49,323 nt of DNA, taken from NCBI RefSeq assembly GCF_000378045.1, contig NZ_KB899100.1, positions 108,799-158,121 on the forward strand. The letters are read 5' to 3'. The stretch is from Marinobacterium rhizophilum DSM 18822. GTDB taxonomy: Bacteria > Pseudomonadota > Gammaproteobacteria > Pseudomonadales > Balneatricaceae. Below are positions 1-49,323 of the stretch, piece after piece; position 1 is the first letter of the stretch, and every line of letters begins with the position of its first letter. The notes beneath the pieces were generated by a model. That model was not told the DNA's origin, made no database searches, and saw nothing but the letters and a program-made list of their open reading frames with translations. The position numbers and the translations under genes were made by a program.

Positions 1-230
1 TCGCCCGATTCGGCTATTCCATAAAGACCGCTTTCTGACCGGCTGCCGAAGCGATCCGTTAACTACCACGGGTACGGCACTGGTCGCCCGTTTCGGCTAT
101 TCCATAAAGACCGCTTTCTGACCGGCTGCCGAAGCTACCCGTTAACTACCCGTTAGCTACCACGGGTACGGCACGGATCGCCCGATTCGGCTATAATGGC
201 CGCTTTCAGACCGGCTACCGAGGCTACCCG
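1..230 (+). repeat. Three imperfect tandem copies of the dbpA promoter block
   Basis: Three head-to-tail units start at 1, 84 and 178, each opening with TCGCCCG(A/T)TTCGGCTAT. Unit 1 is 83 bp. Unit 2 is 94 bp and contains a small internal duplication of CTACCCGTTA. Unit 3 runs into the dbpA start codon. Only unit 3 carries TATAAT (192-197); units 1 and 2 have TATTCCATAAAG in its place. Unit 3 is therefore probably the functional promoter and the others diverged copies. The array may continue upstream of the window. Confidence 0.85.
192..197 (+). promoter_or_regulatory. Candidate -10 box for dbpA
   Basis: A perfect TATAAT lies 33 bp before the TTG start of dbpA. No good -35 hexamer sits 16-18 bp upstream (the sequence there is close to CGGCAC), so the call rests on the -10 match and its position. 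The transcript leader would be short, about 25 nt. Confidence 0.55.
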
Positions 231-1607
231 TTGACGCCACTCCCCTTTTCCGACCTGCCACTGCCCAAGGCGATGCTCGATAACCTGAGCAGCATTGGTT
301 ATCACGAGATGACGCCCATCCAGCAACAGAGCCTGCCCCTGCTGCTGGAAAACCGCGACCTGATTGCCCGCGCAAAAACCGGCAGCGGCAAGACGGCGGC
401 CTTTGGCATTGGGCTTTTGCTCAAGCTGGAACCCACCAGTTTCAGCCCCCAGGCACTGGTATTATGCCCGACACGGGAACTCGCAACGCAGGTCGCCAAT
501 GAGCTGCGCCGGCTGGCACGCTTCCAGGCCAACATCAAGATCATCACCCTGTCAGGCGGCATTTCGATTGGCCCGCAGATCGGCTCGCTGGAACATGGCG
601 CCCATATTGTCGTCGGCACTCCCGGGCGCATTCGCGATCACCTGAGCAAGAAGACCCTCAGGCTCGATCGCATCAAGACGCTGGTACTGGACGAAGCCGA
701 CCGCATGCTGGACATGGGCTTTCGTGACGAAATCAAGCAGATCGCCCAGATGACGCCAACCAGCCGCCAGACCCTGCTGTTCTCGGCCACCTACCCGGAT
801 GGCATCCAGGCCCTGAGCGGTGAATTCCAGCGCGACCCCGAGATGATTTCCATCGAGGAGCAGCAGAGCCCGCTGAAAATCCAGCAGAGTTTCTTTGAAA
901 CCGACCGCGAAGGACGCATGCAGGCGCTGCACCGTCTGCTGCTGCACTATCGCCCGGAAGCGGCGGTGATCTTCTGCAATACGCGGCAAAGCTGTAACGA
1001 ACTGGGGGCCTATCTCAATAGCGAGGGTTTCACCGCCTCAGTACTGCACGGCGAGCTGGAGCAACGTGACCGCGACCAGGTACTGGTGCTGTTTGCCAAC
1101 CGCAGCTGCCCGATCCTCATTGCCACCGATGTCGCCGCACGCGGTCTGGATATCGACGACCTGCCCTGCGTGATCAACTACGAGCTGACCCGCGACGCCG
1201 ACACCCACACGCACCGTATTGGCCGCACCGGTCGTGCAGGGCGGGAGGGGCTGGCACTGAACCTGGTGATTCCCTCCGAAGGTTACAAGGTCAACGCCAT
1301 CATGGAAGCCCAGCAGGCCAAGGATCCCGACTTCCTGCCCCTGCCCGAGCTCAGCACAGAGCGGGCCGCTCCCGCGAGCATGGTGACCCTGGCCATCAAT
1401 GGCGGTCGCAAGAACAAGGTGCGTCCTGGCGATATTCTCGGTGCGCTGACCGGTACCTCGGGCATCGCCGGCAGCAGCGTGGGCAAGATTTTCATCTTCG
1501 ACTTCGTGTCTTACGTGGCCGTTGAGCGAGCAGTCGCTTCCAAGGCTCTGGGTCAACTGCAAAACGGTACCATCAAGGGACGCAAGTACCGCATCCGCAA
1601 GCTCTGA
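231..1607 (+). CDS. dbpA: ATP-dependent RNA helicase DbpA
   Basis: DEAD-box helicase of 458 aa; the E. coli protein is 457 aa. In the family, DbpA is activated by hairpin 92 of 23S rRNA and acts in late assembly of the 50S subunit in the cytoplasm. Visible motifs in order: Q-motif region near 28-31, Walker A AKTGSGKT (48-55), PTREL (80-84), DEAD (154-157), SAT (185-187) and HRIGRTGR (328-335). A C-terminal RNA-binding domain, about residues 385-458, has the DbpA-type stretches RPGDILGALTG and GKIFIFDF. The start is TTG at 231, with GAGG at 220-223 as ribosome binding site; this gives an N-terminus matching the family. The gene stands alone downstream of the triplicated promoter block. Confidence 0.95.
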   Translation: MTPLPFSDLPLPKAMLDNLSSIGYHEMTPIQQQSLPLLLENRDLIARAKTGSGKTAAFGIGLLLKLEPTSFSPQALVLCPTRELATQVANELRRLARFQANIKIITLSGGISIGPQIGSLEHGAHIVVGTPGRIRDHLSKKTLRLDRIKTLVLDEADRMLDMGFRDEIKQIAQMTPTSRQTLLFSATYPDGIQALSGEFQRDPEMISIEEQQSPLKIQQSFFETDREGRMQALHRLLLHYRPEAAVIFCNTRQSCNELGAYLNSEGFTASVLHGELEQRDRDQVLVLFANRSCPILIATDVAARGLDIDDLPCVINYELTRDADTHTHRIGRTGRAGREGLALNLVIPSEGYKVNAIMEAQQAKDPDFLPLPELSTERAAPASMVTLAINGGRKNKVRPGDILGALTGTSGIAGSSVGKIFIFDFVSYVAVERAVASKALGQLQNGTIKGRKYRIRKL

Positions 1608-1624
1608 GCCTGCGCTGCGGACGT

Positions 1625-1654
1625 TGGCGTCACCCGCAAAGCCGGGTGACGCCA
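1625..1654 (+). terminator. Hairpin after dbpA
   Basis: A perfect 12-bp stem (TGGCGTCACCCG / CGGGTGACGCCA) with a 6-nt loop starts 17 bases after the dbpA stop. No T-run follows, so it may be a weak terminator or an mRNA-stabilising stem and not a classical intrinsic terminator. Confidence 0.55.
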
Positions 1655-1711
1655 CAAAACGCGCTCCACCGATAGAAAAGGATAGACAAAGGCCTTCTTC
1701 AGGCGTAAATA

Positions 1712-2395
1712 GTGCGTTTTGATCGAATATTGAGCACTTATTTGAACGCCATCTCCCCGCCCGACAGCACGCTTCTGTTCGATCGAATCGCCGATTCCCT
1801 GGCGACCACCGGCTACTGCATTTATCCACAGGCTCTGCCTGGCGCTCTGACTGACCGCATGTACCGTTATATGCAGGAACTGGAGCGGGAGGAATTTCGT
1901 CGCGCCGGTATCGGCCGGGATCAGGAGCAGCAGCTCAACCGCCAGGTGCGTGGCGATCAGATTCGCTGGCTTTCGGCGGGTCAACCCGACGAGGCGGCCT
2001 ACCTGGAGTGGATGGAACGCTTACGCATCGGCATCAACCGGCGCCTGATGATGGGGCTGTTTGACTACGAATGTCACTTTTCCCGTTATCCACAGGGCGC
2101 CTTCTACCGCCGCCACATGGATGCGTTTAAGGGACGCACCAACCGCGTGCTTTCGACCGTCTGCTACCTGAACCCGGACTGGAAAACATCCAGTGGCGGC
2201 GAGCTGCTGATCTATGCCGATGAACAGGGCCAGGAGCCCATCGAGAGGGTCGAGCCCTGCTACGGCACCCTGGTGGTATTTCTGAGCGACCGCTTTCCCC
2301 ACGAAGTACTGCCAGCGCAGCGCGAGCGACTCAGCCTGACCGGCTGGTACCGGGTCAACAACAGCCTGGGCGGTATTGTCGACCCGCCACGCTAG
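1712..2395 (+). CDS. 2OG-Fe(II) oxygenase (prolyl 4-hydroxylase-like)
   Basis: Protein of 227 aa with the Fe(II)/2-oxoglutarate triad of the prolyl-4-hydroxylase/SM-20 superfamily: His135 and Asp137 in FYRRHMDAF, distal His197 in RFPHEVL, and Arg206 as likely 2-oxoglutarate anchor in RERLSLTGWY. Family members hydroxylate protein or small-molecule substrates in the cytoplasm; the substrate here cannot be told. GTG at 1712 is preferred as start because AGG lies at 1701-1703 and it gives a full N-terminal helix region. It follows dbpA after about 100 bp and a hairpin, so it is probably transcribed separately. No signal peptide or membrane segment is visible. Confidence 0.85.
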   Translation: MRFDRILSTYLNAISPPDSTLLFDRIADSLATTGYCIYPQALPGALTDRMYRYMQELEREEFRRAGIGRDQEQQLNRQVRGDQIRWLSAGQPDEAAYLEWMERLRIGINRRLMMGLFDYECHFSRYPQGAFYRRHMDAFKGRTNRVLSTVCYLNPDWKTSSGGELLIYADEQGQEPIERVEPCYGTLVVFLSDRFPHEVLPAQRERLSLTGWYRVNNSLGGIVDPPR

Positions 2396-2425
2396 CCGCG
2401 CGGCGGTCCCTTAAGGACTCCGGCC

Positions 2426-3970
2426 TCAGACGTCTGCCTTGCCGCCCTTGTTGCGCATCGTCACCCGATAGAGGTCATGCCGACGATCGCGCAGATTGGT
2501 CACGGATCCTTCGGCGCGCACGACCTTCAGCTTGTCCAGATCCAGGTCCGAGAACATGATCATCTCGGTATTTGGCGTGGTCTCGGACAATACCGCATCG
2601 TGCGGGAACATGAAGTCCGACGGCGAGAATACCGCCGACTGGGCGTATTGCACGTCCAGGTTATCGACACTGGGCAGGTTGCCGACGCTACCCGCGATGC
2701 AGGCATAACACTCGTTCTCGATCGCCCGTGCCTGGGCACAGTGGCGTACCCGCAGGTAGCTGTTCTTGGTATCGGTCCAGAAGGGCACGAACAGAATCTC
2801 CATGCCTTCTTCGGCCAGCAGGCGGCCCAATTCCGGGAACTCGACGTCATAGCAGATAAGAATGCCGATCTTGCCGGCATCGGTATCGAATACCTTCAAG
2901 CCTTCGCCGCCCTCGATAACCCAGTCGCGCCGTTCATGGGGCGTGATATGCAGCTTGCGCTGCTCCTCACAGGTGCCGTCGCGGTGACAAAGGTAGGCCA
3001 CGTTGTAGAGCCGTTCATTTTCAATCAGTGGCATGGAGCCGGTGATGATATTGATGTTGTAGCTCACCGCCATCTGCAGCATGGCTTCGCGGAACTGCTC
3101 GGTATAGCCGGCCAGGTAGCGGATAGCCTCGGTACGCTGTGACTGATTGGTCAGCCCCATCAGGGCACCGTTGAAAAACTCGGGGAAAAGCACGAAGTCA
3201 CTTTCATACTCGGATACCGTATCGACGAAGTATTCCACCTGCTGCAGAATGTCCTCCACCGACTCGATCGTACGCATCTGCCACTGCACCACACCCACCC
3301 GAACCTGGGTCTTGCGCACGCTGATCGGACGCGCTTCGGGCTCATACAGTATGTTGTCCCACTCCAGCAGGGTTGCATAGCCTGCGGACTTTTCATCCTC
3401 TGGCAGGTAACGCCGCAGAAGGCGCTTGACGGTAAAGTCGTTGGCCAGCTGGAAACTCAGGATCGGATCATAGATTTCCTTGCGTGCCACCTTGCCAATG
3501 TATTCCTTGGCCGACAGCTCATCACTGTATTCGTGGTACTTGGGAATGCGCCCGCCGGCAAGAACGCTGCGCAGGTTGAACTGGCGGCACAACTCCTTGC
3601 GGGCATCGTACAGTCGCCGCCCCAGCCGATAGCCGCGGTACTCCGGGGTGATCAGCACATCAAGCCCGTAGAGCGCATCACCTTCCGGATCGATATGGAT
3701 TTCCTGGCCCCGACCGATCAGGTCGTCATAGGTATGGGGGTTACTGAATTTCTCGTAACTGACCAGCGCGGTCAGGGCGATACCCACCACCTGCTCGTTA
3801 TCGACCACGCAGATCTGGCCTTCGGGAAACTCATCCACCAACTGGTGGATGGTGGATTCGGGCCAGGCACCGCCAATATCCGGGTACACCCGATCCATCA
3901 GTACCTGAATCTGGGGATAATCACTGTGGGTGATATTGCGCAAACCTAGCTTGAGATCTTCAAGGCTCAT
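2426..3970 (-). CDS. GNAT acetyltransferase-carbon-nitrogen hydrolase fusion
   Basis: Two-domain protein of 514 aa. Residues about 1-205 form a GNAT-type N-acetyltransferase domain, with the acetyl-CoA-binding region near ITPEYRGYRLGRRLY. Residues about 220-485 form a nitrilase-superfamily amidohydrolase with an intact Glu-Lys-Cys triad: Glu264 in FPEFFN, Lys339 in EQRKLHI, Cys373 in ICYDVEFPE. The hydrolase half would cleave a C-N amide bond; the GNAT half would acylate an amine. The joint substrate is unknown. The ATG at 3970 is chosen because GGAG lies about 8 nt upstream; a GTG at 3997 would add nine residues but has no convincing ribosome binding site. It is convergent with the oxygenase gene. 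Confidence 0.85.
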   Translation of the reverse strand: MSLEDLKLGLRNITHSDYPQIQVLMDRVYPDIGGAWPESTIHQLVDEFPEGQICVVDNEQVVGIALTALVSYEKFSNPHTYDDLIGRGQEIHIDPEGDALYGLDVLITPEYRGYRLGRRLYDARKELCRQFNLRSVLAGGRIPKYHEYSDELSAKEYIGKVARKEIYDPILSFQLANDFTVKRLLRRYLPEDEKSAGYATLLEWDNILYEPEARPISVRKTQVRVGVVQWQMRTIESVEDILQQVEYFVDTVSEYESDFVLFPEFFNGALMGLTNQSQRTEAIRYLAGYTEQFREAMLQMAVSYNINIITGSMPLIENERLYNVAYLCHRDGTCEEQRKLHITPHERRDWVIEGGEGLKVFDTDAGKIGILICYDVEFPELGRLLAEEGMEILFVPFWTDTKNSYLRVRHCAQARAIENECYACIAGSVGNLPSVDNLDVQYAQSAVFSPSDFMFPHDAVLSETTPNTEMIMFSDLDLDKLKVVRAEGSVTNLRDRRHDLYRVTMRNKGGKADV

Positions 3971-4114
3971 AGGGACTCCATTCGATTCGACCAGCACTCA
4001 GACTAACGACTGCACCTGAAGTTGCAACCCTGCAGGCCACTGCCATCACATTTAGACCCATCACCAAGACGCGTAACCTTAATCCGCCTAACAGCCGGTG
4101 ACCCTGTTCCGATT

Positions 4115-5215
4115 CTAATCCAGCCGCTTGCGAAAACGCAGCACAGCCAGTGTCATGGTGAGCAGAAACATGCCCAGCAACACCAGCACATCCGGCCAGA
4201 GCTGGCCGAGTTCGGCCCCCCGCAGCATCAGCCCCCGAATAACCCGAATGAAATGGGTCAGCGGCAGAGCCTCGGCAATCAGCTGCGCGACCCGGGGCAT
4301 GCCGTCGAACGGAAACATGAAGCCCGACAATAGAATAGACGGCAAAAAGAAGAAAAACGCCATCTGAATGGCCTGAAACTGGGTGCCCACCAGGGTTGAT
4401 ATCAACAAGCCCAGTCCCAGATTGGCGGCAATAAACAACAGGGCCGCCAGATACACCTCCCCCAACGCGCCGTTGAGCGGCACATCGAACAACTGCGCCC
4501 CCAGCAGCACAATCACAGTCACCTGTACCAGGCCAATAAGAATATAGGGCAGCACCTTGCCCAGCATCAGCTCGAGAGAACTGACCGGGGTATTGATCAG
4601 CAGCTCCAGATTGCCACGCTCGCGTTCACGCACGATGGCCACGGCGGTAAACATGACCATGGTCATGGTGAGGATCACGCCAATCAGTCCCGGCACCACG
4701 AACACCGCCGAGCGACGCTCGGGATTGTAGAAATTACGCACTTCGAACAGCCGTACCACCGGCTCGAGCCGGGCCGCCGTGTCCATCGTCAGGGGCATGG
4801 ACACCAGCTGCCTGGCGGACGCCAGTATGATGGGGTCGCTGCCATCAACCAGCAGCTGTGCGGCCGGGCGCGTTGTCTGCTGCAGACGGCGCTCGAAGTC
4901 CGGCGGGATAAGCACCCCCACATGTATCTGGCCGCGGTCGAGCAGCTCGCGCAGCGAGGCGGCACTGTCAACGCGCGCCACGATGCGCAGTACCTGGGAG
5001 GCTTCAAGACGCGACTGCAACTGACGCGACAGCTCGGTACCGGCCTGGTCTGCCACGGCGGCACTGAGCTGGCGCACATCGGTGTTGATGGCATAGCCAA
5101 ACAGCATGATTTGCAGCATCGGAATGCCAAAGATCATGCCAAAGGTCAGACGATCACGCCTGAGCTGGCGGATCTCCTTGGTCAGAATGGCCCACAGCCG
5201 CTGCAGCGCGGCCAT
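4115..5215 (-). CDS. ABC-2 type transporter permease
   Basis: Membrane protein of 366 aa with ABC-2 permease topology: one N-terminal membrane segment (about residues 25-42), a large periplasmic domain to about residue 170, then five hydrophobic segments. It resembles YhhJ/YbhR-type permeases that work with an HlyD-like protein to export drugs or other hydrophobic compounds from the inner membrane. The ATG overlaps the TGA of the ATPase gene by one base (TGATG), indicating translational coupling. It is the last gene of the operon. Only one permease gene is present, so a homodimer is the simplest arrangement. Confidence 0.9.
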   Translation of the reverse strand: MAALQRLWAILTKEIRQLRRDRLTFGMIFGIPMLQIMLFGYAINTDVRQLSAAVADQAGTELSRQLQSRLEASQVLRIVARVDSAASLRELLDRGQIHVGVLIPPDFERRLQQTTRPAAQLLVDGSDPIILASARQLVSMPLTMDTAARLEPVVRLFEVRNFYNPERRSAVFVVPGLIGVILTMTMVMFTAVAIVRERERGNLELLINTPVSSLELMLGKVLPYILIGLVQVTVIVLLGAQLFDVPLNGALGEVYLAALLFIAANLGLGLLISTLVGTQFQAIQMAFFFFLPSILLSGFMFPFDGMPRVAQLIAEALPLTHFIRVIRGLMLRGAELGQLWPDVLVLLGMFLLTMTLAVLRFRKRLD

Positions 5216-6183
5216 CAGGCAGCCTTCTCCGACCGGCTGGCCTGTGTTACCGCCACGAAAACATCTTCAAGGCTCGGCGCCGTATCGTCGCACTGCGCCT
5301 CAATGCCCACCGCCAGCAGCAGGCCACGCACATGTTCGGCGGGCCGGCCAACAGTATGGGGCACCAGCACGCGCTGGCGCATGCCTAGCTGGGTAATGCT
5401 GCGCACCGTCTCCTGCGCTGCCAGTGCCCGTTGCACCTTCCGGGGCACAGAGGATTCCACCAGTACCACCGCACAGTCCATGTCGGCCATCAGCTGCAGA
5501 GGGGCCCCGTCTGCCACCAACACACCCCGGTCCAGTATAGCCAGCCGGTGGCAGCGCTCAGCCTCGTCCATGTAATGCGTCGACACCAGAATGGTGGTGC
5601 CCTGTTCGACCAACGCAAAGAGTGCATCCCAGAAGTCACGCCGGCTCTGCGGATCCACCGCACTGGTCGGCTCATCCAGCAACAGCAACTGCGGGCGGTG
5701 CAGGGTCGCCGCGGCCAGGGACAGGCGCTGGCGCTGGCCTCCGCTCAAGGTCCCGGCGAAGTGGTGCTGCAGTTCGCCAAGGCCATACTGCTGCAGTGCA
5801 TCGCTGATACGCGCGCGGCGCAGCGCGCGTGACAGGCCATAGATACGGGCAATAAAGTCGAGATTTTCCAACACCGTCATGTCTTCGTAGAGCGAGAAGC
5901 GCTGTGTCATGTAGCCAATCTTGTGTTTCAGCCGTTCGGCATCACCGGGAACCTCATGCCCGAGTACCCGGGCGCTGCCGGCGCTTGGCAGCAGCAGGCC
6001 ACACAGCAGACGAATGGTCGTGGACTTGCCGGAACCGTTAGGTCCCAGAAAGCCGTACACCATGCCTTTAGGTACCTGCAGGTCGAGCCCGCTGACCGCC
6101 ACCACATCGCCAAAACGCCGACTCAGCCCCCGCGCCTCGATCGCAAGCTCACTCGTGGAATTCCCCTGCTGTGCGCCGGTCAC
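5215..6183 (-). CDS. ABC transporter ATP-binding protein
   Basis: Nucleotide-binding subunit of 322 aa. Walker A GPNGSGKST starts near residue 47, the Q-loop glutamine is Gln94, the signature LSGGQ is at 146-150, Walker B LLLLDEP at 166-172, and the H-loop histidine is His203 in STHYMDEAE. A C-terminal extension of about 90 residues resembles that of DrrA/CcmA-like drug and polysaccharide exporters. It starts with GTG at 6183 and overlaps the stop of the upstream lipoprotein gene by four bases (GTGA), so it is co-translated with it. It powers the adjacent permease. Confidence 0.92.
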   Translation of the reverse strand: MTGAQQGNSTSELAIEARGLSRRFGDVVAVSGLDLQVPKGMVYGFLGPNGSGKSTTIRLLCGLLLPSAGSARVLGHEVPGDAERLKHKIGYMTQRFSLYEDMTVLENLDFIARIYGLSRALRRARISDALQQYGLGELQHHFAGTLSGGQRQRLSLAAATLHRPQLLLLDEPTSAVDPQSRRDFWDALFALVEQGTTILVSTHYMDEAERCHRLAILDRGVLVADGAPLQLMADMDCAVVLVESSVPRKVQRALAAQETVRSITQLGMRQRVLVPHTVGRPAEHVRGLLLAVGIEAQCDDTAPSLEDVFVAVTQASRSEKAA

Positions 6184-7139
6184 AGGCCCAGGCCCTCGAA
6201 ACTGACCTGTACCGGCAGCCCGCCCGGCAGAACGTCAACACCGGCACCGTTAAGCTCAACCTCAGCCAGATAACTCAGCCGAGAACGGTCGCGTTCGGTG
6301 AGAGAATTAAATGGCGTAAAGCTGGCGGCGGCACTGATATAGCGGATCTGACCATCAAAGGGACTGGCAATACCGTCCACCTGAATGCGCGCGCGGCTCC
6401 CCGTTTGCAAGCGGGCCCGCAGCGGTTCGGGTACATAGACCCGGGCATAGGGCGCCTCGCCTGCCAACAGCACCGCAACCACCTTGCCCACGGGCGGGCG
6501 CTCGCCCAGCTCAAAGGGGAGCTCGTCCAGCACGGCGTTACGCGGCGCCTGCAAACGCAGCCGTTCCAGTGTTACCTGCAACTGTGCCAGGCGCGCCTCG
6601 GCCTGCTGTACCTGGGCTTCGCCCTGCACCAGCTCTTCCGGCGTACTGCCGTGCAGCAATTCGTCCAGCTGGGCGCGACTCATGCGCAGCTGTGCCTGAG
6701 TGCTGCTGGCCCGTGTTCTCGCCCTATCAACAGCCTCAACACTGGTCAGGCGCTGGCGCTGCAACGCCTCGATACGACGCAGCTCCGACACCGCATTCTC
6801 CGCTTCGGCCTCGGCCCCTGCCAGACGAGCCCGTGCCACTTCTATACGCTCGCTTCTGGGGCCGCGCCGCAGCTCGGCCAGCCGCCCCCTGGCCTGGACC
6901 AGCACTGCAGCCGCCTCGTCCAGACGCGCCCTTACCAGACGGTCCTCCTGCTGCAGGATAAGGTCACCGGCCCTCAGGCGCTGCCCTTCACGCGCCTCAA
7001 TATGCACTATGGGCTCATTCAGATCAGCAATGAGCTCAACCCGGTCCCAGGCCAGCACGCCATTAATACCAGCGTCCTGCTGCCATTCGCATCCGGCCAG
7101 ACTCAACAGCAACAGCGCGCCCGCTGCAGTCAATTTCAT
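6180..7139 (-). CDS. HlyD-family membrane fusion lipoprotein of ABC exporter
   Basis: Periplasmic adaptor of 319 aa. The N-terminus is a lipoprotein signal with lipobox LAGC and Cys17 as lipidation site. A biotinyl/lipoyl-like half, a long alanine/arginine/glutamate-rich coiled coil (about residues 75-185), and a beta-barrel region containing the QVDGI stretch follow. It would link the ABC pump to an outer-membrane channel; none is encoded nearby. The ATG at 7139 is preferred over an upstream in-frame start at 7190 because only the former places the lipobox correctly. First gene of the exporter operon (fusion protein, ATPase, permease). Confidence 0.88.
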   Translation of the reverse strand: MKLTAAGALLLLSLAGCEWQQDAGINGVLAWDRVELIADLNEPIVHIEAREGQRLRAGDLILQQEDRLVRARLDEAAAVLVQARGRLAELRRGPRSERIEVARARLAGAEAEAENAVSELRRIEALQRQRLTSVEAVDRARTRASSTQAQLRMSRAQLDELLHGSTPEELVQGEAQVQQAEARLAQLQVTLERLRLQAPRNAVLDELPFELGERPPVGKVVAVLLAGEAPYARVYVPEPLRARLQTGSRARIQVDGIASPFDGQIRYISAAASFTPFNSLTERDRSRLSYLAEVELNGAGVDVLPGGLPVQVSFEGLGL

Positions 7140-7306
7140 CCTTAATTCCCCTGTCTCGCTGTCCTTGAATATCGCCTGCGACAGCATCACCCGAGCCGCG
7201 CCCGAGGCGATGAAAAAATAGTCTCATACGGGCGTCTCGGACTATTCCCGCGCCCCACGCTCGAGTTTAGAATGCGCGCAACTTTTGCCATTGAGCTTGC
7301 CCATGT

Positions 7307-8131
7307 ATGAAACTGGTGTCGTTCGACGCTTTTCGCACTCTGCGCCTTCCTGAGACAAACTACATCAAACCGGAACTCTTCTTCACCCACCTCGCCAGGG
7401 TGAAGGAAGCTGACTGGGTCCTGTTCCCGGAGTACTGGCAGGTCAATCCGGTGGTGTTCGCCCTGAAACGGCGTATCTTCCCGAGTCTCGCCTCCTACCT
7501 GCTCGGTCACAACAAGATCGAGATGACCCGCGCCTTCATGAGCGTAGCACCCGAGCACGTTCCCTGGACTCTCGTGGCGCCCAATGAGCCGGTCTCGGCT
7601 GAGCATCTCTGGCAGCAAATGGCCCTGCCTTTTGTCGCCAAGATCCCGAAAAGCTCGATGGGCGACGGCGTGTTCCTGATCGAAAACCGCGCCGACTGGC
7701 AACATTACCTCAACCTGACGCCCAGCCTCTACGTACAGGAGTTTTTGCCCATTGATCGCGACCTGCGCATCGTATGGGTAGGTGACCGGGTGCTGGGCGG
7801 CTTCTGGCGCCGGCAGTCCGAACAAGGGTTCCACAACAACCTGTCCCGCGGCGGTCAAATCGACAACAGCCCGCTGCCCAGAGCTGCCGTGGAACTGGTC
7901 CGGCGTCTGGCCACGGCTTTGGAGATCGACCATGCCGGTTTCGATATTGCCATGGTGGACGGCTACCCCTTCGTACTGGAGTTCAACCGGCTGTTCGGCA
8001 ATCGCGGACTGGGGGCCATCAATCACGATATCCCCGGCGTGATTCTCGACTATCTGCAGCGTCGCGCCCGCTGCGACGATCCTGACGACGACCCATTGCG
8101 ACCGACGCCAATCTGGCCGCTCGCGGTCTGA
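7307..8131 (+). CDS. ATP-grasp (RimK-like) protein
   Basis: Cytoplasmic protein of 274 aa with an ATP-grasp fold of the RimK/glutathione-synthetase type. Visible are the ATP-binding lysine region PFVAKIPKSSMGDGVF, the adenine-binding stretch YVQEFLP, and the metal-binding region FVLEFNRLFGNRG near the C-terminus. The family ligates a carboxylate to an amine through an acyl phosphate; the substrate cannot be predicted. The N-terminal about 90 residues stand in for the pre-ATP-grasp domain and are short. The ATG at 7307 overlaps another ATG at 7303 in a different frame. It is divergent from the ABC exporter and followed by a strong hairpin. Confidence 0.75.
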   Translation: MKLVSFDAFRTLRLPETNYIKPELFFTHLARVKEADWVLFPEYWQVNPVVFALKRRIFPSLASYLLGHNKIEMTRAFMSVAPEHVPWTLVAPNEPVSAEHLWQQMALPFVAKIPKSSMGDGVFLIENRADWQHYLNLTPSLYVQEFLPIDRDLRIVWVGDRVLGGFWRRQSEQGFHNNLSRGGQIDNSPLPRAAVELVRRLATALEIDHAGFDIAMVDGYPFVLEFNRLFGNRGLGAINHDIPGVILDYLQRRARCDDPDDDPLRPTPIWPLAV

Positions 8132-8136
8132 CACCC

Positions 8137-8172
8137 CGTCGCCGGCCGTCGCACCCGCTACGGCCGACGACG
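8137..8172 (+). terminator. Hairpin after ATP-grasp gene
   Basis: Arms CGTCGCCGGCCGT and ACGGCCGACGACG pair over 12 bp with one mismatch and a 10-nt loop, starting six bases after the stop codon. There is no T-run, so it may terminate weakly or protect the mRNA 3' end. Confidence 0.5.
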
Positions 8173-8329
8173 TATCCTGCATCGCAAGACCCAGCCCGTT
8201 GTTCTAGTCTTAATCCTGGTTTCACCCGCCGCACCAATAAAGGGCGCAACGACCAGAAAGAGTGCGAACGAGGGTTGACCAAGCAGTCAGTAAAAGCGCA
8301 TGATTCGGTTCCACTGAACTGGATTGCCC

Positions 8330-8419
8330 ATGATCACGCACTCGATCGTCCGAAAGCTCGCATCCTTCCGACTGGCCTGTGTGGCCCGCTGGATGCGGCC
8401 GTCTGCGGTCGGGAACTGA
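8330..8419 (+). CDS. Possible leader peptide upstream of EamA transporter
   Basis: A short ORF of 29 codons (ATG at 8330, TGA at 8417-8419) beginning MITHSIVRKL and ending WMRPSAVGN. Its last codons overlap the segment 8394-8400 that can pair with the left arm of the downstream terminator, the usual geometry of translation-coupled attenuation. The ribosome binding site is poor and no amino acid is strongly over-represented, so expression is uncertain. Confidence 0.25.
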   Translation: MITHSIVRKLASFRLACVARWMRPSAVGN

Positions 8420-8483
8420 ACGGTTTCAGTCAGTAACCGGGGTTCCGAGGCCGCAGCGTTCACGCTTGCGGCCTTTTCATTTT
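8394..8483 (+). terminator. Attenuator-like terminator with competing antiterminator
   Basis: Terminator: GGCCGCAGCG (8449-8458) pairs with CGCTTGCGGCC (8463-8473) with one bulge, followed by TTTTCATTTT. Antiterminator: TGCGGCC at 8394-8400 is the exact complement of GGCCGCA at 8449-8455, so the two stems exclude each other. The transporter start is 67 bp after the T-run. This architecture suggests premature termination control. Confidence 0.6.
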
Positions 8484-8549
8484 GTGGGCTGCGGGCGCCG
8501 TCAACGGCTTCGGGAACAGGGAGTTTCCGTAATCGACAAGGAGAAACAG

Positions 8550-9437
8550 ATGTCCGTGCCAAGCGCTTATCTGGCCGTACTGGCGATCTGGGCCACCACC
8601 CCGCTGGGGGTAGCCTGGAGCAGCGAAACCGTCAACCCACTCATGGCCGCCTGGCTGCGCATGGGCATTGCCGCAGTACTGGGCTGGCTGCTGGTGCGTG
8701 GACTGCGACTGGACATGCCCTGGCATCGCAGCGCCCTGAGGTCCTACGCTTACGCGACCCTTGGCATCTTTGGCGCCATGAGTGCCACCTACATGGCCGC
8801 GCGTTATGTACCCTCCGGCCTGATATCGGTGATCTTTGGCCTGTCACCGGTCATTTCGGCCGTGCTGGCGCAGGCGCTTTTGCGCGAAGCTCCGCTGGCA
8901 CCGCACCGCTGGCTGGCCTGCGCCATTGCGCTGCTCGGTCTGGGCTGGATCTTTATGGACGACGCGACCCTCAGCCCCGGGACCTGGCCGGGTATTGCGC
9001 TGCTGTTACTGGCGGTGATGCTGTTCAGTCTCAGCGGCGTGATGGTCAAGCGGGAGGCACTGGCGATTCATCCGCTGCCCCATACCGTGGGGGCGCTGTT
9101 GCTCAGCCTGCCTTGCTACGGTCTGACATGGCTGCTGCTGGATGGAACGGCGCCGACGTTTGATTTTGACAGCCACTCGCCCTGGGCAATTCTGTACCTG
9201 GCGGTATTTGGCTCTCTGATCGGTTTTGTCAGCTATTACCACATTCTCAGCAAGCTGCCGCCCAGTACCGTGGCCCTGGTCACCCTGATCACGCCGGTAT
9301 TCGCACTGCTGCTGGGCAGCCTGCTGAATCATGAAAATATTGGCCTGAGTGTCTGGAGCGGAACGGCCATCATCATGGCGGGTCTGGCCATCTTTTTCTG
9401 GGGCCACCGGCTTAAACCTGTCCGGCTGCGCTCATAA
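8550..9437 (+). CDS. EamA/DMT-family transporter (first copy)
   Basis: Inner-membrane protein of 295 aa with ten predicted hydrophobic segments in two EamA repeats (about residues 5-135 and 147-285), typical of the drug/metabolite transporter superfamily. Members export amino acids, metabolites or toxic compounds. The start is ATG at 8550 with AAGGAG at 8538-8543; an in-frame upstream start at 8379 would read through the terminator stem and is unlikely. It lies behind an attenuator-like leader and is followed 50 bp later by a second EamA gene, so the two may form an operon. Substrate unknown. Confidence 0.9.
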   Translation: MSVPSAYLAVLAIWATTPLGVAWSSETVNPLMAAWLRMGIAAVLGWLLVRGLRLDMPWHRSALRSYAYATLGIFGAMSATYMAARYVPSGLISVIFGLSPVISAVLAQALLREAPLAPHRWLACAIALLGLGWIFMDDATLSPGTWPGIALLLLAVMLFSLSGVMVKREALAIHPLPHTVGALLLSLPCYGLTWLLLDGTAPTFDFDSHSPWAILYLAVFGSLIGFVSYYHILSKLPPSTVALVTLITPVFALLLGSLLNHENIGLSVWSGTAIIMAGLAIFFWGHRLKPVRLRS

Positions 9438-9449
9438 CCCAGCTTAAAC

Positions 9450-9467
9450 CGGGGGCGCTTGCCCCCG
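9450..9467 (+). other. Intercistronic hairpin between the EamA genes
   Basis: Perfect 7-bp stem CGGGGGC / GCCCCCG with loop GCTT, 21 bp before the second EamA start. No T-run follows. It may adjust the relative expression of the two genes. Confidence 0.5.
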
Positions 9468-9487
9468 AACCAAAGAGAATCTGTACG

Positions 9488-10405
9488 ATGTCATCATCCA
9501 ATCAAACAGCGCACGTTCCGCTGGGACACAACGACGACCACGCCAAAGGCATGCTGATTGCCGCCTTCGGTGTACTGGTGCTGAGTTTTGATGCCCTGCT
9601 GATCCGCCTGGCAGACAGCTCATCTTATAATGTCACCTTTTGGCGCGGCAGCCTGACATGCCTGGCCACTCTGGTGCTATGCCTGTGCTGGCGCAAACGC
9701 CAGCGCTGGCCAGCAACACCGGCACTGTGGCTTGCAGGCATCGCCATTGCGTCCCTCTATGGCGTGAATACCTGGCTGTTTGTCTTCTCCATCAGTCATA
9801 CCAGTACCGCCAATACCGTGGTCATCCTCGCCAGCTCTCCGCTGTTCGCAGCGCTTTTTTCCCGCCTGTTGCTGGGCGAGCGGGTGCTGCGCCGTACCCT
9901 GATCGCCATCGGCGTATCCGTGGCCGGCGTGCTGGTCGTGTTTGCCGGCTCCGACAGCGCCGCCAGCCAGTGGCTGGGGGATCTTGCCGCGCTGACCCTG
10001 GCCGCCAGTATGGGTGTCATGTTTACCCTGCTGCGCCGTTTTCCAGCCCTGCCCAGGCTGCCGATCATCGCCATGGCCGGTGCCATCGCCGCTGTGATCA
10101 GCTGGCCACTGGCCACCCCATTGGCACTGCAGCCCTCAAGCTATGGCTGGCTTGCGCTCATGGGGCTGCTCCAGATTCCGCTGGCAACCCTGCTGATCAT
10201 GACGGCTCCACGCTACCTGCCCTCCACCGAGGTCAGTCTGTTCATGCTGCTGGAAACCGTGCTGGGGCCTGTCTGGGTCTGGCTGATACTGGGCGAAACC
10301 ACCTCGGTCCATACCCTGGTGGGGGGAAGTGCCATTCTCGGCGCCATCAGTGTGAACACCTGGCTGGCATTGCGCCGGACATCGGTTAACGCGGCCATCG
10401 CCTAG
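9488..10405 (+). CDS. EamA/DMT-family transporter (second copy)
   Basis: Inner-membrane protein of 305 aa with ten hydrophobic segments in two EamA repeats (about 20-150 and 163-295). The N-terminal about 18 residues are hydrophilic and histidine/asparagine-rich. Its sequence is only distantly like the first copy, so this is probably not a recent duplication. The pair could work on related substrates or as a two-subunit exporter, but nothing in the sequence decides this. ATG at 9488 follows AAAGAGA. No clear terminator follows before dsbB. Confidence 0.9.
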   Translation: MSSSNQTAHVPLGHNDDHAKGMLIAAFGVLVLSFDALLIRLADSSSYNVTFWRGSLTCLATLVLCLCWRKRQRWPATPALWLAGIAIASLYGVNTWLFVFSISHTSTANTVVILASSPLFAALFSRLLLGERVLRRTLIAIGVSVAGVLVVFAGSDSAASQWLGDLAALTLAASMGVMFTLLRRFPALPRLPIIAMAGAIAAVISWPLATPLALQPSSYGWLALMGLLQIPLATLLIMTAPRYLPSTEVSLFMLLETVLGPVWVWLILGETTSVHTLVGGSAILGAISVNTWLALRRTSVNAAIA

Positions 10406-10561
10406 CAGAAATAGTGACGTGCTACAGCGGTATAAACGGGTCGCCGATCCGGCAGGGCCAGGCGATGTCGCCAAAACGCGTCACGGCGACGCGACGCCCT
10501 CTGGAACCAGACCGTGGTTTTATGTTCAGATAGCGCAACGACTTTGCCTAAGGACGCACCC

Positions 10562-11077
10562 ATGCTCAACCAGCTATCAACTCTCGGGCGCAGCGCCTGG
10601 TACTGGCTGGCGATGATTCTGATCGGCCTGAGTGCCGAAGGTATCGCGCTTTATTACCAGTACGAACTGGGCTATGGCCCCTGTGTCCTTTGTGTACACA
10701 TTCGACTTTGGCTGGCGGGTTTCATTCTGGCCTGTGTACTGGGTCTGCTCGGCTGTGGCTGGACCTTCACCCGCAAACTGGCTCAACTGCTGAGCTTTGT
10801 CGCGATGCTGGGCATGCTGGAGCGCAGCTGGAAGACGCTCGGCGTCGAGCGCGGCTGGATCGAAGGCAGCTGCAGCATGGAGTCGGGCCTGCCCGCCTGG
10901 TTTGTACCGGAGCAGTGGTTGCCGGCAGTATTCGAGATCTGGGAACCCTGCGGTTACACGCCCGAGATGCCGTTTGGCTTCACCATGGCCGAAGTCCTGC
11001 TGGTTTTCTCCGCCGTCTTGAGCGTGCTGACCGGGTTGATACTGATCTCCAGGGCACGCCGCAAAAGTTATTTCTGA
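10562..11077 (+). CDS. dsbB: Disulfide bond formation protein DsbB
   Basis: Inner-membrane quinone-linked oxidase of 171 aa that reoxidises DsbA in the periplasm. Four hydrophobic segments are visible. Both redox pairs fall at the same residue numbers as in E. coli DsbB: Cys41/Cys44 in PCVLC, and Cys104 and Cys130 in the second periplasmic loop. Arg48, next to the quinone site in the family, is present in HIRLW. The ATG at 10562 has AAGGA at 10550-10554; an in-frame start 16 codons upstream is less likely. No dsbA is in the window. Transcription ends at the bidirectional terminator shared with leuA. Confidence 0.95.
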   Translation: MLNQLSTLGRSAWYWLAMILIGLSAEGIALYYQYELGYGPCVLCVHIRLWLAGFILACVLGLLGCGWTFTRKLAQLLSFVAMLGMLERSWKTLGVERGWIEGSCSMESGLPAWFVPEQWLPAVFEIWEPCGYTPEMPFGFTMAEVLLVFSAVLSVLTGLILISRARRKSYF

Positions 11078-11093
11078 TAAGCGCCCGGCAATA

Positions 11094-11127
11094 AAAAAAT
11101 CCCGTGCACCGATGCACGGGATTTTTT
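11094..11127. terminator. Bidirectional intrinsic terminator between dsbB and leuA
   Basis: A perfect 15-bp inverted repeat, AAAAAATCCCGTGCA / TGCACGGGATTTTTT with loop CCGA, gives a GC stem followed by a T-run on both strands. It lies 17 bp after dsbB and 4 bp after the leuA stop. Confidence 0.93.
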
Positions 11128-11130
11128 GTT

Positions 11131-12813
11131 TCAGGCCGCGGCCACCTGGCCCTCGCTCCCTCCTCTGGCCACGGCACCCAGGATCGCATTCAGGGATGCG
11201 GTGACGATATCCTCGCTGACCGCCACTCCGCTGTAGCGGCTGCCGTTGAATCCCATCTGCACGAAACTGATCGCCTCGGCGCCTTCGCCGTGGGTGTCGC
11301 CCAGCGCATGTTCGCTGTATTCCACCAGTACCGCCGGAGCCTGCATCTCGCGGTTCAGCGCATCGACAAAGGCACCCACGACACCGGTGCCCGTGCCCGC
11401 CACCGAGCGGGTTTCACCCTGCCAGTGAATAGCCGCGCTCAGGCGATCCTGACCCTGCTCACGGCTGAGCTGGTAGCTCAATATACGCGCACCACTGTCG
11501 GCTGCGTCCAGGTAGGTCTCGTTGAAGATCCGCCAGATCTGGGCACCCGTCAGCTCGCTGGACGACGCCTCGGTGGCCTGCTGCACCTTGGCGCTGAACT
11601 CGATCTGCATCCAGCGAGGCATCTGGATACCGTATTCGCGCTCCAGCACATAGGCCACGCCGCCCTTGCCGGACTGGCTGTTGATGCGGATCACCGCCTG
11701 GTAGTCCCGCCCCAGATCTTCCGGATCGATGGGCAGGTAGGCCACTTCCCAGGGCGCGTCAGGCTGGCGCCGAGCCAGGCACTTGCGAATGGCATCCTGG
11801 TGACTGCCCGAAAAGGCCGTAAAGACCAGCTCACCGGCATAAGGATGACGCGGATGCACCGGCAACTGGGTACAGGCTTTCACGCACTCGACAATCTCGT
11901 CCATGTTGGCCAGGTCCAGCTGCGGATCCACACCCTGGCTGTACAGGTTCAGTGCCATGGTGACGATATCCATGTTGCCGGTACGTTCGCCATTGCCCAG
12001 CAGCGTGCCCTCGATGCGATCCGCACCGGCCATGACGCCGAGCTCAGCCGCCGCCACGCCGCAGCCGCGGTCGTTGTGGGTGTGCAGGCTGATGATGATC
12101 GAATCACGTCGGGCAATATGATCGCAGACCCACTCCACCTGATCGGCAAAGACATTGGGGGTCGACATCTCCACCGTGGCCGGCAGGTTGATAATGACCT
12201 TGTTCTGCGGCGTTGGCTGCCATACGGCGGTCACCGCATCGCAGACGTCCACCGCGTAGTCCATCTCCGTGCCGGTGAAGCTCTCGGGGGAATACTGAAA
12301 CACCCACTCAGTTGCGGGATTCTCCGCCGCCAGGCGCGCAACGGTGCGGGCACCGTTGACCGCAATCGCCTTGATACCCTCGCGATCCAGTCCGAACACC
12401 TGTTCGCGCTGCACGGTGGAGGTTGAGTTATACAGATGCACAATCGCCCGGCGTACTCCGCGCAGCGACTCAAAGGTACGCGCGATCAGCTCATCCCGCG
12501 CCTGGGTCAGCACCTGGATGGTGACATCATCGGGAATCAGGTTGTCATTGATCAGGGAGCGGACAAAGTCGAAGTCCGGCTGGGAAGCGGCGGGAAAGCC
12601 CACCTCGATTTCCTTGAAGCCCAGCTTTACCAGCAACTCGAACATGCGGCGTTTCTGCACCACGTTCATGGGCTCAATCAGCGCCTGGTTGCCGTCACGC
12701 AGGTCGACGCTGCACCAGCGGGGCGCGCGATCAATGATCTGGTCCGGCCAGCGGCGGTCGGTCTTGCGAATGGGGGCAAAGGGGCGGTACTTACGGTGGT
12801 CAAACGAGTTCAT
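11131..12813 (-). CDS. leuA: 2-isopropylmalate synthase
   Basis: First committed enzyme of leucine biosynthesis: condenses acetyl-CoA with 3-methyl-2-oxobutanoate. The protein is 560 aa, the long LeuA form also found in Pseudomonas. The N-terminal TIM barrel begins with RWPDQIIDRAP and carries the DLRDGNQAL motif with the metal-binding aspartate, GFKEIEVGFP, and HTHNDRGCGVA with metal-binding histidines. The C-terminal about 130 residues, with GTGVVGAFVDALN, form the leucine-binding regulatory domain. The ATG at 12813 follows CGGAG; an upstream in-frame start at 12918 is not supported. No other leu gene is adjacent. Confidence 0.96.
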   Translation of the reverse strand: MNSFDHRKYRPFAPIRKTDRRWPDQIIDRAPRWCSVDLRDGNQALIEPMNVVQKRRMFELLVKLGFKEIEVGFPAASQPDFDFVRSLINDNLIPDDVTIQVLTQARDELIARTFESLRGVRRAIVHLYNSTSTVQREQVFGLDREGIKAIAVNGARTVARLAAENPATEWVFQYSPESFTGTEMDYAVDVCDAVTAVWQPTPQNKVIINLPATVEMSTPNVFADQVEWVCDHIARRDSIIISLHTHNDRGCGVAAAELGVMAGADRIEGTLLGNGERTGNMDIVTMALNLYSQGVDPQLDLANMDEIVECVKACTQLPVHPRHPYAGELVFTAFSGSHQDAIRKCLARRQPDAPWEVAYLPIDPEDLGRDYQAVIRINSQSGKGGVAYVLEREYGIQMPRWMQIEFSAKVQQATEASSSELTGAQIWRIFNETYLDAADSGARILSYQLSREQGQDRLSAAIHWQGETRSVAGTGTGVVGAFVDALNREMQAPAVLVEYSEHALGDTHGEGAEAISFVQMGFNGSRYSGVAVSEDIVTASLNAILGAVARGGSEGQVAAA

Positions 12814-13057
12814 GCGGTTTCTCCGGGTATCGATACGGGTCGCGATAAGAAGTCGCGAAGGTGGCAGAAGCCAGGCTACCGGGCGCCACTGAAACTCGTG
12901 GCCCGGCAACCGCGTCAAAGTCGTATCGATAGCATGCTGAAATACTGCACAAGCTCACCCTGAACACTGAAAAATGGGAGTGAAACGCTGAACACCTTCA
13001 CCGGGCTCGGTAGCCCTGATTCTTCGGCCCTTGTGGGGCACGGCAGCGCAGGCAGGA

Positions 13058-13113
13058 CCGGCTCTCTTATGGGGAGTTCCGGACGCCGGTTCTCTTGATG
13101 GGAGCTCCGGTTG
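13058..13113. repeat. Two tandem 28-bp repeats upstream of leuA
   Basis: Copies at 13058-13085 and 13086-13113 match at 21 of 28 positions. Each starts CCGG and has a second CCGG near its 3' end with CTCTT and GGGAG between, so each can form an imperfect hairpin. Role unknown; could be a paired regulator site or a small decayed repeat. Confidence 0.6.
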
Positions 13114-13202
13114 CCGCAAGCGCTGGGGGGATCAGCGATTTCGTGAAGCCATTGTAGGGGTATTGCGGGGGTGAATGTGTGCAAAGGCGCCACCACAAAC
13201 AC

Positions 13203-13310
13203 GCAATATTAGAGCTAAACACCAATAATTATTATATAAGTAGATTATTAATGCACTTATAAATCTTTAACAGTATATTACCAACTAATTATCTATCATA
13301 AACCGCGATT
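13203..13310. other. AT-rich block upstream of LysR gene
   Basis: About 108 bp, roughly three-quarters A+T, in a GC-rich neighbourhood, with many TATA/TTAA steps. Probably promoter or regulator-binding DNA between leuA and the LysR gene; nothing more specific is visible. Confidence 0.5.
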
Positions 13311-13490
13311 TTGCGTCGTTACTGGTACACTCAAGCGGGCATAACATGCAGGGGAACCAGGCGGTCGCCCCTCAGCAACCCGATGCCCGAAAACAATCGA
13401 GACCCGCCCTGGCGTCACGGTTGCCAGCGGCGGGGACACAACAATAAGGGAGCGGAATCCGTTACCTGCCCTCATTCACAAAGGACTTTT

Positions 13491-14437
13491 ATGGCGTCTT
13501 CCTTTGGCTTTGACCTGCGCACTCTGGAGGCTTTCGTCCAGATTGCCGAGTCCGGTAACCTGACCCTGGCCGGCCAGCGCCTGGGCATGAGCCAGTCGTC
13601 TTTATCGCAAATCCTTACCAACCTGGAAGCCGAGATGCGCGTCGAACTGATGGATCGCAGCGTCCGGCCCATGGAGATCACCACTGCCGGGCGCTACCTG
13701 TACGACCGGGCCCAGAGTTTGCTGCAGGAAGCCCGTCTTACCAGTCAGAAGATGCGCAAGGCCGACTACAAGTTGCTGCGCCACGTAAAGATCGCCCTGG
13801 TGGATTCCATTATCACCGCCGTGGGCAAACCCCTGATCGACGTACTGCGCCAGCGCACCCAGAGCTGGGCGGCCATCACCGGACAATCCCACCTGCACGC
13901 CCATATGCTGCTGTCACGCCAGGCGGACATCATCATCTCTGATGATACGCTGTCCGATCACTCGGACCTGGACCGCCACCGCATACTCAGGGAACCCTTT
14001 GTACTGGCAGTGCCCAATGATTATACCGGCCCCAAGACACTGGCCGACGTCCTGCAGCGGCTGGATTTTATCCGCTACAGCACCAGTTCACTGATCGGCC
14101 AGGATGTAGAGCTTTTTTGCGCCTCGCCCGCCAGGAGCCGCCGCTGCGCCTGCAGCTGGACAACTCCTTCGCCGTCGTGTCAGCCGTGGCCAGTGCCATC
14201 GGCTGCACCATCACCACACCGCTGTGTTTGTTCCAGAGCGGCATCCGCCAGCACCAGGTGACGCTGCTGCCACTGGGACAGGGCTTTGCCCGCGAGATCA
14301 CCCTCACAACGCGCAAGGGCGAGCTGGGCGACCTGCCCGGCATGATCGCCCGCGACTGCCGACGCATCCTGCAGGACAGTTTCGTGGCCGAGATCGGTGC
14401 CGAATACGCCTGGCTTACCCCCCAGATAGAGGTGTGA
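13491..14437 (+). pseudogene. LysR-family regulator, interrupted by one-base frameshift
   Basis: LysR-type regulator. The N-terminal winged helix-turn-helix (TLEAFVQIAESGNLTLAGQR, then GMSQSSLSQ) and the start of the effector domain read in one frame from ATG 13491, with AAGGA at 13481-13485. At the T6 run 14113-14118 the frame breaks. The rest of the effector domain (RLARQEPPLRLQLDNSF to LTPQIEV) continues in the -1 frame to TGA at 14437. One extra T would restore a 315-residue protein, the usual LysR length. As written, frame 0 yields an altered C-terminus ending at 14261. This may be a true mutation, a sequencing error in the homopolymer, or slippage. It is the nearest regulator to the amino-alcohol cluster, and its 3' tail is the part copied in the array that follows. 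Confidence 0.85.
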
Positions 14438-14716
14438 ATCGAATGTGGGCTCCCACAGAAGTTCGCGAGTGCTGCCAAGGAAATGGCCGCGGGAAAACTC
14501 CGGGTGCCAGGCATGCATTCCGCAGGACAGTTTCGCCGATATTCGCCCACAGAGTGGGCTCCCACAAGAATCGGTCTAGCGGTCGTAGAAAAAGTTGATG
14601 ATCCAGCGCATCACCAGGACATCGTCGACCCTGGCATCATTCCGCAGGACAGTTTCGTGGCCGAGATCGGTGCCGAATACGCCTGGCTTACCCCCCAGAT
14701 AGAGGTGTGAATCGAA

Positions 14717-14786
14717 TGTGGGCGCCCGGTCTCCGGGCGAACAGGGTCGGCACCGCCGATATTCGCCCACAGAGTGGGCTCCCACA
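14717..14786. repeat. REP doublet (REPIN-like), copy 1
   Basis: A 70-bp element opening TGTGGGCGCCCGG and closing GGGCTCCCACA, with conserved inner parts GGCGAACAGG, TCGGCACC and ATTCGCC. The two halves are inverted REP-like sequences of the GTGGGAGC type known from Pseudomonas and relatives. Confidence 0.75.
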
Positions 14787-14926
14787 GAAGTCGGCTCAGC
14801 GGTCGTAGAAAAAGTTGATGATCCAGCGCATCATCGTCTTCGGCATGCATCCCGCAGGACAGTTTCGTGGCCGAGATCGGTGCCGAATATGCCTGGCTTT
14901 CACCCCAGACAGAGGTGTGAATCGAA

Positions 14927-14996
14927 TGTGGGAGCCCGGTCCCCGGACGAACAGGGTCGGCACCGCCGATATTCGCCCACAGAGTGGGCTTCCACA
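14927..14996. repeat. REP doublet (REPIN-like), copy 2
   Basis: A 70-bp element 210 bp after copy 1. It opens TGTGGGAGCCCGG and closes GGGCTTCCACA, with the same core (CGAACAGG, TCGGCACC, ATTCGCC). Confidence 0.75.
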
Positions 14997-15136
14997 GAAG
15001 TCGGCTCAGCGGTCGTAGAAGAAATTGATGATCCAGCGCATCATCGACCTCGGCATGCATTCCGCAGGACAGTTTCGTGGCCGAAATCGGTGCCGAATAT
15101 GCCTGGCTTTCACCCCAGACAGAGGTGTGAATCGAA

Positions 15137-15206
15137 TGTGGGAGCCCGGTCCCCGGGCGAACAGGGTCGGCACCGGCAATATTTGCCCACAGAGTGGGCT
15201 CCCACA
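15137..15206. repeat. REP doublet (REPIN-like), copy 3
   Basis: A 70-bp element 210 bp after copy 2 and next to the native amidotransferase 3' end. It opens TGTGGGAGCCCGG and closes GGGCTCCCACA, with the core slightly changed (ATTTGCC for ATTCGCC). Confidence 0.75.
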
Positions 15207-15215
15207 GAAGTCGGC

Positions 15216-15920
15216 TCAGCGGTCGTAGAAGAAATTGATGATCCAGCGCATCACCAGGACATCATCAACCTCGGCGTTGAGTGAATGCAGCGCCTCGCGC
15301 ACCCGGCTGGGTGCTATGCGGTTCTGGCGGCTGAGGGTCAGTTCGCGAGAATAATCGCGGGAAAACTCCGGGTGTCCCTGCACGCTGATCAGGTGATTCT
15401 GGTACTGCAGCATGTAATACGGGCAGAAGGCGCTGCTGGCCAGCACTTCAAAGCCCTCCGGCAACCGGCTGACCTGATCCTGATGGCTGACCACCAGGTC
15501 GATAGCGGGCTTGAACGGTTCCATCCAGGGCTTGCGCACATCGACCTGATTGAAGGATACCCCCACGCCCCAGCCACGATCCGATTGTTCAACCTCGCCA
15601 CCGAGCGCCCGGGCCAGTAGCTGATGGCCAAAACAGATACCGGCGAACTTTTTCTTGGCCGCATCCAGGCGACGAATAAAATCCTCCAGCTCCCCCACCC
15701 AGGCCAAGCCATCGAGCACGCCGTGGCGACTGCCGGAGGTGATATAGGCATCACACTCATCGATATCGGCCGGCAGCTCACCGAGCCTGGCATCGTAGAC
15801 CGCAAACTCAAGCTCCGGGTCGACCTTTAGCATCAGGTCCCGGAACATCTGCGGATAATTGCCAAACCTCTGCTGCAGCTTATCCTGCACATCGTCGCAC
15901 TGCAGAATGCCAATTTTCAT
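15216..15920 (-). CDS. Class I glutamine amidotransferase-like gamma-glutamyl hydrolase
   Basis: Cytoplasmic protein of 234 aa with a class I glutamine amidotransferase fold. The triad is intact: Cys96 in GICFGHQLL, His183 and Glu185 in QGHPEF. No synthase partner domain is attached, as in stand-alone gamma-glutamyl hydrolases such as PuuD or IpuF. Its place beside a gamma-glutamyl ligase and two dehydrogenases suggests that it releases glutamate from the oxidised gamma-glutamyl intermediate, for example gamma-glutamylglycine. ATG at 15920 has AGAGG about 9-13 nt upstream. It is the last gene of the cluster, 142 bp after the alcohol dehydrogenase. Its last codons (WIINFFYDR) are copied three times in the adjacent array. 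Confidence 0.8.
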   Translation of the reverse strand: MKIGILQCDDVQDKLQQRFGNYPQMFRDLMLKVDPELEFAVYDARLGELPADIDECDAYITSGSRHGVLDGLAWVGELEDFIRRLDAAKKKFAGICFGHQLLARALGGEVEQSDRGWGVGVSFNQVDVRKPWMEPFKPAIDLVVSHQDQVSRLPEGFEVLASSAFCPYYMLQYQNHLISVQGHPEFSRDYSRELTLSRQNRIAPSRVREALHSLNAEVDDVLVMRWIINFFYDR

Positions 15921-15947
15921 TGCGTTTTCCTCTTTACCAGGCCATCC

Positions 15948-15963
15948 GGCAGGCTTCCCTGCC
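15948..15963 (-). other. Small intercistronic hairpin
   Basis: GGCAGG / CCTGCC with loop CTTC, in the 142-bp gap between the iron alcohol dehydrogenase and amidotransferase genes. It may affect mRNA processing; no T-run is next to it. Confidence 0.35.
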
Positions 15964-16062
15964 CGCCTGTGAAGCGCCCTTGAAACGGGGCATATTTTTT
16001 AAAACACCTTGGTTTTCAAGAGCTCGTATTGACCCATGGCCAATGGTGACGTCTTCCTGCAA

Positions 16063-17232
16063 TCAGAGTTCGCCGCGAATAGCCCGTCCGCACAGCTCGC
16101 TGTACTGGACCGCACTGAACTGGATCGGGTTGCCGCCGGCAGACGGGTCCTCGGTGGCCATACGGCCGATTTTCTCCAGCTGGCCCGCGTCGATACCAAT
16201 CTCGCCCAGGCTGTGGGGAATGCCGACCTGGGCGCGCAATTCCAGCACCCAGTTGAGGAAGCCATCGAAACTCGTATCGGCCAGACCAATGTAGCGCGCA
16301 GTGCGCTCGATACGCTCGCTGATGACTTCACGGTTGGCCTTGAGTACATAGGGCATCAGGATGGCGTTGAGCAGGCCATGGTGGGCATCGAACAGGGCGC
16401 CCAGCGGATGGGCCAGCGCATGCATGGCGCCGAGCCCCTTCTGGAAGGCTGTCGCCCCCATGGAGGACGCCACGATCATCTGCATGCGCGCTTCCAGGTC
16501 CTGGCCATAGGCCACCGCACGGGGCAGAAAATCACACACCAGGCGGATTCCTTCGATGGCAATGCCCTCGGCCATGGGATGCCAAAATGGCGAGCAGAGC
16601 GCCTCCAGGTTATGCGACAGCGCATCCATGCCGGTGGCGGCGGTGACCTTGGGCGGCAGGCCGACGGTCAGCGCCGGATCCAGAATCACGATGGACGGCA
16701 GCATTTTGGGATGGAAGATGATCTTCTTGATGTGCTGTTCGTCGTCGGTAATCACCGAGGCCCGGCCAACTTCAGAGCCGGTGCCGGCGGTTGTGGGCAC
16801 CGCGACAATGGGGGCCACCGCATCGGCGTTGACGCGGGTCCAGTTGTCGCCGACATCCTCGAAATCCCACAGTTCAAGTGTCTGGCCGGCCATTAGTGCG
16901 ACCGCCTTGGCGGCATCCAGTGCGGAGCCGCCACCAAAGGCGATGACGCCATCGTGCTGACCCGAGCGGTAGGCCGCCAGGCCATCATCGACATTCTTGC
17001 CGGTGGGGTTGCCCTTGATATTGCTGAACAGCCCGATGCGCAGCCCAGCCGCGCGGCACTGCGCCTCGGCCTCAGCCACCATGGGCAGCGCTGCAAGACC
17101 CGGGTCGGTGATCAGCAGGGGCGCCTGCATGCCGAGCGCCCTGCAGCACTCGGCCAGTTCGCTGATGCGCCCGGCGCCGGCTCGAATGCTGTTGGGGTAG
17201 TTCCAGTTACCACTCAGGTTTTCGTAGTTCAT
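16063..17232 (-). CDS. Iron-containing alcohol dehydrogenase
   Basis: Group III (FucO/EutG-like) dehydrogenase of 389 aa. The NAD-binding GGGSALDAAKAVAL lies in the N-terminal half and PTTAGTGSEVGR follows. The Fe(II) ligands fit the family pattern: Asp203 and His207 in GMDALSHNLEAL, His271 in AMHALAH and His285 in AHHG, the last two 14 residues apart as in FucO. In this operon it is the likely oxidant of a gamma-glutamylated amino alcohol to the aldehyde, replacing the flavin oxidase PuuB of putrescine catabolism. The ATG at 17232 is preferred over an upstream in-frame start at 17274. It starts 59 bp after the aldehyde dehydrogenase stop. Confidence 0.9.
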   Translation of the reverse strand: MNYENLSGNWNYPNSIRAGAGRISELAECCRALGMQAPLLITDPGLAALPMVAEAEAQCRAAGLRIGLFSNIKGNPTGKNVDDGLAAYRSGQHDGVIAFGGGSALDAAKAVALMAGQTLELWDFEDVGDNWTRVNADAVAPIVAVPTTAGTGSEVGRASVITDDEQHIKKIIFHPKMLPSIVILDPALTVGLPPKVTAATGMDALSHNLEALCSPFWHPMAEGIAIEGIRLVCDFLPRAVAYGQDLEARMQMIVASSMGATAFQKGLGAMHALAHPLGALFDAHHGLLNAILMPYVLKANREVISERIERTARYIGLADTSFDGFLNWVLELRAQVGIPHSLGEIGIDAGQLEKIGRMATEDPSAGGNPIQFSAVQYSELCGRAIRGEL

Positions 17233-17291
17233 CGTCGTTGTCTCGGCTTGAGGTGACAGGCCAGGGCCTGTCACCGGAATCAGTGGGGCGC

Positions 17292-18683
17292 TCAGATCTC
17301 GGTCTTGAGATGGAACGACTTGGGCCTTGTCAGGTGTTCGAAACCAACCACCGACAGGGTGCAGCCGCGGCCGGAATGCTTGACCCCGGTCCAGGCCAGG
17401 GCCGGGTCCAGGTAGTCGCAGCGGTTGATAAAGAAGGTGCCGGTGTCGAGCTGCTCGCCAATCGCCACGCCCGCATCCATGTCGCGGGTGAAGACCGACG
17501 CCGTCAGGCCGAACTCGGAGTCGTTCATCAGCGCGATAGCCTCCTCGTCGGAGCTGACCTTCTGGATGCCGACCACCGGGCCGAAGGTCTCTTCGGTCAT
17601 CACCCGCATGCCGTGGTTTACATTCGTCAGTACCTGGGGCGCCAGATAGGCGCTGCCGGGGGCGTCCAGCGGGAAGTCGGCCGGATCGATATGGGCCACG
17701 GCACCGGCCGCGACCGCATCGCTCACTTGGGCGCGAATGAAGTCGGCGGCACTGGCGCGTACCACGGGCCCGAGGGTGGTTTCGGGATCGTCTGAGCGGC
17801 CCAGCTGGTATTGTTTTACCAGCGCCACGGCCTGTTCGACGAAGCGCTCGTACACTGACTCATGCACATAGATGCGCTCGATGCCGCAGCAGGACTGCCC
17901 GGAGTTGAAGAAGGCGCCATCGATGGTGGTTTCGACGGCATGATCGAGATCGGCATCCTCGCGGATATAGGCCGGGTCCTTGCCGCCGAGCTCCAGCCCG
18001 ACACCGATGAAACGCCCGGCCGCGGCCCGCTCGACCATGGCGCCGCCGGGCACGGAACCGGTGAAGCAGACATGGTTGACGCGCGCATCCCGAATGACCC
18101 CTTCGGTGTCGGCATGGGCCAGGTGCAGGTACTGGAACACGCCCTCGGGCAGGCCGGCGGCCTGGAAGGCTTCGGCAAAGCGCTCGGCGCACAGCGGCGT
18201 CTGGGCCGAGTGTTTCAGCACCACGGTATTGCCGGCCAGTATCGCCGGCACGATGGCGTTCACCGCGGTCATGTAGGGGAAATTCCAGGGCGCGATCACG
18301 AACACCACGCCCACGGCCTCACGGGTGATGTAGCGGGTGAAACCGGTCTTTTCCGGCAGCTGGATCGGCTGCAGCGCCTCGGCGGCCACCGAGATCATGT
18401 AGCGTGCGCGCTCCTCGACGCCACCGACCTCGCCGGCGGCATAGCGGATCGGGCGGCCCATCTGCCAGCACAGTTCGGCGGCGATTTCGTCCTTGCAGGC
18501 CACGAAGGCGTCGACCATGCGGCTGCAGATCGCGCTGCGCTCCTCCAGCGGAGTGCTTTTCCAGGCCTTGTGCGCACGGGTGGCGCGGGCCAGGGTCGTT
18601 TCAATCTCGGCCCCGGTGGCGTAGTCACGTACCACGTATTCGGAACCGTCGATCGGGGACAGGGTTTTCAGCTGTTGACTCAT
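17292..18683 (-). CDS. NAD(P)-dependent aldehyde dehydrogenase
   Basis: Aldehyde dehydrogenase of 463 aa, slightly shorter than the common 480-500. Asn134 (PWNFP), the general base Glu231 (LELGGKDP) and the nucleophile Cys265 (GQSCCG) are present. C-terminal EETFGPVV and SEFGLTASVF are typical. In this context it should oxidise the gamma-glutamyl aminoaldehyde to the acid, the role of PuuC in the putrescine pathway. The ATG at 18683 has only a weak ribosome binding site. It lies 80 bp after the glutamine-synthetase-like gene and 59 bp before the alcohol dehydrogenase. The substrate is inferred from neighbours, not from the protein itself. Confidence 0.9.
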   Translation of the reverse strand: MSQQLKTLSPIDGSEYVVRDYATGAEIETTLARATRAHKAWKSTPLEERSAICSRMVDAFVACKDEIAAELCWQMGRPIRYAAGEVGGVEERARYMISVAAEALQPIQLPEKTGFTRYITREAVGVVFVIAPWNFPYMTAVNAIVPAILAGNTVVLKHSAQTPLCAERFAEAFQAAGLPEGVFQYLHLAHADTEGVIRDARVNHVCFTGSVPGGAMVERAAAGRFIGVGLELGGKDPAYIREDADLDHAVETTIDGAFFNSGQSCCGIERIYVHESVYERFVEQAVALVKQYQLGRSDDPETTLGPVVRASAADFIRAQVSDAVAAGAVAHIDPADFPLDAPGSAYLAPQVLTNVNHGMRVMTEETFGPVVGIQKVSSDEEAIALMNDSEFGLTASVFTRDMDAGVAIGEQLDTGTFFINRCDYLDPALAWTGVKHSGRGCTLSVVGFEHLTRPKSFHLKTEI

Positions 18684-18763
18684 CTTGGTACTCGTCTCAC
18701 TTCAGGCACCCACAATGCGGGGCGGATCATCGAATAAGGGTCTGGCCTCACGGCAGTCCAGCG

Positions 18764-20143
18764 CTAGATAATTTCGAAGTAGCGCTGCAGTTCCCAGTCA
18801 CTGACATGCTTGCGGTATTGCTGGTTTTCCCAGATGCGGGTCGCCGCGTAATGCTCGACAAAGGCTTCGCCGAACAGCTCCTTTGCCACCTCGGAGTCGC
18901 GCAGTGCCACGGCGGCATCATGCAGCGACAGCGGCAGCGCCAGGCTTTGCGGGTGCTCCTGGTTATAGGCATTGCCCACCACAGCAGCTTCAGGCTCGAC
19001 CTCGTTTTCGATGCCCCAGAGCCCTGCTCCCAGCGCCGCCGCCAGGGCGATGTAGGGGTTGGCATCGGCGGAACCGAGGCGGAATTCCACTCGCTGGGAC
19101 TTCTCGGAACCCGGTATCACCCGCAGTGCCGTGGTGCGGTTTTCCACCGCCCAGGTCGCATCGGTCGGCGCCCAGAAACCGGGGATCAGGCGGGAGTAGG
19201 CATTCACCGTCTGCGCCAGCATGGCCAGCAGTTGCGGCATCAGCCTCTGCTGCCCGCCGATAAAGTGGCGCTGCTGCCGGCTGATGTTGTGCGCCTGACT
19301 CGGATCATGAAACACCGAGCCTGATCCGTCCTTGTGCCGCAGCGACATGTGGATATGCCCCGACTGCCCCGGGTAGTCGTTGGACCACTTGGCCATGAAG
19401 GTGGCCATCATGTTGTTGCGCTGCGCCCAGACCTTGGTGAAGGTCTTGAACAGTGCCGCCTTGTCCGCCGCATCGCTGGCGTTATCCACGATCAGTGCCG
19501 CTTCCAGCACGCCGGGGCCGGTTTCGGTATGCAGGCCCTCGATCGGGAAATCCATCTGCCGCGCGAACTCCAGCAGGTCGTGGTACAGCTCGGCATGCAC
19601 GGAGTTGCGCAGCATCGAATAGCCATGAAAGCCCGGTGTAATGGGTTTCAGGTCGCGATAGCCTTTTTCGCGGATCGAGTCCGGCGTCTCGTTGAACAGG
19701 AAGAATTCGTACTCAAAGGCCGCATAAGGCTCAAAGCCCAGCTTGTCGGCCCGCTTGAGCACCCGTTGCAGCAGGTTGCGCGGGCAGATGCTGTCGGTCG
19801 GCGTATCGAACTCACAGAGGAACAGCAGCATGTCCTTTTCAAATGGCAGCTCGCGGCAGCTCTGGGGCAGCACGCGAACCGGCGCATCCGGGTAGGCAGT
19901 GTGCCAGCCGGTATAGGTGACGCCGACGTTTTCGTACAGCTGGTCATTGGAGTCCCAGCCCAGCACCACGTCGCAGAAGGCAAAGCCGCTGTCCAGCGCA
20001 CTGAAGAACTTGTCCTTGCACATGTACTTGCCGCGCATGATGCCGTCGACATCATAGAGACCTACCTTGACGTCGCGCAGGCCACGCTCTTCCACGATTC
20101 GCTTGGCGTCGGCAACCGTTTTTACATCTCTGGGATTCATCAT
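18764..20143 (-). CDS. Glutamine-synthetase-like gamma-glutamyl-amine ligase
   Basis: GlnA-family enzyme of 459 aa, close in size to PuuA/GlnT-type gamma-glutamyl ligases and shorter than GlnA. Catalytic regions are intact: EYEFF with metal-binding glutamates (about 144 and 146), HTETGPGVLE (205-214), GHIHMSL (from 262), ATP-binding NRTTALRV, and EFRLGSADANPYIALAAALGAG. The typical GlnA adenylylation-tyrosine loop is not evident. The family joins glutamate to an amine using ATP. Beside an ethanolamine-type permease and an alcohol dehydrogenase, gamma-glutamylethanolamide is the likeliest product, the reaction shown for Streptomyces GlnA4. Two adjacent ATGs start the ORF; the first has GAGGA about 9-13 nt upstream. 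Confidence 0.88.
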   Translation of the reverse strand: MMNPRDVKTVADAKRIVEERGLRDVKVGLYDVDGIMRGKYMCKDKFFSALDSGFAFCDVVLGWDSNDQLYENVGVTYTGWHTAYPDAPVRVLPQSCRELPFEKDMLLFLCEFDTPTDSICPRNLLQRVLKRADKLGFEPYAAFEYEFFLFNETPDSIREKGYRDLKPITPGFHGYSMLRNSVHAELYHDLLEFARQMDFPIEGLHTETGPGVLEAALIVDNASDAADKAALFKTFTKVWAQRNNMMATFMAKWSNDYPGQSGHIHMSLRHKDGSGSVFHDPSQAHNISRQQRHFIGGQQRLMPQLLAMLAQTVNAYSRLIPGFWAPTDATWAVENRTTALRVIPGSEKSQRVEFRLGSADANPYIALAAALGAGLWGIENEVEPEAAVVGNAYNQEHPQSLALPLSLHDAAVALRDSEVAKELFGEAFVEHYAATRIWENQQYRKHVSDWELQRYFEII

Positions 20144-20162
20144 CTCGATTGTCCTCGGGGAA

Positions 20163-20220
20163 GGCCGACCGCATCGGCCCCCGGTTTTTATTGTCGTGCC
20201 CGCGGGCCCTTGCGGCCCGC
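20163..20220 (-). other. Pair of intercistronic hairpins between permease and ligase genes
   Basis: Two stems lie in the 90-bp gap: GCGGGCC/GGCCCGC (20202-20220, loop 5 nt) and GGCCGA/TCGGCC (20163-20179, loop 5 nt). In the direction of transcription an A-rich rather than T-rich stretch separates them, so they more likely act in mRNA stability or differential expression than as terminators. Confidence 0.45.
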
Positions 20221-20233
20221 GCGGCGGTTTCGC

Positions 20234-21667
20234 TCAGCTCAATTCGGATTCGGCCCGTGCGATGGCTTCGAACTCTTCCTCCGGCGCCCGGGCCACCAGA
20301 CGGTGGCGGCTGTAGAAGGCAAAGTAGGCCACCATCACCGCATAGAAGACGCCACTCCAGATGGCCGCTTCCGTGCTCACCAGGAAGGTGGACGCAAAGG
20401 CCGCAATAGAGAGCACGAAGGCGATGCCGGAGGTCACTGCGCCACCCGGCGTTTTGTAGGGGCGCTCCAGATCGGGCTCCTTACGACGCAGAATCATGTG
20501 CGACAGGGTCATCAGGGCATAGGAAATGGTCGCGCCAAACACCGCCATGGTGATCATCAGGTCCCCCTCGCCGGTCAGCGACAGTCCGAAACCGATCAGG
20601 CCCGGTACCACCAGCGCCATGGTCGGCACCTTCTTCTTGCCGGTCACCGACAGCCAGCGCGGCAGATAGCCGGCACGGGACAGTGCAAACACCTGACGTG
20701 AATAAGCATAGATAATGGAAAAGAAGGATGCGATCAGGCCGAAAAGCCCCACCACGTTGACGAAGGTGGCGGCGCTGGAATCTTCGCCGTAAACCGCCTG
20801 CAGTGCGCCCACCAGCGGAGCACCGTGATCCTTCATCAGATCGGCGCCGGCTACACCCGGCGCCAGAAACAGCACCAGGATGCCAAACACCAGCAGCACG
20901 GCCATGGCCGTAATGATGCCGCGGGGCATGTCCCGGGCAGGGTCCTTGCATTCCTCCGCCGCCAGCGGCACGCCTTCCACCGCCAGGAACAGCCACATGG
21001 CAAACGGCAGCGCCGCCCAGATACCCATGTAGCCCTGCGGCAGGAAGCTGCTCGCGCCGGTCGCGGCGGTATTGATGCTGACATCAAACAGGTTATCTAC
21101 GCTGAAATACGGCAGGGTGCCGACGATGAACACCAGAATGGCGGCAACGGCAAGGCCGGTAATGACCATCATGATTTTCAGTGCTTCGCCGGCGCCCCAC
21201 AGATGAATGCCGATAAAGAGCGCATAGAAGGCCGCATACACCAGCGGGCCGTCGAGTCCGAACAGCTCATTCACATAGCCGCCGATAAAGATCGCGATAG
21301 CGGCCGGCGCTATGGCGTATTCCAGCAGGATGGCGGTGCCGGTCAGGTAGCCGCCCCAGGGTCCCAGCGCCCGGCGGGCAAAGCTGTAGCCGCCGCCGGC
21401 GGTGGGCAGTGAGGCCGACAGTTCGGCCAGCGCCAGCACCTTGCAGCTGTACATCAGGGCCATCAGGATGGTGGCGATCAGCATGCCGCCAAAGCCCCCC
21501 TGCCCCAGGCCGAAGTTCCAGCCGGCAAAGTCGCCGGAGATCACGTAGGAAACCCCCAGGCTCGCCAGCAGAATCCAGCCGGCGGCGCCCTGTTTAAGCT
21601 GGCGTTTGTCGAGGTAGTCGCTGGAAACAGACTCATACCCCACCGAGGTGGTTGTCATCTCTGTCAT
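20234..21667 (-). CDS. eat: Ethanolamine permease-like APC transporter
   Basis: Inner-membrane transporter of 477 aa with about 12 hydrophobic segments. The N-terminal region (LKQGAAGWILLASLGVSYVI, then SGDFAGWNFGLGQGG, LAELSASLPTAGGGYSFARR, ILLEYAIAPAAIAIFIGGYV) strongly resembles bacterial ethanolamine permeases of the amino acid-polyamine-organocation superfamily. That identity is recalled, not searched. It would import ethanolamine or a close amine by symport. The ATG at 21667 is chosen for GAGGG about 8 nt upstream; the in-frame start at 21730 would add 21 unsupported residues. First gene of the five-gene cluster. Confidence 0.8.
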   Translation of the reverse strand: MTEMTTTSVGYESVSSDYLDKRQLKQGAAGWILLASLGVSYVISGDFAGWNFGLGQGGFGGMLIATILMALMYSCKVLALAELSASLPTAGGGYSFARRALGPWGGYLTGTAILLEYAIAPAAIAIFIGGYVNELFGLDGPLVYAAFYALFIGIHLWGAGEALKIMMVITGLAVAAILVFIVGTLPYFSVDNLFDVSINTAATGASSFLPQGYMGIWAALPFAMWLFLAVEGVPLAAEECKDPARDMPRGIITAMAVLLVFGILVLFLAPGVAGADLMKDHGAPLVGALQAVYGEDSSAATFVNVVGLFGLIASFFSIIYAYSRQVFALSRAGYLPRWLSVTGKKKVPTMALVVPGLIGFGLSLTGEGDLMITMAVFGATISYALMTLSHMILRRKEPDLERPYKTPGGAVTSGIAFVLSIAAFASTFLVSTEAAIWSGVFYAVMVAYFAFYSRHRLVARAPEEEFEAIARAESELS

Positions 21668-22192
21668 CGAAAAAACCCTCTGCGATCCCGGCAACCGGGT
21701 CGACGTGTTGTTATTGTAGGTGTCGCGCAAAACAGCCCGCAGGCTGTCCCGGCAAGACGGGTACGCCAGTTACTCTAGCCCCGTCGGGTCTGTAGTACCT
21801 AAACAGGTTAAAAGCGGCCAATAGGGTAGTATCGATTTTTTTAATACTTGCTTTTTTCTTTAGCTATCAGTGTATTACATACGACACGAGCTGACCCAGA
21901 GGCGAGAGGCGAGAGGCGAGAGGCGAGAGGCGAGAGGCGAGAGGCGAGAGGCGAGAGGCGAACGATAGACGGCGGCGCAGGCGCGGTACAGGCAGCGCGC
22001 CGGGAAACATCGGTGAAATATGCAGGCTTGCGCAATTGGGCGGACGCGGCACCGCGACGCCGCTGGCCCGAGCCGGATTACAGTCAGCGCAGCGCGACCG
22101 CGCACCGGTGGCGCAGTCTCAGCGCAATGCTTTGCTGCCCATCTGCCTGACGGGACTACAGCCCAGCTGCGCCCTGGCAGGCACAAGTCAGG
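21668..22192. other. 525-bp intergenic region upstream of the permease gene
   Basis: No gene seen. It must hold the promoter of the amino-alcohol cluster, but no clear -35/-10 pair is visible. The stretch 21835-21865 is AT-rich, a heptanucleotide array lies at 21899-21961, and the remainder up to the ferritin-like gene is GC-rich without recognisable structure. Confidence 0.6.
21899..21961. repeat. Nine perfect tandem copies of heptamer GAGGCGA
   Basis: Sixty-three bases made of nine uninterrupted copies of the 7-mer, 232 bp upstream of the permease start. Such short perfect arrays change copy number by slippage. Seven is not a multiple of three, and no gene covers it, so any effect would be on promoter spacing or transcript structure. 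Confidence 0.97.
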
Positions 22193-22654
22193 CTAGATAT
22201 CATGCAGCGAGTTGAGTGTCTGGGTAAATTTCCGGCGCTCCAGCGCTTCCAGCTGCATGAGATCTGTGAGGTATTCGTTGGCATTGGCGGCCTCGATCTC
22301 CTTGCATGCCCCCTCAAACAAGTCCACCAAATACTCATCGATGCGCAGGCCAATCTCACACACCTGATCGGCATTTGGATTTGGGTACTCTTTCGCGAGC
22401 GCCGCGACGAACGCTTTGGGGGCATCCTCCAAGGTGTACTGAATATAGGTGGCCAGCACGCCCGGCGTACCGGAGCGAAGCCGCTCCTTCAAGCTGGTTT
22501 CCATCTGCTGCTCATGCTTGATCATGTAGTCCAGCAAGAGCCTGGCCCTGGCATCCCCGCTACGCTGTTCAAGTTCCCGGTACAGTCCCGCTGCTTCCTG
22601 GTGCATGTTGATGGCATTCTTGACCAGGTCTCCCACGGTCTCGAAATTTTTCAT
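22193..22654 (-). CDS. Ferritin-like four-helix-bundle protein
   Basis: Small acidic protein of 153 aa, predicted almost all helical in four segments. Helix 1 has HQEAAGLYRELE, helix 2 KHEQQMETSL, helix 3 DEYLVDLFEGACKEIE and helix 4 LEALERRKF. The glutamate spacing is like ferritin/rubrerythrin folds, but the second E-x-x-H pair is degenerate (helix 4 lacks the His), so di-iron binding is uncertain. The ATG at 22654 follows GGGGGGAG; an upstream start at 22690 is unlikely. It lies 65 bp downstream of nuoN on the same strand and could be a tail gene of that operon or separately expressed. Function unknown. Confidence 0.6.
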   Translation of the reverse strand: MKNFETVGDLVKNAINMHQEAAGLYRELEQRSGDARARLLLDYMIKHEQQMETSLKERLRSGTPGVLATYIQYTLEDAPKAFVAALAKEYPNPNADQVCEIGLRIDEYLVDLFEGACKEIEAANANEYLTDLMQLEALERRKFTQTLNSLHDI

Positions 22655-22719
22655 GATGTACTCCCCCCAAAATAGTCCGGTGCAGTGCAAAGCATCACCT
22701 TAACTATAAGCAGTTTTGT

Positions 22720-24186
22720 CTAGAACAGCGGTAACCACTGCATCACCGGCAATGGATAGATACCCAGCAATACCAGCAGTAACGTCAGACCGTATATCAG
22801 CCAGCGTCCGCTGTGATAACGCAGGCCACGAACAGACTCATCCTGCTGCAGCAGGACCAGAATGATGCGCAGATAATAGTAGAGGCCCAGGGCACTGCCC
22901 AGCACCACGACCACGAGCAGCCACCAGAGCCCGGCCTGGGCACCGGCAGCAAGAATGTAGAACTTGCCAATAAAGCCGACCGTGAGCGGAATGCCCGCCA
23001 GCGACAGCAAAATCAACATAAAACAGCCACCCAGAACGGGTTCGCGCCAGCACAGCCCGCTATAGCGCTGCAGCCGATAATCCCGGGATTCGCCGACGCC
23101 GCCGGACAGGGTGCCAATCATCGCAAATGCCGCCAGAGTGGTGAGGCTGTAAGCCAGCAGATAGAAGGCGCCCGCCTGCAGCGCGAACTCGCTGGAGTCG
23201 GCCTGCCCCGTGGCCAGGAACACCACCAGCAAATACCCCAGATGGGCAATCGAGGAATAGGCCAGCAGGCGTTTCATGTCATCCTGACGCAGGGCCAGCA
23301 GGTTGCCCACCAGGATGGACAGCATCGCCAGCACCCTTAACACCGCGGCAATCTGTTCGCTCTGCAGCGCATCACTCATCAACAGATAGCGCAGCAGCAC
23401 CGCCACCAGCGCCCCCTTGGATAGCGTCGCGATCAGAGCCGTGAAGGGTGTCGGCGCCCCCTGGTACACATCGGGAGTCCACATATGAAAAGGTACCAGC
23501 GCCAGCTTGAAGGCGACACCGATCAGCAGCAACGCCAGCCCCGCCAAGGGCAGCAGGCCAGCCGCCGGAATGTCCACAGGAAGCGACAAACGGGTAAATG
23601 CCAGCGTACCCGATTGCAGATACAGACAGGCCATGCCAAACAGCAAAAAGGCCGACGCCACCGACGACAGCACAAGGTATTTCAGCCCGGCCTCAAGGCT
23701 CGGCAGCTGCAGCCGGTCCGAGCCCGGCGCTGCACCACAGGGATAGGCCACCAGCGCAAAACTGGCCACACTCATCAGCTCCAGACCGATAAACAGCGCC
23801 GCCAGATGCTGTGCCGAGGCCAGTACCAGCGCCCCCAGCAGGCACAGGGCAAGCAGCACGTAACACTCCTCCACCGGCACCGCCAGATGCTCGCGCCGCC
23901 CGAAATACTGTGCCGCCATCAAGCCGACACACATGGCCACCAGGATGAAAAGCGCGGCAAAAAAGCCGAAAAAAGCATCAATACGCAACAGCGGCGTGAC
24001 CTCAACCCCAGAGGCCTGGAGATCCAGATTGCCACCCAGCGACAGCAGCGCCGCCAGCAGGCCCAACTGATAGACCCAGAACAGCAGGCGGCGCTGCCGG
24101 CAGAACCCTGCCAGCAGCATGGTCACCACGATGGTCAGCGCCACCAGCAGCAACGGCAACAGCGCCCGCAACTCGAGCAGGGTCAT
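22720..24186 (-). CDS. nuoN: NADH-quinone oxidoreductase subunit N
   Basis: Antiporter-like membrane subunit of respiratory complex I, 488 aa (E. coli 485), with about 14 hydrophobic segments. Conserved elements include the FHMWTPDVYQGAPTPFTALIA motif region with proton-channel residues, and LLAYSSIAHLGYLLV. It helps translocate protons in the membrane arm. The ATG overlaps the nuoM TGA by four bases (ATGA). It is the last nuo gene. It ends 65 bp before the ferritin-like gene, with no strong terminator in between. Confidence 0.95.
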   Translation of the reverse strand: MTLLELRALLPLLLVALTIVVTMLLAGFCRQRRLLFWVYQLGLLAALLSLGGNLDLQASGVEVTPLLRIDAFFGFFAALFILVAMCVGLMAAQYFGRREHLAVPVEECYVLLALCLLGALVLASAQHLAALFIGLELMSVASFALVAYPCGAAPGSDRLQLPSLEAGLKYLVLSSVASAFLLFGMACLYLQSGTLAFTRLSLPVDIPAAGLLPLAGLALLLIGVAFKLALVPFHMWTPDVYQGAPTPFTALIATLSKGALVAVLLRYLLMSDALQSEQIAAVLRVLAMLSILVGNLLALRQDDMKRLLAYSSIAHLGYLLVVFLATGQADSSEFALQAGAFYLLAYSLTTLAAFAMIGTLSGGVGESRDYRLQRYSGLCWREPVLGGCFMLILLSLAGIPLTVGFIGKFYILAAGAQAGLWWLLVVVVLGSALGLYYYLRIILVLLQQDESVRGLRYHSGRWLIYGLTLLLVLLGIYPLPVMQWLPLF

Positions 24187-25703
24187 GGCAGTTGCTCCCT
24201 CGATTCCCGTTGCACTACCTGATCAGTCCCGCCCGTATTCGGCATCACACGCTCAGCCAGAATCGTCGCGACCGGTCGCTGCACCATATCCAGCACAGGC
24301 TGCGGATGCAGACCAAACACCAGCAGCAACAACGCCAGACTCGCCAGAATGCCCCATTCACGGGCCGAACAGTCATGCGTTTTTGCCTGCGGTGCCGCAG
24401 CCCCCCACAGACTGCGCTGCACCAGCAACAGGGCATAGAGCGCAGCCCCCACCAACCCAAACAGTGCCACCAGCGTAATCGGCCAGTCACGCTGAAAGGC
24501 ACCGGCCAGGATCAGGAACTCGGCCACGAAATTCGCCAGGCCCGGCAGCCCCAGGGACGCCAGCGCAAACAGCAGGGTAAAGCCCGACAGCCGTGGCAGC
24601 AGCGACCAGAGCCCGCCCAGCTCACGCAGATCACGGGTATGCCAGCGCGCGTATACCATGCCGACGATGATAAACAGCGCCGCCGTGCTCAGGCCATGTG
24701 CCAGCATCTGCATCACGGCACCCTGCAGCGCCAGATCATTCAGCGCGTAGATTCCCAGCAGCACGAACCCCATATGACTGACGCTGGTATAGGCCACCAG
24801 CCGCTTCATGTCGTGCTGGGCAAACGCCAGTTTGGCGCCGTACAACACGCCCAGGGCACCGAGCCCCATGGCCAGCGGCGCAAACTCGGCGCTGGCGTCG
24901 GGGAACAGCGGCAGCGTAAAGCGCAGCAGGCCGTAGGCGCCGGTCTTCAGCAGGATCGCGGCCAGCAAGACACTGCCCGCCGTCGGCGCTTCGGTATGGG
25001 CATCCGGCAGCCAGGTATGCAGTGCCACCATGGGCAGCTTGACCGCAAAAGCGATAAAGAATCCCAGCATCAGCCAGAACGCCGGTAGCGGTGCCAGCTG
25101 CAGACGTAAAAGATCACCATAGTCAAAGCTCATGACACCGGTCTGCCCGTAATGCACAAACACCAGGCCAAGGATCGCCACCAGCATCAGCAGACTGCTG
25201 GCCTGAGTGAAAATGAAAAACTTGGTGGCGGCATAGTGACGGTTTTCATGGCCCCAGATGGCAATCAGCAACACCATGGGAATGAGCATCAGCTCCCAGA
25301 ACACAAAGAACAAAAACAGGTCCAGTGCCAGGAAAACACCGATGATTCCGGCGACCGACAACAGCAGGTTGCAATAAAAAAAGCCGACCCGCTGATCGAT
25401 ATCACGCCATGATGCCAGCACCGATACGGCGCCGATAAACAGCGTCAGCCACAGCAACAGCGCACTGAGGCCATCCAGGGCGAAATGCCAGCTGATACCC
25501 AGCACCGGCAGCCACTCAGTCTGGAACTGCAGCCACCAGAGCCCGCCCGCCGGTGCTTCATGGGGCACCTGCCAAAGCAGCAGGGCCTCGAGACCCAGTA
25601 CGACAAGACTCAAGCCACGCGCGAGACCGCAGCGCCAGCGCTCTGCCAGCCAGACCAGCACGGCCCCCAGCAGCGGGATCAGAATCAGCAGCACCAGGCT
25701 CAT
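24183..25703 (-). CDS. nuoM: NADH-quinone oxidoreductase subunit M
   Basis: Antiporter-like membrane subunit, 506 aa (E. coli 509). Fourteen or so hydrophobic segments. Conserved ELMLIPMVLLIAIWG contains the key membrane glutamate, KLPMVALHTWLPDAHTEAPT the channel lysine and histidine, and LVAYTSVSHMGFVLLGIYAL is typical of the family. Overlaps nuoL and nuoN by four bases at each end, so the three large antiporter-like subunits are translationally coupled. Confidence 0.97.
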   Translation of the reverse strand: MSLVLLILIPLLGAVLVWLAERWRCGLARGLSLVVLGLEALLLWQVPHEAPAGGLWWLQFQTEWLPVLGISWHFALDGLSALLLWLTLFIGAVSVLASWRDIDQRVGFFYCNLLLSVAGIIGVFLALDLFLFFVFWELMLIPMVLLIAIWGHENRHYAATKFFIFTQASSLLMLVAILGLVFVHYGQTGVMSFDYGDLLRLQLAPLPAFWLMLGFFIAFAVKLPMVALHTWLPDAHTEAPTAGSVLLAAILLKTGAYGLLRFTLPLFPDASAEFAPLAMGLGALGVLYGAKLAFAQHDMKRLVAYTSVSHMGFVLLGIYALNDLALQGAVMQMLAHGLSTAALFIIVGMVYARWHTRDLRELGGLWSLLPRLSGFTLLFALASLGLPGLANFVAEFLILAGAFQRDWPITLVALFGLVGAALYALLLVQRSLWGAAAPQAKTHDCSAREWGILASLALLLLVFGLHPQPVLDMVQRPVATILAERVMPNTGGTDQVVQRESREQLP

Positions 25704-27514
25704 AGCGTCACCACCATCAGCACCAGTACCGCCCCCATGGCAATACCGGCAGCGTAGCGGCGCAAACGCCCGTTCTGGGTGATCGAGAGCCAGGCGTGAG
25801 CGCAGCCGCTGAGCCAGGCCACGAACTGCACCGGCTGATCGGCCAGATCCTTGCGGTTAAGGCGCGCCAGCAACAACAGCGGCCGCACCAGCAGGCCATC
25901 ATAGAGGGCATCGAAGCCCCAGCCGGCACGCCAGCCACGCGCCAGTGCACTGTCGTTCCAGCGCTGTCGCAAGCCCCGGCCATAACGCCACAGCAGCGCG
26001 CCTGTTACCAGCCCCAGCCAGGGCATGATCAGGATGGCACCATGCACCGCCGCCGGCACCTCGGTCGCAGCCAGCGGTGCAAAGACCGCCCCCAGCGGTT
26101 GCGGAATCAGCGCACCCAGGAGTGCCAGCAGACAGAGCAGCGCCAGCGGAACTACCAGCGTCGGCCGCATATCGGGGCGGGGCTCGGTGACCACCTCGCC
26201 GAAAAACAGTTTCAGGAACAGCCGCAGGCTGTAGAGCGCCGTGATCCCGGCACCAGTCAGCGCCAGCCACCAGGCCAGACTGCCCCCGTGCAGCCCATAG
26301 GCCTGCAGCAGGATCGCATCCTTGCTGTAAAAGCCGGATGTCAGCGGCAGTGCAGCCAGCGCGGCGCAGCCGATGGCAAAACAGAGCGCACTGAAAGGCA
26401 GCCGGTGCAGCAATCCGCCCATGCGGCGCAGGTCCTGTTCGTGGTGCAGGCTCAGGATCACCTGGCCCGCGGCCAGGAACAGCAGCGCCTTGAAGAAGGC
26501 ATGGGTCATCAGGTGGAAGATCGCCGCCGAAAAGGCGCCTGCACCCAGGGCAAAAAACATGTAGCCAATCTGGCTGATGGTGGAATAGGCCAGCACCCGC
26601 TTCAGGTCATGCTGCACCAGCGCACTGCAGGCGGCCAGAAACAGCGTCAGGGCCCCGACCAGCGCCACCAGCTCCATAATCCGGGGCGCCAGCAGGAAGA
26701 TGCCCTGGGTCCTGGCGATCAGATAGACGCCGGCGGTCACCATGGTCGCGGCATGGATCAGTGCGCTGACCGGCGTAGGACCGGCCATGGCATCGGGCAG
26801 CCAGGTCTGCAGCGGCAGCTGCGCGGACTTGCCCACCGCCCCGCCCAGCAGCAGCAACGCCACCCAGAATGGCCAGTCCGTTGCGACCCACTCCAGCTGT
26901 GCACGCTCAATCACCGTCTGGATATGCAGGGTACCGAACTGCTGGATCATGATCAGCAGGGCCGCCGCCAGGGCGATATCCCCGATCCGTGTCACGACAA
27001 ATGCCTTGCGCGCGGCATAGCCATTGGCCGGTTCCCGGTACCAGAAGCCGATCAGCAGAAAGCTGCAAAGCCCCACGCCTTCCCAGCCGAGATACAGCAG
27101 CAGGAAATCGTCCGCCAGCACCAGCAGCAGCATGGCGCCCACAAAGAGGTTGAGATACCCGAAGAAGCGGGCATAGCCCTCATCGCCGGCCATGTACGCG
27201 GCGGAATACAGGTGAATCAGCGAGCCGACACCCGTAATCACACCGATCATGACCGCACTGAGGCCATCGAAATAGAATCCGAAAGCGATCGTCAGTCCCG
27301 CACTGCTGAACCAGGGCTGCAGCATGACCGACACGGCAGTGCTTCCTGCCGACACGAAACCTGCAATCAGCAAAGCAGACAACAGTGCCGCACCGAGCAC
27401 CGACCCAACGCCCAGCAGGGTCACCAGACGCGCGCTCATGCGTCCGCCCAGCAATAGCAGCACCAGGCTGCTGAACAGCGGCAACGCAGGTATCCAGCCC
27501 ATCCATGCGGTCAT
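25700..27514 (-). CDS. nuoL: NADH-quinone oxidoreductase subunit L
   Basis: Distal antiporter-like subunit of the membrane arm, 604 aa (E. coli 613), with about 16 hydrophobic segments including the C-terminal lateral helix region. Conserved stretches: FLLLYLGWEGVGLCSFLLIG with the key glutamate, KSAQLPLQTWLPDAMAGPTP with the channel lysine, and VLAYSTISQIGYMFFALG. GAGGAGGT just before the ATG at 27514 is a strong ribosome binding site. A 129-bp gap separates it from nuoK, wider than most junctions of this operon. Confidence 0.97.
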   Translation of the reverse strand: MTAWMGWIPALPLFSSLVLLLLGGRMSARLVTLLGVGSVLGAALLSALLIAGFVSAGSTAVSVMLQPWFSSAGLTIAFGFYFDGLSAVMIGVITGVGSLIHLYSAAYMAGDEGYARFFGYLNLFVGAMLLLVLADDFLLLYLGWEGVGLCSFLLIGFWYREPANGYAARKAFVVTRIGDIALAAALLIMIQQFGTLHIQTVIERAQLEWVATDWPFWVALLLLGGAVGKSAQLPLQTWLPDAMAGPTPVSALIHAATMVTAGVYLIARTQGIFLLAPRIMELVALVGALTLFLAACSALVQHDLKRVLAYSTISQIGYMFFALGAGAFSAAIFHLMTHAFFKALLFLAAGQVILSLHHEQDLRRMGGLLHRLPFSALCFAIGCAALAALPLTSGFYSKDAILLQAYGLHGGSLAWWLALTGAGITALYSLRLFLKLFFGEVVTEPRPDMRPTLVVPLALLCLLALLGALIPQPLGAVFAPLAATEVPAAVHGAILIMPWLGLVTGALLWRYGRGLRQRWNDSALARGWRAGWGFDALYDGLLVRPLLLLARLNRKDLADQPVQFVAWLSGCAHAWLSITQNGRLRRYAAGIAMGAVLVLMVVTL

Positions 27515-27643
27515 GCTACCTCCTCATCCTGTCCAGGCGGTTGGTACCGGCACTATCGATTCCACACTGTTCACAATCCCGAAACAGTGGCATGTTCAGC
27601 GCTGGCCGCATTCGTCTTGCTGTCCCGCTCAGACGCATCATCG

Positions 27644-27964
27644 TTACCCTCGCATGCCGTCAAGGCTGTCGATATCAAGGCTGCGACGGCGTCGATAAAG
27701 CTGCACCACCAGCGCCAGGGCAATGGCCACCTCGGCGGCGGCCAGCGTCAGGATCAGGACAAACATCACCTGACCATCGGCATTGCCGTGTACAGCCCCC
27801 GCCAGCACGAATACAAAGGCCACCGCGTTAAGCATCAGCTCAAGCGACATGAGCACAAAAAGCAGGTTGCGCCTGGTCAGCACCCCGGCCAGCCCGATGC
27901 AAAACAGCACGGCGGCAAAGAGCAGGCCATGCTCGACGGGAATCACCAGCCCTGGGCTCTCCAT
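27644..27964 (-). CDS. nuoK: NADH-quinone oxidoreductase subunit K
   Basis: Small membrane subunit of complex I, 106 aa, with three hydrophobic segments. The two membrane glutamates needed for proton transfer in the family are visible, in [16 protein letters not shown] and [18 protein letters not shown]. The ATG directly abuts the TAA of nuoJ (27967-27965), so the two are probably co-translated. Confidence 0.95.
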
Positions 27965-28477
27965 TTATCCCTCCTCCCGTGGTCGATGCTTCAGGGCGCG
28001 GGTCAGGTGCCAGGCACCGACGAGCGCCGCCAGCAAGAGCATGGATGCCAGCTCCACCAGCAGCATGTAGGGACCATAGAGCGCGCGCCCCACCGCCACC
28101 GCATCGACAGCCGCCGCATCCCCGCTGGCCAAGGCTGCCGGCAGCAGCAGATAGCCCAGCTGTGCCAGCAGTACGGCACACAGCAGCGCTGGTCCCCGCC
28201 ATATCCGGCCCGAGAGCCAGGCCCGTTCCTGCCCGACGGCACTGTCGCCCTGGTTGAGCATCATGATCACGAACACCATCAGCACCATGATGGCACCGGC
28301 ATAGATAATGACTTCCAGTGCCGCGGCAAAGGGCGCGCCGAGCATGAAGAACATCAGCGCAATGGCCAGCAGTGTAACGATCAGGTACAGCAGCGCATGC
28401 ACCGCGTTGACGCCACGAATCACACGCCAGGCGGCCAACAGGGCAATGAGTGCACTCAAATAAAAAAGTAGTTGCAT
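27965..28477 (-). CDS. nuoJ: NADH-quinone oxidoreductase subunit J
   Basis: Membrane subunit of complex I, 170 aa (E. coli 184), five hydrophobic segments. The conserved third-helix region reads VNAVHALLYLIVTLLAIALM followed by LEVIIYAGAIMVLMVFVIMM, which contains the tyrosine/glycine pi-bulge helix known to matter for coupling. A GGGAGG site precedes the ATG at 28477. It is separated from nuoI by an unusual 174-bp AT-rich spacer. Confidence 0.95.
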   Translation of the reverse strand: MQLLFYLSALIALLAAWRVIRGVNAVHALLYLIVTLLAIALMFFMLGAPFAAALEVIIYAGAIMVLMVFVIMMLNQGDSAVGQERAWLSGRIWRGPALLCAVLLAQLGYLLLPAALASGDAAAVDAVAVGRALYGPYMLLVELASMLLLAALVGAWHLTRALKHRPREEG

Positions 28478-28549
28478 TCCATCCTCCCAGGAGTGTGTTG
28501 GGCTTAGCCGATCGTAGCGAGGGAAAGACCGTTTTGAGGCAGTTTTTGA

Positions 28550-28592
28550 GCTCTTTTAAGGCGAATAGTGGTTCTATTTAACGAAAAAGAGC
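28550..28592 (-). other. Hairpin in the nuoI-nuoJ spacer
   Basis: Outer arms GCTCTTTT (28550-28557) and AAAAGAGC (28585-28592) are perfect. Inner arms AATAG (28564-28568) and CTATT (28574-28578) extend the structure across bulges. The surrounding 174-bp spacer is AT-rich. Possible roles are partial termination, RNA processing or a decayed insertion; no clear internal promoter was found. Confidence 0.45.
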
Positions 28593-28651
28593 ACAAAAAA
28601 TGACCAGAATCGGCTTTTCCGCAGTAGATTAGTGTTAAGTCCGACAGACTC

Positions 28652-29167
28652 CTATGGCAGCAGGCTTTTTACGTTGATTGGCTCGGCTTCGTGGGCCGCC
28701 TGCCCCTTGTCCTTGCCCCCGATGGCCTTGCCGGCCACGCGATAGAAGCTGTATTCGGGGTACTTCCCCGGGCCGCTGATGAGCAGGTCCTCTTTCTCGT
28801 ACACCATGCTCTGCCGGTCGTATTCACACATTTCGAAATCCGGCGTCAGCTGAATCGCCAGGGTCGGGCAGGCCTCTTCACAGAGGCCACAGAGGATGCA
28901 GCGCGAAAAATTGATGCGAAAGAACTCGGGATACCAGCGGCCCTCGGCATCCTCGGTCTTTTGCAGGGCGATGCAGTCCACCGGGCAGGCCACCGCGCAG
29001 AGATTGCAGGCAACGCAGCGCTCCTCACCGTCCGGGTCCCGGGTCAGCACGATGCGGCCCCGGTAGCGCGGCGCAAGATAGGGTTTTTCCTCCGGATACT
29101 GCACCGTTTCACGCGGCCGCACCGTATGCTGCAGCACCTTCCAGAGCGATCTAAGCTCACTGAACAT
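28652..29167 (-). CDS. nuoI: NADH-quinone oxidoreductase subunit I
   Basis: Ferredoxin-like subunit of the peripheral arm, 171 aa (E. coli 180), carrying clusters N6a and N6b. Two complete 4Fe-4S motifs are present: [15 protein letters not shown] and [12 protein letters not shown]. The ATG at 29167 is chosen because GGAGGAG sits about 7 nt upstream; a longer in-frame reading to 29272 would add 35 residues unlike the family. It passes electrons from NuoG toward NuoB. Confidence 0.97.
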
Positions 29168-29199
29168 GGTGGTCTCCTCCCCGTCTGCCGGCGTCGTTA

Positions 29200-30144
29200 T
29201 TAAAGCAATACCCAGCCGGTGACCGTCAGATTGAGCAACGCCAGCGGCAGCAGGCATTTCCAGCCAAAACACATCAGCTGGTCATAGCGCGGCCGCGGCA
29301 ATGCCGCCCGCATCAGTACAAACAAAAACACGAAAGCCGTGGTTTTCAGCACAAACCAGAGCCAGCCGGGCAACACCGGGCCCAGCCAGCCGCCAAAAAA
29401 CAGCGTCGTCATGAGCGCCGACACCAGAATCACGCCGAGATACTCGGCCAGAAAAAACATGCCGAACTTCATGCCCGAATACTCGGTATGAAAACCCGCC
29501 GTGAGTTCGTGCTCGGCTTCCGGCAAGTCGAACGGCAAGCGGTGGCTTTGGGCGATACCGGCGACAAAAAACAGCAGCATGCCGAGAAACTGTGGCACAC
29601 AGAACCAGAGTTCCTGCTGCGCCTCAACGATCCGGCCCAGGCTAAAGGACCCTGCCTGCAACACGACCCCAAGCAGCGACAATCCCATGAAGACTTCATA
29701 GCTGAGCGTCTGGGCGGCCGAGCGCAGTGCACCCAGCAGCGCATACTTGTTATTGGAGGCGTAGCCGCCGAGCAGAATGCCGAAGACGGCCAGCGAGGTC
29801 ATGGCGAGGAAAAACAGCAGGCCGACGTTCATGTCGACCAGCGGAAAAGCCGGGGTGAACGGAATGATGACAAAGCTCAGCAGCACCGTGACCAGGACAA
29901 TGGCCGGCGCCAGCACGAACACCGGCCGGTCGGCAAAGGGCGGCACGAATTCGTGCTTGCCGAGCAGCTTGAGCATGTCCGCGACGACCTGAAGCACGCC
30001 AAAAGGCCCAACGCGGTTCGGCCCGTAACGGTCCTGCCACAAGCCCAGCAAGCGTCGCTCCAGCCAGGTGAGCAGCGCTGCCGAGACCACCAGCAGACCC
30101 AGCAGCGACAGCACTCGAAGACCGATTACACCCAGCTCAGCCAT
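29200..30144 (-). CDS. nuoH: NADH-quinone oxidoreductase subunit H
   Basis: Membrane subunit at the hinge with the peripheral arm, 314 aa (E. coli 325), eight hydrophobic segments. Conserved stretches: [43 protein letters not shown] with quinone-site acidic residues, and [22 protein letters not shown]. The ATG at 30144 overlaps the end of nuoG by eight bases. Confidence 0.97.
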
Positions 30145-32911
30145 GACCGCCTCCCTTATCGCTGGCGATCAGATGCACCGGGCGTGGCAGTGGCTGCAGC
30201 GCCGGCCTGAGGCTTAACGCGGGCGACGGATCGGTTCCAGCCAGCCAGAATCCGGGCCGTTGCGGTATGGCAAGGCTGCCGGCCGGCAGGCTTGGGTCCA
30301 CCTGCACATAGAGCGTCTGGCTGCAGTCGCCGTAGTGCAGCTCCAGGCTATCCCAGCTGTTCACTTCCAGCCGGCGGGCACTCTGCGCATCAATACCGAG
30401 TACTGCAGGTCCGGCCCGCTCCGCCACGGCGGGCGCATAGCCACTCAGCTCCTCGACAAACACCTCGTAACACGGGATCAATTGCCACTGCTGTGCAGAG
30501 TCCCGTGTGGACAGCGGGGATGCGGGCGGCTGATCGAGCGCCTCGAAATGCAGCCTGACCAGGTCCGCCGTTTCACGCCAGTCGCCCCCGGCTTCCTGCT
30601 GGAAGCGGTTCAGCGCCTGGCCGGAATTCCAACCGGGCGCCCAGACGCTTGCCCGCGCGGCCCCTGGGCCCGGCACGCCCTCCATCGAGAATCGATACGG
30701 TGAGTCATGATCCGCGGGAGGCGGAAACTCGCGCACCTGCCGGTATGCATGCATTGCGGTACGGCCGCTGGCGCGAGCGCTTTGGCGCTGGAATCCGGCG
30801 CCATGAATACGCGCCTCGACGCCAGGGCCGGCCCGCTCAATATCGGCGAATATGGGAACGGCAGCCGCCAGGCTGTGCCGCACAGCATCACTGTTGTGCC
30901 AGCCTGCCAGCTGCGCCCAGCGGGCATGCGGGCCCGAGCTCTGCTGCCGGGCGGCCGCGCGGCTCAACTGCTGCCAGGGCGGCGCACACTCGGTGCTCTG
31001 CACCGCCTGGAACCGCTGTGCGATACCTGAGGCATTGACCAGGGTGCCCTGCTGTTCAAACTGTGTCGGCACCGGAATCAGGGCATCCGCCCGCTGTACC
31101 GTGTCGGTGTCAAGGCACTCCAGCACCAGCCAGTGCTCGGCGAGGCCCCGCAACCGCGCCAGGGCGTCGGGGGCGAGGCGGCGCTGCAGATTGTTTTCCA
31201 GAATCACCAGGCTGCAGGCTTTGCCCTGCGCCCGCGCCTGCTCCAGCGCCACCGTGAGCTCATCGAATCCCTGCTGGGCCAAGGCGGCCAGCCCCACGCT
31301 GTTGCTTTCCATAGCGCCCACATAGAGCAGCGGCTCGTGCCCGCGGTCACGCAGCGCCTGCTCGAGTTCGGCCAGGGCATCGAGCTGGTCCGGCGCCGCG
31401 AGCCCGCAGCCTGCCAGCAACAGCGGCTGGCGGGCCTGGCTCAGCATCGCGGCGGCGTCCTCAATCCAGGCCAGCTGCGCAGCAGTCAAGCCAGTGCCCG
31501 CCTCTTCGCCGGCAACGTAATGCGCCAGGGCGCGGGCCATGCGGGAGATCTCATCCACGGGTGCGCAAAACAGCCGCTCGGTGATATCGTCCAGCGCAGT
31601 GCCACAGGGCACCAGTTGCCATAACGGGCTGCGCGTATGCTGGCCCAGGTTACGAACTGCGGCATCCTGCCAGGGCGCTATTTTCTGTTCTCGAGCCCGG
31701 GCGAGACTGCGGTTACGCACCAGCTGGCGCAGCGACAGGGCCAGGCGAGGCGATGTTGCGGCAACATCCTCACCAATGATCAGGGCCGCGTCGGCCTGTT
31801 CAATGTCACGCAAGGTCGCATAACCTGAATCGCGCCGGGCAGCGAGACTCAGGTAGCGCCGCAGACACTGCAATTCCCCCGCGGCGATACCGGCGAAGAA
31901 ATGCTCCGGCCCAGCCAGGGTACTGAGGGCAAAGTTGTTCTCAAGCGAGGCGCGCGGCGAGCCGATGGCAAACACTGCGTGGGCGGGATCCCGAATGCGT
32001 TCAAGCAGTTCGTCCAGCAGTGCGCTTGCATCGGCGATATCAGTGCCCTCTGCGCTGCGCCGATACCCCTGCCTCAGTCGCTCAGGCGCATTGCTGTAGT
32101 CATAGCCAAAGCGGCCCCGGTCGCACAGAAAATAGCCATTGAGCTGATGATGGTAACGGTTGCTGATGCGCAGGATACGGTCATAGCGCTGCGCCGGTGT
32201 GGTATTGCAGCCCACCGCACAGTGCGCACAGACGGAGGGCGCGCACTGCAGATCCCATTTGCGGCTGTAGTGGCGGCTGTAAGTACGGTCGGTAAAGACG
32301 CCGGTCGGGCACACTTCGACCAGGTTGCCGCTGAACGGGCTATCGAGCACACCATCCTGCTCACGGCCAAAATAGACATGATTGTGCGACGCCTGGGCAC
32401 TGAGATCCCGGCCACCGGCATAGTCCTGATAAAACCGGACACAGCGGTAGCAGGCGATGCAGCGGTTCATTTCATGGTTGATGAACGGGCCCAGGTACTG
32501 GTTGCGGTGGGTGCGCTTCAACCCTCGATAGCGACGCAGGTTATGGCCGCTCATTTCGGTCATGTCCTGCAGATGGCACTCGCCGCCTTCTTCGCAGACC
32601 GGGCAGTCGTGCGGGTGGTTGGTCATCAGTGCCTCGATCACCGAGGCGCGAAAGGCGCTGGCCTGGGCCTCGTCCAAGCCGATGCGCATGCCGTCCTGGA
32701 TGGGCGTCATGCAGGCCACGACCAGGCGACCGCGGCTGTCGTTTTCGTCCATGTACTGGGTCACTGCGCACTGGCGACAGGAGCCCACCGAGCCCAGCGC
32801 CGGATGCCAGCAGAAATAAGGCAGATTCAGACCCAGCGACAAGATCACCTGCAGCAGATTGTGCTGCGGGTTAACTTCGTATTCCCTGTCGTCGATCAGA
32901 ATCCGGCTCAT
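30137..32911 (-). CDS. nuoG: NADH-quinone oxidoreductase subunit G
   Basis: Largest peripheral subunit, 924 aa (E. coli 908). The N-terminus binds a 2Fe-2S cluster (YFCWHPALGSVGSCRQCAVTQY). His-ligated cluster N5 follows in HDCPVCEEGGECHLQDM, then CIACYRCVRFYQDYAGG. The N7-type motif CAHCAVGCNTTP with the later ligand in FLCDRGRFGYDY is kept. The molybdopterin-oxidoreductase-like C-terminal two-thirds is degenerate, as usual for NuoG. The low-conservation stretch about 690-790 is longer than in E. coli. A 127-bp gap with a REP doublet separates it from nuoF. Confidence 0.96.
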   Translation of the reverse strand: MSRILIDDREYEVNPQHNLLQVILSLGLNLPYFCWHPALGSVGSCRQCAVTQYMDENDSRGRLVVACMTPIQDGMRIGLDEAQASAFRASVIEALMTNHPHDCPVCEEGGECHLQDMTEMSGHNLRRYRGLKRTHRNQYLGPFINHEMNRCIACYRCVRFYQDYAGGRDLSAQASHNHVYFGREQDGVLDSPFSGNLVEVCPTGVFTDRTYSRHYSRKWDLQCAPSVCAHCAVGCNTTPAQRYDRILRISNRYHHQLNGYFLCDRGRFGYDYSNAPERLRQGYRRSAEGTDIADASALLDELLERIRDPAHAVFAIGSPRASLENNFALSTLAGPEHFFAGIAAGELQCLRRYLSLAARRDSGYATLRDIEQADAALIIGEDVAATSPRLALSLRQLVRNRSLARAREQKIAPWQDAAVRNLGQHTRSPLWQLVPCGTALDDITERLFCAPVDEISRMARALAHYVAGEEAGTGLTAAQLAWIEDAAAMLSQARQPLLLAGCGLAAPDQLDALAELEQALRDRGHEPLLYVGAMESNSVGLAALAQQGFDELTVALEQARAQGKACSLVILENNLQRRLAPDALARLRGLAEHWLVLECLDTDTVQRADALIPVPTQFEQQGTLVNASGIAQRFQAVQSTECAPPWQQLSRAAARQQSSGPHARWAQLAGWHNSDAVRHSLAAAVPIFADIERAGPGVEARIHGAGFQRQSARASGRTAMHAYRQVREFPPPADHDSPYRFSMEGVPGPGAARASVWAPGWNSGQALNRFQQEAGGDWRETADLVRLHFEALDQPPASPLSTRDSAQQWQLIPCYEVFVEELSGYAPAVAERAGPAVLGIDAQSARRLEVNSWDSLELHYGDCSQTLYVQVDPSLPAGSLAIPQRPGFWLAGTDPSPALSLRPALQPLPRPVHLIASDKGGGHG

Positions 32912-33038
32912 GGCGACCTCAATGGTGGCGAAAAGCGCTTGCCCCTAAGCTTAGTCAAAGGTCTGGCTATTCGTAGGAGCCGCGCCTCGCGGCGAACAGG
33001 TGCGGCACCCTCCGACCATTCGCCGCGGGGCGCGGCTC
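32912..33038. other. nuoF-nuoG intergenic gap
   Basis: A 127-bp gap inside the nuo operon, unusual where neighbouring genes overlap or lie within a few bases. Most of it is the REP doublet described at 32972-33043; the remainder contains the nuoG ribosome binding site (GAGG). Confidence 0.7.
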
Positions 33039-33043
33039 CTACG
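32972..33043. repeat. REP doublet (REPIN-like) at the nuoF 3' end
   Basis: A 72-bp element opening CGTAGGAGCCGCGCC and closing GGCGCGGCTCCTACG, with inner GGCGAACAGG, GCGGCACC and ATTCGCC. The same inner blocks in the same order occur in the array at 14.7-15.2 kb, so both belong to one family. The nuoF stop codon TAG (33041-33039) lies inside the element. Confidence 0.85.
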
Positions 33044-34325
33044 ACAACGAGCTCCGATAGGGGCAGCTGTGCTCTTCGATATGCCGTTCGAAATCGCTGC
33101 GAAAGTGCTTCAGCGCACTTTGCAGCGGCTCCATGGCGCCCGGTGCCAGCGCGCAGAAGGTTTTGCCCGGCCCCATGAAACGGCAGTGCTCCGCCAGCGT
33201 ATCCAGGTCCTCGTGGCGCCCCTGGCCCGACTCGATCGCCTCCAGCAGCTGGCGGGTCCAGGGCAGGCCGTCGCGACACGGCGTGCACCAGCCACAGGAT
33301 TCCTGGGCAAAGAAGCGTTCGAGGTTCAGCACCATGCCCACCGGACAGGTGCGGTCGTCGAGCACGATCAGGGTGCCGGTCCCCATGCGGCTGCCCGCCT
33401 TGCCGATACTCTCGTAGGTCATCGGCAGATCCAGGTGCTCCGGCAGCAGGAAGTCGGTGGACCCGCCGCCCGGCAGAAAGCCCTTCAACTGATAGCCCTC
33501 GCGCATGCCACCGGCACAGCCTTCAAGGATCTCCCGTATCGGCGTGCCCATCGGCAATTCCCAGGCGCCGGGCCGGCACACTCGGCCGCTGACGCCAAAC
33601 AGCTTGGTGCCGCTTTCCTCACCCAGGCCCAGCCCCTGGTGCCAGTCGCTGCCGTGGCGAATGATGTGCGGCACATTGCACAGCGTCTCGACGTTGTTGA
33701 CGACCGTCGGCTGGCCCCAGGCACCGCTGATTTGCGGAAAGGGCGGCTTGGCCCGTGGCGTCGCACGCTTGCCTTCCAGCGCATTGATCAGCGCGGTTTC
33801 CTCGCCGCAGATATAGCGCCCGGCGCTGATGTGCAGGTGTAACTGCAGGCTGTAATCACTGCCCAGAATATGCTCGCCCAGCAGGCCCGCCGCATAGGCC
33901 TCACCAATCGCGCTGCGCAGTCGCCGCGCCGCATCAACATATTCACCGCGCAGAAAGACATAGGCCACGTCGGCTTCGATCGCGTAGGCGGCCAGCATAA
34001 GGCCCTCAAGCAGCTGGTGCGGATGACGCTCAAGCAGCAACCTGTCCTTGAAGGCACCGGGCTCCATTTCGTCAGCATTGGCGACCATGTATTTGGGATG
34101 CGGCGCGCCTTCGCCACGCGGTACCAGGCTCCACTTCACACCGGTGGGAAAACCTGCCCCGCCCCGTCCGCGCAGGTTGGCGTCCTTGACCCGCGTCACG
34201 ACCTCATCGGGGGCCATCCCGTCAAGCGCGGTTTTCCATGCCGTGTATCCACCCAGGTCGCGGTATTCCGCCAGGGTCAGGGCCGAGCCATCCGGCTTCA
34301 GGTGCTGGGTCAGCGGGCGTTCCAT
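33039..34325 (-). CDS. nuoF: NADH-quinone oxidoreductase subunit F
   Basis: NADH- and FMN-binding subunit, 428 aa (E. coli 445). Conserved GRGGAGFPTGVKW (FMN/NADH loop), YICGEETALINALEGKRATPR, and the 4Fe-4S motif ESCGWCTPCRDG with a later cysteine in HCRFMGPGKTFC. It accepts hydride from NADH at the tip of the peripheral arm. The C-terminus ends in a REP element that supplies the stop codon, so the last few residues (near SSLS) may differ from relatives. It starts 3 bp after nuoE. Confidence 0.97.
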   Translation of the reverse strand: MERPLTQHLKPDGSALTLAEYRDLGGYTAWKTALDGMAPDEVVTRVKDANLRGRGGAGFPTGVKWSLVPRGEGAPHPKYMVANADEMEPGAFKDRLLLERHPHQLLEGLMLAAYAIEADVAYVFLRGEYVDAARRLRSAIGEAYAAGLLGEHILGSDYSLQLHLHISAGRYICGEETALINALEGKRATPRAKPPFPQISGAWGQPTVVNNVETLCNVPHIIRHGSDWHQGLGLGEESGTKLFGVSGRVCRPGAWELPMGTPIREILEGCAGGMREGYQLKGFLPGGGSTDFLLPEHLDLPMTYESIGKAGSRMGTGTLIVLDDRTCPVGMVLNLERFFAQESCGWCTPCRDGLPWTRQLLEAIESGQGRHEDLDTLAEHCRFMGPGKTFCALAPGAMEPLQSALKHFRSDFERHIEEHSCPYRSSLS

Positions 34326-34328
34326 CAG

Positions 34329-34853
34329 CTACTCCTTGTCCTGCCCGGAAGCCGGGGGCTGCAGCAGCGCAATCAGGCTGTCGGGGTCAAGGTCATGGTG
34401 GTGCCGGTCACCGATCATCAGCGCCGGCGCATGGTCGCAGTCACCCAGACAGGTGATGGGCAGCAGCGTGTATTCGCCGTCCGCGCTGGTCTGGCCAAAG
34501 TCGATGCCCAGCTCGGCCTTAATCCGTGCCCTGAGTGCATCGCAGCCCAGCATCCAGCAGGTCACGCTGTTGCACAGGTAAATCACCTGGCGCCCCACGG
34601 GCTGGCGAAAAATCAGGTTGTAAAAGGTCGCCACCGCATCGACCTGGGCGGCCCCCAGCCCCAGGTAGTCGGCAATCGCCGCCACGCTGTCGTCGGACAC
34701 CCAGCCACGGTGCTGCTGCACGATCCGCAATGCCTCGATGCACAGTGCATCGCGCTGCGGATAGGCCTGGGCCTCCCGTTCGATACTCTCGCGCTCGGCC
34801 GGGCTCAGATAGTTATTCGACCAGCCCCGGTCGCGGGCAAAGATTTCGGCCAT
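34329..34853 (-). CDS. nuoE: NADH-quinone oxidoreductase subunit E
   Basis: 24-kDa-type subunit, 174 aa (E. coli 166), binding the 2Fe-2S cluster N1a. Ligands are visible as CNSVTC and CLGDC. The sequence AQVDAVATFYNLI is typical of the thioredoxin-like fold start. ATG at 34853 follows GGGAGG; a longer reading to 34946 is unlikely. It forms the NADH-oxidising module with NuoF and NuoG. Confidence 0.96.
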   Translation of the reverse strand: MAEIFARDRGWSNNYLSPAERESIEREAQAYPQRDALCIEALRIVQQHRGWVSDDSVAAIADYLGLGAAQVDAVATFYNLIFRQPVGRQVIYLCNSVTCWMLGCDALRARIKAELGIDFGQTSADGEYTLLPITCLGDCDHAPALMIGDRHHHDLDPDSLIALLQPPASGQDKE

Positions 34854-34896
34854 GTCCAACCTCCCTTCCTTTTCGGCAAGAAGTGTGGGTCTTTTG

Positions 34897-36678
34897 TCAC
34901 CGGTCCACATCGGCCATGACAAAGTCGATACTGGCAATAATGGCAATCAGATCGCTGACAAAGAGCCCCCGGCTCAGTAACGGAATCATCTGCAGCTGCG
35001 CAAAAGACGGCGTGCGAATGCGTGTTCGGTACGACTGGGTCGAGCCGTCACTGACCAGATAGTAGGCGTTCAAGCCCTTGGTCGCCTCGATCGTCACCAT
35101 CGCCTCACCGGGCGGGATGACGGGCCCCCAGCTGCTGTTGACGAAGTGCTGGATCAGCGTCTCGATATCCGCCAGGGTGCGATCTTTGGGCGGTGGCGTT
35201 GTCAGCGGATGCTGCGCCTTATAGGGCCCCTCAGGCATGTTGTCCAGGCACTGGCGGATGATGCGCAGGCTCTGGCGCATTTCCCCGACCCGCACCAGGC
35301 AGCGGTCGTAACAGTCGCCATGACTGGCAGTGACCACCTCGAAATCGAACTGATCGTAACTGCTGTAGGGCCGCTTTTTGCGCAGGTCCCAGTCCAGCCC
35401 GGTGGCCCGCAGGCCGGGTCCGCTGGCGCCCCAGGCCAGGCCCTCGGCCGTGTTGTAGACGCCGATGCCCTGAGTACGGCGTTTCAGCGTACCGTTGCCC
35501 AGCACCATGGTGTCGTATTCGGCCAGACGGCCGGGCAGGTAGTCGATGAACTCCCGGATCATTCGGTCCCAGCCACGGGGCAGGTCCTGGGCCACGCCGC
35601 CGATGCGAAACCAGGCCGGGTGCATGCGGCCGCCGGTGATCGCCTCGACGATGCCGAACAGCTTTTCACGATCGGCAAACATGTAGAACACCGGCGACAT
35701 CTGGCCTACGTCCTGGGCAAAGGTGCCGTAGAACACCAGGTGACTGGCAATACGGAACAGCTCGGCCATCATCACGCGGATCACCTGGGCCCGCGGCGGT
35801 ACTTCAATGCCGGCCAGCTGCTCGACGGCCAGCACATAGGGCAGGTTGTTCATCACACCGCCGAGGTAATCAATACGGTCGGTATAGGGAACGTAAGAGT
35901 GCCAGGCCTGGCGTTCGCCCATTTTTTCGGCGCCACGGTGGTGATAGCCGATATCGGGCACCGCCTGGACAATTTCCTCGCCATCCAGCTGCAGCGCCAC
36001 GCGAAACACCCCGTGCACGCTGGGATGGTTGGGGCCGAGGTTGAGGAACATGAAGTCACTGTCCTCGCTCTGGCGCTGCATGCCCCAGTCCTCAGGCCGG
36101 AAACGCAGTGCCTCCTGCTCGGTATCCTGGCGAGCGTCGTTCAGGCTGAAGGGCTCCACCTCGGTGGCGCGGGCGTAATGGTCCTTGCGCAGCGGATGCC
36201 CTTCCCAGGTGGGTGGCAGCAAAATGCGGCGCAGGTGCGGGTGGCCGTCGAAACGGATGCCGAACAGGTCCCAGACTTCACATTCGTACCAGTTGGCGTT
36301 GGGCCAGATATCGCAAATGCTGGGCAGCGACAGCGCCGGCTGCAACAGGGCCACCTTGATCCGAATATCCCGATTGCGGCTGACCGAGAGCAGCTGGTAA
36401 ACGACGGTGAAATCCGCCGGCGGCTGGCCGTCGCGATGCTCGCGCAGGCGCTCGTCAATGGCCGTGAGATCGAACAGCATCTCGAATCCCTGACTCTGCT
36501 GCAGATGCTGCAGTAGCGCTCGAAGCTGGTCGCGCTCAACCCAGAGGGTCTCGATACCATCGACGGTGGGCTGCGCCTGCAGGGCGCCCTCTTCGAACCG
36601 GGCTTGCAGAGCCGGCTGCAGGGGTGAACGGTCAGCCCCGTTCAGGGCCAGGCTTTCATCTTCAGACTGAGAGGGCAT
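34897..36678 (-). CDS. nuoCD: NADH-quinone oxidoreductase subunit CD (fused)
   Basis: Fusion of the 30-kDa (NuoC) and 49-kDa (NuoD) subunits, 593 aa (E. coli NuoCD about 600). NuoC domain spans about residues 25-185 with [20 protein letters not shown] and the end signature [13 protein letters not shown]. NuoD follows with [13 protein letters not shown] (quinone-site His), [11 protein letters not shown]-type sequence, and C-terminal [15 protein letters not shown] and [12 protein letters not shown]. The fused form is common in gammaproteobacteria. It starts 12 bp after nuoB and ends 43 bp before nuoE. Confidence 0.97.
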
Positions 36679-36690
36679 GGGCTTGATCCA

Positions 36691-37323
36691 TCACACGCTG
36701 TCCGGTGAGCGCAGGGTCGTCGCCTGCTGACGCTGTTCCCTGAGACGGTCGCGCTGGCTGTCCTGCGGGGCTCGGTAAACCTTGTGTCCTTCGACGACCC
36801 AGCTGAGCGGGCGCCGCTCCTTGCCGATCGAATCCTGCAGCAACATCAGCCCCTGCAGCAGCGCTTCAGGACGCGGCGGGCAGCCCGGCACATACACATC
36901 CACCGGCAGAAAACGGTCGACGCCCTGCACCACGCTGTAGATATCGTACATGCCACCGGAGTTGGCACAGGATCCCATGGAGATGACCCAGCGGGGTTCC
37001 AGCATTTGCTCGTACAGCCGCTGTATCACCGGTGCCATTTTCAGAAACACCGTGCCGGATATCACCATCAGGTCGGCCTGGCGCGGCGTAGCCCGAATCA
37101 CCTCGGAGCCGAAGCGGGCGATATCGTGGCGCGGCGTGAAGGCCGTCGCCATTTCCACATAGCAGCAGGATAGGCCGAAGTTGAATGGCCATACCGAGTG
37201 CTTGCGCCCCCAGGACAACAGCTCTTCCAGTTTGGCCGTCAGCACGCTCTGGCGAACCATGTCCTCGTAGGCGCGGTCACGGTCCGTGGCAATGGTATCG
37301 GCCTTTGTCAGATTCCAGCTCAT
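36691..37323 (-). CDS. nuoB: NADH-quinone oxidoreductase subunit B
   Basis: Subunit carrying the terminal 4Fe-4S cluster N2, 210 aa (E. coli 220). Ligands visible: the adjacent Cys53-Cys54 in LSCCYVEMA, Cys119 in GSCANSGG and Cys148 in [11 protein letters not shown]. The ATG at 37323 overlaps the stop of an upstream 53-residue chimeric ORF by four bases (ATGA). That mirrors the native nuoA-nuoB junction, so ribosomes may reach nuoB by re-initiation. Its first about 30 codons are duplicated just upstream. Confidence 0.97.
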
Positions 37324-37547
37324 GGACTGTACTCCTCATCCTTCAGGCTGCACTGATGCGGCCCCCAGTCCAGCGCACCCTCGCCCAACTTGGCCGTCAG
37401 CACGCTCTGGCGAACCCTGTCCTCGTAGGCGCGGTCACGGTCCGTGGCAATGGTATCGGCCTTTGTCAGATTCCAGCTCATGGACTGTGCTCCTCATCCT
37501 TCAGGCTGCGCTGATGCGGTCCCCAGTCCAGCGCACCTTCGCGCCAG
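37232..37547 (-). repeat. 158-bp tandem duplication at the nuoA/nuoB junction
   Basis: Two copies, 37232-37389 and 37390-37547, with a constant 158-bp offset (e.g. start codons at 37323 and 37481). Each spans the first about 30 codons of nuoB and the last about 20 codons of nuoA. The copies differ at only a few bases, e.g. Met versus Arg in YED(M/R)VRQS and His versus Tyr in DEE(H/Y)SP, so the event is fairly recent. Confidence 0.95.
37320..37481 (-). pseudogene. Chimeric nuoB-start/nuoA-end ORF
   Basis: A 53-residue ORF created by the duplication. It begins like NuoB ([20 protein letters not shown]), continues to VLTAKL, then switches into the NuoA C-terminus ([19 protein letters not shown]). 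Its ATG overlaps the native nuoA stop (ATGA) and its own TGA overlaps the nuoB ATG. Each junction retains GATGAGGAG as ribosome binding site. It has no complete domain and probably no function in complex I, but it is likely translated. Confidence 0.75.
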
Positions 37548-37891
37548 AGATACAGCAGCGCGGCCAGCAGAATCAGGATGAAGATCAGCGCCTCGACGAA
37601 ACCGGCCAGCCCCACGGCATCGAAGGCCACGGCCCAGGCGTACAGAAAGATCACTTCCAGATCAAAGACCACGAACAGGATCGCGACCACAAAATAGGCA
37701 ATGGACAGCCGCAGGCGCGCCGAACCCACCGCCACGATGCCCGATTCAAAAGGTTCGTCCGTCGCCCTGTCATGGTGGCGCGGTCCAAGAAAATGCGACA
37801 TGGCAAGCATGGTCGCGGTAAGGAGCAGCACAGCCAGCGCGTAAACGAGCAGCGTCCAGATGTCCTGGGATGTCAGAGAGGTCGCAGACAT
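37478..37891 (-). CDS. nuoA: NADH-quinone oxidoreductase subunit A
   Basis: First gene of the complex I operon, 137 aa (E. coli 147). Three hydrophobic segments, with conserved DEPFESGI on the loop after the first and RLSIAYFVVAILFVVFDLEV with membrane acidic residues. The subunit sits at the quinone-site hinge with NuoH and NuoJ. ATG at 37891 follows AAGG by 8 nt. Its stop overlaps the ATG of the chimeric ORF instead of the true nuoB. The promoter is expected in the 343-bp gap upstream; a TATAGT lies about 30 bp before the start, but no matching -35 is seen. Confidence 0.95.
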   Translation of the reverse strand: MSATSLTSQDIWTLLVYALAVLLLTATMLAMSHFLGPRHHDRATDEPFESGIVAVGSARLRLSIAYFVVAILFVVFDLEVIFLYAWAVAFDAVGLAGFVEALIFILILLAALLYLWREGALDWGPHQRSLKDEEHSP

Positions 37892-38234
37892 AAGCAGTGA
37901 CCTTGCAGGCGAATGACGCCCTAACTATAGAAGGCCAGCCGCAAAACCGCTCATCGCAGCGCGATCGCTCGTGCGTGGCGGATTCAGGTCGGGGCCCAAA
38001 TCCCCTCGGGGGCCGGACGAACCGTTTGACGTTCCATGTGGAACGCCATCACCTGCGGTGCACAGCCTGCCTACTGATGGTTTCAACGCTGAAGCATGTC
38101 CATCCCGACGGGGATGCGCTGGAAGTACGGAGAACTGGAGATCACCGGCTGACTGGCCATCGATACAGAGCCCGGGATCAACAATTTGAGCCCGGCAACA
38201 AGCCAAAACCGAACACAGGGGCAGGTTCTCCCTG
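37892..38234. other. 343-bp gap between nuoA and gdhA
   Basis: No gene seen. It should hold the nuo promoter (TATAGT on the minus strand near 37920-37926). It also contains a perfect 7+7 palindrome at 38030-38045. Confidence 0.55.
38030..38045. promoter_or_regulatory. parS-like palindrome or operator
   Basis: CGTTCCATGTGGAACG: perfect 7-bp arms around TG. The 14-bp core GTTCCATGTGGAAC differs by one base from the ParB-binding parS core of Pseudomonas (GTTCCACGTGGAAC). It may be a degenerate parS or a repressor site for the nuo promoter, which lies about 140 bp away. Confidence 0.4.
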
Positions 38235-39542
38235 TCAGGCGCTGTTTTGCGCGTCACCATTCTGAAAATACTCCTTGGTGCCGTGGGCCTGGACCGCCTG
38301 ACCAATACGCCGCAATGCCAGCACATAGGCGGCATTGCGCAAGGTTCGCTGTTCCGATTCGGCAATGCGAAACGTTTCATGCACCGCGGTGGTCATCCGC
38401 GCTTCCAGCTCTTCACGCACCCGGCCCAGGCTCCAGGGGTAGCCGGAGCGATTCTGCACCCATTCGAAATAGCTGACGGTGACACCGCCAGCATTGACCA
38501 GCACATCGGGAACGATGGTTAAGCCGCGCTCAGCCAGGCTGGCCTCGGCTTCAGAGCGAACCGGACCATTGGCGACCTCGACAATGGTTTTGGCCCGAAT
38601 GCTGTCGCAGTTATGCAGACCGATCACGCCTTCGATAGCAGCGGGTATCAGCAGATCAACATCCAGCGCCAGCAACTCATCGTTGCTTATCTCAACATGT
38701 TCCACCAGCTCGCATACTGACTGTTCACAGTACACAGCCCGAACCTGTTTGCTGTTCTGCTTCTCTTCCCAGAGGCTATCGATATTGAAACCCTTGTCCG
38801 AATAGATGCCGCCCTTGGAATCACTGATGGCAACAATGTTGTAGCCATCCTTTTGTAGCAAGCGCGCAACATGATAGGCCGCTATACCGAACCCCTGGAT
38901 CGCCACGCGTATTTTGTCAGGTTGCCAGTTGTGCCGGGCGGCAACTTCCCGAATACACAGATAGGCGCCCCGGCCCGTCGCCTCCTCACGTCCCCGGCTA
39001 CCGCCCAGAGCGATAGGCTTCCCGGTAATAACGGCGGGCGCGCGAACACGCTTGATGGCCTCGTATTCATCGACCATCCAGCCCATCACCATCGAATTCG
39101 TATAAATATCAGGTGCGGGGATATCGCTATCGGGGCCAATAAAATCAGCCATGGAGCGCATGTAAGCCCGGGAGAGTCGCTCCAGTTCCATCGGCGACAG
39201 CTCTTTAGGCTGCACCACGACACCCCCCTTGGCGCCCCCAAAAGGCAGATCCAGCACCGCACACTTGATGGTCATCCACAGTGCAAGCGCCTGAATCTCC
39301 GCCCGTGTTACCTGTGGATGAAAACGAATCCCCCCCTTGGTCGGACCAAGTACATCGTTATAGTGGCAGCGAAAACCCTGGAAATAGCGCATCGAGCCGT
39401 CGTCCATGCGAACCGGTAACGCTGTCTCCAGGGTGGCAACCGGGTGTAACAGCGACTCCACCACGTCCGGCATGATTCCAGCGTCTTCGCCCAGCTCGCG
39501 AATACGCGCCAGGGCATCCTGAAGTACATCCTGATTCGACAT
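38235..39542 (-). CDS. gdhA: Glu/Leu/Phe/Val-family glutamate dehydrogenase
   Basis: Cytoplasmic dehydrogenase of 435 aa that interconverts glutamate and 2-oxoglutarate plus ammonia. Conserved GPTKGGIRFHP, the catalytic lysine Lys105 in PFGGAKGG, DIPAPDIYTN, and the Rossmann motif QGFGIAAYHVA are present. The last is GFGxxA, in place of the usual GxGxxG/A with N. The length fits NAD-type hexameric enzymes better than the NADP type of about 450 aa; coenzyme preference is a guess. ATG at 39542 has GGAGAG upstream. It lies between the nuo operon and a LysR gene on the same strand, 76 bp after the latter. Confidence 0.9.
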   Translation of the reverse strand: MSNQDVLQDALARIRELGEDAGIMPDVVESLLHPVATLETALPVRMDDGSMRYFQGFRCHYNDVLGPTKGGIRFHPQVTRAEIQALALWMTIKCAVLDLPFGGAKGGVVVQPKELSPMELERLSRAYMRSMADFIGPDSDIPAPDIYTNSMVMGWMVDEYEAIKRVRAPAVITGKPIALGGSRGREEATGRGAYLCIREVAARHNWQPDKIRVAIQGFGIAAYHVARLLQKDGYNIVAISDSKGGIYSDKGFNIDSLWEEKQNSKQVRAVYCEQSVCELVEHVEISNDELLALDVDLLIPAAIEGVIGLHNCDSIRAKTIVEVANGPVRSEAEASLAERGLTIVPDVLVNAGGVTVSYFEWVQNRSGYPWSLGRVREELEARMTTAVHETFRIAESEQRTLRNAAYVLALRRIGQAVQAHGTKEYFQNGDAQNSA

Positions 39543-39618
39543 GACACTCTCCTGCCAGCAGACCGGCGTTACGTCTTGCGGAAAGCCCCGCTACCTGGCG
39601 TCCCGTGCAGTTCCTTTT

Positions 39619-40455
39619 TCAGGATAGACGCTTGAGCAGATCTGCCACCAGCTTGTGATGCTCGCCATGCAATCCATAGGCGGCGTAGGCCTTCATTTCG
39701 ATCTGCGGTGCATCCTCTACGGCAAACAGTTTCTGCTCTGTGAGCAGCGGCTTAACGCTATCCAGCGGCAGATATGCCGCTCCGCCGCACGCAAGAATCA
39801 GGTTAAGTGCCAGCCGGCCACTGTTGACCCGCCCCCTTGCCAGTAACCGCTGCGGGAAATGGCCCTCATGCAGGCTCGCAAAGGTCGTGCCCCACTCCAC
39901 CCGGATATAGTCCTCGCCAATGGCCGACTCAACCGACTGCCGGGCTCGATTGGACACCAGCAGCAACGGCACACTGGCAACTTCTTCGACCGCAACACCC
40001 TGTATACGCGGAGGCTCATACATGAAGCCGACATCGATCATGCCCCGCTCCAGTTTTTCCACCACGCGCAGCGGTGTGCTTTCCTCTGCGCGCAGTCCCA
40101 GCCGCGGAAAATCCCGGTAGATACCGTTGAGCCAGTCCTGCAGGAAGATATCCCACAAACTGGCCACGCCGGCCACCACCAGCCGACGCTGGTGCCGTTC
40201 GCTCAGCGCCGTGTCCTCATAGGCGCGTTCCCAGGCGCCAAGAATAAAGCGGGCATGACGCTCCATGCGCTCCCCGGCGGGGGTCAGGCCAATCCGGTGG
40301 TGCTGGCGGGTAAAAAGCGACAGCCCCAGATGTTCTTCCAGCTGGCGAATACGGGCACTGACAGTGGAAGCCGATACACAGAGGTTTTCCGACGCCCGGC
40401 CGAAATTGCGCGTACGACTCACTTCCAGAAAGGTTTTCAGCAACAGGGTATCCAT
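39619..40455 (-). CDS. LysR-family regulator (HdfR-like)
   Basis: Regulator of 278 aa. The N-terminus MDTLLLKTFLEVSRTRNFGR and LEEHLGLSLFTRQHHRIGLT are very close to E. coli HdfR over the helix-turn-helix (about residues 1-65). The remaining about 200 residues form the effector-binding domain. ATG at 40455 is preferred over an in-frame start at 40488. It is divergent from the SulP gene across 130 bp, the usual arrangement for a LysR regulator controlling its neighbour, and it may also affect gdhA 76 bp downstream. No operator was fixed. Confidence 0.88.
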   Translation of the reverse strand: MDTLLLKTFLEVSRTRNFGRASENLCVSASTVSARIRQLEEHLGLSLFTRQHHRIGLTPAGERMERHARFILGAWERAYEDTALSERHQRRLVVAGVASLWDIFLQDWLNGIYRDFPRLGLRAEESTPLRVVEKLERGMIDVGFMYEPPRIQGVAVEEVASVPLLLVSNRARQSVESAIGEDYIRVEWGTTFASLHEGHFPQRLLARGRVNSGRLALNLILACGGAAYLPLDSVKPLLTEQKLFAVEDAPQIEMKAYAAYGLHGEHHKLVADLLKRLS

Positions 40456-40585
40456 GCTTGGTACTCTTTTTCGGCGGGCTCCGTTCAATCTTCGATTTTA
40501 TTGTTCGTAACTTCCAGTATTTTTCGTTTTTCAGGACGGCAAAAACGCTCTACCCTGCCTAATCTAGACCTTTAACGGAGCGATC

Positions 40586-42355
40586 ATGAAGCGCTGGCTG
40601 TCACTAGGCGCCCCCTTCCTCAGCTGGGGGCGCTCCATCAATCAACGTACTCTGCGCGCTGACGTGATGGCCGGCATCACCGGTGCGGTCATCGCGTTAC
40701 CGCAGGCCGTCGCCTATGCCTTTATTGCCGGGCTGCCGCCCGAGTATGGTCTGTACTCAGCAATCATTATTTCGGTGATTGCCGCACTGTTCGGCTCCTC
40801 CTGGCATATGGTATCCGGTCCGGCCGCTGCGATTTCGATCGTGATCATGAGCGTCGTCAGCGGGCTTGGCGAGCTGGATCCTGCACAATACCTGAGCGCG
40901 GTACTGACCCTGACTCTGCTGGTCGGCCTGATGCAGCTGGGCATGGGGATCCTGCGCCTGGGGAGCCTGGTTAACTTCATCTCCCACAGCGTGGTAATCG
41001 CCTTCACTGCCGGTGCGGCAATACTGATTGGCGCCAGCCAGCTCAAGCATGTCCTGGGTGTCGCCGTTCCAGGCGGCTTGTCATTTATCGATGGCCTCCT
41101 CGCGCTGCTTGATCAGACCGATGCCGTGAACTATATCTCCCTCGGCGTCGGCGCAATCACCCTGTTGTCGGCACTGCTGGTACGCAGGCTTAATCGCCGC
41201 TGGCCCCATTTGCTGATTGGCATGACCGTGGGCAGCGTCACCTGCCTGCTGTTGAATGGCGCCGACCAGGGCGTTGCACTGGTCGGCGCGCTGCCCGGCA
41301 CCCTGCCTCCGCTGTCGCTGCCTGACTTGTCTGCCAATACGATTCAACCGCTGGCGTCCGGCGCCTTTGCGCTGGCGCTGCTCGGCCTGATCGAAGCGGT
41401 ATCCATCGCGCGGGCCATCGCGCTGCGCTCGCAACAGCAGATCAGCGGCAACCAGGAGTTTATCGGCCAGGGTCTGGCCAATACCATCGGCAGTTTTTTT
41501 TCCTGTTTCGCGAGTTCAGGCTCTTTTACACGCTCGGGTGCCAACTATGATGCCGGCGCCAAAACCCCACTGGCCGCTGTATTTTCAGCGGGTATCCAGG
41601 CAAGCGTCTTGCTGCTGGCGCCAGGCCTTACAGCGTATCTCCCGCTGCCCGCCATGGCGGGAGCCGTGTTACTGATCGCCTGGAACCTGATCGACCTTCA
41701 TCATATCCGCCAGATTATCAAGTCCAGCCGCAACGAGACCCTGGTGCTGACAGTCACCTTCCTCGCCACTCTGTTTGTAGAGCTGGAGTTTGCCATCTAC
41801 ATTGGCGTTTTCCTGTCACTGGCACTTTACCTGCGCCGCACGTCCCGTCCCAGCGTGATGGAAGTTGCGCCCATACCCGATCACCCCCGCCGTCAGATCA
41901 AGAACACGCAGCGTTTTTCACTGCAGCAGTGCCCGCAGCTGAAGATCATCCGTATCGACGGATCGCTGTTTTTCGGTGCCATTGACCATATTCAGCAACG
42001 TATTCGGGCCTTGAGCAATGAAGGCGATACCAACCGTTTGCTGATCATCGGCAAGGGCATCAACTTTATCGATGTAGCCGGCGCCGAGATGCTGATCCAG
42101 GAGTCCAGGCGCCTGCAACAACGCGGCGGCAAGCTGATGTTCAGCTCCCTCAAGGGCACGGTGATAGACGAATTGCGCGCCAATGGCTACCTGCAAAGGA
42201 TTGGCGAAGAACTGTTCTACGACTCACCGGAAGCAGCACTGAGCGACTCGGTCGTGAAGCTGAATAAGGAGGTTTGCCAGCGCTGCTCGGCACGTATTTT
42301 CAGGGAGTGCGCCACGCCCACCAACAGCGAGATGATTCCTGTCACCCGGTTGTAA
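40586..42355 (+). CDS. SulP-family anion transporter with STAS domain
   Basis: Inner-membrane transporter of 589 aa. About 10-14 hydrophobic segments (residues 25-425) are followed by a cytoplasmic STAS domain (about 440-555). Conserved features: GAVIALPQAVAYAFIAGLPPEYGLYSA, FTRSGANYDAGAKTPLA, and GVFLSLALYLRR. Family members move sulfate, bicarbonate or C4-dicarboxylates (E. coli DauA); the substrate is not decided by the sequence. The last 35 residues include a cysteine cluster, CQRCSARIFREC, outside the STAS core. GGAG precedes the ATG at 40586. Confidence 0.93.
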   Translation: MKRWLSLGAPFLSWGRSINQRTLRADVMAGITGAVIALPQAVAYAFIAGLPPEYGLYSAIIISVIAALFGSSWHMVSGPAAAISIVIMSVVSGLGELDPAQYLSAVLTLTLLVGLMQLGMGILRLGSLVNFISHSVVIAFTAGAAILIGASQLKHVLGVAVPGGLSFIDGLLALLDQTDAVNYISLGVGAITLLSALLVRRLNRRWPHLLIGMTVGSVTCLLLNGADQGVALVGALPGTLPPLSLPDLSANTIQPLASGAFALALLGLIEAVSIARAIALRSQQQISGNQEFIGQGLANTIGSFFSCFASSGSFTRSGANYDAGAKTPLAAVFSAGIQASVLLLAPGLTAYLPLPAMAGAVLLIAWNLIDLHHIRQIIKSSRNETLVLTVTFLATLFVELEFAIYIGVFLSLALYLRRTSRPSVMEVAPIPDHPRRQIKNTQRFSLQQCPQLKIIRIDGSLFFGAIDHIQQRIRALSNEGDTNRLLIIGKGINFIDVAGAEMLIQESRRLQQRGGKLMFSSLKGTVIDELRANGYLQRIGEELFYDSPEAALSDSVVKLNKEVCQRCSARIFRECATPTNSEMIPVTRL

Positions 42356-42486
42356 CCCCGCGAACACAGGCTGCCAACCCTCACAAAAATTGCACAGGGT
42401 CGAAGTCGACGCCGCTGCCCCTGTGACGCACGGAGGCAACGGCTTATACTGCAGGCATCAACCGGTTAAGAAATGCGGACCCTCCC

Positions 42487-43413
42487 ATGATCGACTCCCG
42501 AGCCTGCCAAAGGCTGCTCTGCGCAGCACTGGTCCTGCTCAGCGGCACACTTGCCCGTGCCGAAACCTTTATACTGCCGCCCCCGGATCAGGACATCGTC
42601 GGCGAAGTGCGCATTACCCGTGCACGCCAGTCCGATACCCTGCTGGACATCGCCCGGGCCTTCAATCTGGGCTACGAGGAAATTGTGCGGGCCAACCCGG
42701 GCGTGGATCGCTGGCTGCCGGGCCAGGGCACCGATGTGATACTGCCCAACCAGCTGATCCTGCCCGATGCGCCGCGTGACGGTATAGTGCTCAACGTGCC
42801 GGAAATGCGCCTGTACTATTACCCCAGACCCGAGCCGGGTGAGACACCGGTGGTGATCACGCACCCCGTCAGTGTCGGCCGAATGGACTGGACAACACCA
42901 CTGGGGAAAACCACGGTGATCCAGAAGCAAGCCGATCCGCCCTGGTATCCGCCCGCTTCAATCAAGGCCGAACATGCCCGCAACGGCGATATTCTGCCCG
43001 ACGTGGTACCCGGCGGACCCGGCAATCCGCTGGGGCGCTTTGCACTGCGCCTGGGTATTCCGGGCTATCTGATTCACGGTACCAACAAGGAATATGGCAT
43101 CGGCATGCAGGTGACGCACGGCTGCGTGCGCCTGTACCCCGAGGATATCGAACGGCTTTACAGCCTTGTGCCGGTGGGAACACCGGTGTACATCATCAAC
43201 CAGCCGGTCAAGATTGGGCGCCACTCGGATGGCCTCTATGTCGAGGCCCATCCGGCGATGGATGAGCTGTCCGACACGGGCGCAAACCTGCAGGCGCAAA
43301 CCCTGCTGAGCATCGCCGCCACCGCGGAACAGCAATACACTGAAATAGTGCCCTCTGCCATTCAGCTGGCACTGCAACAGTCTGACGGCATACCGCTGCG
43401 CATCAGTCGTTAG
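42487..43413 (+). CDS. L,D-transpeptidase (ErfK/YbiS type) with LysM
   Basis: Periplasmic enzyme of 308 aa. Signal peptide 1-25 (RLLCAALVLLSGTLARA). A LysM-like region about 40-90 with LDIARAFNLGYEEIVRANPG, then the YkuD catalytic domain about 98-230. The active site is intact: His197 in IHGTN, and His211-Gly212-Cys213 in THGCVRLYPED. In E. coli this type links the C-terminal lysine of Braun's lipoprotein to peptidoglycan. An OprI-like lipoprotein with a C-terminal lysine is encoded next door (43593-43868), convergently, a likely substrate. It stands alone, 131 bp after the SulP gene. Confidence 0.93.
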   Translation: MIDSRACQRLLCAALVLLSGTLARAETFILPPPDQDIVGEVRITRARQSDTLLDIARAFNLGYEEIVRANPGVDRWLPGQGTDVILPNQLILPDAPRDGIVLNVPEMRLYYYPRPEPGETPVVITHPVSVGRMDWTTPLGKTTVIQKQADPPWYPPASIKAEHARNGDILPDVVPGGPGNPLGRFALRLGIPGYLIHGTNKEYGIGMQVTHGCVRLYPEDIERLYSLVPVGTPVYIINQPVKIGRHSDGLYVEAHPAMDELSDTGANLQAQTLLSIAATAEQQYTEIVPSAIQLALQQSDGIPLRISR

Positions 43414-43549
43414 GAGGCTATCCGAGGGAAAGGGTACAAAAAATGCCTCTATTGACCAGTGGAGTGGAAATTTTTCGCAGAAATGCAGGAAGCAGAGCAA
43501 CAGACGGAGCCGTTGCCGAGCAGATCAGTATGAAGTCCGGCAAGCGGCA

Positions 43550-43581
43550 GGGGCCTGTGGGCCGAACGGCGCACAGGCCCC
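43550..43581. terminator. Strong hairpin between convergent ldt and lipoprotein genes
   Basis: GGGGCCTGTG (43550-43559) pairs with CACAGGCCCC (43572-43581). The enclosed GCCG/CGGC extends the stem after one mismatch. It lies 11 bp after the lipoprotein stop on the minus strand and 137 bp after the transpeptidase stop. There is no long T-run, so termination is probable but not certain. Confidence 0.6.
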
Positions 43582-43592
43582 GTCGCACGGGG

Positions 43593-43868
43593 TTATTTCA
43601 TCATGGATTTCTGGAACATGCGGTTAATTTTTTCTTCCGTCGCCATACTGCGGGCGTTGGCTTCAGCGGCCATGGCCTTGGCTTCGTTCGCCACGCGCAG
43701 CGCTTCATCGGCGGTCGCCTTGGCGCTCTCTGCGCTCGCTTGAACGCTCTGCATATCCTGTTCGTGCACTTGCTGCATGGAACGCATATCACCTGAGCTG
43801 GCACAGCCAAAAGACAGGGCCGCAAAGGCAGCGAGGGCAGACACTTTCAACATATCGCGGGTCCTCAT
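43593..43868 (-). CDS. oprI: OprI/Lpp-like outer membrane lipoprotein
   Basis: Small lipoprotein of 91 aa. Signal peptide with lipobox LSFGC (Cys22). The mature part is an alanine-rich coiled coil, about residues 40-80 (SAESAKATADEALRVANEAK), typical of the Lpp/OprI alanine-zipper family that tethers the outer membrane to peptidoglycan. The protein ends KSMMK; the C-terminal lysine is where Lpp is bound covalently. ATG at 43868 follows AAGGAG by 8 nt; a second ATG five codons in is possible. TACAAT at 43920-43915 is a candidate -10. Usually one of the most abundant proteins. Confidence 0.88.
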   Translation of the reverse strand: MRTRDMLKVSALAAFAALSFGCASSGDMRSMQQVHEQDMQSVQASAESAKATADEALRVANEAKAMAAEANARSMATEEKINRMFQKSMMK

Positions 43869-43970
43869 TTAAAACTCTCCTTATTTCGCTGGAAAAGAAG
43901 TGGCAACCGATTAGATTGTACGCCCAGCATGGATCAGTACACCACAGGGACCAATCCGTAAGCCCCATTC

Positions 43971-44528
43971 CTAACGAATTTCCACCCGGGTGCCCGGCGC
44001 CACCCATTTGACCAGACGCCGCATCTCGGCATCGGTCAGCGCCACACAACCATCGGTCCAGTTGAACAGGCCATGTACCTCAGGATCGCCGCCCCCGAGT
44101 CCGTGGATGCCGATCTGTCCGCCCAGGGGCGTATCCTGGGGCGGTGTGCGACCGGCATCCAGTGCCGCGATAATGCGTGCGTGGGTTCGGCCGTCAATGC
44201 GCTTATCCTGCAGTGCTGCCTGGGCATACGCCCGGTTCGGATAATCCAGACCGATAAAGAGCCCGAATCGACTCTGGCGGTTAAACCAGCTCACTCGAAA
44301 ATCGCCCAGCGGCGTCTTGCCGTCGCCGCGATGCAGCTTAAGCCCGGCCCCGGCAACGCCCAGGGCGATACGACTGAAATTGTCCAGTACCCTGTCACCT
44401 TCCAGTACCTGCAATGTCTGAGCCTTGGTATCGACCTGAACCCAGACATCGGCCACAGCGTGGCCCGCAAGCGTCCCGCAGAACAACGCCGCCAACAGCC
44501 ACTGTCTAGCACGCTTTGTGACGGTCAC
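43971..44528 (-). CDS. YkuD-domain L,D-transpeptidase-like protein
   Basis: Exported protein of 185 aa: signal peptide 1-26 (LLAALFCGTLAGHAVA), then a compact YkuD domain. Catalytic residues His142 in IGIHGLGG and Cys161 in NWTDGCVAL are present. The usual SHGC is replaced by TDGC, a known variant of the family. The GTG start at 44528 is chosen because GGGAGG lies 5 nt upstream and it gives a proper signal peptide; the much longer upstream reading does not. It would form or break peptidoglycan cross-links or attach proteins. Same strand as the lipoprotein gene, upstream of it by 102 bp. Confidence 0.87.
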   Translation of the reverse strand: MTVTKRARQWLLAALFCGTLAGHAVADVWVQVDTKAQTLQVLEGDRVLDNFSRIALGVAGAGLKLHRGDGKTPLGDFRVSWFNRQSRFGLFIGLDYPNRAYAQAALQDKRIDGRTHARIIAALDAGRTPPQDTPLGGQIGIHGLGGGDPEVHGLFNWTDGCVALTDAEMRRLVKWVAPGTRVEIR

Positions 44529-44647
44529 GCCTGCCTCCCAACCGATGTATTCCCACGCTCTGAGCTTAGATAATCCGTGTTCGCGCAACAATGGGCACGT
44601 CCTCCCGCCCGCGCGATATTGGCTGACACTCGACACCTTGGCCAAGA

Positions 44648-44680
44648 ATAAACCGTTGCTGCACGGCAGTAACGGTTTAT
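44648..44680. promoter_or_regulatory. Large inverted repeat between ldt and araC1
   Basis: ATAAACCGTTGCTG (44648-44661) and CAGTAACGGTTTAT (44667-44680) match as inverted repeat at 13 of 14 positions, the exception being a G-T wobble, with a 5-nt loop. It lies 64 bp before the first AraC gene and 119 bp before the divergent transpeptidase start. It could be a dimeric operator or an RNA stem in the AraC leader; no T-run follows. Confidence 0.5.
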
Positions 44681-44744
44681 GCTTGTTGATACAGCGCCCT
44701 GAAATACAGACACTCAAGCTTTGGAACTCTAACGACACGCCATC

Positions 44745-45638
44745 ATGACCGACAAAGCACGTCTTCAGCCGGAATTTGAGCGGGTTGACCAGCTGGGGGA
44801 CGAATCCATCCGCTACCTGCAGCACGGCTATCCCTGTGAACTGGTGCGCTGGCACTATCACTCGGAATACGAGCTGCACCTGATCAAGGCCACCAGCGGC
44901 AAGGTCTTCGTAGGCGACTATATTGGCAACTTCAACGCCAACCAGCTGATTCTGGTCGGGCCCAACCTGCCCCATAACTGGATCAGCCAGTTACCGGAAG
45001 GTGAGTCCGTGGCACTCAGAGACCGGGTCATCAATTTTTCCCATGAACTGATCGAAACCTGCAGCACCACCTTTCCGGAAATGCAATCGCTGGCACCCTT
45101 CTGGGAGCGCGCTCAGTACGGTATAGAGTTCCTCGATCCCGCCATGATTCACCAGGCCGATGCCCTGTTCGAAGACCTGGCCAATGCCCGCGGTTTTCGC
45201 CGCCTGACCCGCTTCTGGACGCTACTCGACCTGCTTGCCGCGACGTCGGAGTACCGGGTGCTGTCATCGACCAACTACATCCCCATCGCCGACAAGAAGA
45301 CACTTGAGAAGGTCAACGAGGCTGTGCAGTACATCGTCGCGCACTACAATCAGGATCTGGCGCTGGAGGATGTTGCGAGCCGGCTGGACATGGGACCGAG
45401 CTACTTCTCGAAGTTCTTCAAGAAGGCCACCGGTCGGCGCTTTATCGACTTCGTCAACGGCCTGCGTATCAACCTCGCCTGTGAGCGTCTGGCCCACACC
45501 GACGAGCCCATCACCGATATATGTTTTTTCGCCGGTTTTAACAACATCGCCAACTTCAACCGACGCTTCCATGCCATCAAGGGCATGACGCCATCCGAAT
45601 ACCGCCGCACGTCATCGGATCTGCTCTACCGCGGCTAG
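44745..45638 (+). CDS. AraC-family regulator, first of tandem pair
   Basis: Transcription factor of 297 aa. The N-terminal half is a cupin-like sensor (HYHSEYELHLIKATSGKVFV, then GDYIGNFNANQLILVGPNLP). The C-terminal about 100 residues hold two helix-turn-helix motifs: LALEDVASRLDMGPSYFSKF and ITDICFFAGFNNIANFNRRF, ending MTPSEYRR. It is paralogous to the next gene. Pseudomonas MtlR, the mannitol-operon activator, is of this family and sits near similar genes, so a polyol-responsive activator is the likely role. No strong ribosome binding site precedes ATG 44745. Confidence 0.92.
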   Translation: MTDKARLQPEFERVDQLGDESIRYLQHGYPCELVRWHYHSEYELHLIKATSGKVFVGDYIGNFNANQLILVGPNLPHNWISQLPEGESVALRDRVINFSHELIETCSTTFPEMQSLAPFWERAQYGIEFLDPAMIHQADALFEDLANARGFRRLTRFWTLLDLLAATSEYRVLSSTNYIPIADKKTLEKVNEAVQYIVAHYNQDLALEDVASRLDMGPSYFSKFFKKATGRRFIDFVNGLRINLACERLAHTDEPITDICFFAGFNNIANFNRRFHAIKGMTPSEYRRTSSDLLYRG

Positions 45639-45801
45639 GAGGCTCCCCGAGCATGCAGTATCACCGTTAGACGGCACAATAATTCGAGGCTGTTAACGCG
45701 GGGCACTTGCCAACCAGGATAAAAGTGACATTCAATGCGGGTCGTCCCCGACGACGCACCGGCCTGTGACCAAGATGTCAGTAACGTTCAGGAAATCCCT
45801 C

Positions 45802-46689
45802 ATGCAGTCTGACCCGCAACACCAACCAGACTATGAATGGGTCGAAAAGCCGGCCTGTGAATCAATTCACTACATTCAGCACGGCGTTCCCAGCACACTG
45901 ATTCGCTGGCATCATCACCGGGAATTTGAACTGCACCTGGTACGCTCGACCTGTGGAAAAGTGTTTGTCGGCGACTATATTGGCAACTTTCGGCCGGGCA
46001 ACCTGGTGCTGGTCGCACCGGACTTGCCGCACAACTGGATCAGCGACCTTGCCGATGGCGAAACAGTGCCACTCAGAGACCAGGTGATACATTTCCCCGC
46101 CATGCTGCTGAGCGACGCTCAGGCCCTGTTCCCGGAAATGCGCGCGTTAGCACCGCTGTTGGAGCGCGCAAAACGGGGCCTGGAATTCATCCATCCAGAT
46201 ACGCTTGCGCAGGCAGCAGAGCTGTTCGACGCTATCGCCCAGGCCCGGGGGCTGGAGCGCCTGGTCCGATTCCTGGCCCTGCTGCAGCTCCTGTCCAGTA
46301 CAGAACACTATCGCACCTTGTCCAGTGCCTGGCATCAGCCCCTCACCGACAGTAAAAACCTGGACTGGCTGAACAGGGCCGCCGACTACATCCTGCAACA
46401 TTACCAACGCGAACTCCCGCTGGATGAGGTTGCTCTTTACATGCAGACGAGCCAGACCCAGTTTTCAAAACGTTTCAAACGGGTGTCGGGGCACAAATTC
46501 GTGGATTTCGTCAATATGCTGCGTATCAACCGGGCCTCTGAAATGCTGGCATACAGCGGCACCCCCATTACCGAAATTTGCTTCGCTGTAGGCTACAACA
46601 ACATCGCCAACTTCAATCGCCGTTTTCTGGAGTTCAGGGAAATGACACCCAGCGAATACAGGAAATCAGTCCCTCAGCGCCTGCTTTGA
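45802..46689 (+). CDS. AraC-family regulator, second of tandem pair
   Basis: Transcription factor of 295 aa with the same architecture as its neighbour. Cupin-like N-terminus (HHHREFELHLVRSTCGKVFV, then GDYIGNFRPGNLVLVAPDLP) and two helix-turn-helix motifs (LPLDEVALYMQTSQTQFSKR and ITEICFAVGYNNIANFNRRF). ATG 45802 is preferred, with AGGAA about 7 nt upstream; in-frame starts at 45766 and 45775 are possible. A 163-bp gap separates the two regulators. It directly precedes the polyol dehydrogenase gene, whose promoter holds a candidate AraC site. Confidence 0.92.
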   Translation: MQSDPQHQPDYEWVEKPACESIHYIQHGVPSTLIRWHHHREFELHLVRSTCGKVFVGDYIGNFRPGNLVLVAPDLPHNWISDLADGETVPLRDQVIHFPAMLLSDAQALFPEMRALAPLLERAKRGLEFIHPDTLAQAAELFDAIAQARGLERLVRFLALLQLLSSTEHYRTLSSAWHQPLTDSKNLDWLNRAADYILQHYQRELPLDEVALYMQTSQTQFSKRFKRVSGHKFVDFVNMLRINRASEMLAYSGTPITEICFAVGYNNIANFNRRFLEFREMTPSEYRKSVPQRLL

Positions 46690-46708
46690 TTGCGTCAGTG
46701 CCGCCACC

Positions 46709-46744
46709 GGCAAAAAAGTACAGCCCCTTCGCCGCAGGGTATTT
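46709..46744 (+). promoter_or_regulatory. Bipartite AraC-type operator, dehydrogenase promoter
   Basis: GGCAAAAAAGTACAG (46709-46723), 11-bp spacer, CAGGGTATTT (46735-46744). The same two blocks with the same spacer recur at 48136-48171. Long asymmetric bipartite sites just upstream of the -10 are typical of AraC activators. Confidence 0.7.
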
Positions 46745-46765
46745 TTACTTCGTTTAAAAAAAATC

Positions 46766-46771
46766 TCTAAT
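46766..46771 (+). promoter_or_regulatory. Candidate -10 box, polyol dehydrogenase promoter
   Basis: TCTAAT, 21 bp downstream of the operator's CAGGGTATTT and 59 bp before the ATG. No consensus -35 is present at 17 bp, as expected for an activator-dependent promoter whose site covers the -35 region. Confidence 0.5.
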
Positions 46772-46830
46772 GAGCCCCTCACGCAGGATGTCCGCATAGA
46801 CGGCACATCGAAAAAAATACCGGGGGCGCC

Positions 46831-47865
46831 ATGCAAGCACTGATTTTGGAACATGCAGGAAAACTGTCAATTCGCAATATCGCAATTGATCGGGTTATGG
46901 GCAGGGACGACGTGAAGATTGCGATGCGCAATGTCGGCGTCTGTGGCAGCGATGTGCACTACTACAAGCACGGCGCCATCGGCCCTTTTGTGGTACGCGA
47001 GCCCATGGTTCTTGGACATGAGGCGTCCGGCATCGTCACGGCGGTGGGTGGCAACGTGACGCACCTGCAACCCGGCGACAGGGTCTGCATGGAGCCCGGC
47101 ATCCCTGATTTGAAATCCCGCGCGACACTGGAGGGAAAATACAACCTCGATCCGGCGGTCCGCTTCTGGGCCACCCCACCCATTCATGGCTGCCTGATGC
47201 CTGAAGTCGTACATCCCGCCAACTTTACCTTCAAACTGCCGGACAACGTGAGCTTCGCAGAAGGTGCACTGATTGAACCGCTGGCCACTGGCATGCAGGC
47301 CGCCGACAAGGCGCGCATTCGGCCGGGCGATGTTGCCGTGGTCATCGGTGCCGGCACCATTGGCATACTCACTGCACTCTGCGCACTGGCCGGTGGTTGC
47401 AGCCGTGTCATCATCGCCGACCTGGTGCAGGAAAAGCTGGATATCGCCGCGCGGTACGATGCCGTTACGGCCGTTAACATAGCCCATGACAACCTGGCGG
47501 AGTCAGTTGCAAGCCTGACCGAGGGCTGGGGGGCGCAGGTTGTTTTTGAAGCTTCAGGTAGCCCCAAGGCCTATGCAAACCTGTTTGACCTGGTCTGCCC
47601 CGGTGGCTGTACAGTGCTGGTCGGCATGCCGCCGCAAGCGGTAACGCTCGATATTGTGGGCATGCAGGCAAAGGAAATCAGAATAGAGTCCGTGTTCCGC
47701 TATGCCAACCAGTTTCCCCGCGCCCTGGCGTTGCTGGGCTCAGGCAAGCTGGATATCAAGCCCATGATTTCCGGTATATTTCCGTTCGAGCGGGGTATCG
47801 AGGCATTCGAAAGGGCCGCCCGGGCAGAACCCGGTGACGTCAAGGTGCAGATCAGCTTCGAATAG
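46831..47865 (+). CDS. Zinc-dependent polyol dehydrogenase (sorbitol/xylitol type)
   Basis: Medium-chain dehydrogenase of 344 aa. Catalytic zinc ligands Cys38 ([10 protein letters not shown]), His63 and Glu64 (LGHEASG) are present. The NAD-binding motif [10 protein letters not shown] follows near residue 171. The stretch [20 protein letters not shown] matches the sorbitol/xylitol (L-iditol 2-) dehydrogenase branch, in which some structural-zinc cysteines are lost. It should oxidise a sugar alcohol to the ketose with NAD. The adjacent polyol-type ABC transporter and AraC genes support this. ATG at 46831 follows GGGGGCGCC. It has its own promoter with the bipartite operator. Confidence 0.9.
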
Positions 47866-48114
47866 GCAAGCTGAGCCTTGATCCGCCAGGAGTCACCGAC
47901 TGCTACCCGTGAATCATTACCCGTATTTAGGTAACGGCGCCAAGACCCTGAATACACCCTCACGCCGAAAACTTCACTGCCGGGACAGCGGGCGTATGTA
48001 CCGCCGCACGATGTCCCGCACGCGTTACCCGCGATCAAATACGTACTTTTATGACTCAAGCCTGAAAAAAAAACCTTAAAACGCCGCACAAACAACCAAA
48101 TACGGCAGCTTGAC

Positions 48115-48129
48115 CATATTTCAAATATG
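48115..48129. promoter_or_regulatory. Perfect 15-bp palindrome upstream of the operator
   Basis: CATATTT-C-AAATATG, six bases before the bipartite operator. A symmetric site next to an asymmetric AraC site suggests a second regulator (repressor or CRP-like), though it does not match the CRP consensus. Confidence 0.5.
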
Positions 48130-48135
48130 ACAAAT

Positions 48136-48171
48136 GGCAAAAAAGTATAGATTTGGCTCGACAGGGTATTT
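48136..48171 (+). promoter_or_regulatory. Bipartite AraC-type operator, ABC transporter promoter
   Basis: GGCAAAAAAGTATAG (48136-48150), 11-bp spacer, CAGGGTATTT (48162-48171). It differs from the copy at 46709-46744 by one base in the two blocks. Confidence 0.7.
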
Positions 48172-48193
48172 GTGCCGCCGACCCTGTTCGCAG

Positions 48194-48199
48194 TGTAAT
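48194..48199 (+). promoter_or_regulatory. Candidate -10 box, ABC transporter promoter
   Basis: TGTAAT, 22 bp downstream of CAGGGTATTT, nearly the same spacing as at the dehydrogenase promoter (21 bp). Confidence 0.5.
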
Positions 48200-48311
48200 A
48201 GCGTTGTCTTGAGAGACTTCCGATACGCACTGCGGTGCCGTGATTTGAAGTTTCAAGCGCAGGATTACTGATACACCGACCGAAACCATAATCATAATAG
48301 AGGTTCGTCAC

Positions 48312-49323
48312 GTGAAGAATTCACCCATTCGCTCGGCCCTGTTTGCCGCCACCCTGGCTGCAGTTTCAGGCACCTCACTTGCCAGCACCACCGTCACTAT
48401 CGGCACCGTTAACAACGGTGACATGATTCGCATGCAGGAACTGTCTGCGGCCTTTGAACAGGCCAACCCGGACATCAAGCTGGAGTGGGTGGTGCTGGAG
48501 GAGAACGTGCTGCGTCAGCGTCTGACCACCGATATCGCCACTGATGGCGGTCAGTTTGATGTCATGACCATCGGCATGTACGAAACCCCGATCTGGGGCA
48601 AAAAAGGCTGGCTCAAGCCCATGGACAACCTGCCGGCGGACTATGACCTTGAGGATATTTTCCCGTCGGTGCGTAACGGCCTGTCGGCAGAAGGCACGCT
48701 CTATGCGCTGCCGTTCTATTCCGAAAGCTCCATGACCTATTACCGCAAGGACCTGTTCGAGGCGGCAGGCCTCAGCATGCCCGAACAGCCGAGCTGGGAG
48801 CAGATGCGCGACTTCGCCAAGGCGTTGCACAAGCCGGAGCAGGATCAGTACGGTCTCTGTCTGCGTGGCAAGGCGGGCTGGGGCGAGAACATGGGGATCG
48901 TGACGACCCTGGCCAACAGCTTTGGTGCACGCTGGTTCGACGAGGGTTGGAAGCCGGAGTTCACCGGCGAAGCCTGGACCAATGCGATCGAGTTCTATGT
49001 CGATGTCCTGAACAAGTACGGCCCGCCGGGAGTATCCTCCAACGGCTTCAACGAATCCCTGGCACTGTTCAACTCCGGCAAGTGTGCCATGTGGGTCGAT
49101 GCCACCGTGGCTGGTTCCTTCGTCACCGACACGAAGGAGAGCGTGGTTGCAGACAAGGTGGGCTTTGCATTGGCTCCGAAGCAGGTAACCGAGAAAGGCG
49201 CCGGCTGGCTCTGGTCCTGGGCGCTGGCGATTCCGGCCAGCTCCGATGCCAAGGACGCCGCCACCGAGTTCGTTACCTGGGCCACCTCCAAGGGATACAG
49301 CGATCTGGTCGCGGAGAAGTTCG
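48312..49323 (+). CDS. Polyol (sorbitol/mannitol) ABC transporter substrate-binding protein, 3' truncated by window
   Basis: At least 337 aa, still open at the window end. Signal peptide about 1-24 (SALFAATLAAVSGTSLAS). The mature part is a cluster B extracellular solute-binding protein: TIGTVNNGDMIRMQELSAAF at the start, LYALPFYSESSMTYYRKDLF in the hinge region, and GWLWSWALAIPASS near the end. It closely resembles MtlE/SmoE-type sorbitol/mannitol binding proteins. It delivers the sugar alcohol to an inner-membrane ABC importer, presumably encoded downstream. The start is GTG at 48312, with AGAGG 8 nt upstream. Confidence 0.9.
   Translation, partial: MKNSPIRSALFAATLAAVSGTSLASTTVTIGTVNNGDMIRMQELSAAFEQANPDIKLEWVVLEENVLRQRLTTDIATDGGQFDVMTIGMYETPIWGKKGWLKPMDNLPADYDLEDIFPSVRNGLSAEGTLYALPFYSESSMTYYRKDLFEAAGLSMPEQPSWEQMRDFAKALHKPEQDQYGLCLRGKAGWGENMGIVTTLANSFGARWFDEGWKPEFTGEAWTNAIEFYVDVLNKYGPPGVSSNGFNESLALFNSGKCAMWVDATVAGSFVTDTKESVVADKVGFALAPKQVTEKGAGWLWSWALAIPASSDAKDAATEFVTWATSKGYSDLVAEKF

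Follow-up and report, generated by a model that had tools for sequence, protein, structure and literature searches.

The operon and its predicted pathway

Which amine is served by a run of genes for a permease, a glutamine synthetase (GS)-like ligase, two dehydrogenases and an amidotransferase? In the window (the whole stretch of 49,323 nt analysed here, from Marinobacterium rhizophilum DSM 18822), the ORF listing gave five full-length, collinear ORFs, all on the minus strand, separated along the operon by gaps of 90, 80, 17 and 142 nt. Their families were matched by Pfam (Table 1), which bears out the five-gene cluster of the original prediction. The permease ORF opens with a TTG start, and an in-frame ATG at residue 22 (position 21667) is the likely start. 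No RNA families or tRNAs were found in the window, and promoter and terminator scans of it gave matches near chance level.

Table 1. Features of the operon and its flank (window coordinates).
Feature	Position	Strand	Family or basis
APC-family ethanolamine permease, Eat type	20234..21730	-	TIGR00908; AA_permease_2 (Pfam)
GS-like gamma-glutamyl amine ligase, predicted gamma-glutamylethanolamide synthetase	18764..20143	-	PF00120, Gln-synt_C
Aldehyde dehydrogenase (ALDH), predicted gamma-glutamyl-aminoacetaldehyde to gamma-glutamylglycine	17292..18683	-	PF00171, Aldedh
Iron-containing alcohol dehydrogenase (ADH), predicted gamma-glutamylethanolamide dehydrogenase	16063..17274	-	PF00465 Fe-ADH and PF25137 ADH_Fe_C
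Class I (Cys-His-Glu) amidotransferase, predicted gamma-glutamylglycine hydrolase	15216..15920	-	PF00117, GATase
LysR-type candidate regulator	13491..14437	+	Convergent with operon end; similarity to L008 LysR

The operon probably serves the catabolism of ethanolamine, its presumed substrate, through gamma-glutamyl tagging to glycine. The permease would import ethanolamine, the ligase would use ATP to join it to the gamma-carboxyl group of glutamate, the iron ADH and then the ALDH would oxidise the resulting gamma-glutamylethanolamide via the aldehyde to gamma-glutamylglycine, and the cysteine amidotransferase would split the latter into glutamate and glycine. The original prediction proposed the same steps, and they, together with a substrate of the ethanolamine class, are supported by the conserved neighbourhoods and the two ethanolamine transporter families described below. 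In the sea, ethanolamine derived from membrane lipids serves widely as a source of nitrogen.

Conserved neighbourhoods and dehydrogenases

Scanning genomes for the ligase yielded 365 confirmed relatives, and the analysis continued with the best 80 of them (66-94% identical); the 51 loci in which this ligase is flanked by 6 kb or more on each side are called well covered. Both dehydrogenases were near the ligase in 44/51 well-covered loci, and ALDH, ADH and amidotransferase occurred together in 28/51; therefore, the operon is conserved above chance. Its gene order is maintained across distant genera. On the other side, 18 of the 80 ligase loci, some of them on short contigs, gave no ALDH of the operon's family, which counts against the ethanolamine reading. 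A survey that relied only on the Roseobacter ligase, on its hydrolase or on EtoX would overlook operons like this one, with its 365 confirmed ligase relatives.

Both dehydrogenases share 54-58% identity with proteins of two Roseobacter-type operons (Ruegeria, Paracoccus denitrificans), with 58% for the ALDH and 57% for the iron ADH against their Ruegeria eto counterparts. Cys and Glu motifs are present in the ALDH, and DALSH, AHPLG and DAHHG in the iron ADH, all of which we take to be functional motifs. By identity and gene order, then, an eto-type Fe-ADH and ALDH lie beside a GS-like ligase.

A ligase and a hydrolase of other families

The ligase departs from this pattern, being only 28-32% identical to the ligases of the same two Roseobacter-type operons (28% in Ruegeria, whose operon has the Phaeobacter gene order and whose sequences were compared), so its amine could differ. 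In the ligase tree, where several branches are long and the deep joins unsure, the operon ligase and the ETAGA/5dm3-type ligases formed separate clades (support 100/100 each), and three further GS-like genes of the same genome, here termed PuuA-like, formed a clade that does not include the operon ligase. The identity of the operon ligase to an IpuC, that of P. aurescens TC1, is 37%, and the likeness to PuuA and Ipu enzymes drawn in the original prediction is thus not a close one. Against the curated GlnA cutoff it scored 208.9 bits (cutoff 429), which rules out membership of the glutamine synthetases, and another gene of the genome clears that cutoff with 653.7 bits. Its score of 184.8 bits is also below the cutoff for gamma-glutamylputrescine synthetase (650), which is not decisive because the three PuuA-like proteins fall below it too (241.6, 195.7 and 209.1 bits). 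The flap position E327 holds Trp in the operon ligase, as in PauA7, and Phe in GlnA4. PMC6529630 names 12 residues for metal, glutamate and nucleotide; 11 of these are kept and the N264 place is Pro. The place of GS D50 falls in a gapped stretch of the alignment.

A second replacement concerns the hydrolase. The cysteine amidotransferase occupies the place of the N-formylglutamate-amidohydrolase-type gene of Roseobacter-type operons, and a hydrolase of that type is absent from the five ORFs (Pfam). The Cys-His-Glu triad, predicted to be intact, is indeed present as C96 (GICFGHQ) with H183 and E185 (GHPEF) and is invariant in 12/12 aligned amidotransferases (own sequence included), chosen from 42 loci carrying the gene. 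Among proteins of solved structure, its best match is gamma-glutamyl peptidase 1 (2.6e-23). Within 7 kb of the ligase, the best 80 of the 365 loci carry the amidotransferase in 42/80 and the N-formylglutamate-amidohydrolase-type hydrolase in 0/80. The 19 examined loci with the other (5dm3-type) ligase have that hydrolase in 14/19 and the amidotransferase in 0/19. One exception to this pairing was seen, a 50%-identical ligase relative with an N-formylglutamate-amidohydrolase-type hydrolase. That ligase type and hydrolase type change together in close relatives offers a testable annotation rule, and the swap is a case of enzyme replacement inside one pathway.

Transporters

The permease scored 543.5 bits against the ethanolamine permease model TIGR00908 (cutoff 381.75) and is the single match to it in the genome at E<=1e-40, so that the operon carries the dedicated ethanolamine transporter of an eto-type pathway. 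EutH had no match in the genome and EtoX no close relative there (best 26% identity); among the three ethanolamine transporter families sought, the operon permease was the only clear match. At the 51 well-covered loci we found an EtoX-type TRAP system in 17, the permease in 12, both in 0 and neither in 21, the last figure counting against the ethanolamine reading. The TRAP binding protein that adjoins a ligase of the same type in relatives scored 547.8 bits against PDB 4uab, which we take to be Csal_0678, and it may presumably also accept 2-amino-1-propanol (4xf5). Csal_0678 binds ethanolamine (PMC4646407). For Phaeobacter EtoX, the ethanolamine Kd is 7.9 uM. Of three EtoX-type loci examined on plasmids, the one in Tistrella had no ligase nearby; thus, EtoX is not always a marker of the gamma-glutamyl ethanolamine pathway.

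Co-occurrence with EutBC

According to the original prediction the route avoids ethanolamine ammonia-lyase, and a search for eutBC elsewhere in the genome was among its proposed checks. Both eutB and eutC were found, with a EutR-like regulator, away from the operon. The absence of EutBC is thereby refuted, and the operon is no stand-in for it. The other six genomes of the genus have the ligase in 5/6 and EutB in 0/6. Among 293 genomes of the order, 48 have this ligase type, 77 EutB and 3 both, against 12.6 expected (Fisher p 0.00016); in the family (116 genomes) both occur in 2 against 7.2 expected (p 0.0066). Counted by genus, both occur in 5/119 genera of the order against 6.3 expected (p 0.35) and in 3/16 genera of the family (p 0.16). 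These figures make a weak case for a strict exclusion of EutB by the ligase type, significant by genome and not by genus; the count by genome speaks for the ethanolamine reading, that by genus against it. The eto-type ligase and EutB occur together in 0/116 genomes of the family (p 0.016) and 2/293 of the order (p 0.41). Exclusion between the two ligase types was not significant (both in 2/116 of the family, p 0.47, and 0/293 of the order, p 0.13).

Alternative substrates and explanations

The same enzyme logic could have another primary amino alcohol as its main substrate (L-alaninol/2-amino-1-propanol or 3-amino-1-propanol), yielding alanine or beta-alanine and leaving ethanolamine to EutBC. 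The presence of EutBC in the genome speaks for this, as does the list of the 20 best plasmid matches, in which IpuC of the isopropylamine/alaninol pathway (37% identity) is the one ligase named for a specific amine; the TRAP protein, too, may take 2-amino-1-propanol. We nevertheless regard it as unlikely, given a permease above the ethanolamine cutoff TIGR00908, the lack of a second known ethanolamine transporter that could serve EutBC among the three families searched, and a genus that has the ligase in five of six other genomes and EutB in none. Moreover, the five ORFs include no monooxygenase, against a P450 and a ferredoxin in the TC1 Ipu cluster, and the Ipu pathway itself was rejected on this ground. 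In that cluster a GS-like ligase and nearby amidotransferases recall the M. rhizophilum operon, but the P450 monooxygenase works on the amine while it carries the tag, and detagging precedes oxidation.

A route for polyamines or another diamine is far less probable. The ligase, ALDH and class I amidotransferase do resemble PuuA, PuuC and PuuD in kind and the logic of the three is common to both systems, but the flavin oxidase PuuB is absent among the five ORFs and an iron ADH is present, as the original prediction had recognised; an alcohol dehydrogenase does not fit a diamine, and the permease belongs to the ethanolamine family. The genome's own PuuA-like genes each lie near an FAD-oxidase-like gene (two of the three were scanned). 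The tree, with the ligase outside their clade, and the missing oxidase argue against PuuA membership. Least probable of all is an ordinary glutamine synthetase whose unrelated neighbours are collinear by chance: all five families are common, but the dehydrogenases accompany the ligase in 44 of the 51 well-covered loci, gene order is conserved across distant genera, and it is another gene that exceeds the GlnA cutoff. Ethanolamine thus remains the favoured substrate.

Relation to known systems

Previous studies have published the reaction series for Phaeobacter (proteomics, PMC10132767) and Streptomyces (ligase enzymology, PMC6529630), and, as cited in those papers, it also occurs in Chromohalobacter, a halophilic gammaproteobacterium; on these accounts the complete route is better described than originally supposed. 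The chemistry is known already, and what differs here from Roseobacter-type operons is the families of the ligase and the hydrolase. We infer that the five proteins perform the published series with these two enzymes drawn from other families. Further, we see about an even case for the gamma-glutamyl ethanolamine pathway having been assembled separately in two lineages with ADH and ALDH in common, one with the 5dm3-type ligase and N-formylglutamate-amidohydrolase-type hydrolase, the other with the operon's ligase group and cysteine amidotransferase, while transporters would be swapped more freely; in M. rhizophilum one permease would then supply ethanolamine to two routes, the gamma-glutamyl one ending in glycine and that of EutBC ending in acetaldehyde and ammonia.

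In Streptomyces coelicolor the GlnA4 cluster SCO1610-1615, by its published description, likewise comprises a GS-like ligase, an ALDH and a glutamine amidotransferase, but there SCO1611 is given the alcohol step and orf2 is called a short-chain dehydrogenase, whereas M. rhizophilum has an iron ADH; other Streptomyces species have a putative ethanolamine permease in the GlnA4-type cluster, for which the authors report no similarity to Eat (PMC6529630). The Phaeobacter sp. MED193 operon (RpiR-GGAH-EtoVWX-ETAGA-GAADDH-GETADH, PMC10132767) has the same four proposed reactions, but an annotated N-formylglutamate amidohydrolase, a TRAP transporter and RpiR in that type stand against the cysteine amidotransferase, APC permease and LysR in M. 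rhizophilum. The LysR reading frame is broken near 14114-14117 in the present sequence, and its two frames are 95% and 94% identical to the LysR in the corresponding position of the relative locus L008. Among the best 80 of the 365 ligase relatives, 19 have a LysR no more than 7 kb from the ligase.

Operon organization and conserved residues

The window spans positions 108799-158121 of contig C12. Five collinear ORFs were found on its minus strand, in line with the five-gene cluster of the original prediction, and Pfam and NCBIfam gave the same kinds of gene families as had been named there. The intergenic gaps along the operon are 90, 80, 17 and 142 nt. The close ligase matches in M. profundum and M. 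sedimentorum point to Marinobacterium as the host.

Features of the operon and of the region beside its end (window coordinates)
Feature	Position	Strand	Remark
Permease	20234-21730	minus	543.5 bits (curated ethanolamine permease cutoff 381.75)
Ligase (glutamine synthetase-like)	18764-20143	minus	94% identical to ligases of M. profundum and M. sedimentorum
Aldehyde dehydrogenase (ALDH)	17292-18683	minus	
Iron alcohol dehydrogenase (ADH)	16063-17274	minus	
Amidotransferase	15216-15920	minus	
210-bp unit	14638-15267		three tandem copies (100, 94, 88%)
LysR-type gene	13491-14437		split across two frames near 14114-14117

The permease alone scored over its curated cutoff; the ligase, ALDH, ADH and amidotransferase reached no curated NCBIfam cutoff among the matches listed (for the ALDH, the best 25 of 44 families). 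The catalytic triad predicted for the amidotransferase is whole in sequence, and the motifs kept in the ADH and ALDH are presumably catalytic or metal-binding. PMC6529630 lists twelve residues for metal, glutamate and nucleotide; eleven are kept in the window ligase, with Pro at the place of N264, while the place of D50 falls in a gapped part of the alignment. At the flap place of E327, the window ligase and IpuC of TC1 have Trp, and the Ruegeria ligase has Phe. From the gene families and neighbourhoods, we infer that the operon would convert ethanolamine through gamma-glutamyl steps.

Relation to the known pathway

A complete operon in a marine-type gammaproteobacterium had been thought little described, but the chemistry of the pathway is not new, the steps being present in PMC10132767, PMC6529630 and PMC9397018. 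A literature search on the pathway intermediates gave these three papers and a Streptomyces review. As described there, Phaeobacter sp. MED193 on phosphorylethanolamine has more ethanolamine glutamylase, two dehydrogenases, an amidohydrolase and a TRAP binding protein, all encoded by one operon, and its EtoX binds ethanolamine (PMC10132767); Streptomyces GlnA4 yields gamma-glutamylethanolamide in vitro (PMC6529630); and the pathway steps are restated in a review (PMC9397018). Csal_0678 is likewise given as an ethanolamine binder in PMC4646407. We found no publication joining ethanolamine permease, glutamine synthetase and iron-containing alcohol dehydrogenase, and no description of the window ligase clade as an ethanolamine enzyme in a literature search that was thin on subscription journals. 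The window operon is a variant of the known pathway, with a ligase and hydrolase pair of a different, widespread version.

Two ligase lineages and their hydrolases

In a tree of 29 rows, for which the program flagged long branches, support was 100/100 both for the window clade, with 19 rows, and for the clade of Roseobacter-type (eto) ligases, with 4, and IpuC and the PuuA-like proteins of the window's strain lay outside both. EtoX relatives occurred in 17 plasmid records, three of which were examined. Two of them, from Ruegeria sp. B32 and Paracoccus denitrificans, share a gene order that begins with RpiR and N-formylglutamate amidohydrolase and continues with the TRAP genes, the ligase, the ALDH and the ADH; the Tistrella locus has no ligase close by. 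Compared with the window, the ligase is only 28% identical in Ruegeria sp. B32 and 32% in P. denitrificans, whereas the ADH (57 and 54%) and ALDH (58 and 55%) are closer. The ligase of Chromohalobacter, PDB 5dm3, shares 75% identity with that of Ruegeria.

The eto ligase type was present in 12 of 116 family genomes and 11 of 293 order genomes, and stretches from 19 of these 23 genomes were examined, together with one window-type ligase (L122). Among the 19 eto-type stretches, some of them short (L120, 4 kb), there were an N-formylglutamate amidohydrolase in 14, an EtoX type in 12, an ALDH in 16, the ADH in 10, a permease relative (41%) in one (L113) and the window-type amidotransferase in none. 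Seven stretches (L114, L115, L116, L117, L118, L121 and L123) had the eto-type ligase, N-formylglutamate amidohydrolase and ALDH, with no Fe-ADH found; these may use another enzyme for the alcohol step or act on a different substrate.

For the window type, the scan of genome contigs confirmed 365 ligase relatives, and neighbours were counted within 7 kb of the best 80, with set identity limits. The ADH was near the ligase in 75 of these 80 loci, the ALDH in 62, the amidotransferase in 42, the permease (at least 60% identity) in 20, an EtoX-type binding protein in 19 and LysR in 19; N-formylglutamate amidohydrolase was found in none of the 80, and permease and TRAP never shared a locus. In 29 loci one or both flanks fell short of 6 kb. 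The other 51, well covered, had ALDH and ADH together in 44, both with the amidotransferase in 28, and the amidotransferase in 29; their transporters were the TRAP type (17), the permease (12), only a relative of the permease at roughly 40% identity (1) or none of these (21). At L041 and L055 the ligase alone was found despite full flanks. Ligase, ADH and permease without a same-family ALDH within 7 kb were seen at L015, L017, L019, L021, L025, L026, L036 and L050, some on short contigs. The binding protein of one locus (L048) matched PDB 4uab, presumably Csal_0678, at 547.8 bits; PDB 4xf5 holds 2-amino-1-propanol.

Ligase type pairs with hydrolase type in the close sets examined. The pairing fails when extended to all kin: the ligase of M382, which belongs to the wider window clade at 50% identity, adjoins an N-formylglutamate amidohydrolase. 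Other plasmid relatives (49-59%) neighbour other amidotransferases, aminotransferases, a solute symporter or polyamine-type transporters, so that function should not be transferred to the entire ligase group. Beside the approximately 50%-identical plasmid ligases of Rhodobacteraceae bacterium M382 and Pseudorhizobium flavum (L094, L100) we observed an aminotransferase, a polyamine-type ABC transporter and a dimethylformamidase-like gene.

EutBC, transporters and other GS-like genes of the strain

The supposed avoidance of ethanolamine ammonia-lyase did not survive the genome search, which gave one EutB (725 bits) and an EutC over cutoff, with an EutR-like regulator and an ammonium-transporter-like gene nearby, each below cutoff. 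No ethanolamine-type permease was among the ten ORFs scanned at this locus, the window permease was the only TIGR00908 match in the genome at E<=1e-40, EutH had no match there (the E. coli and B. subtilis controls matched), and the closest match to an EtoX-type protein was 26% identical. The gamma-glutamyl and EutBC routes probably coexist in this strain and may share one permease. Across the seven genomes of the genus, the ligase was found in six, EutB in the window's strain only, and neither in one; both occurred together in 2 of 116 family and 3 of 293 order genomes, which is below expectation when counted by genome and not so by genus.

In the stretch of this genome that holds eutBC (L088, C6:28000-47500), a type III glutamate-ammonia ligase scoring above its cutoff at 658 bits is encoded some 6 kb away from eutBC, accompanied by glutamate-synthase-like and sarcosine-oxidase-like genes, a set that resembles the N-methylglutamate pathway. 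Each of the three PuuA-like GS genes of the strain has an FAD-oxidase-like gene near it; none of their proteins passes the GGputSyn cutoff, which therefore tells little here.

Gene and repeats beside the operon end

The LysR-type gene adjoining the operon end is either a pseudogene or split by a sequencing error; its counterpart at the corresponding place in another ligase locus (L008) is intact. The 210-bp unit duplicates the 3' end of the LysR gene and carries a palindrome-like TGTGGGAGCCC element; its final copy extends into the 3' end of the amidotransferase gene.
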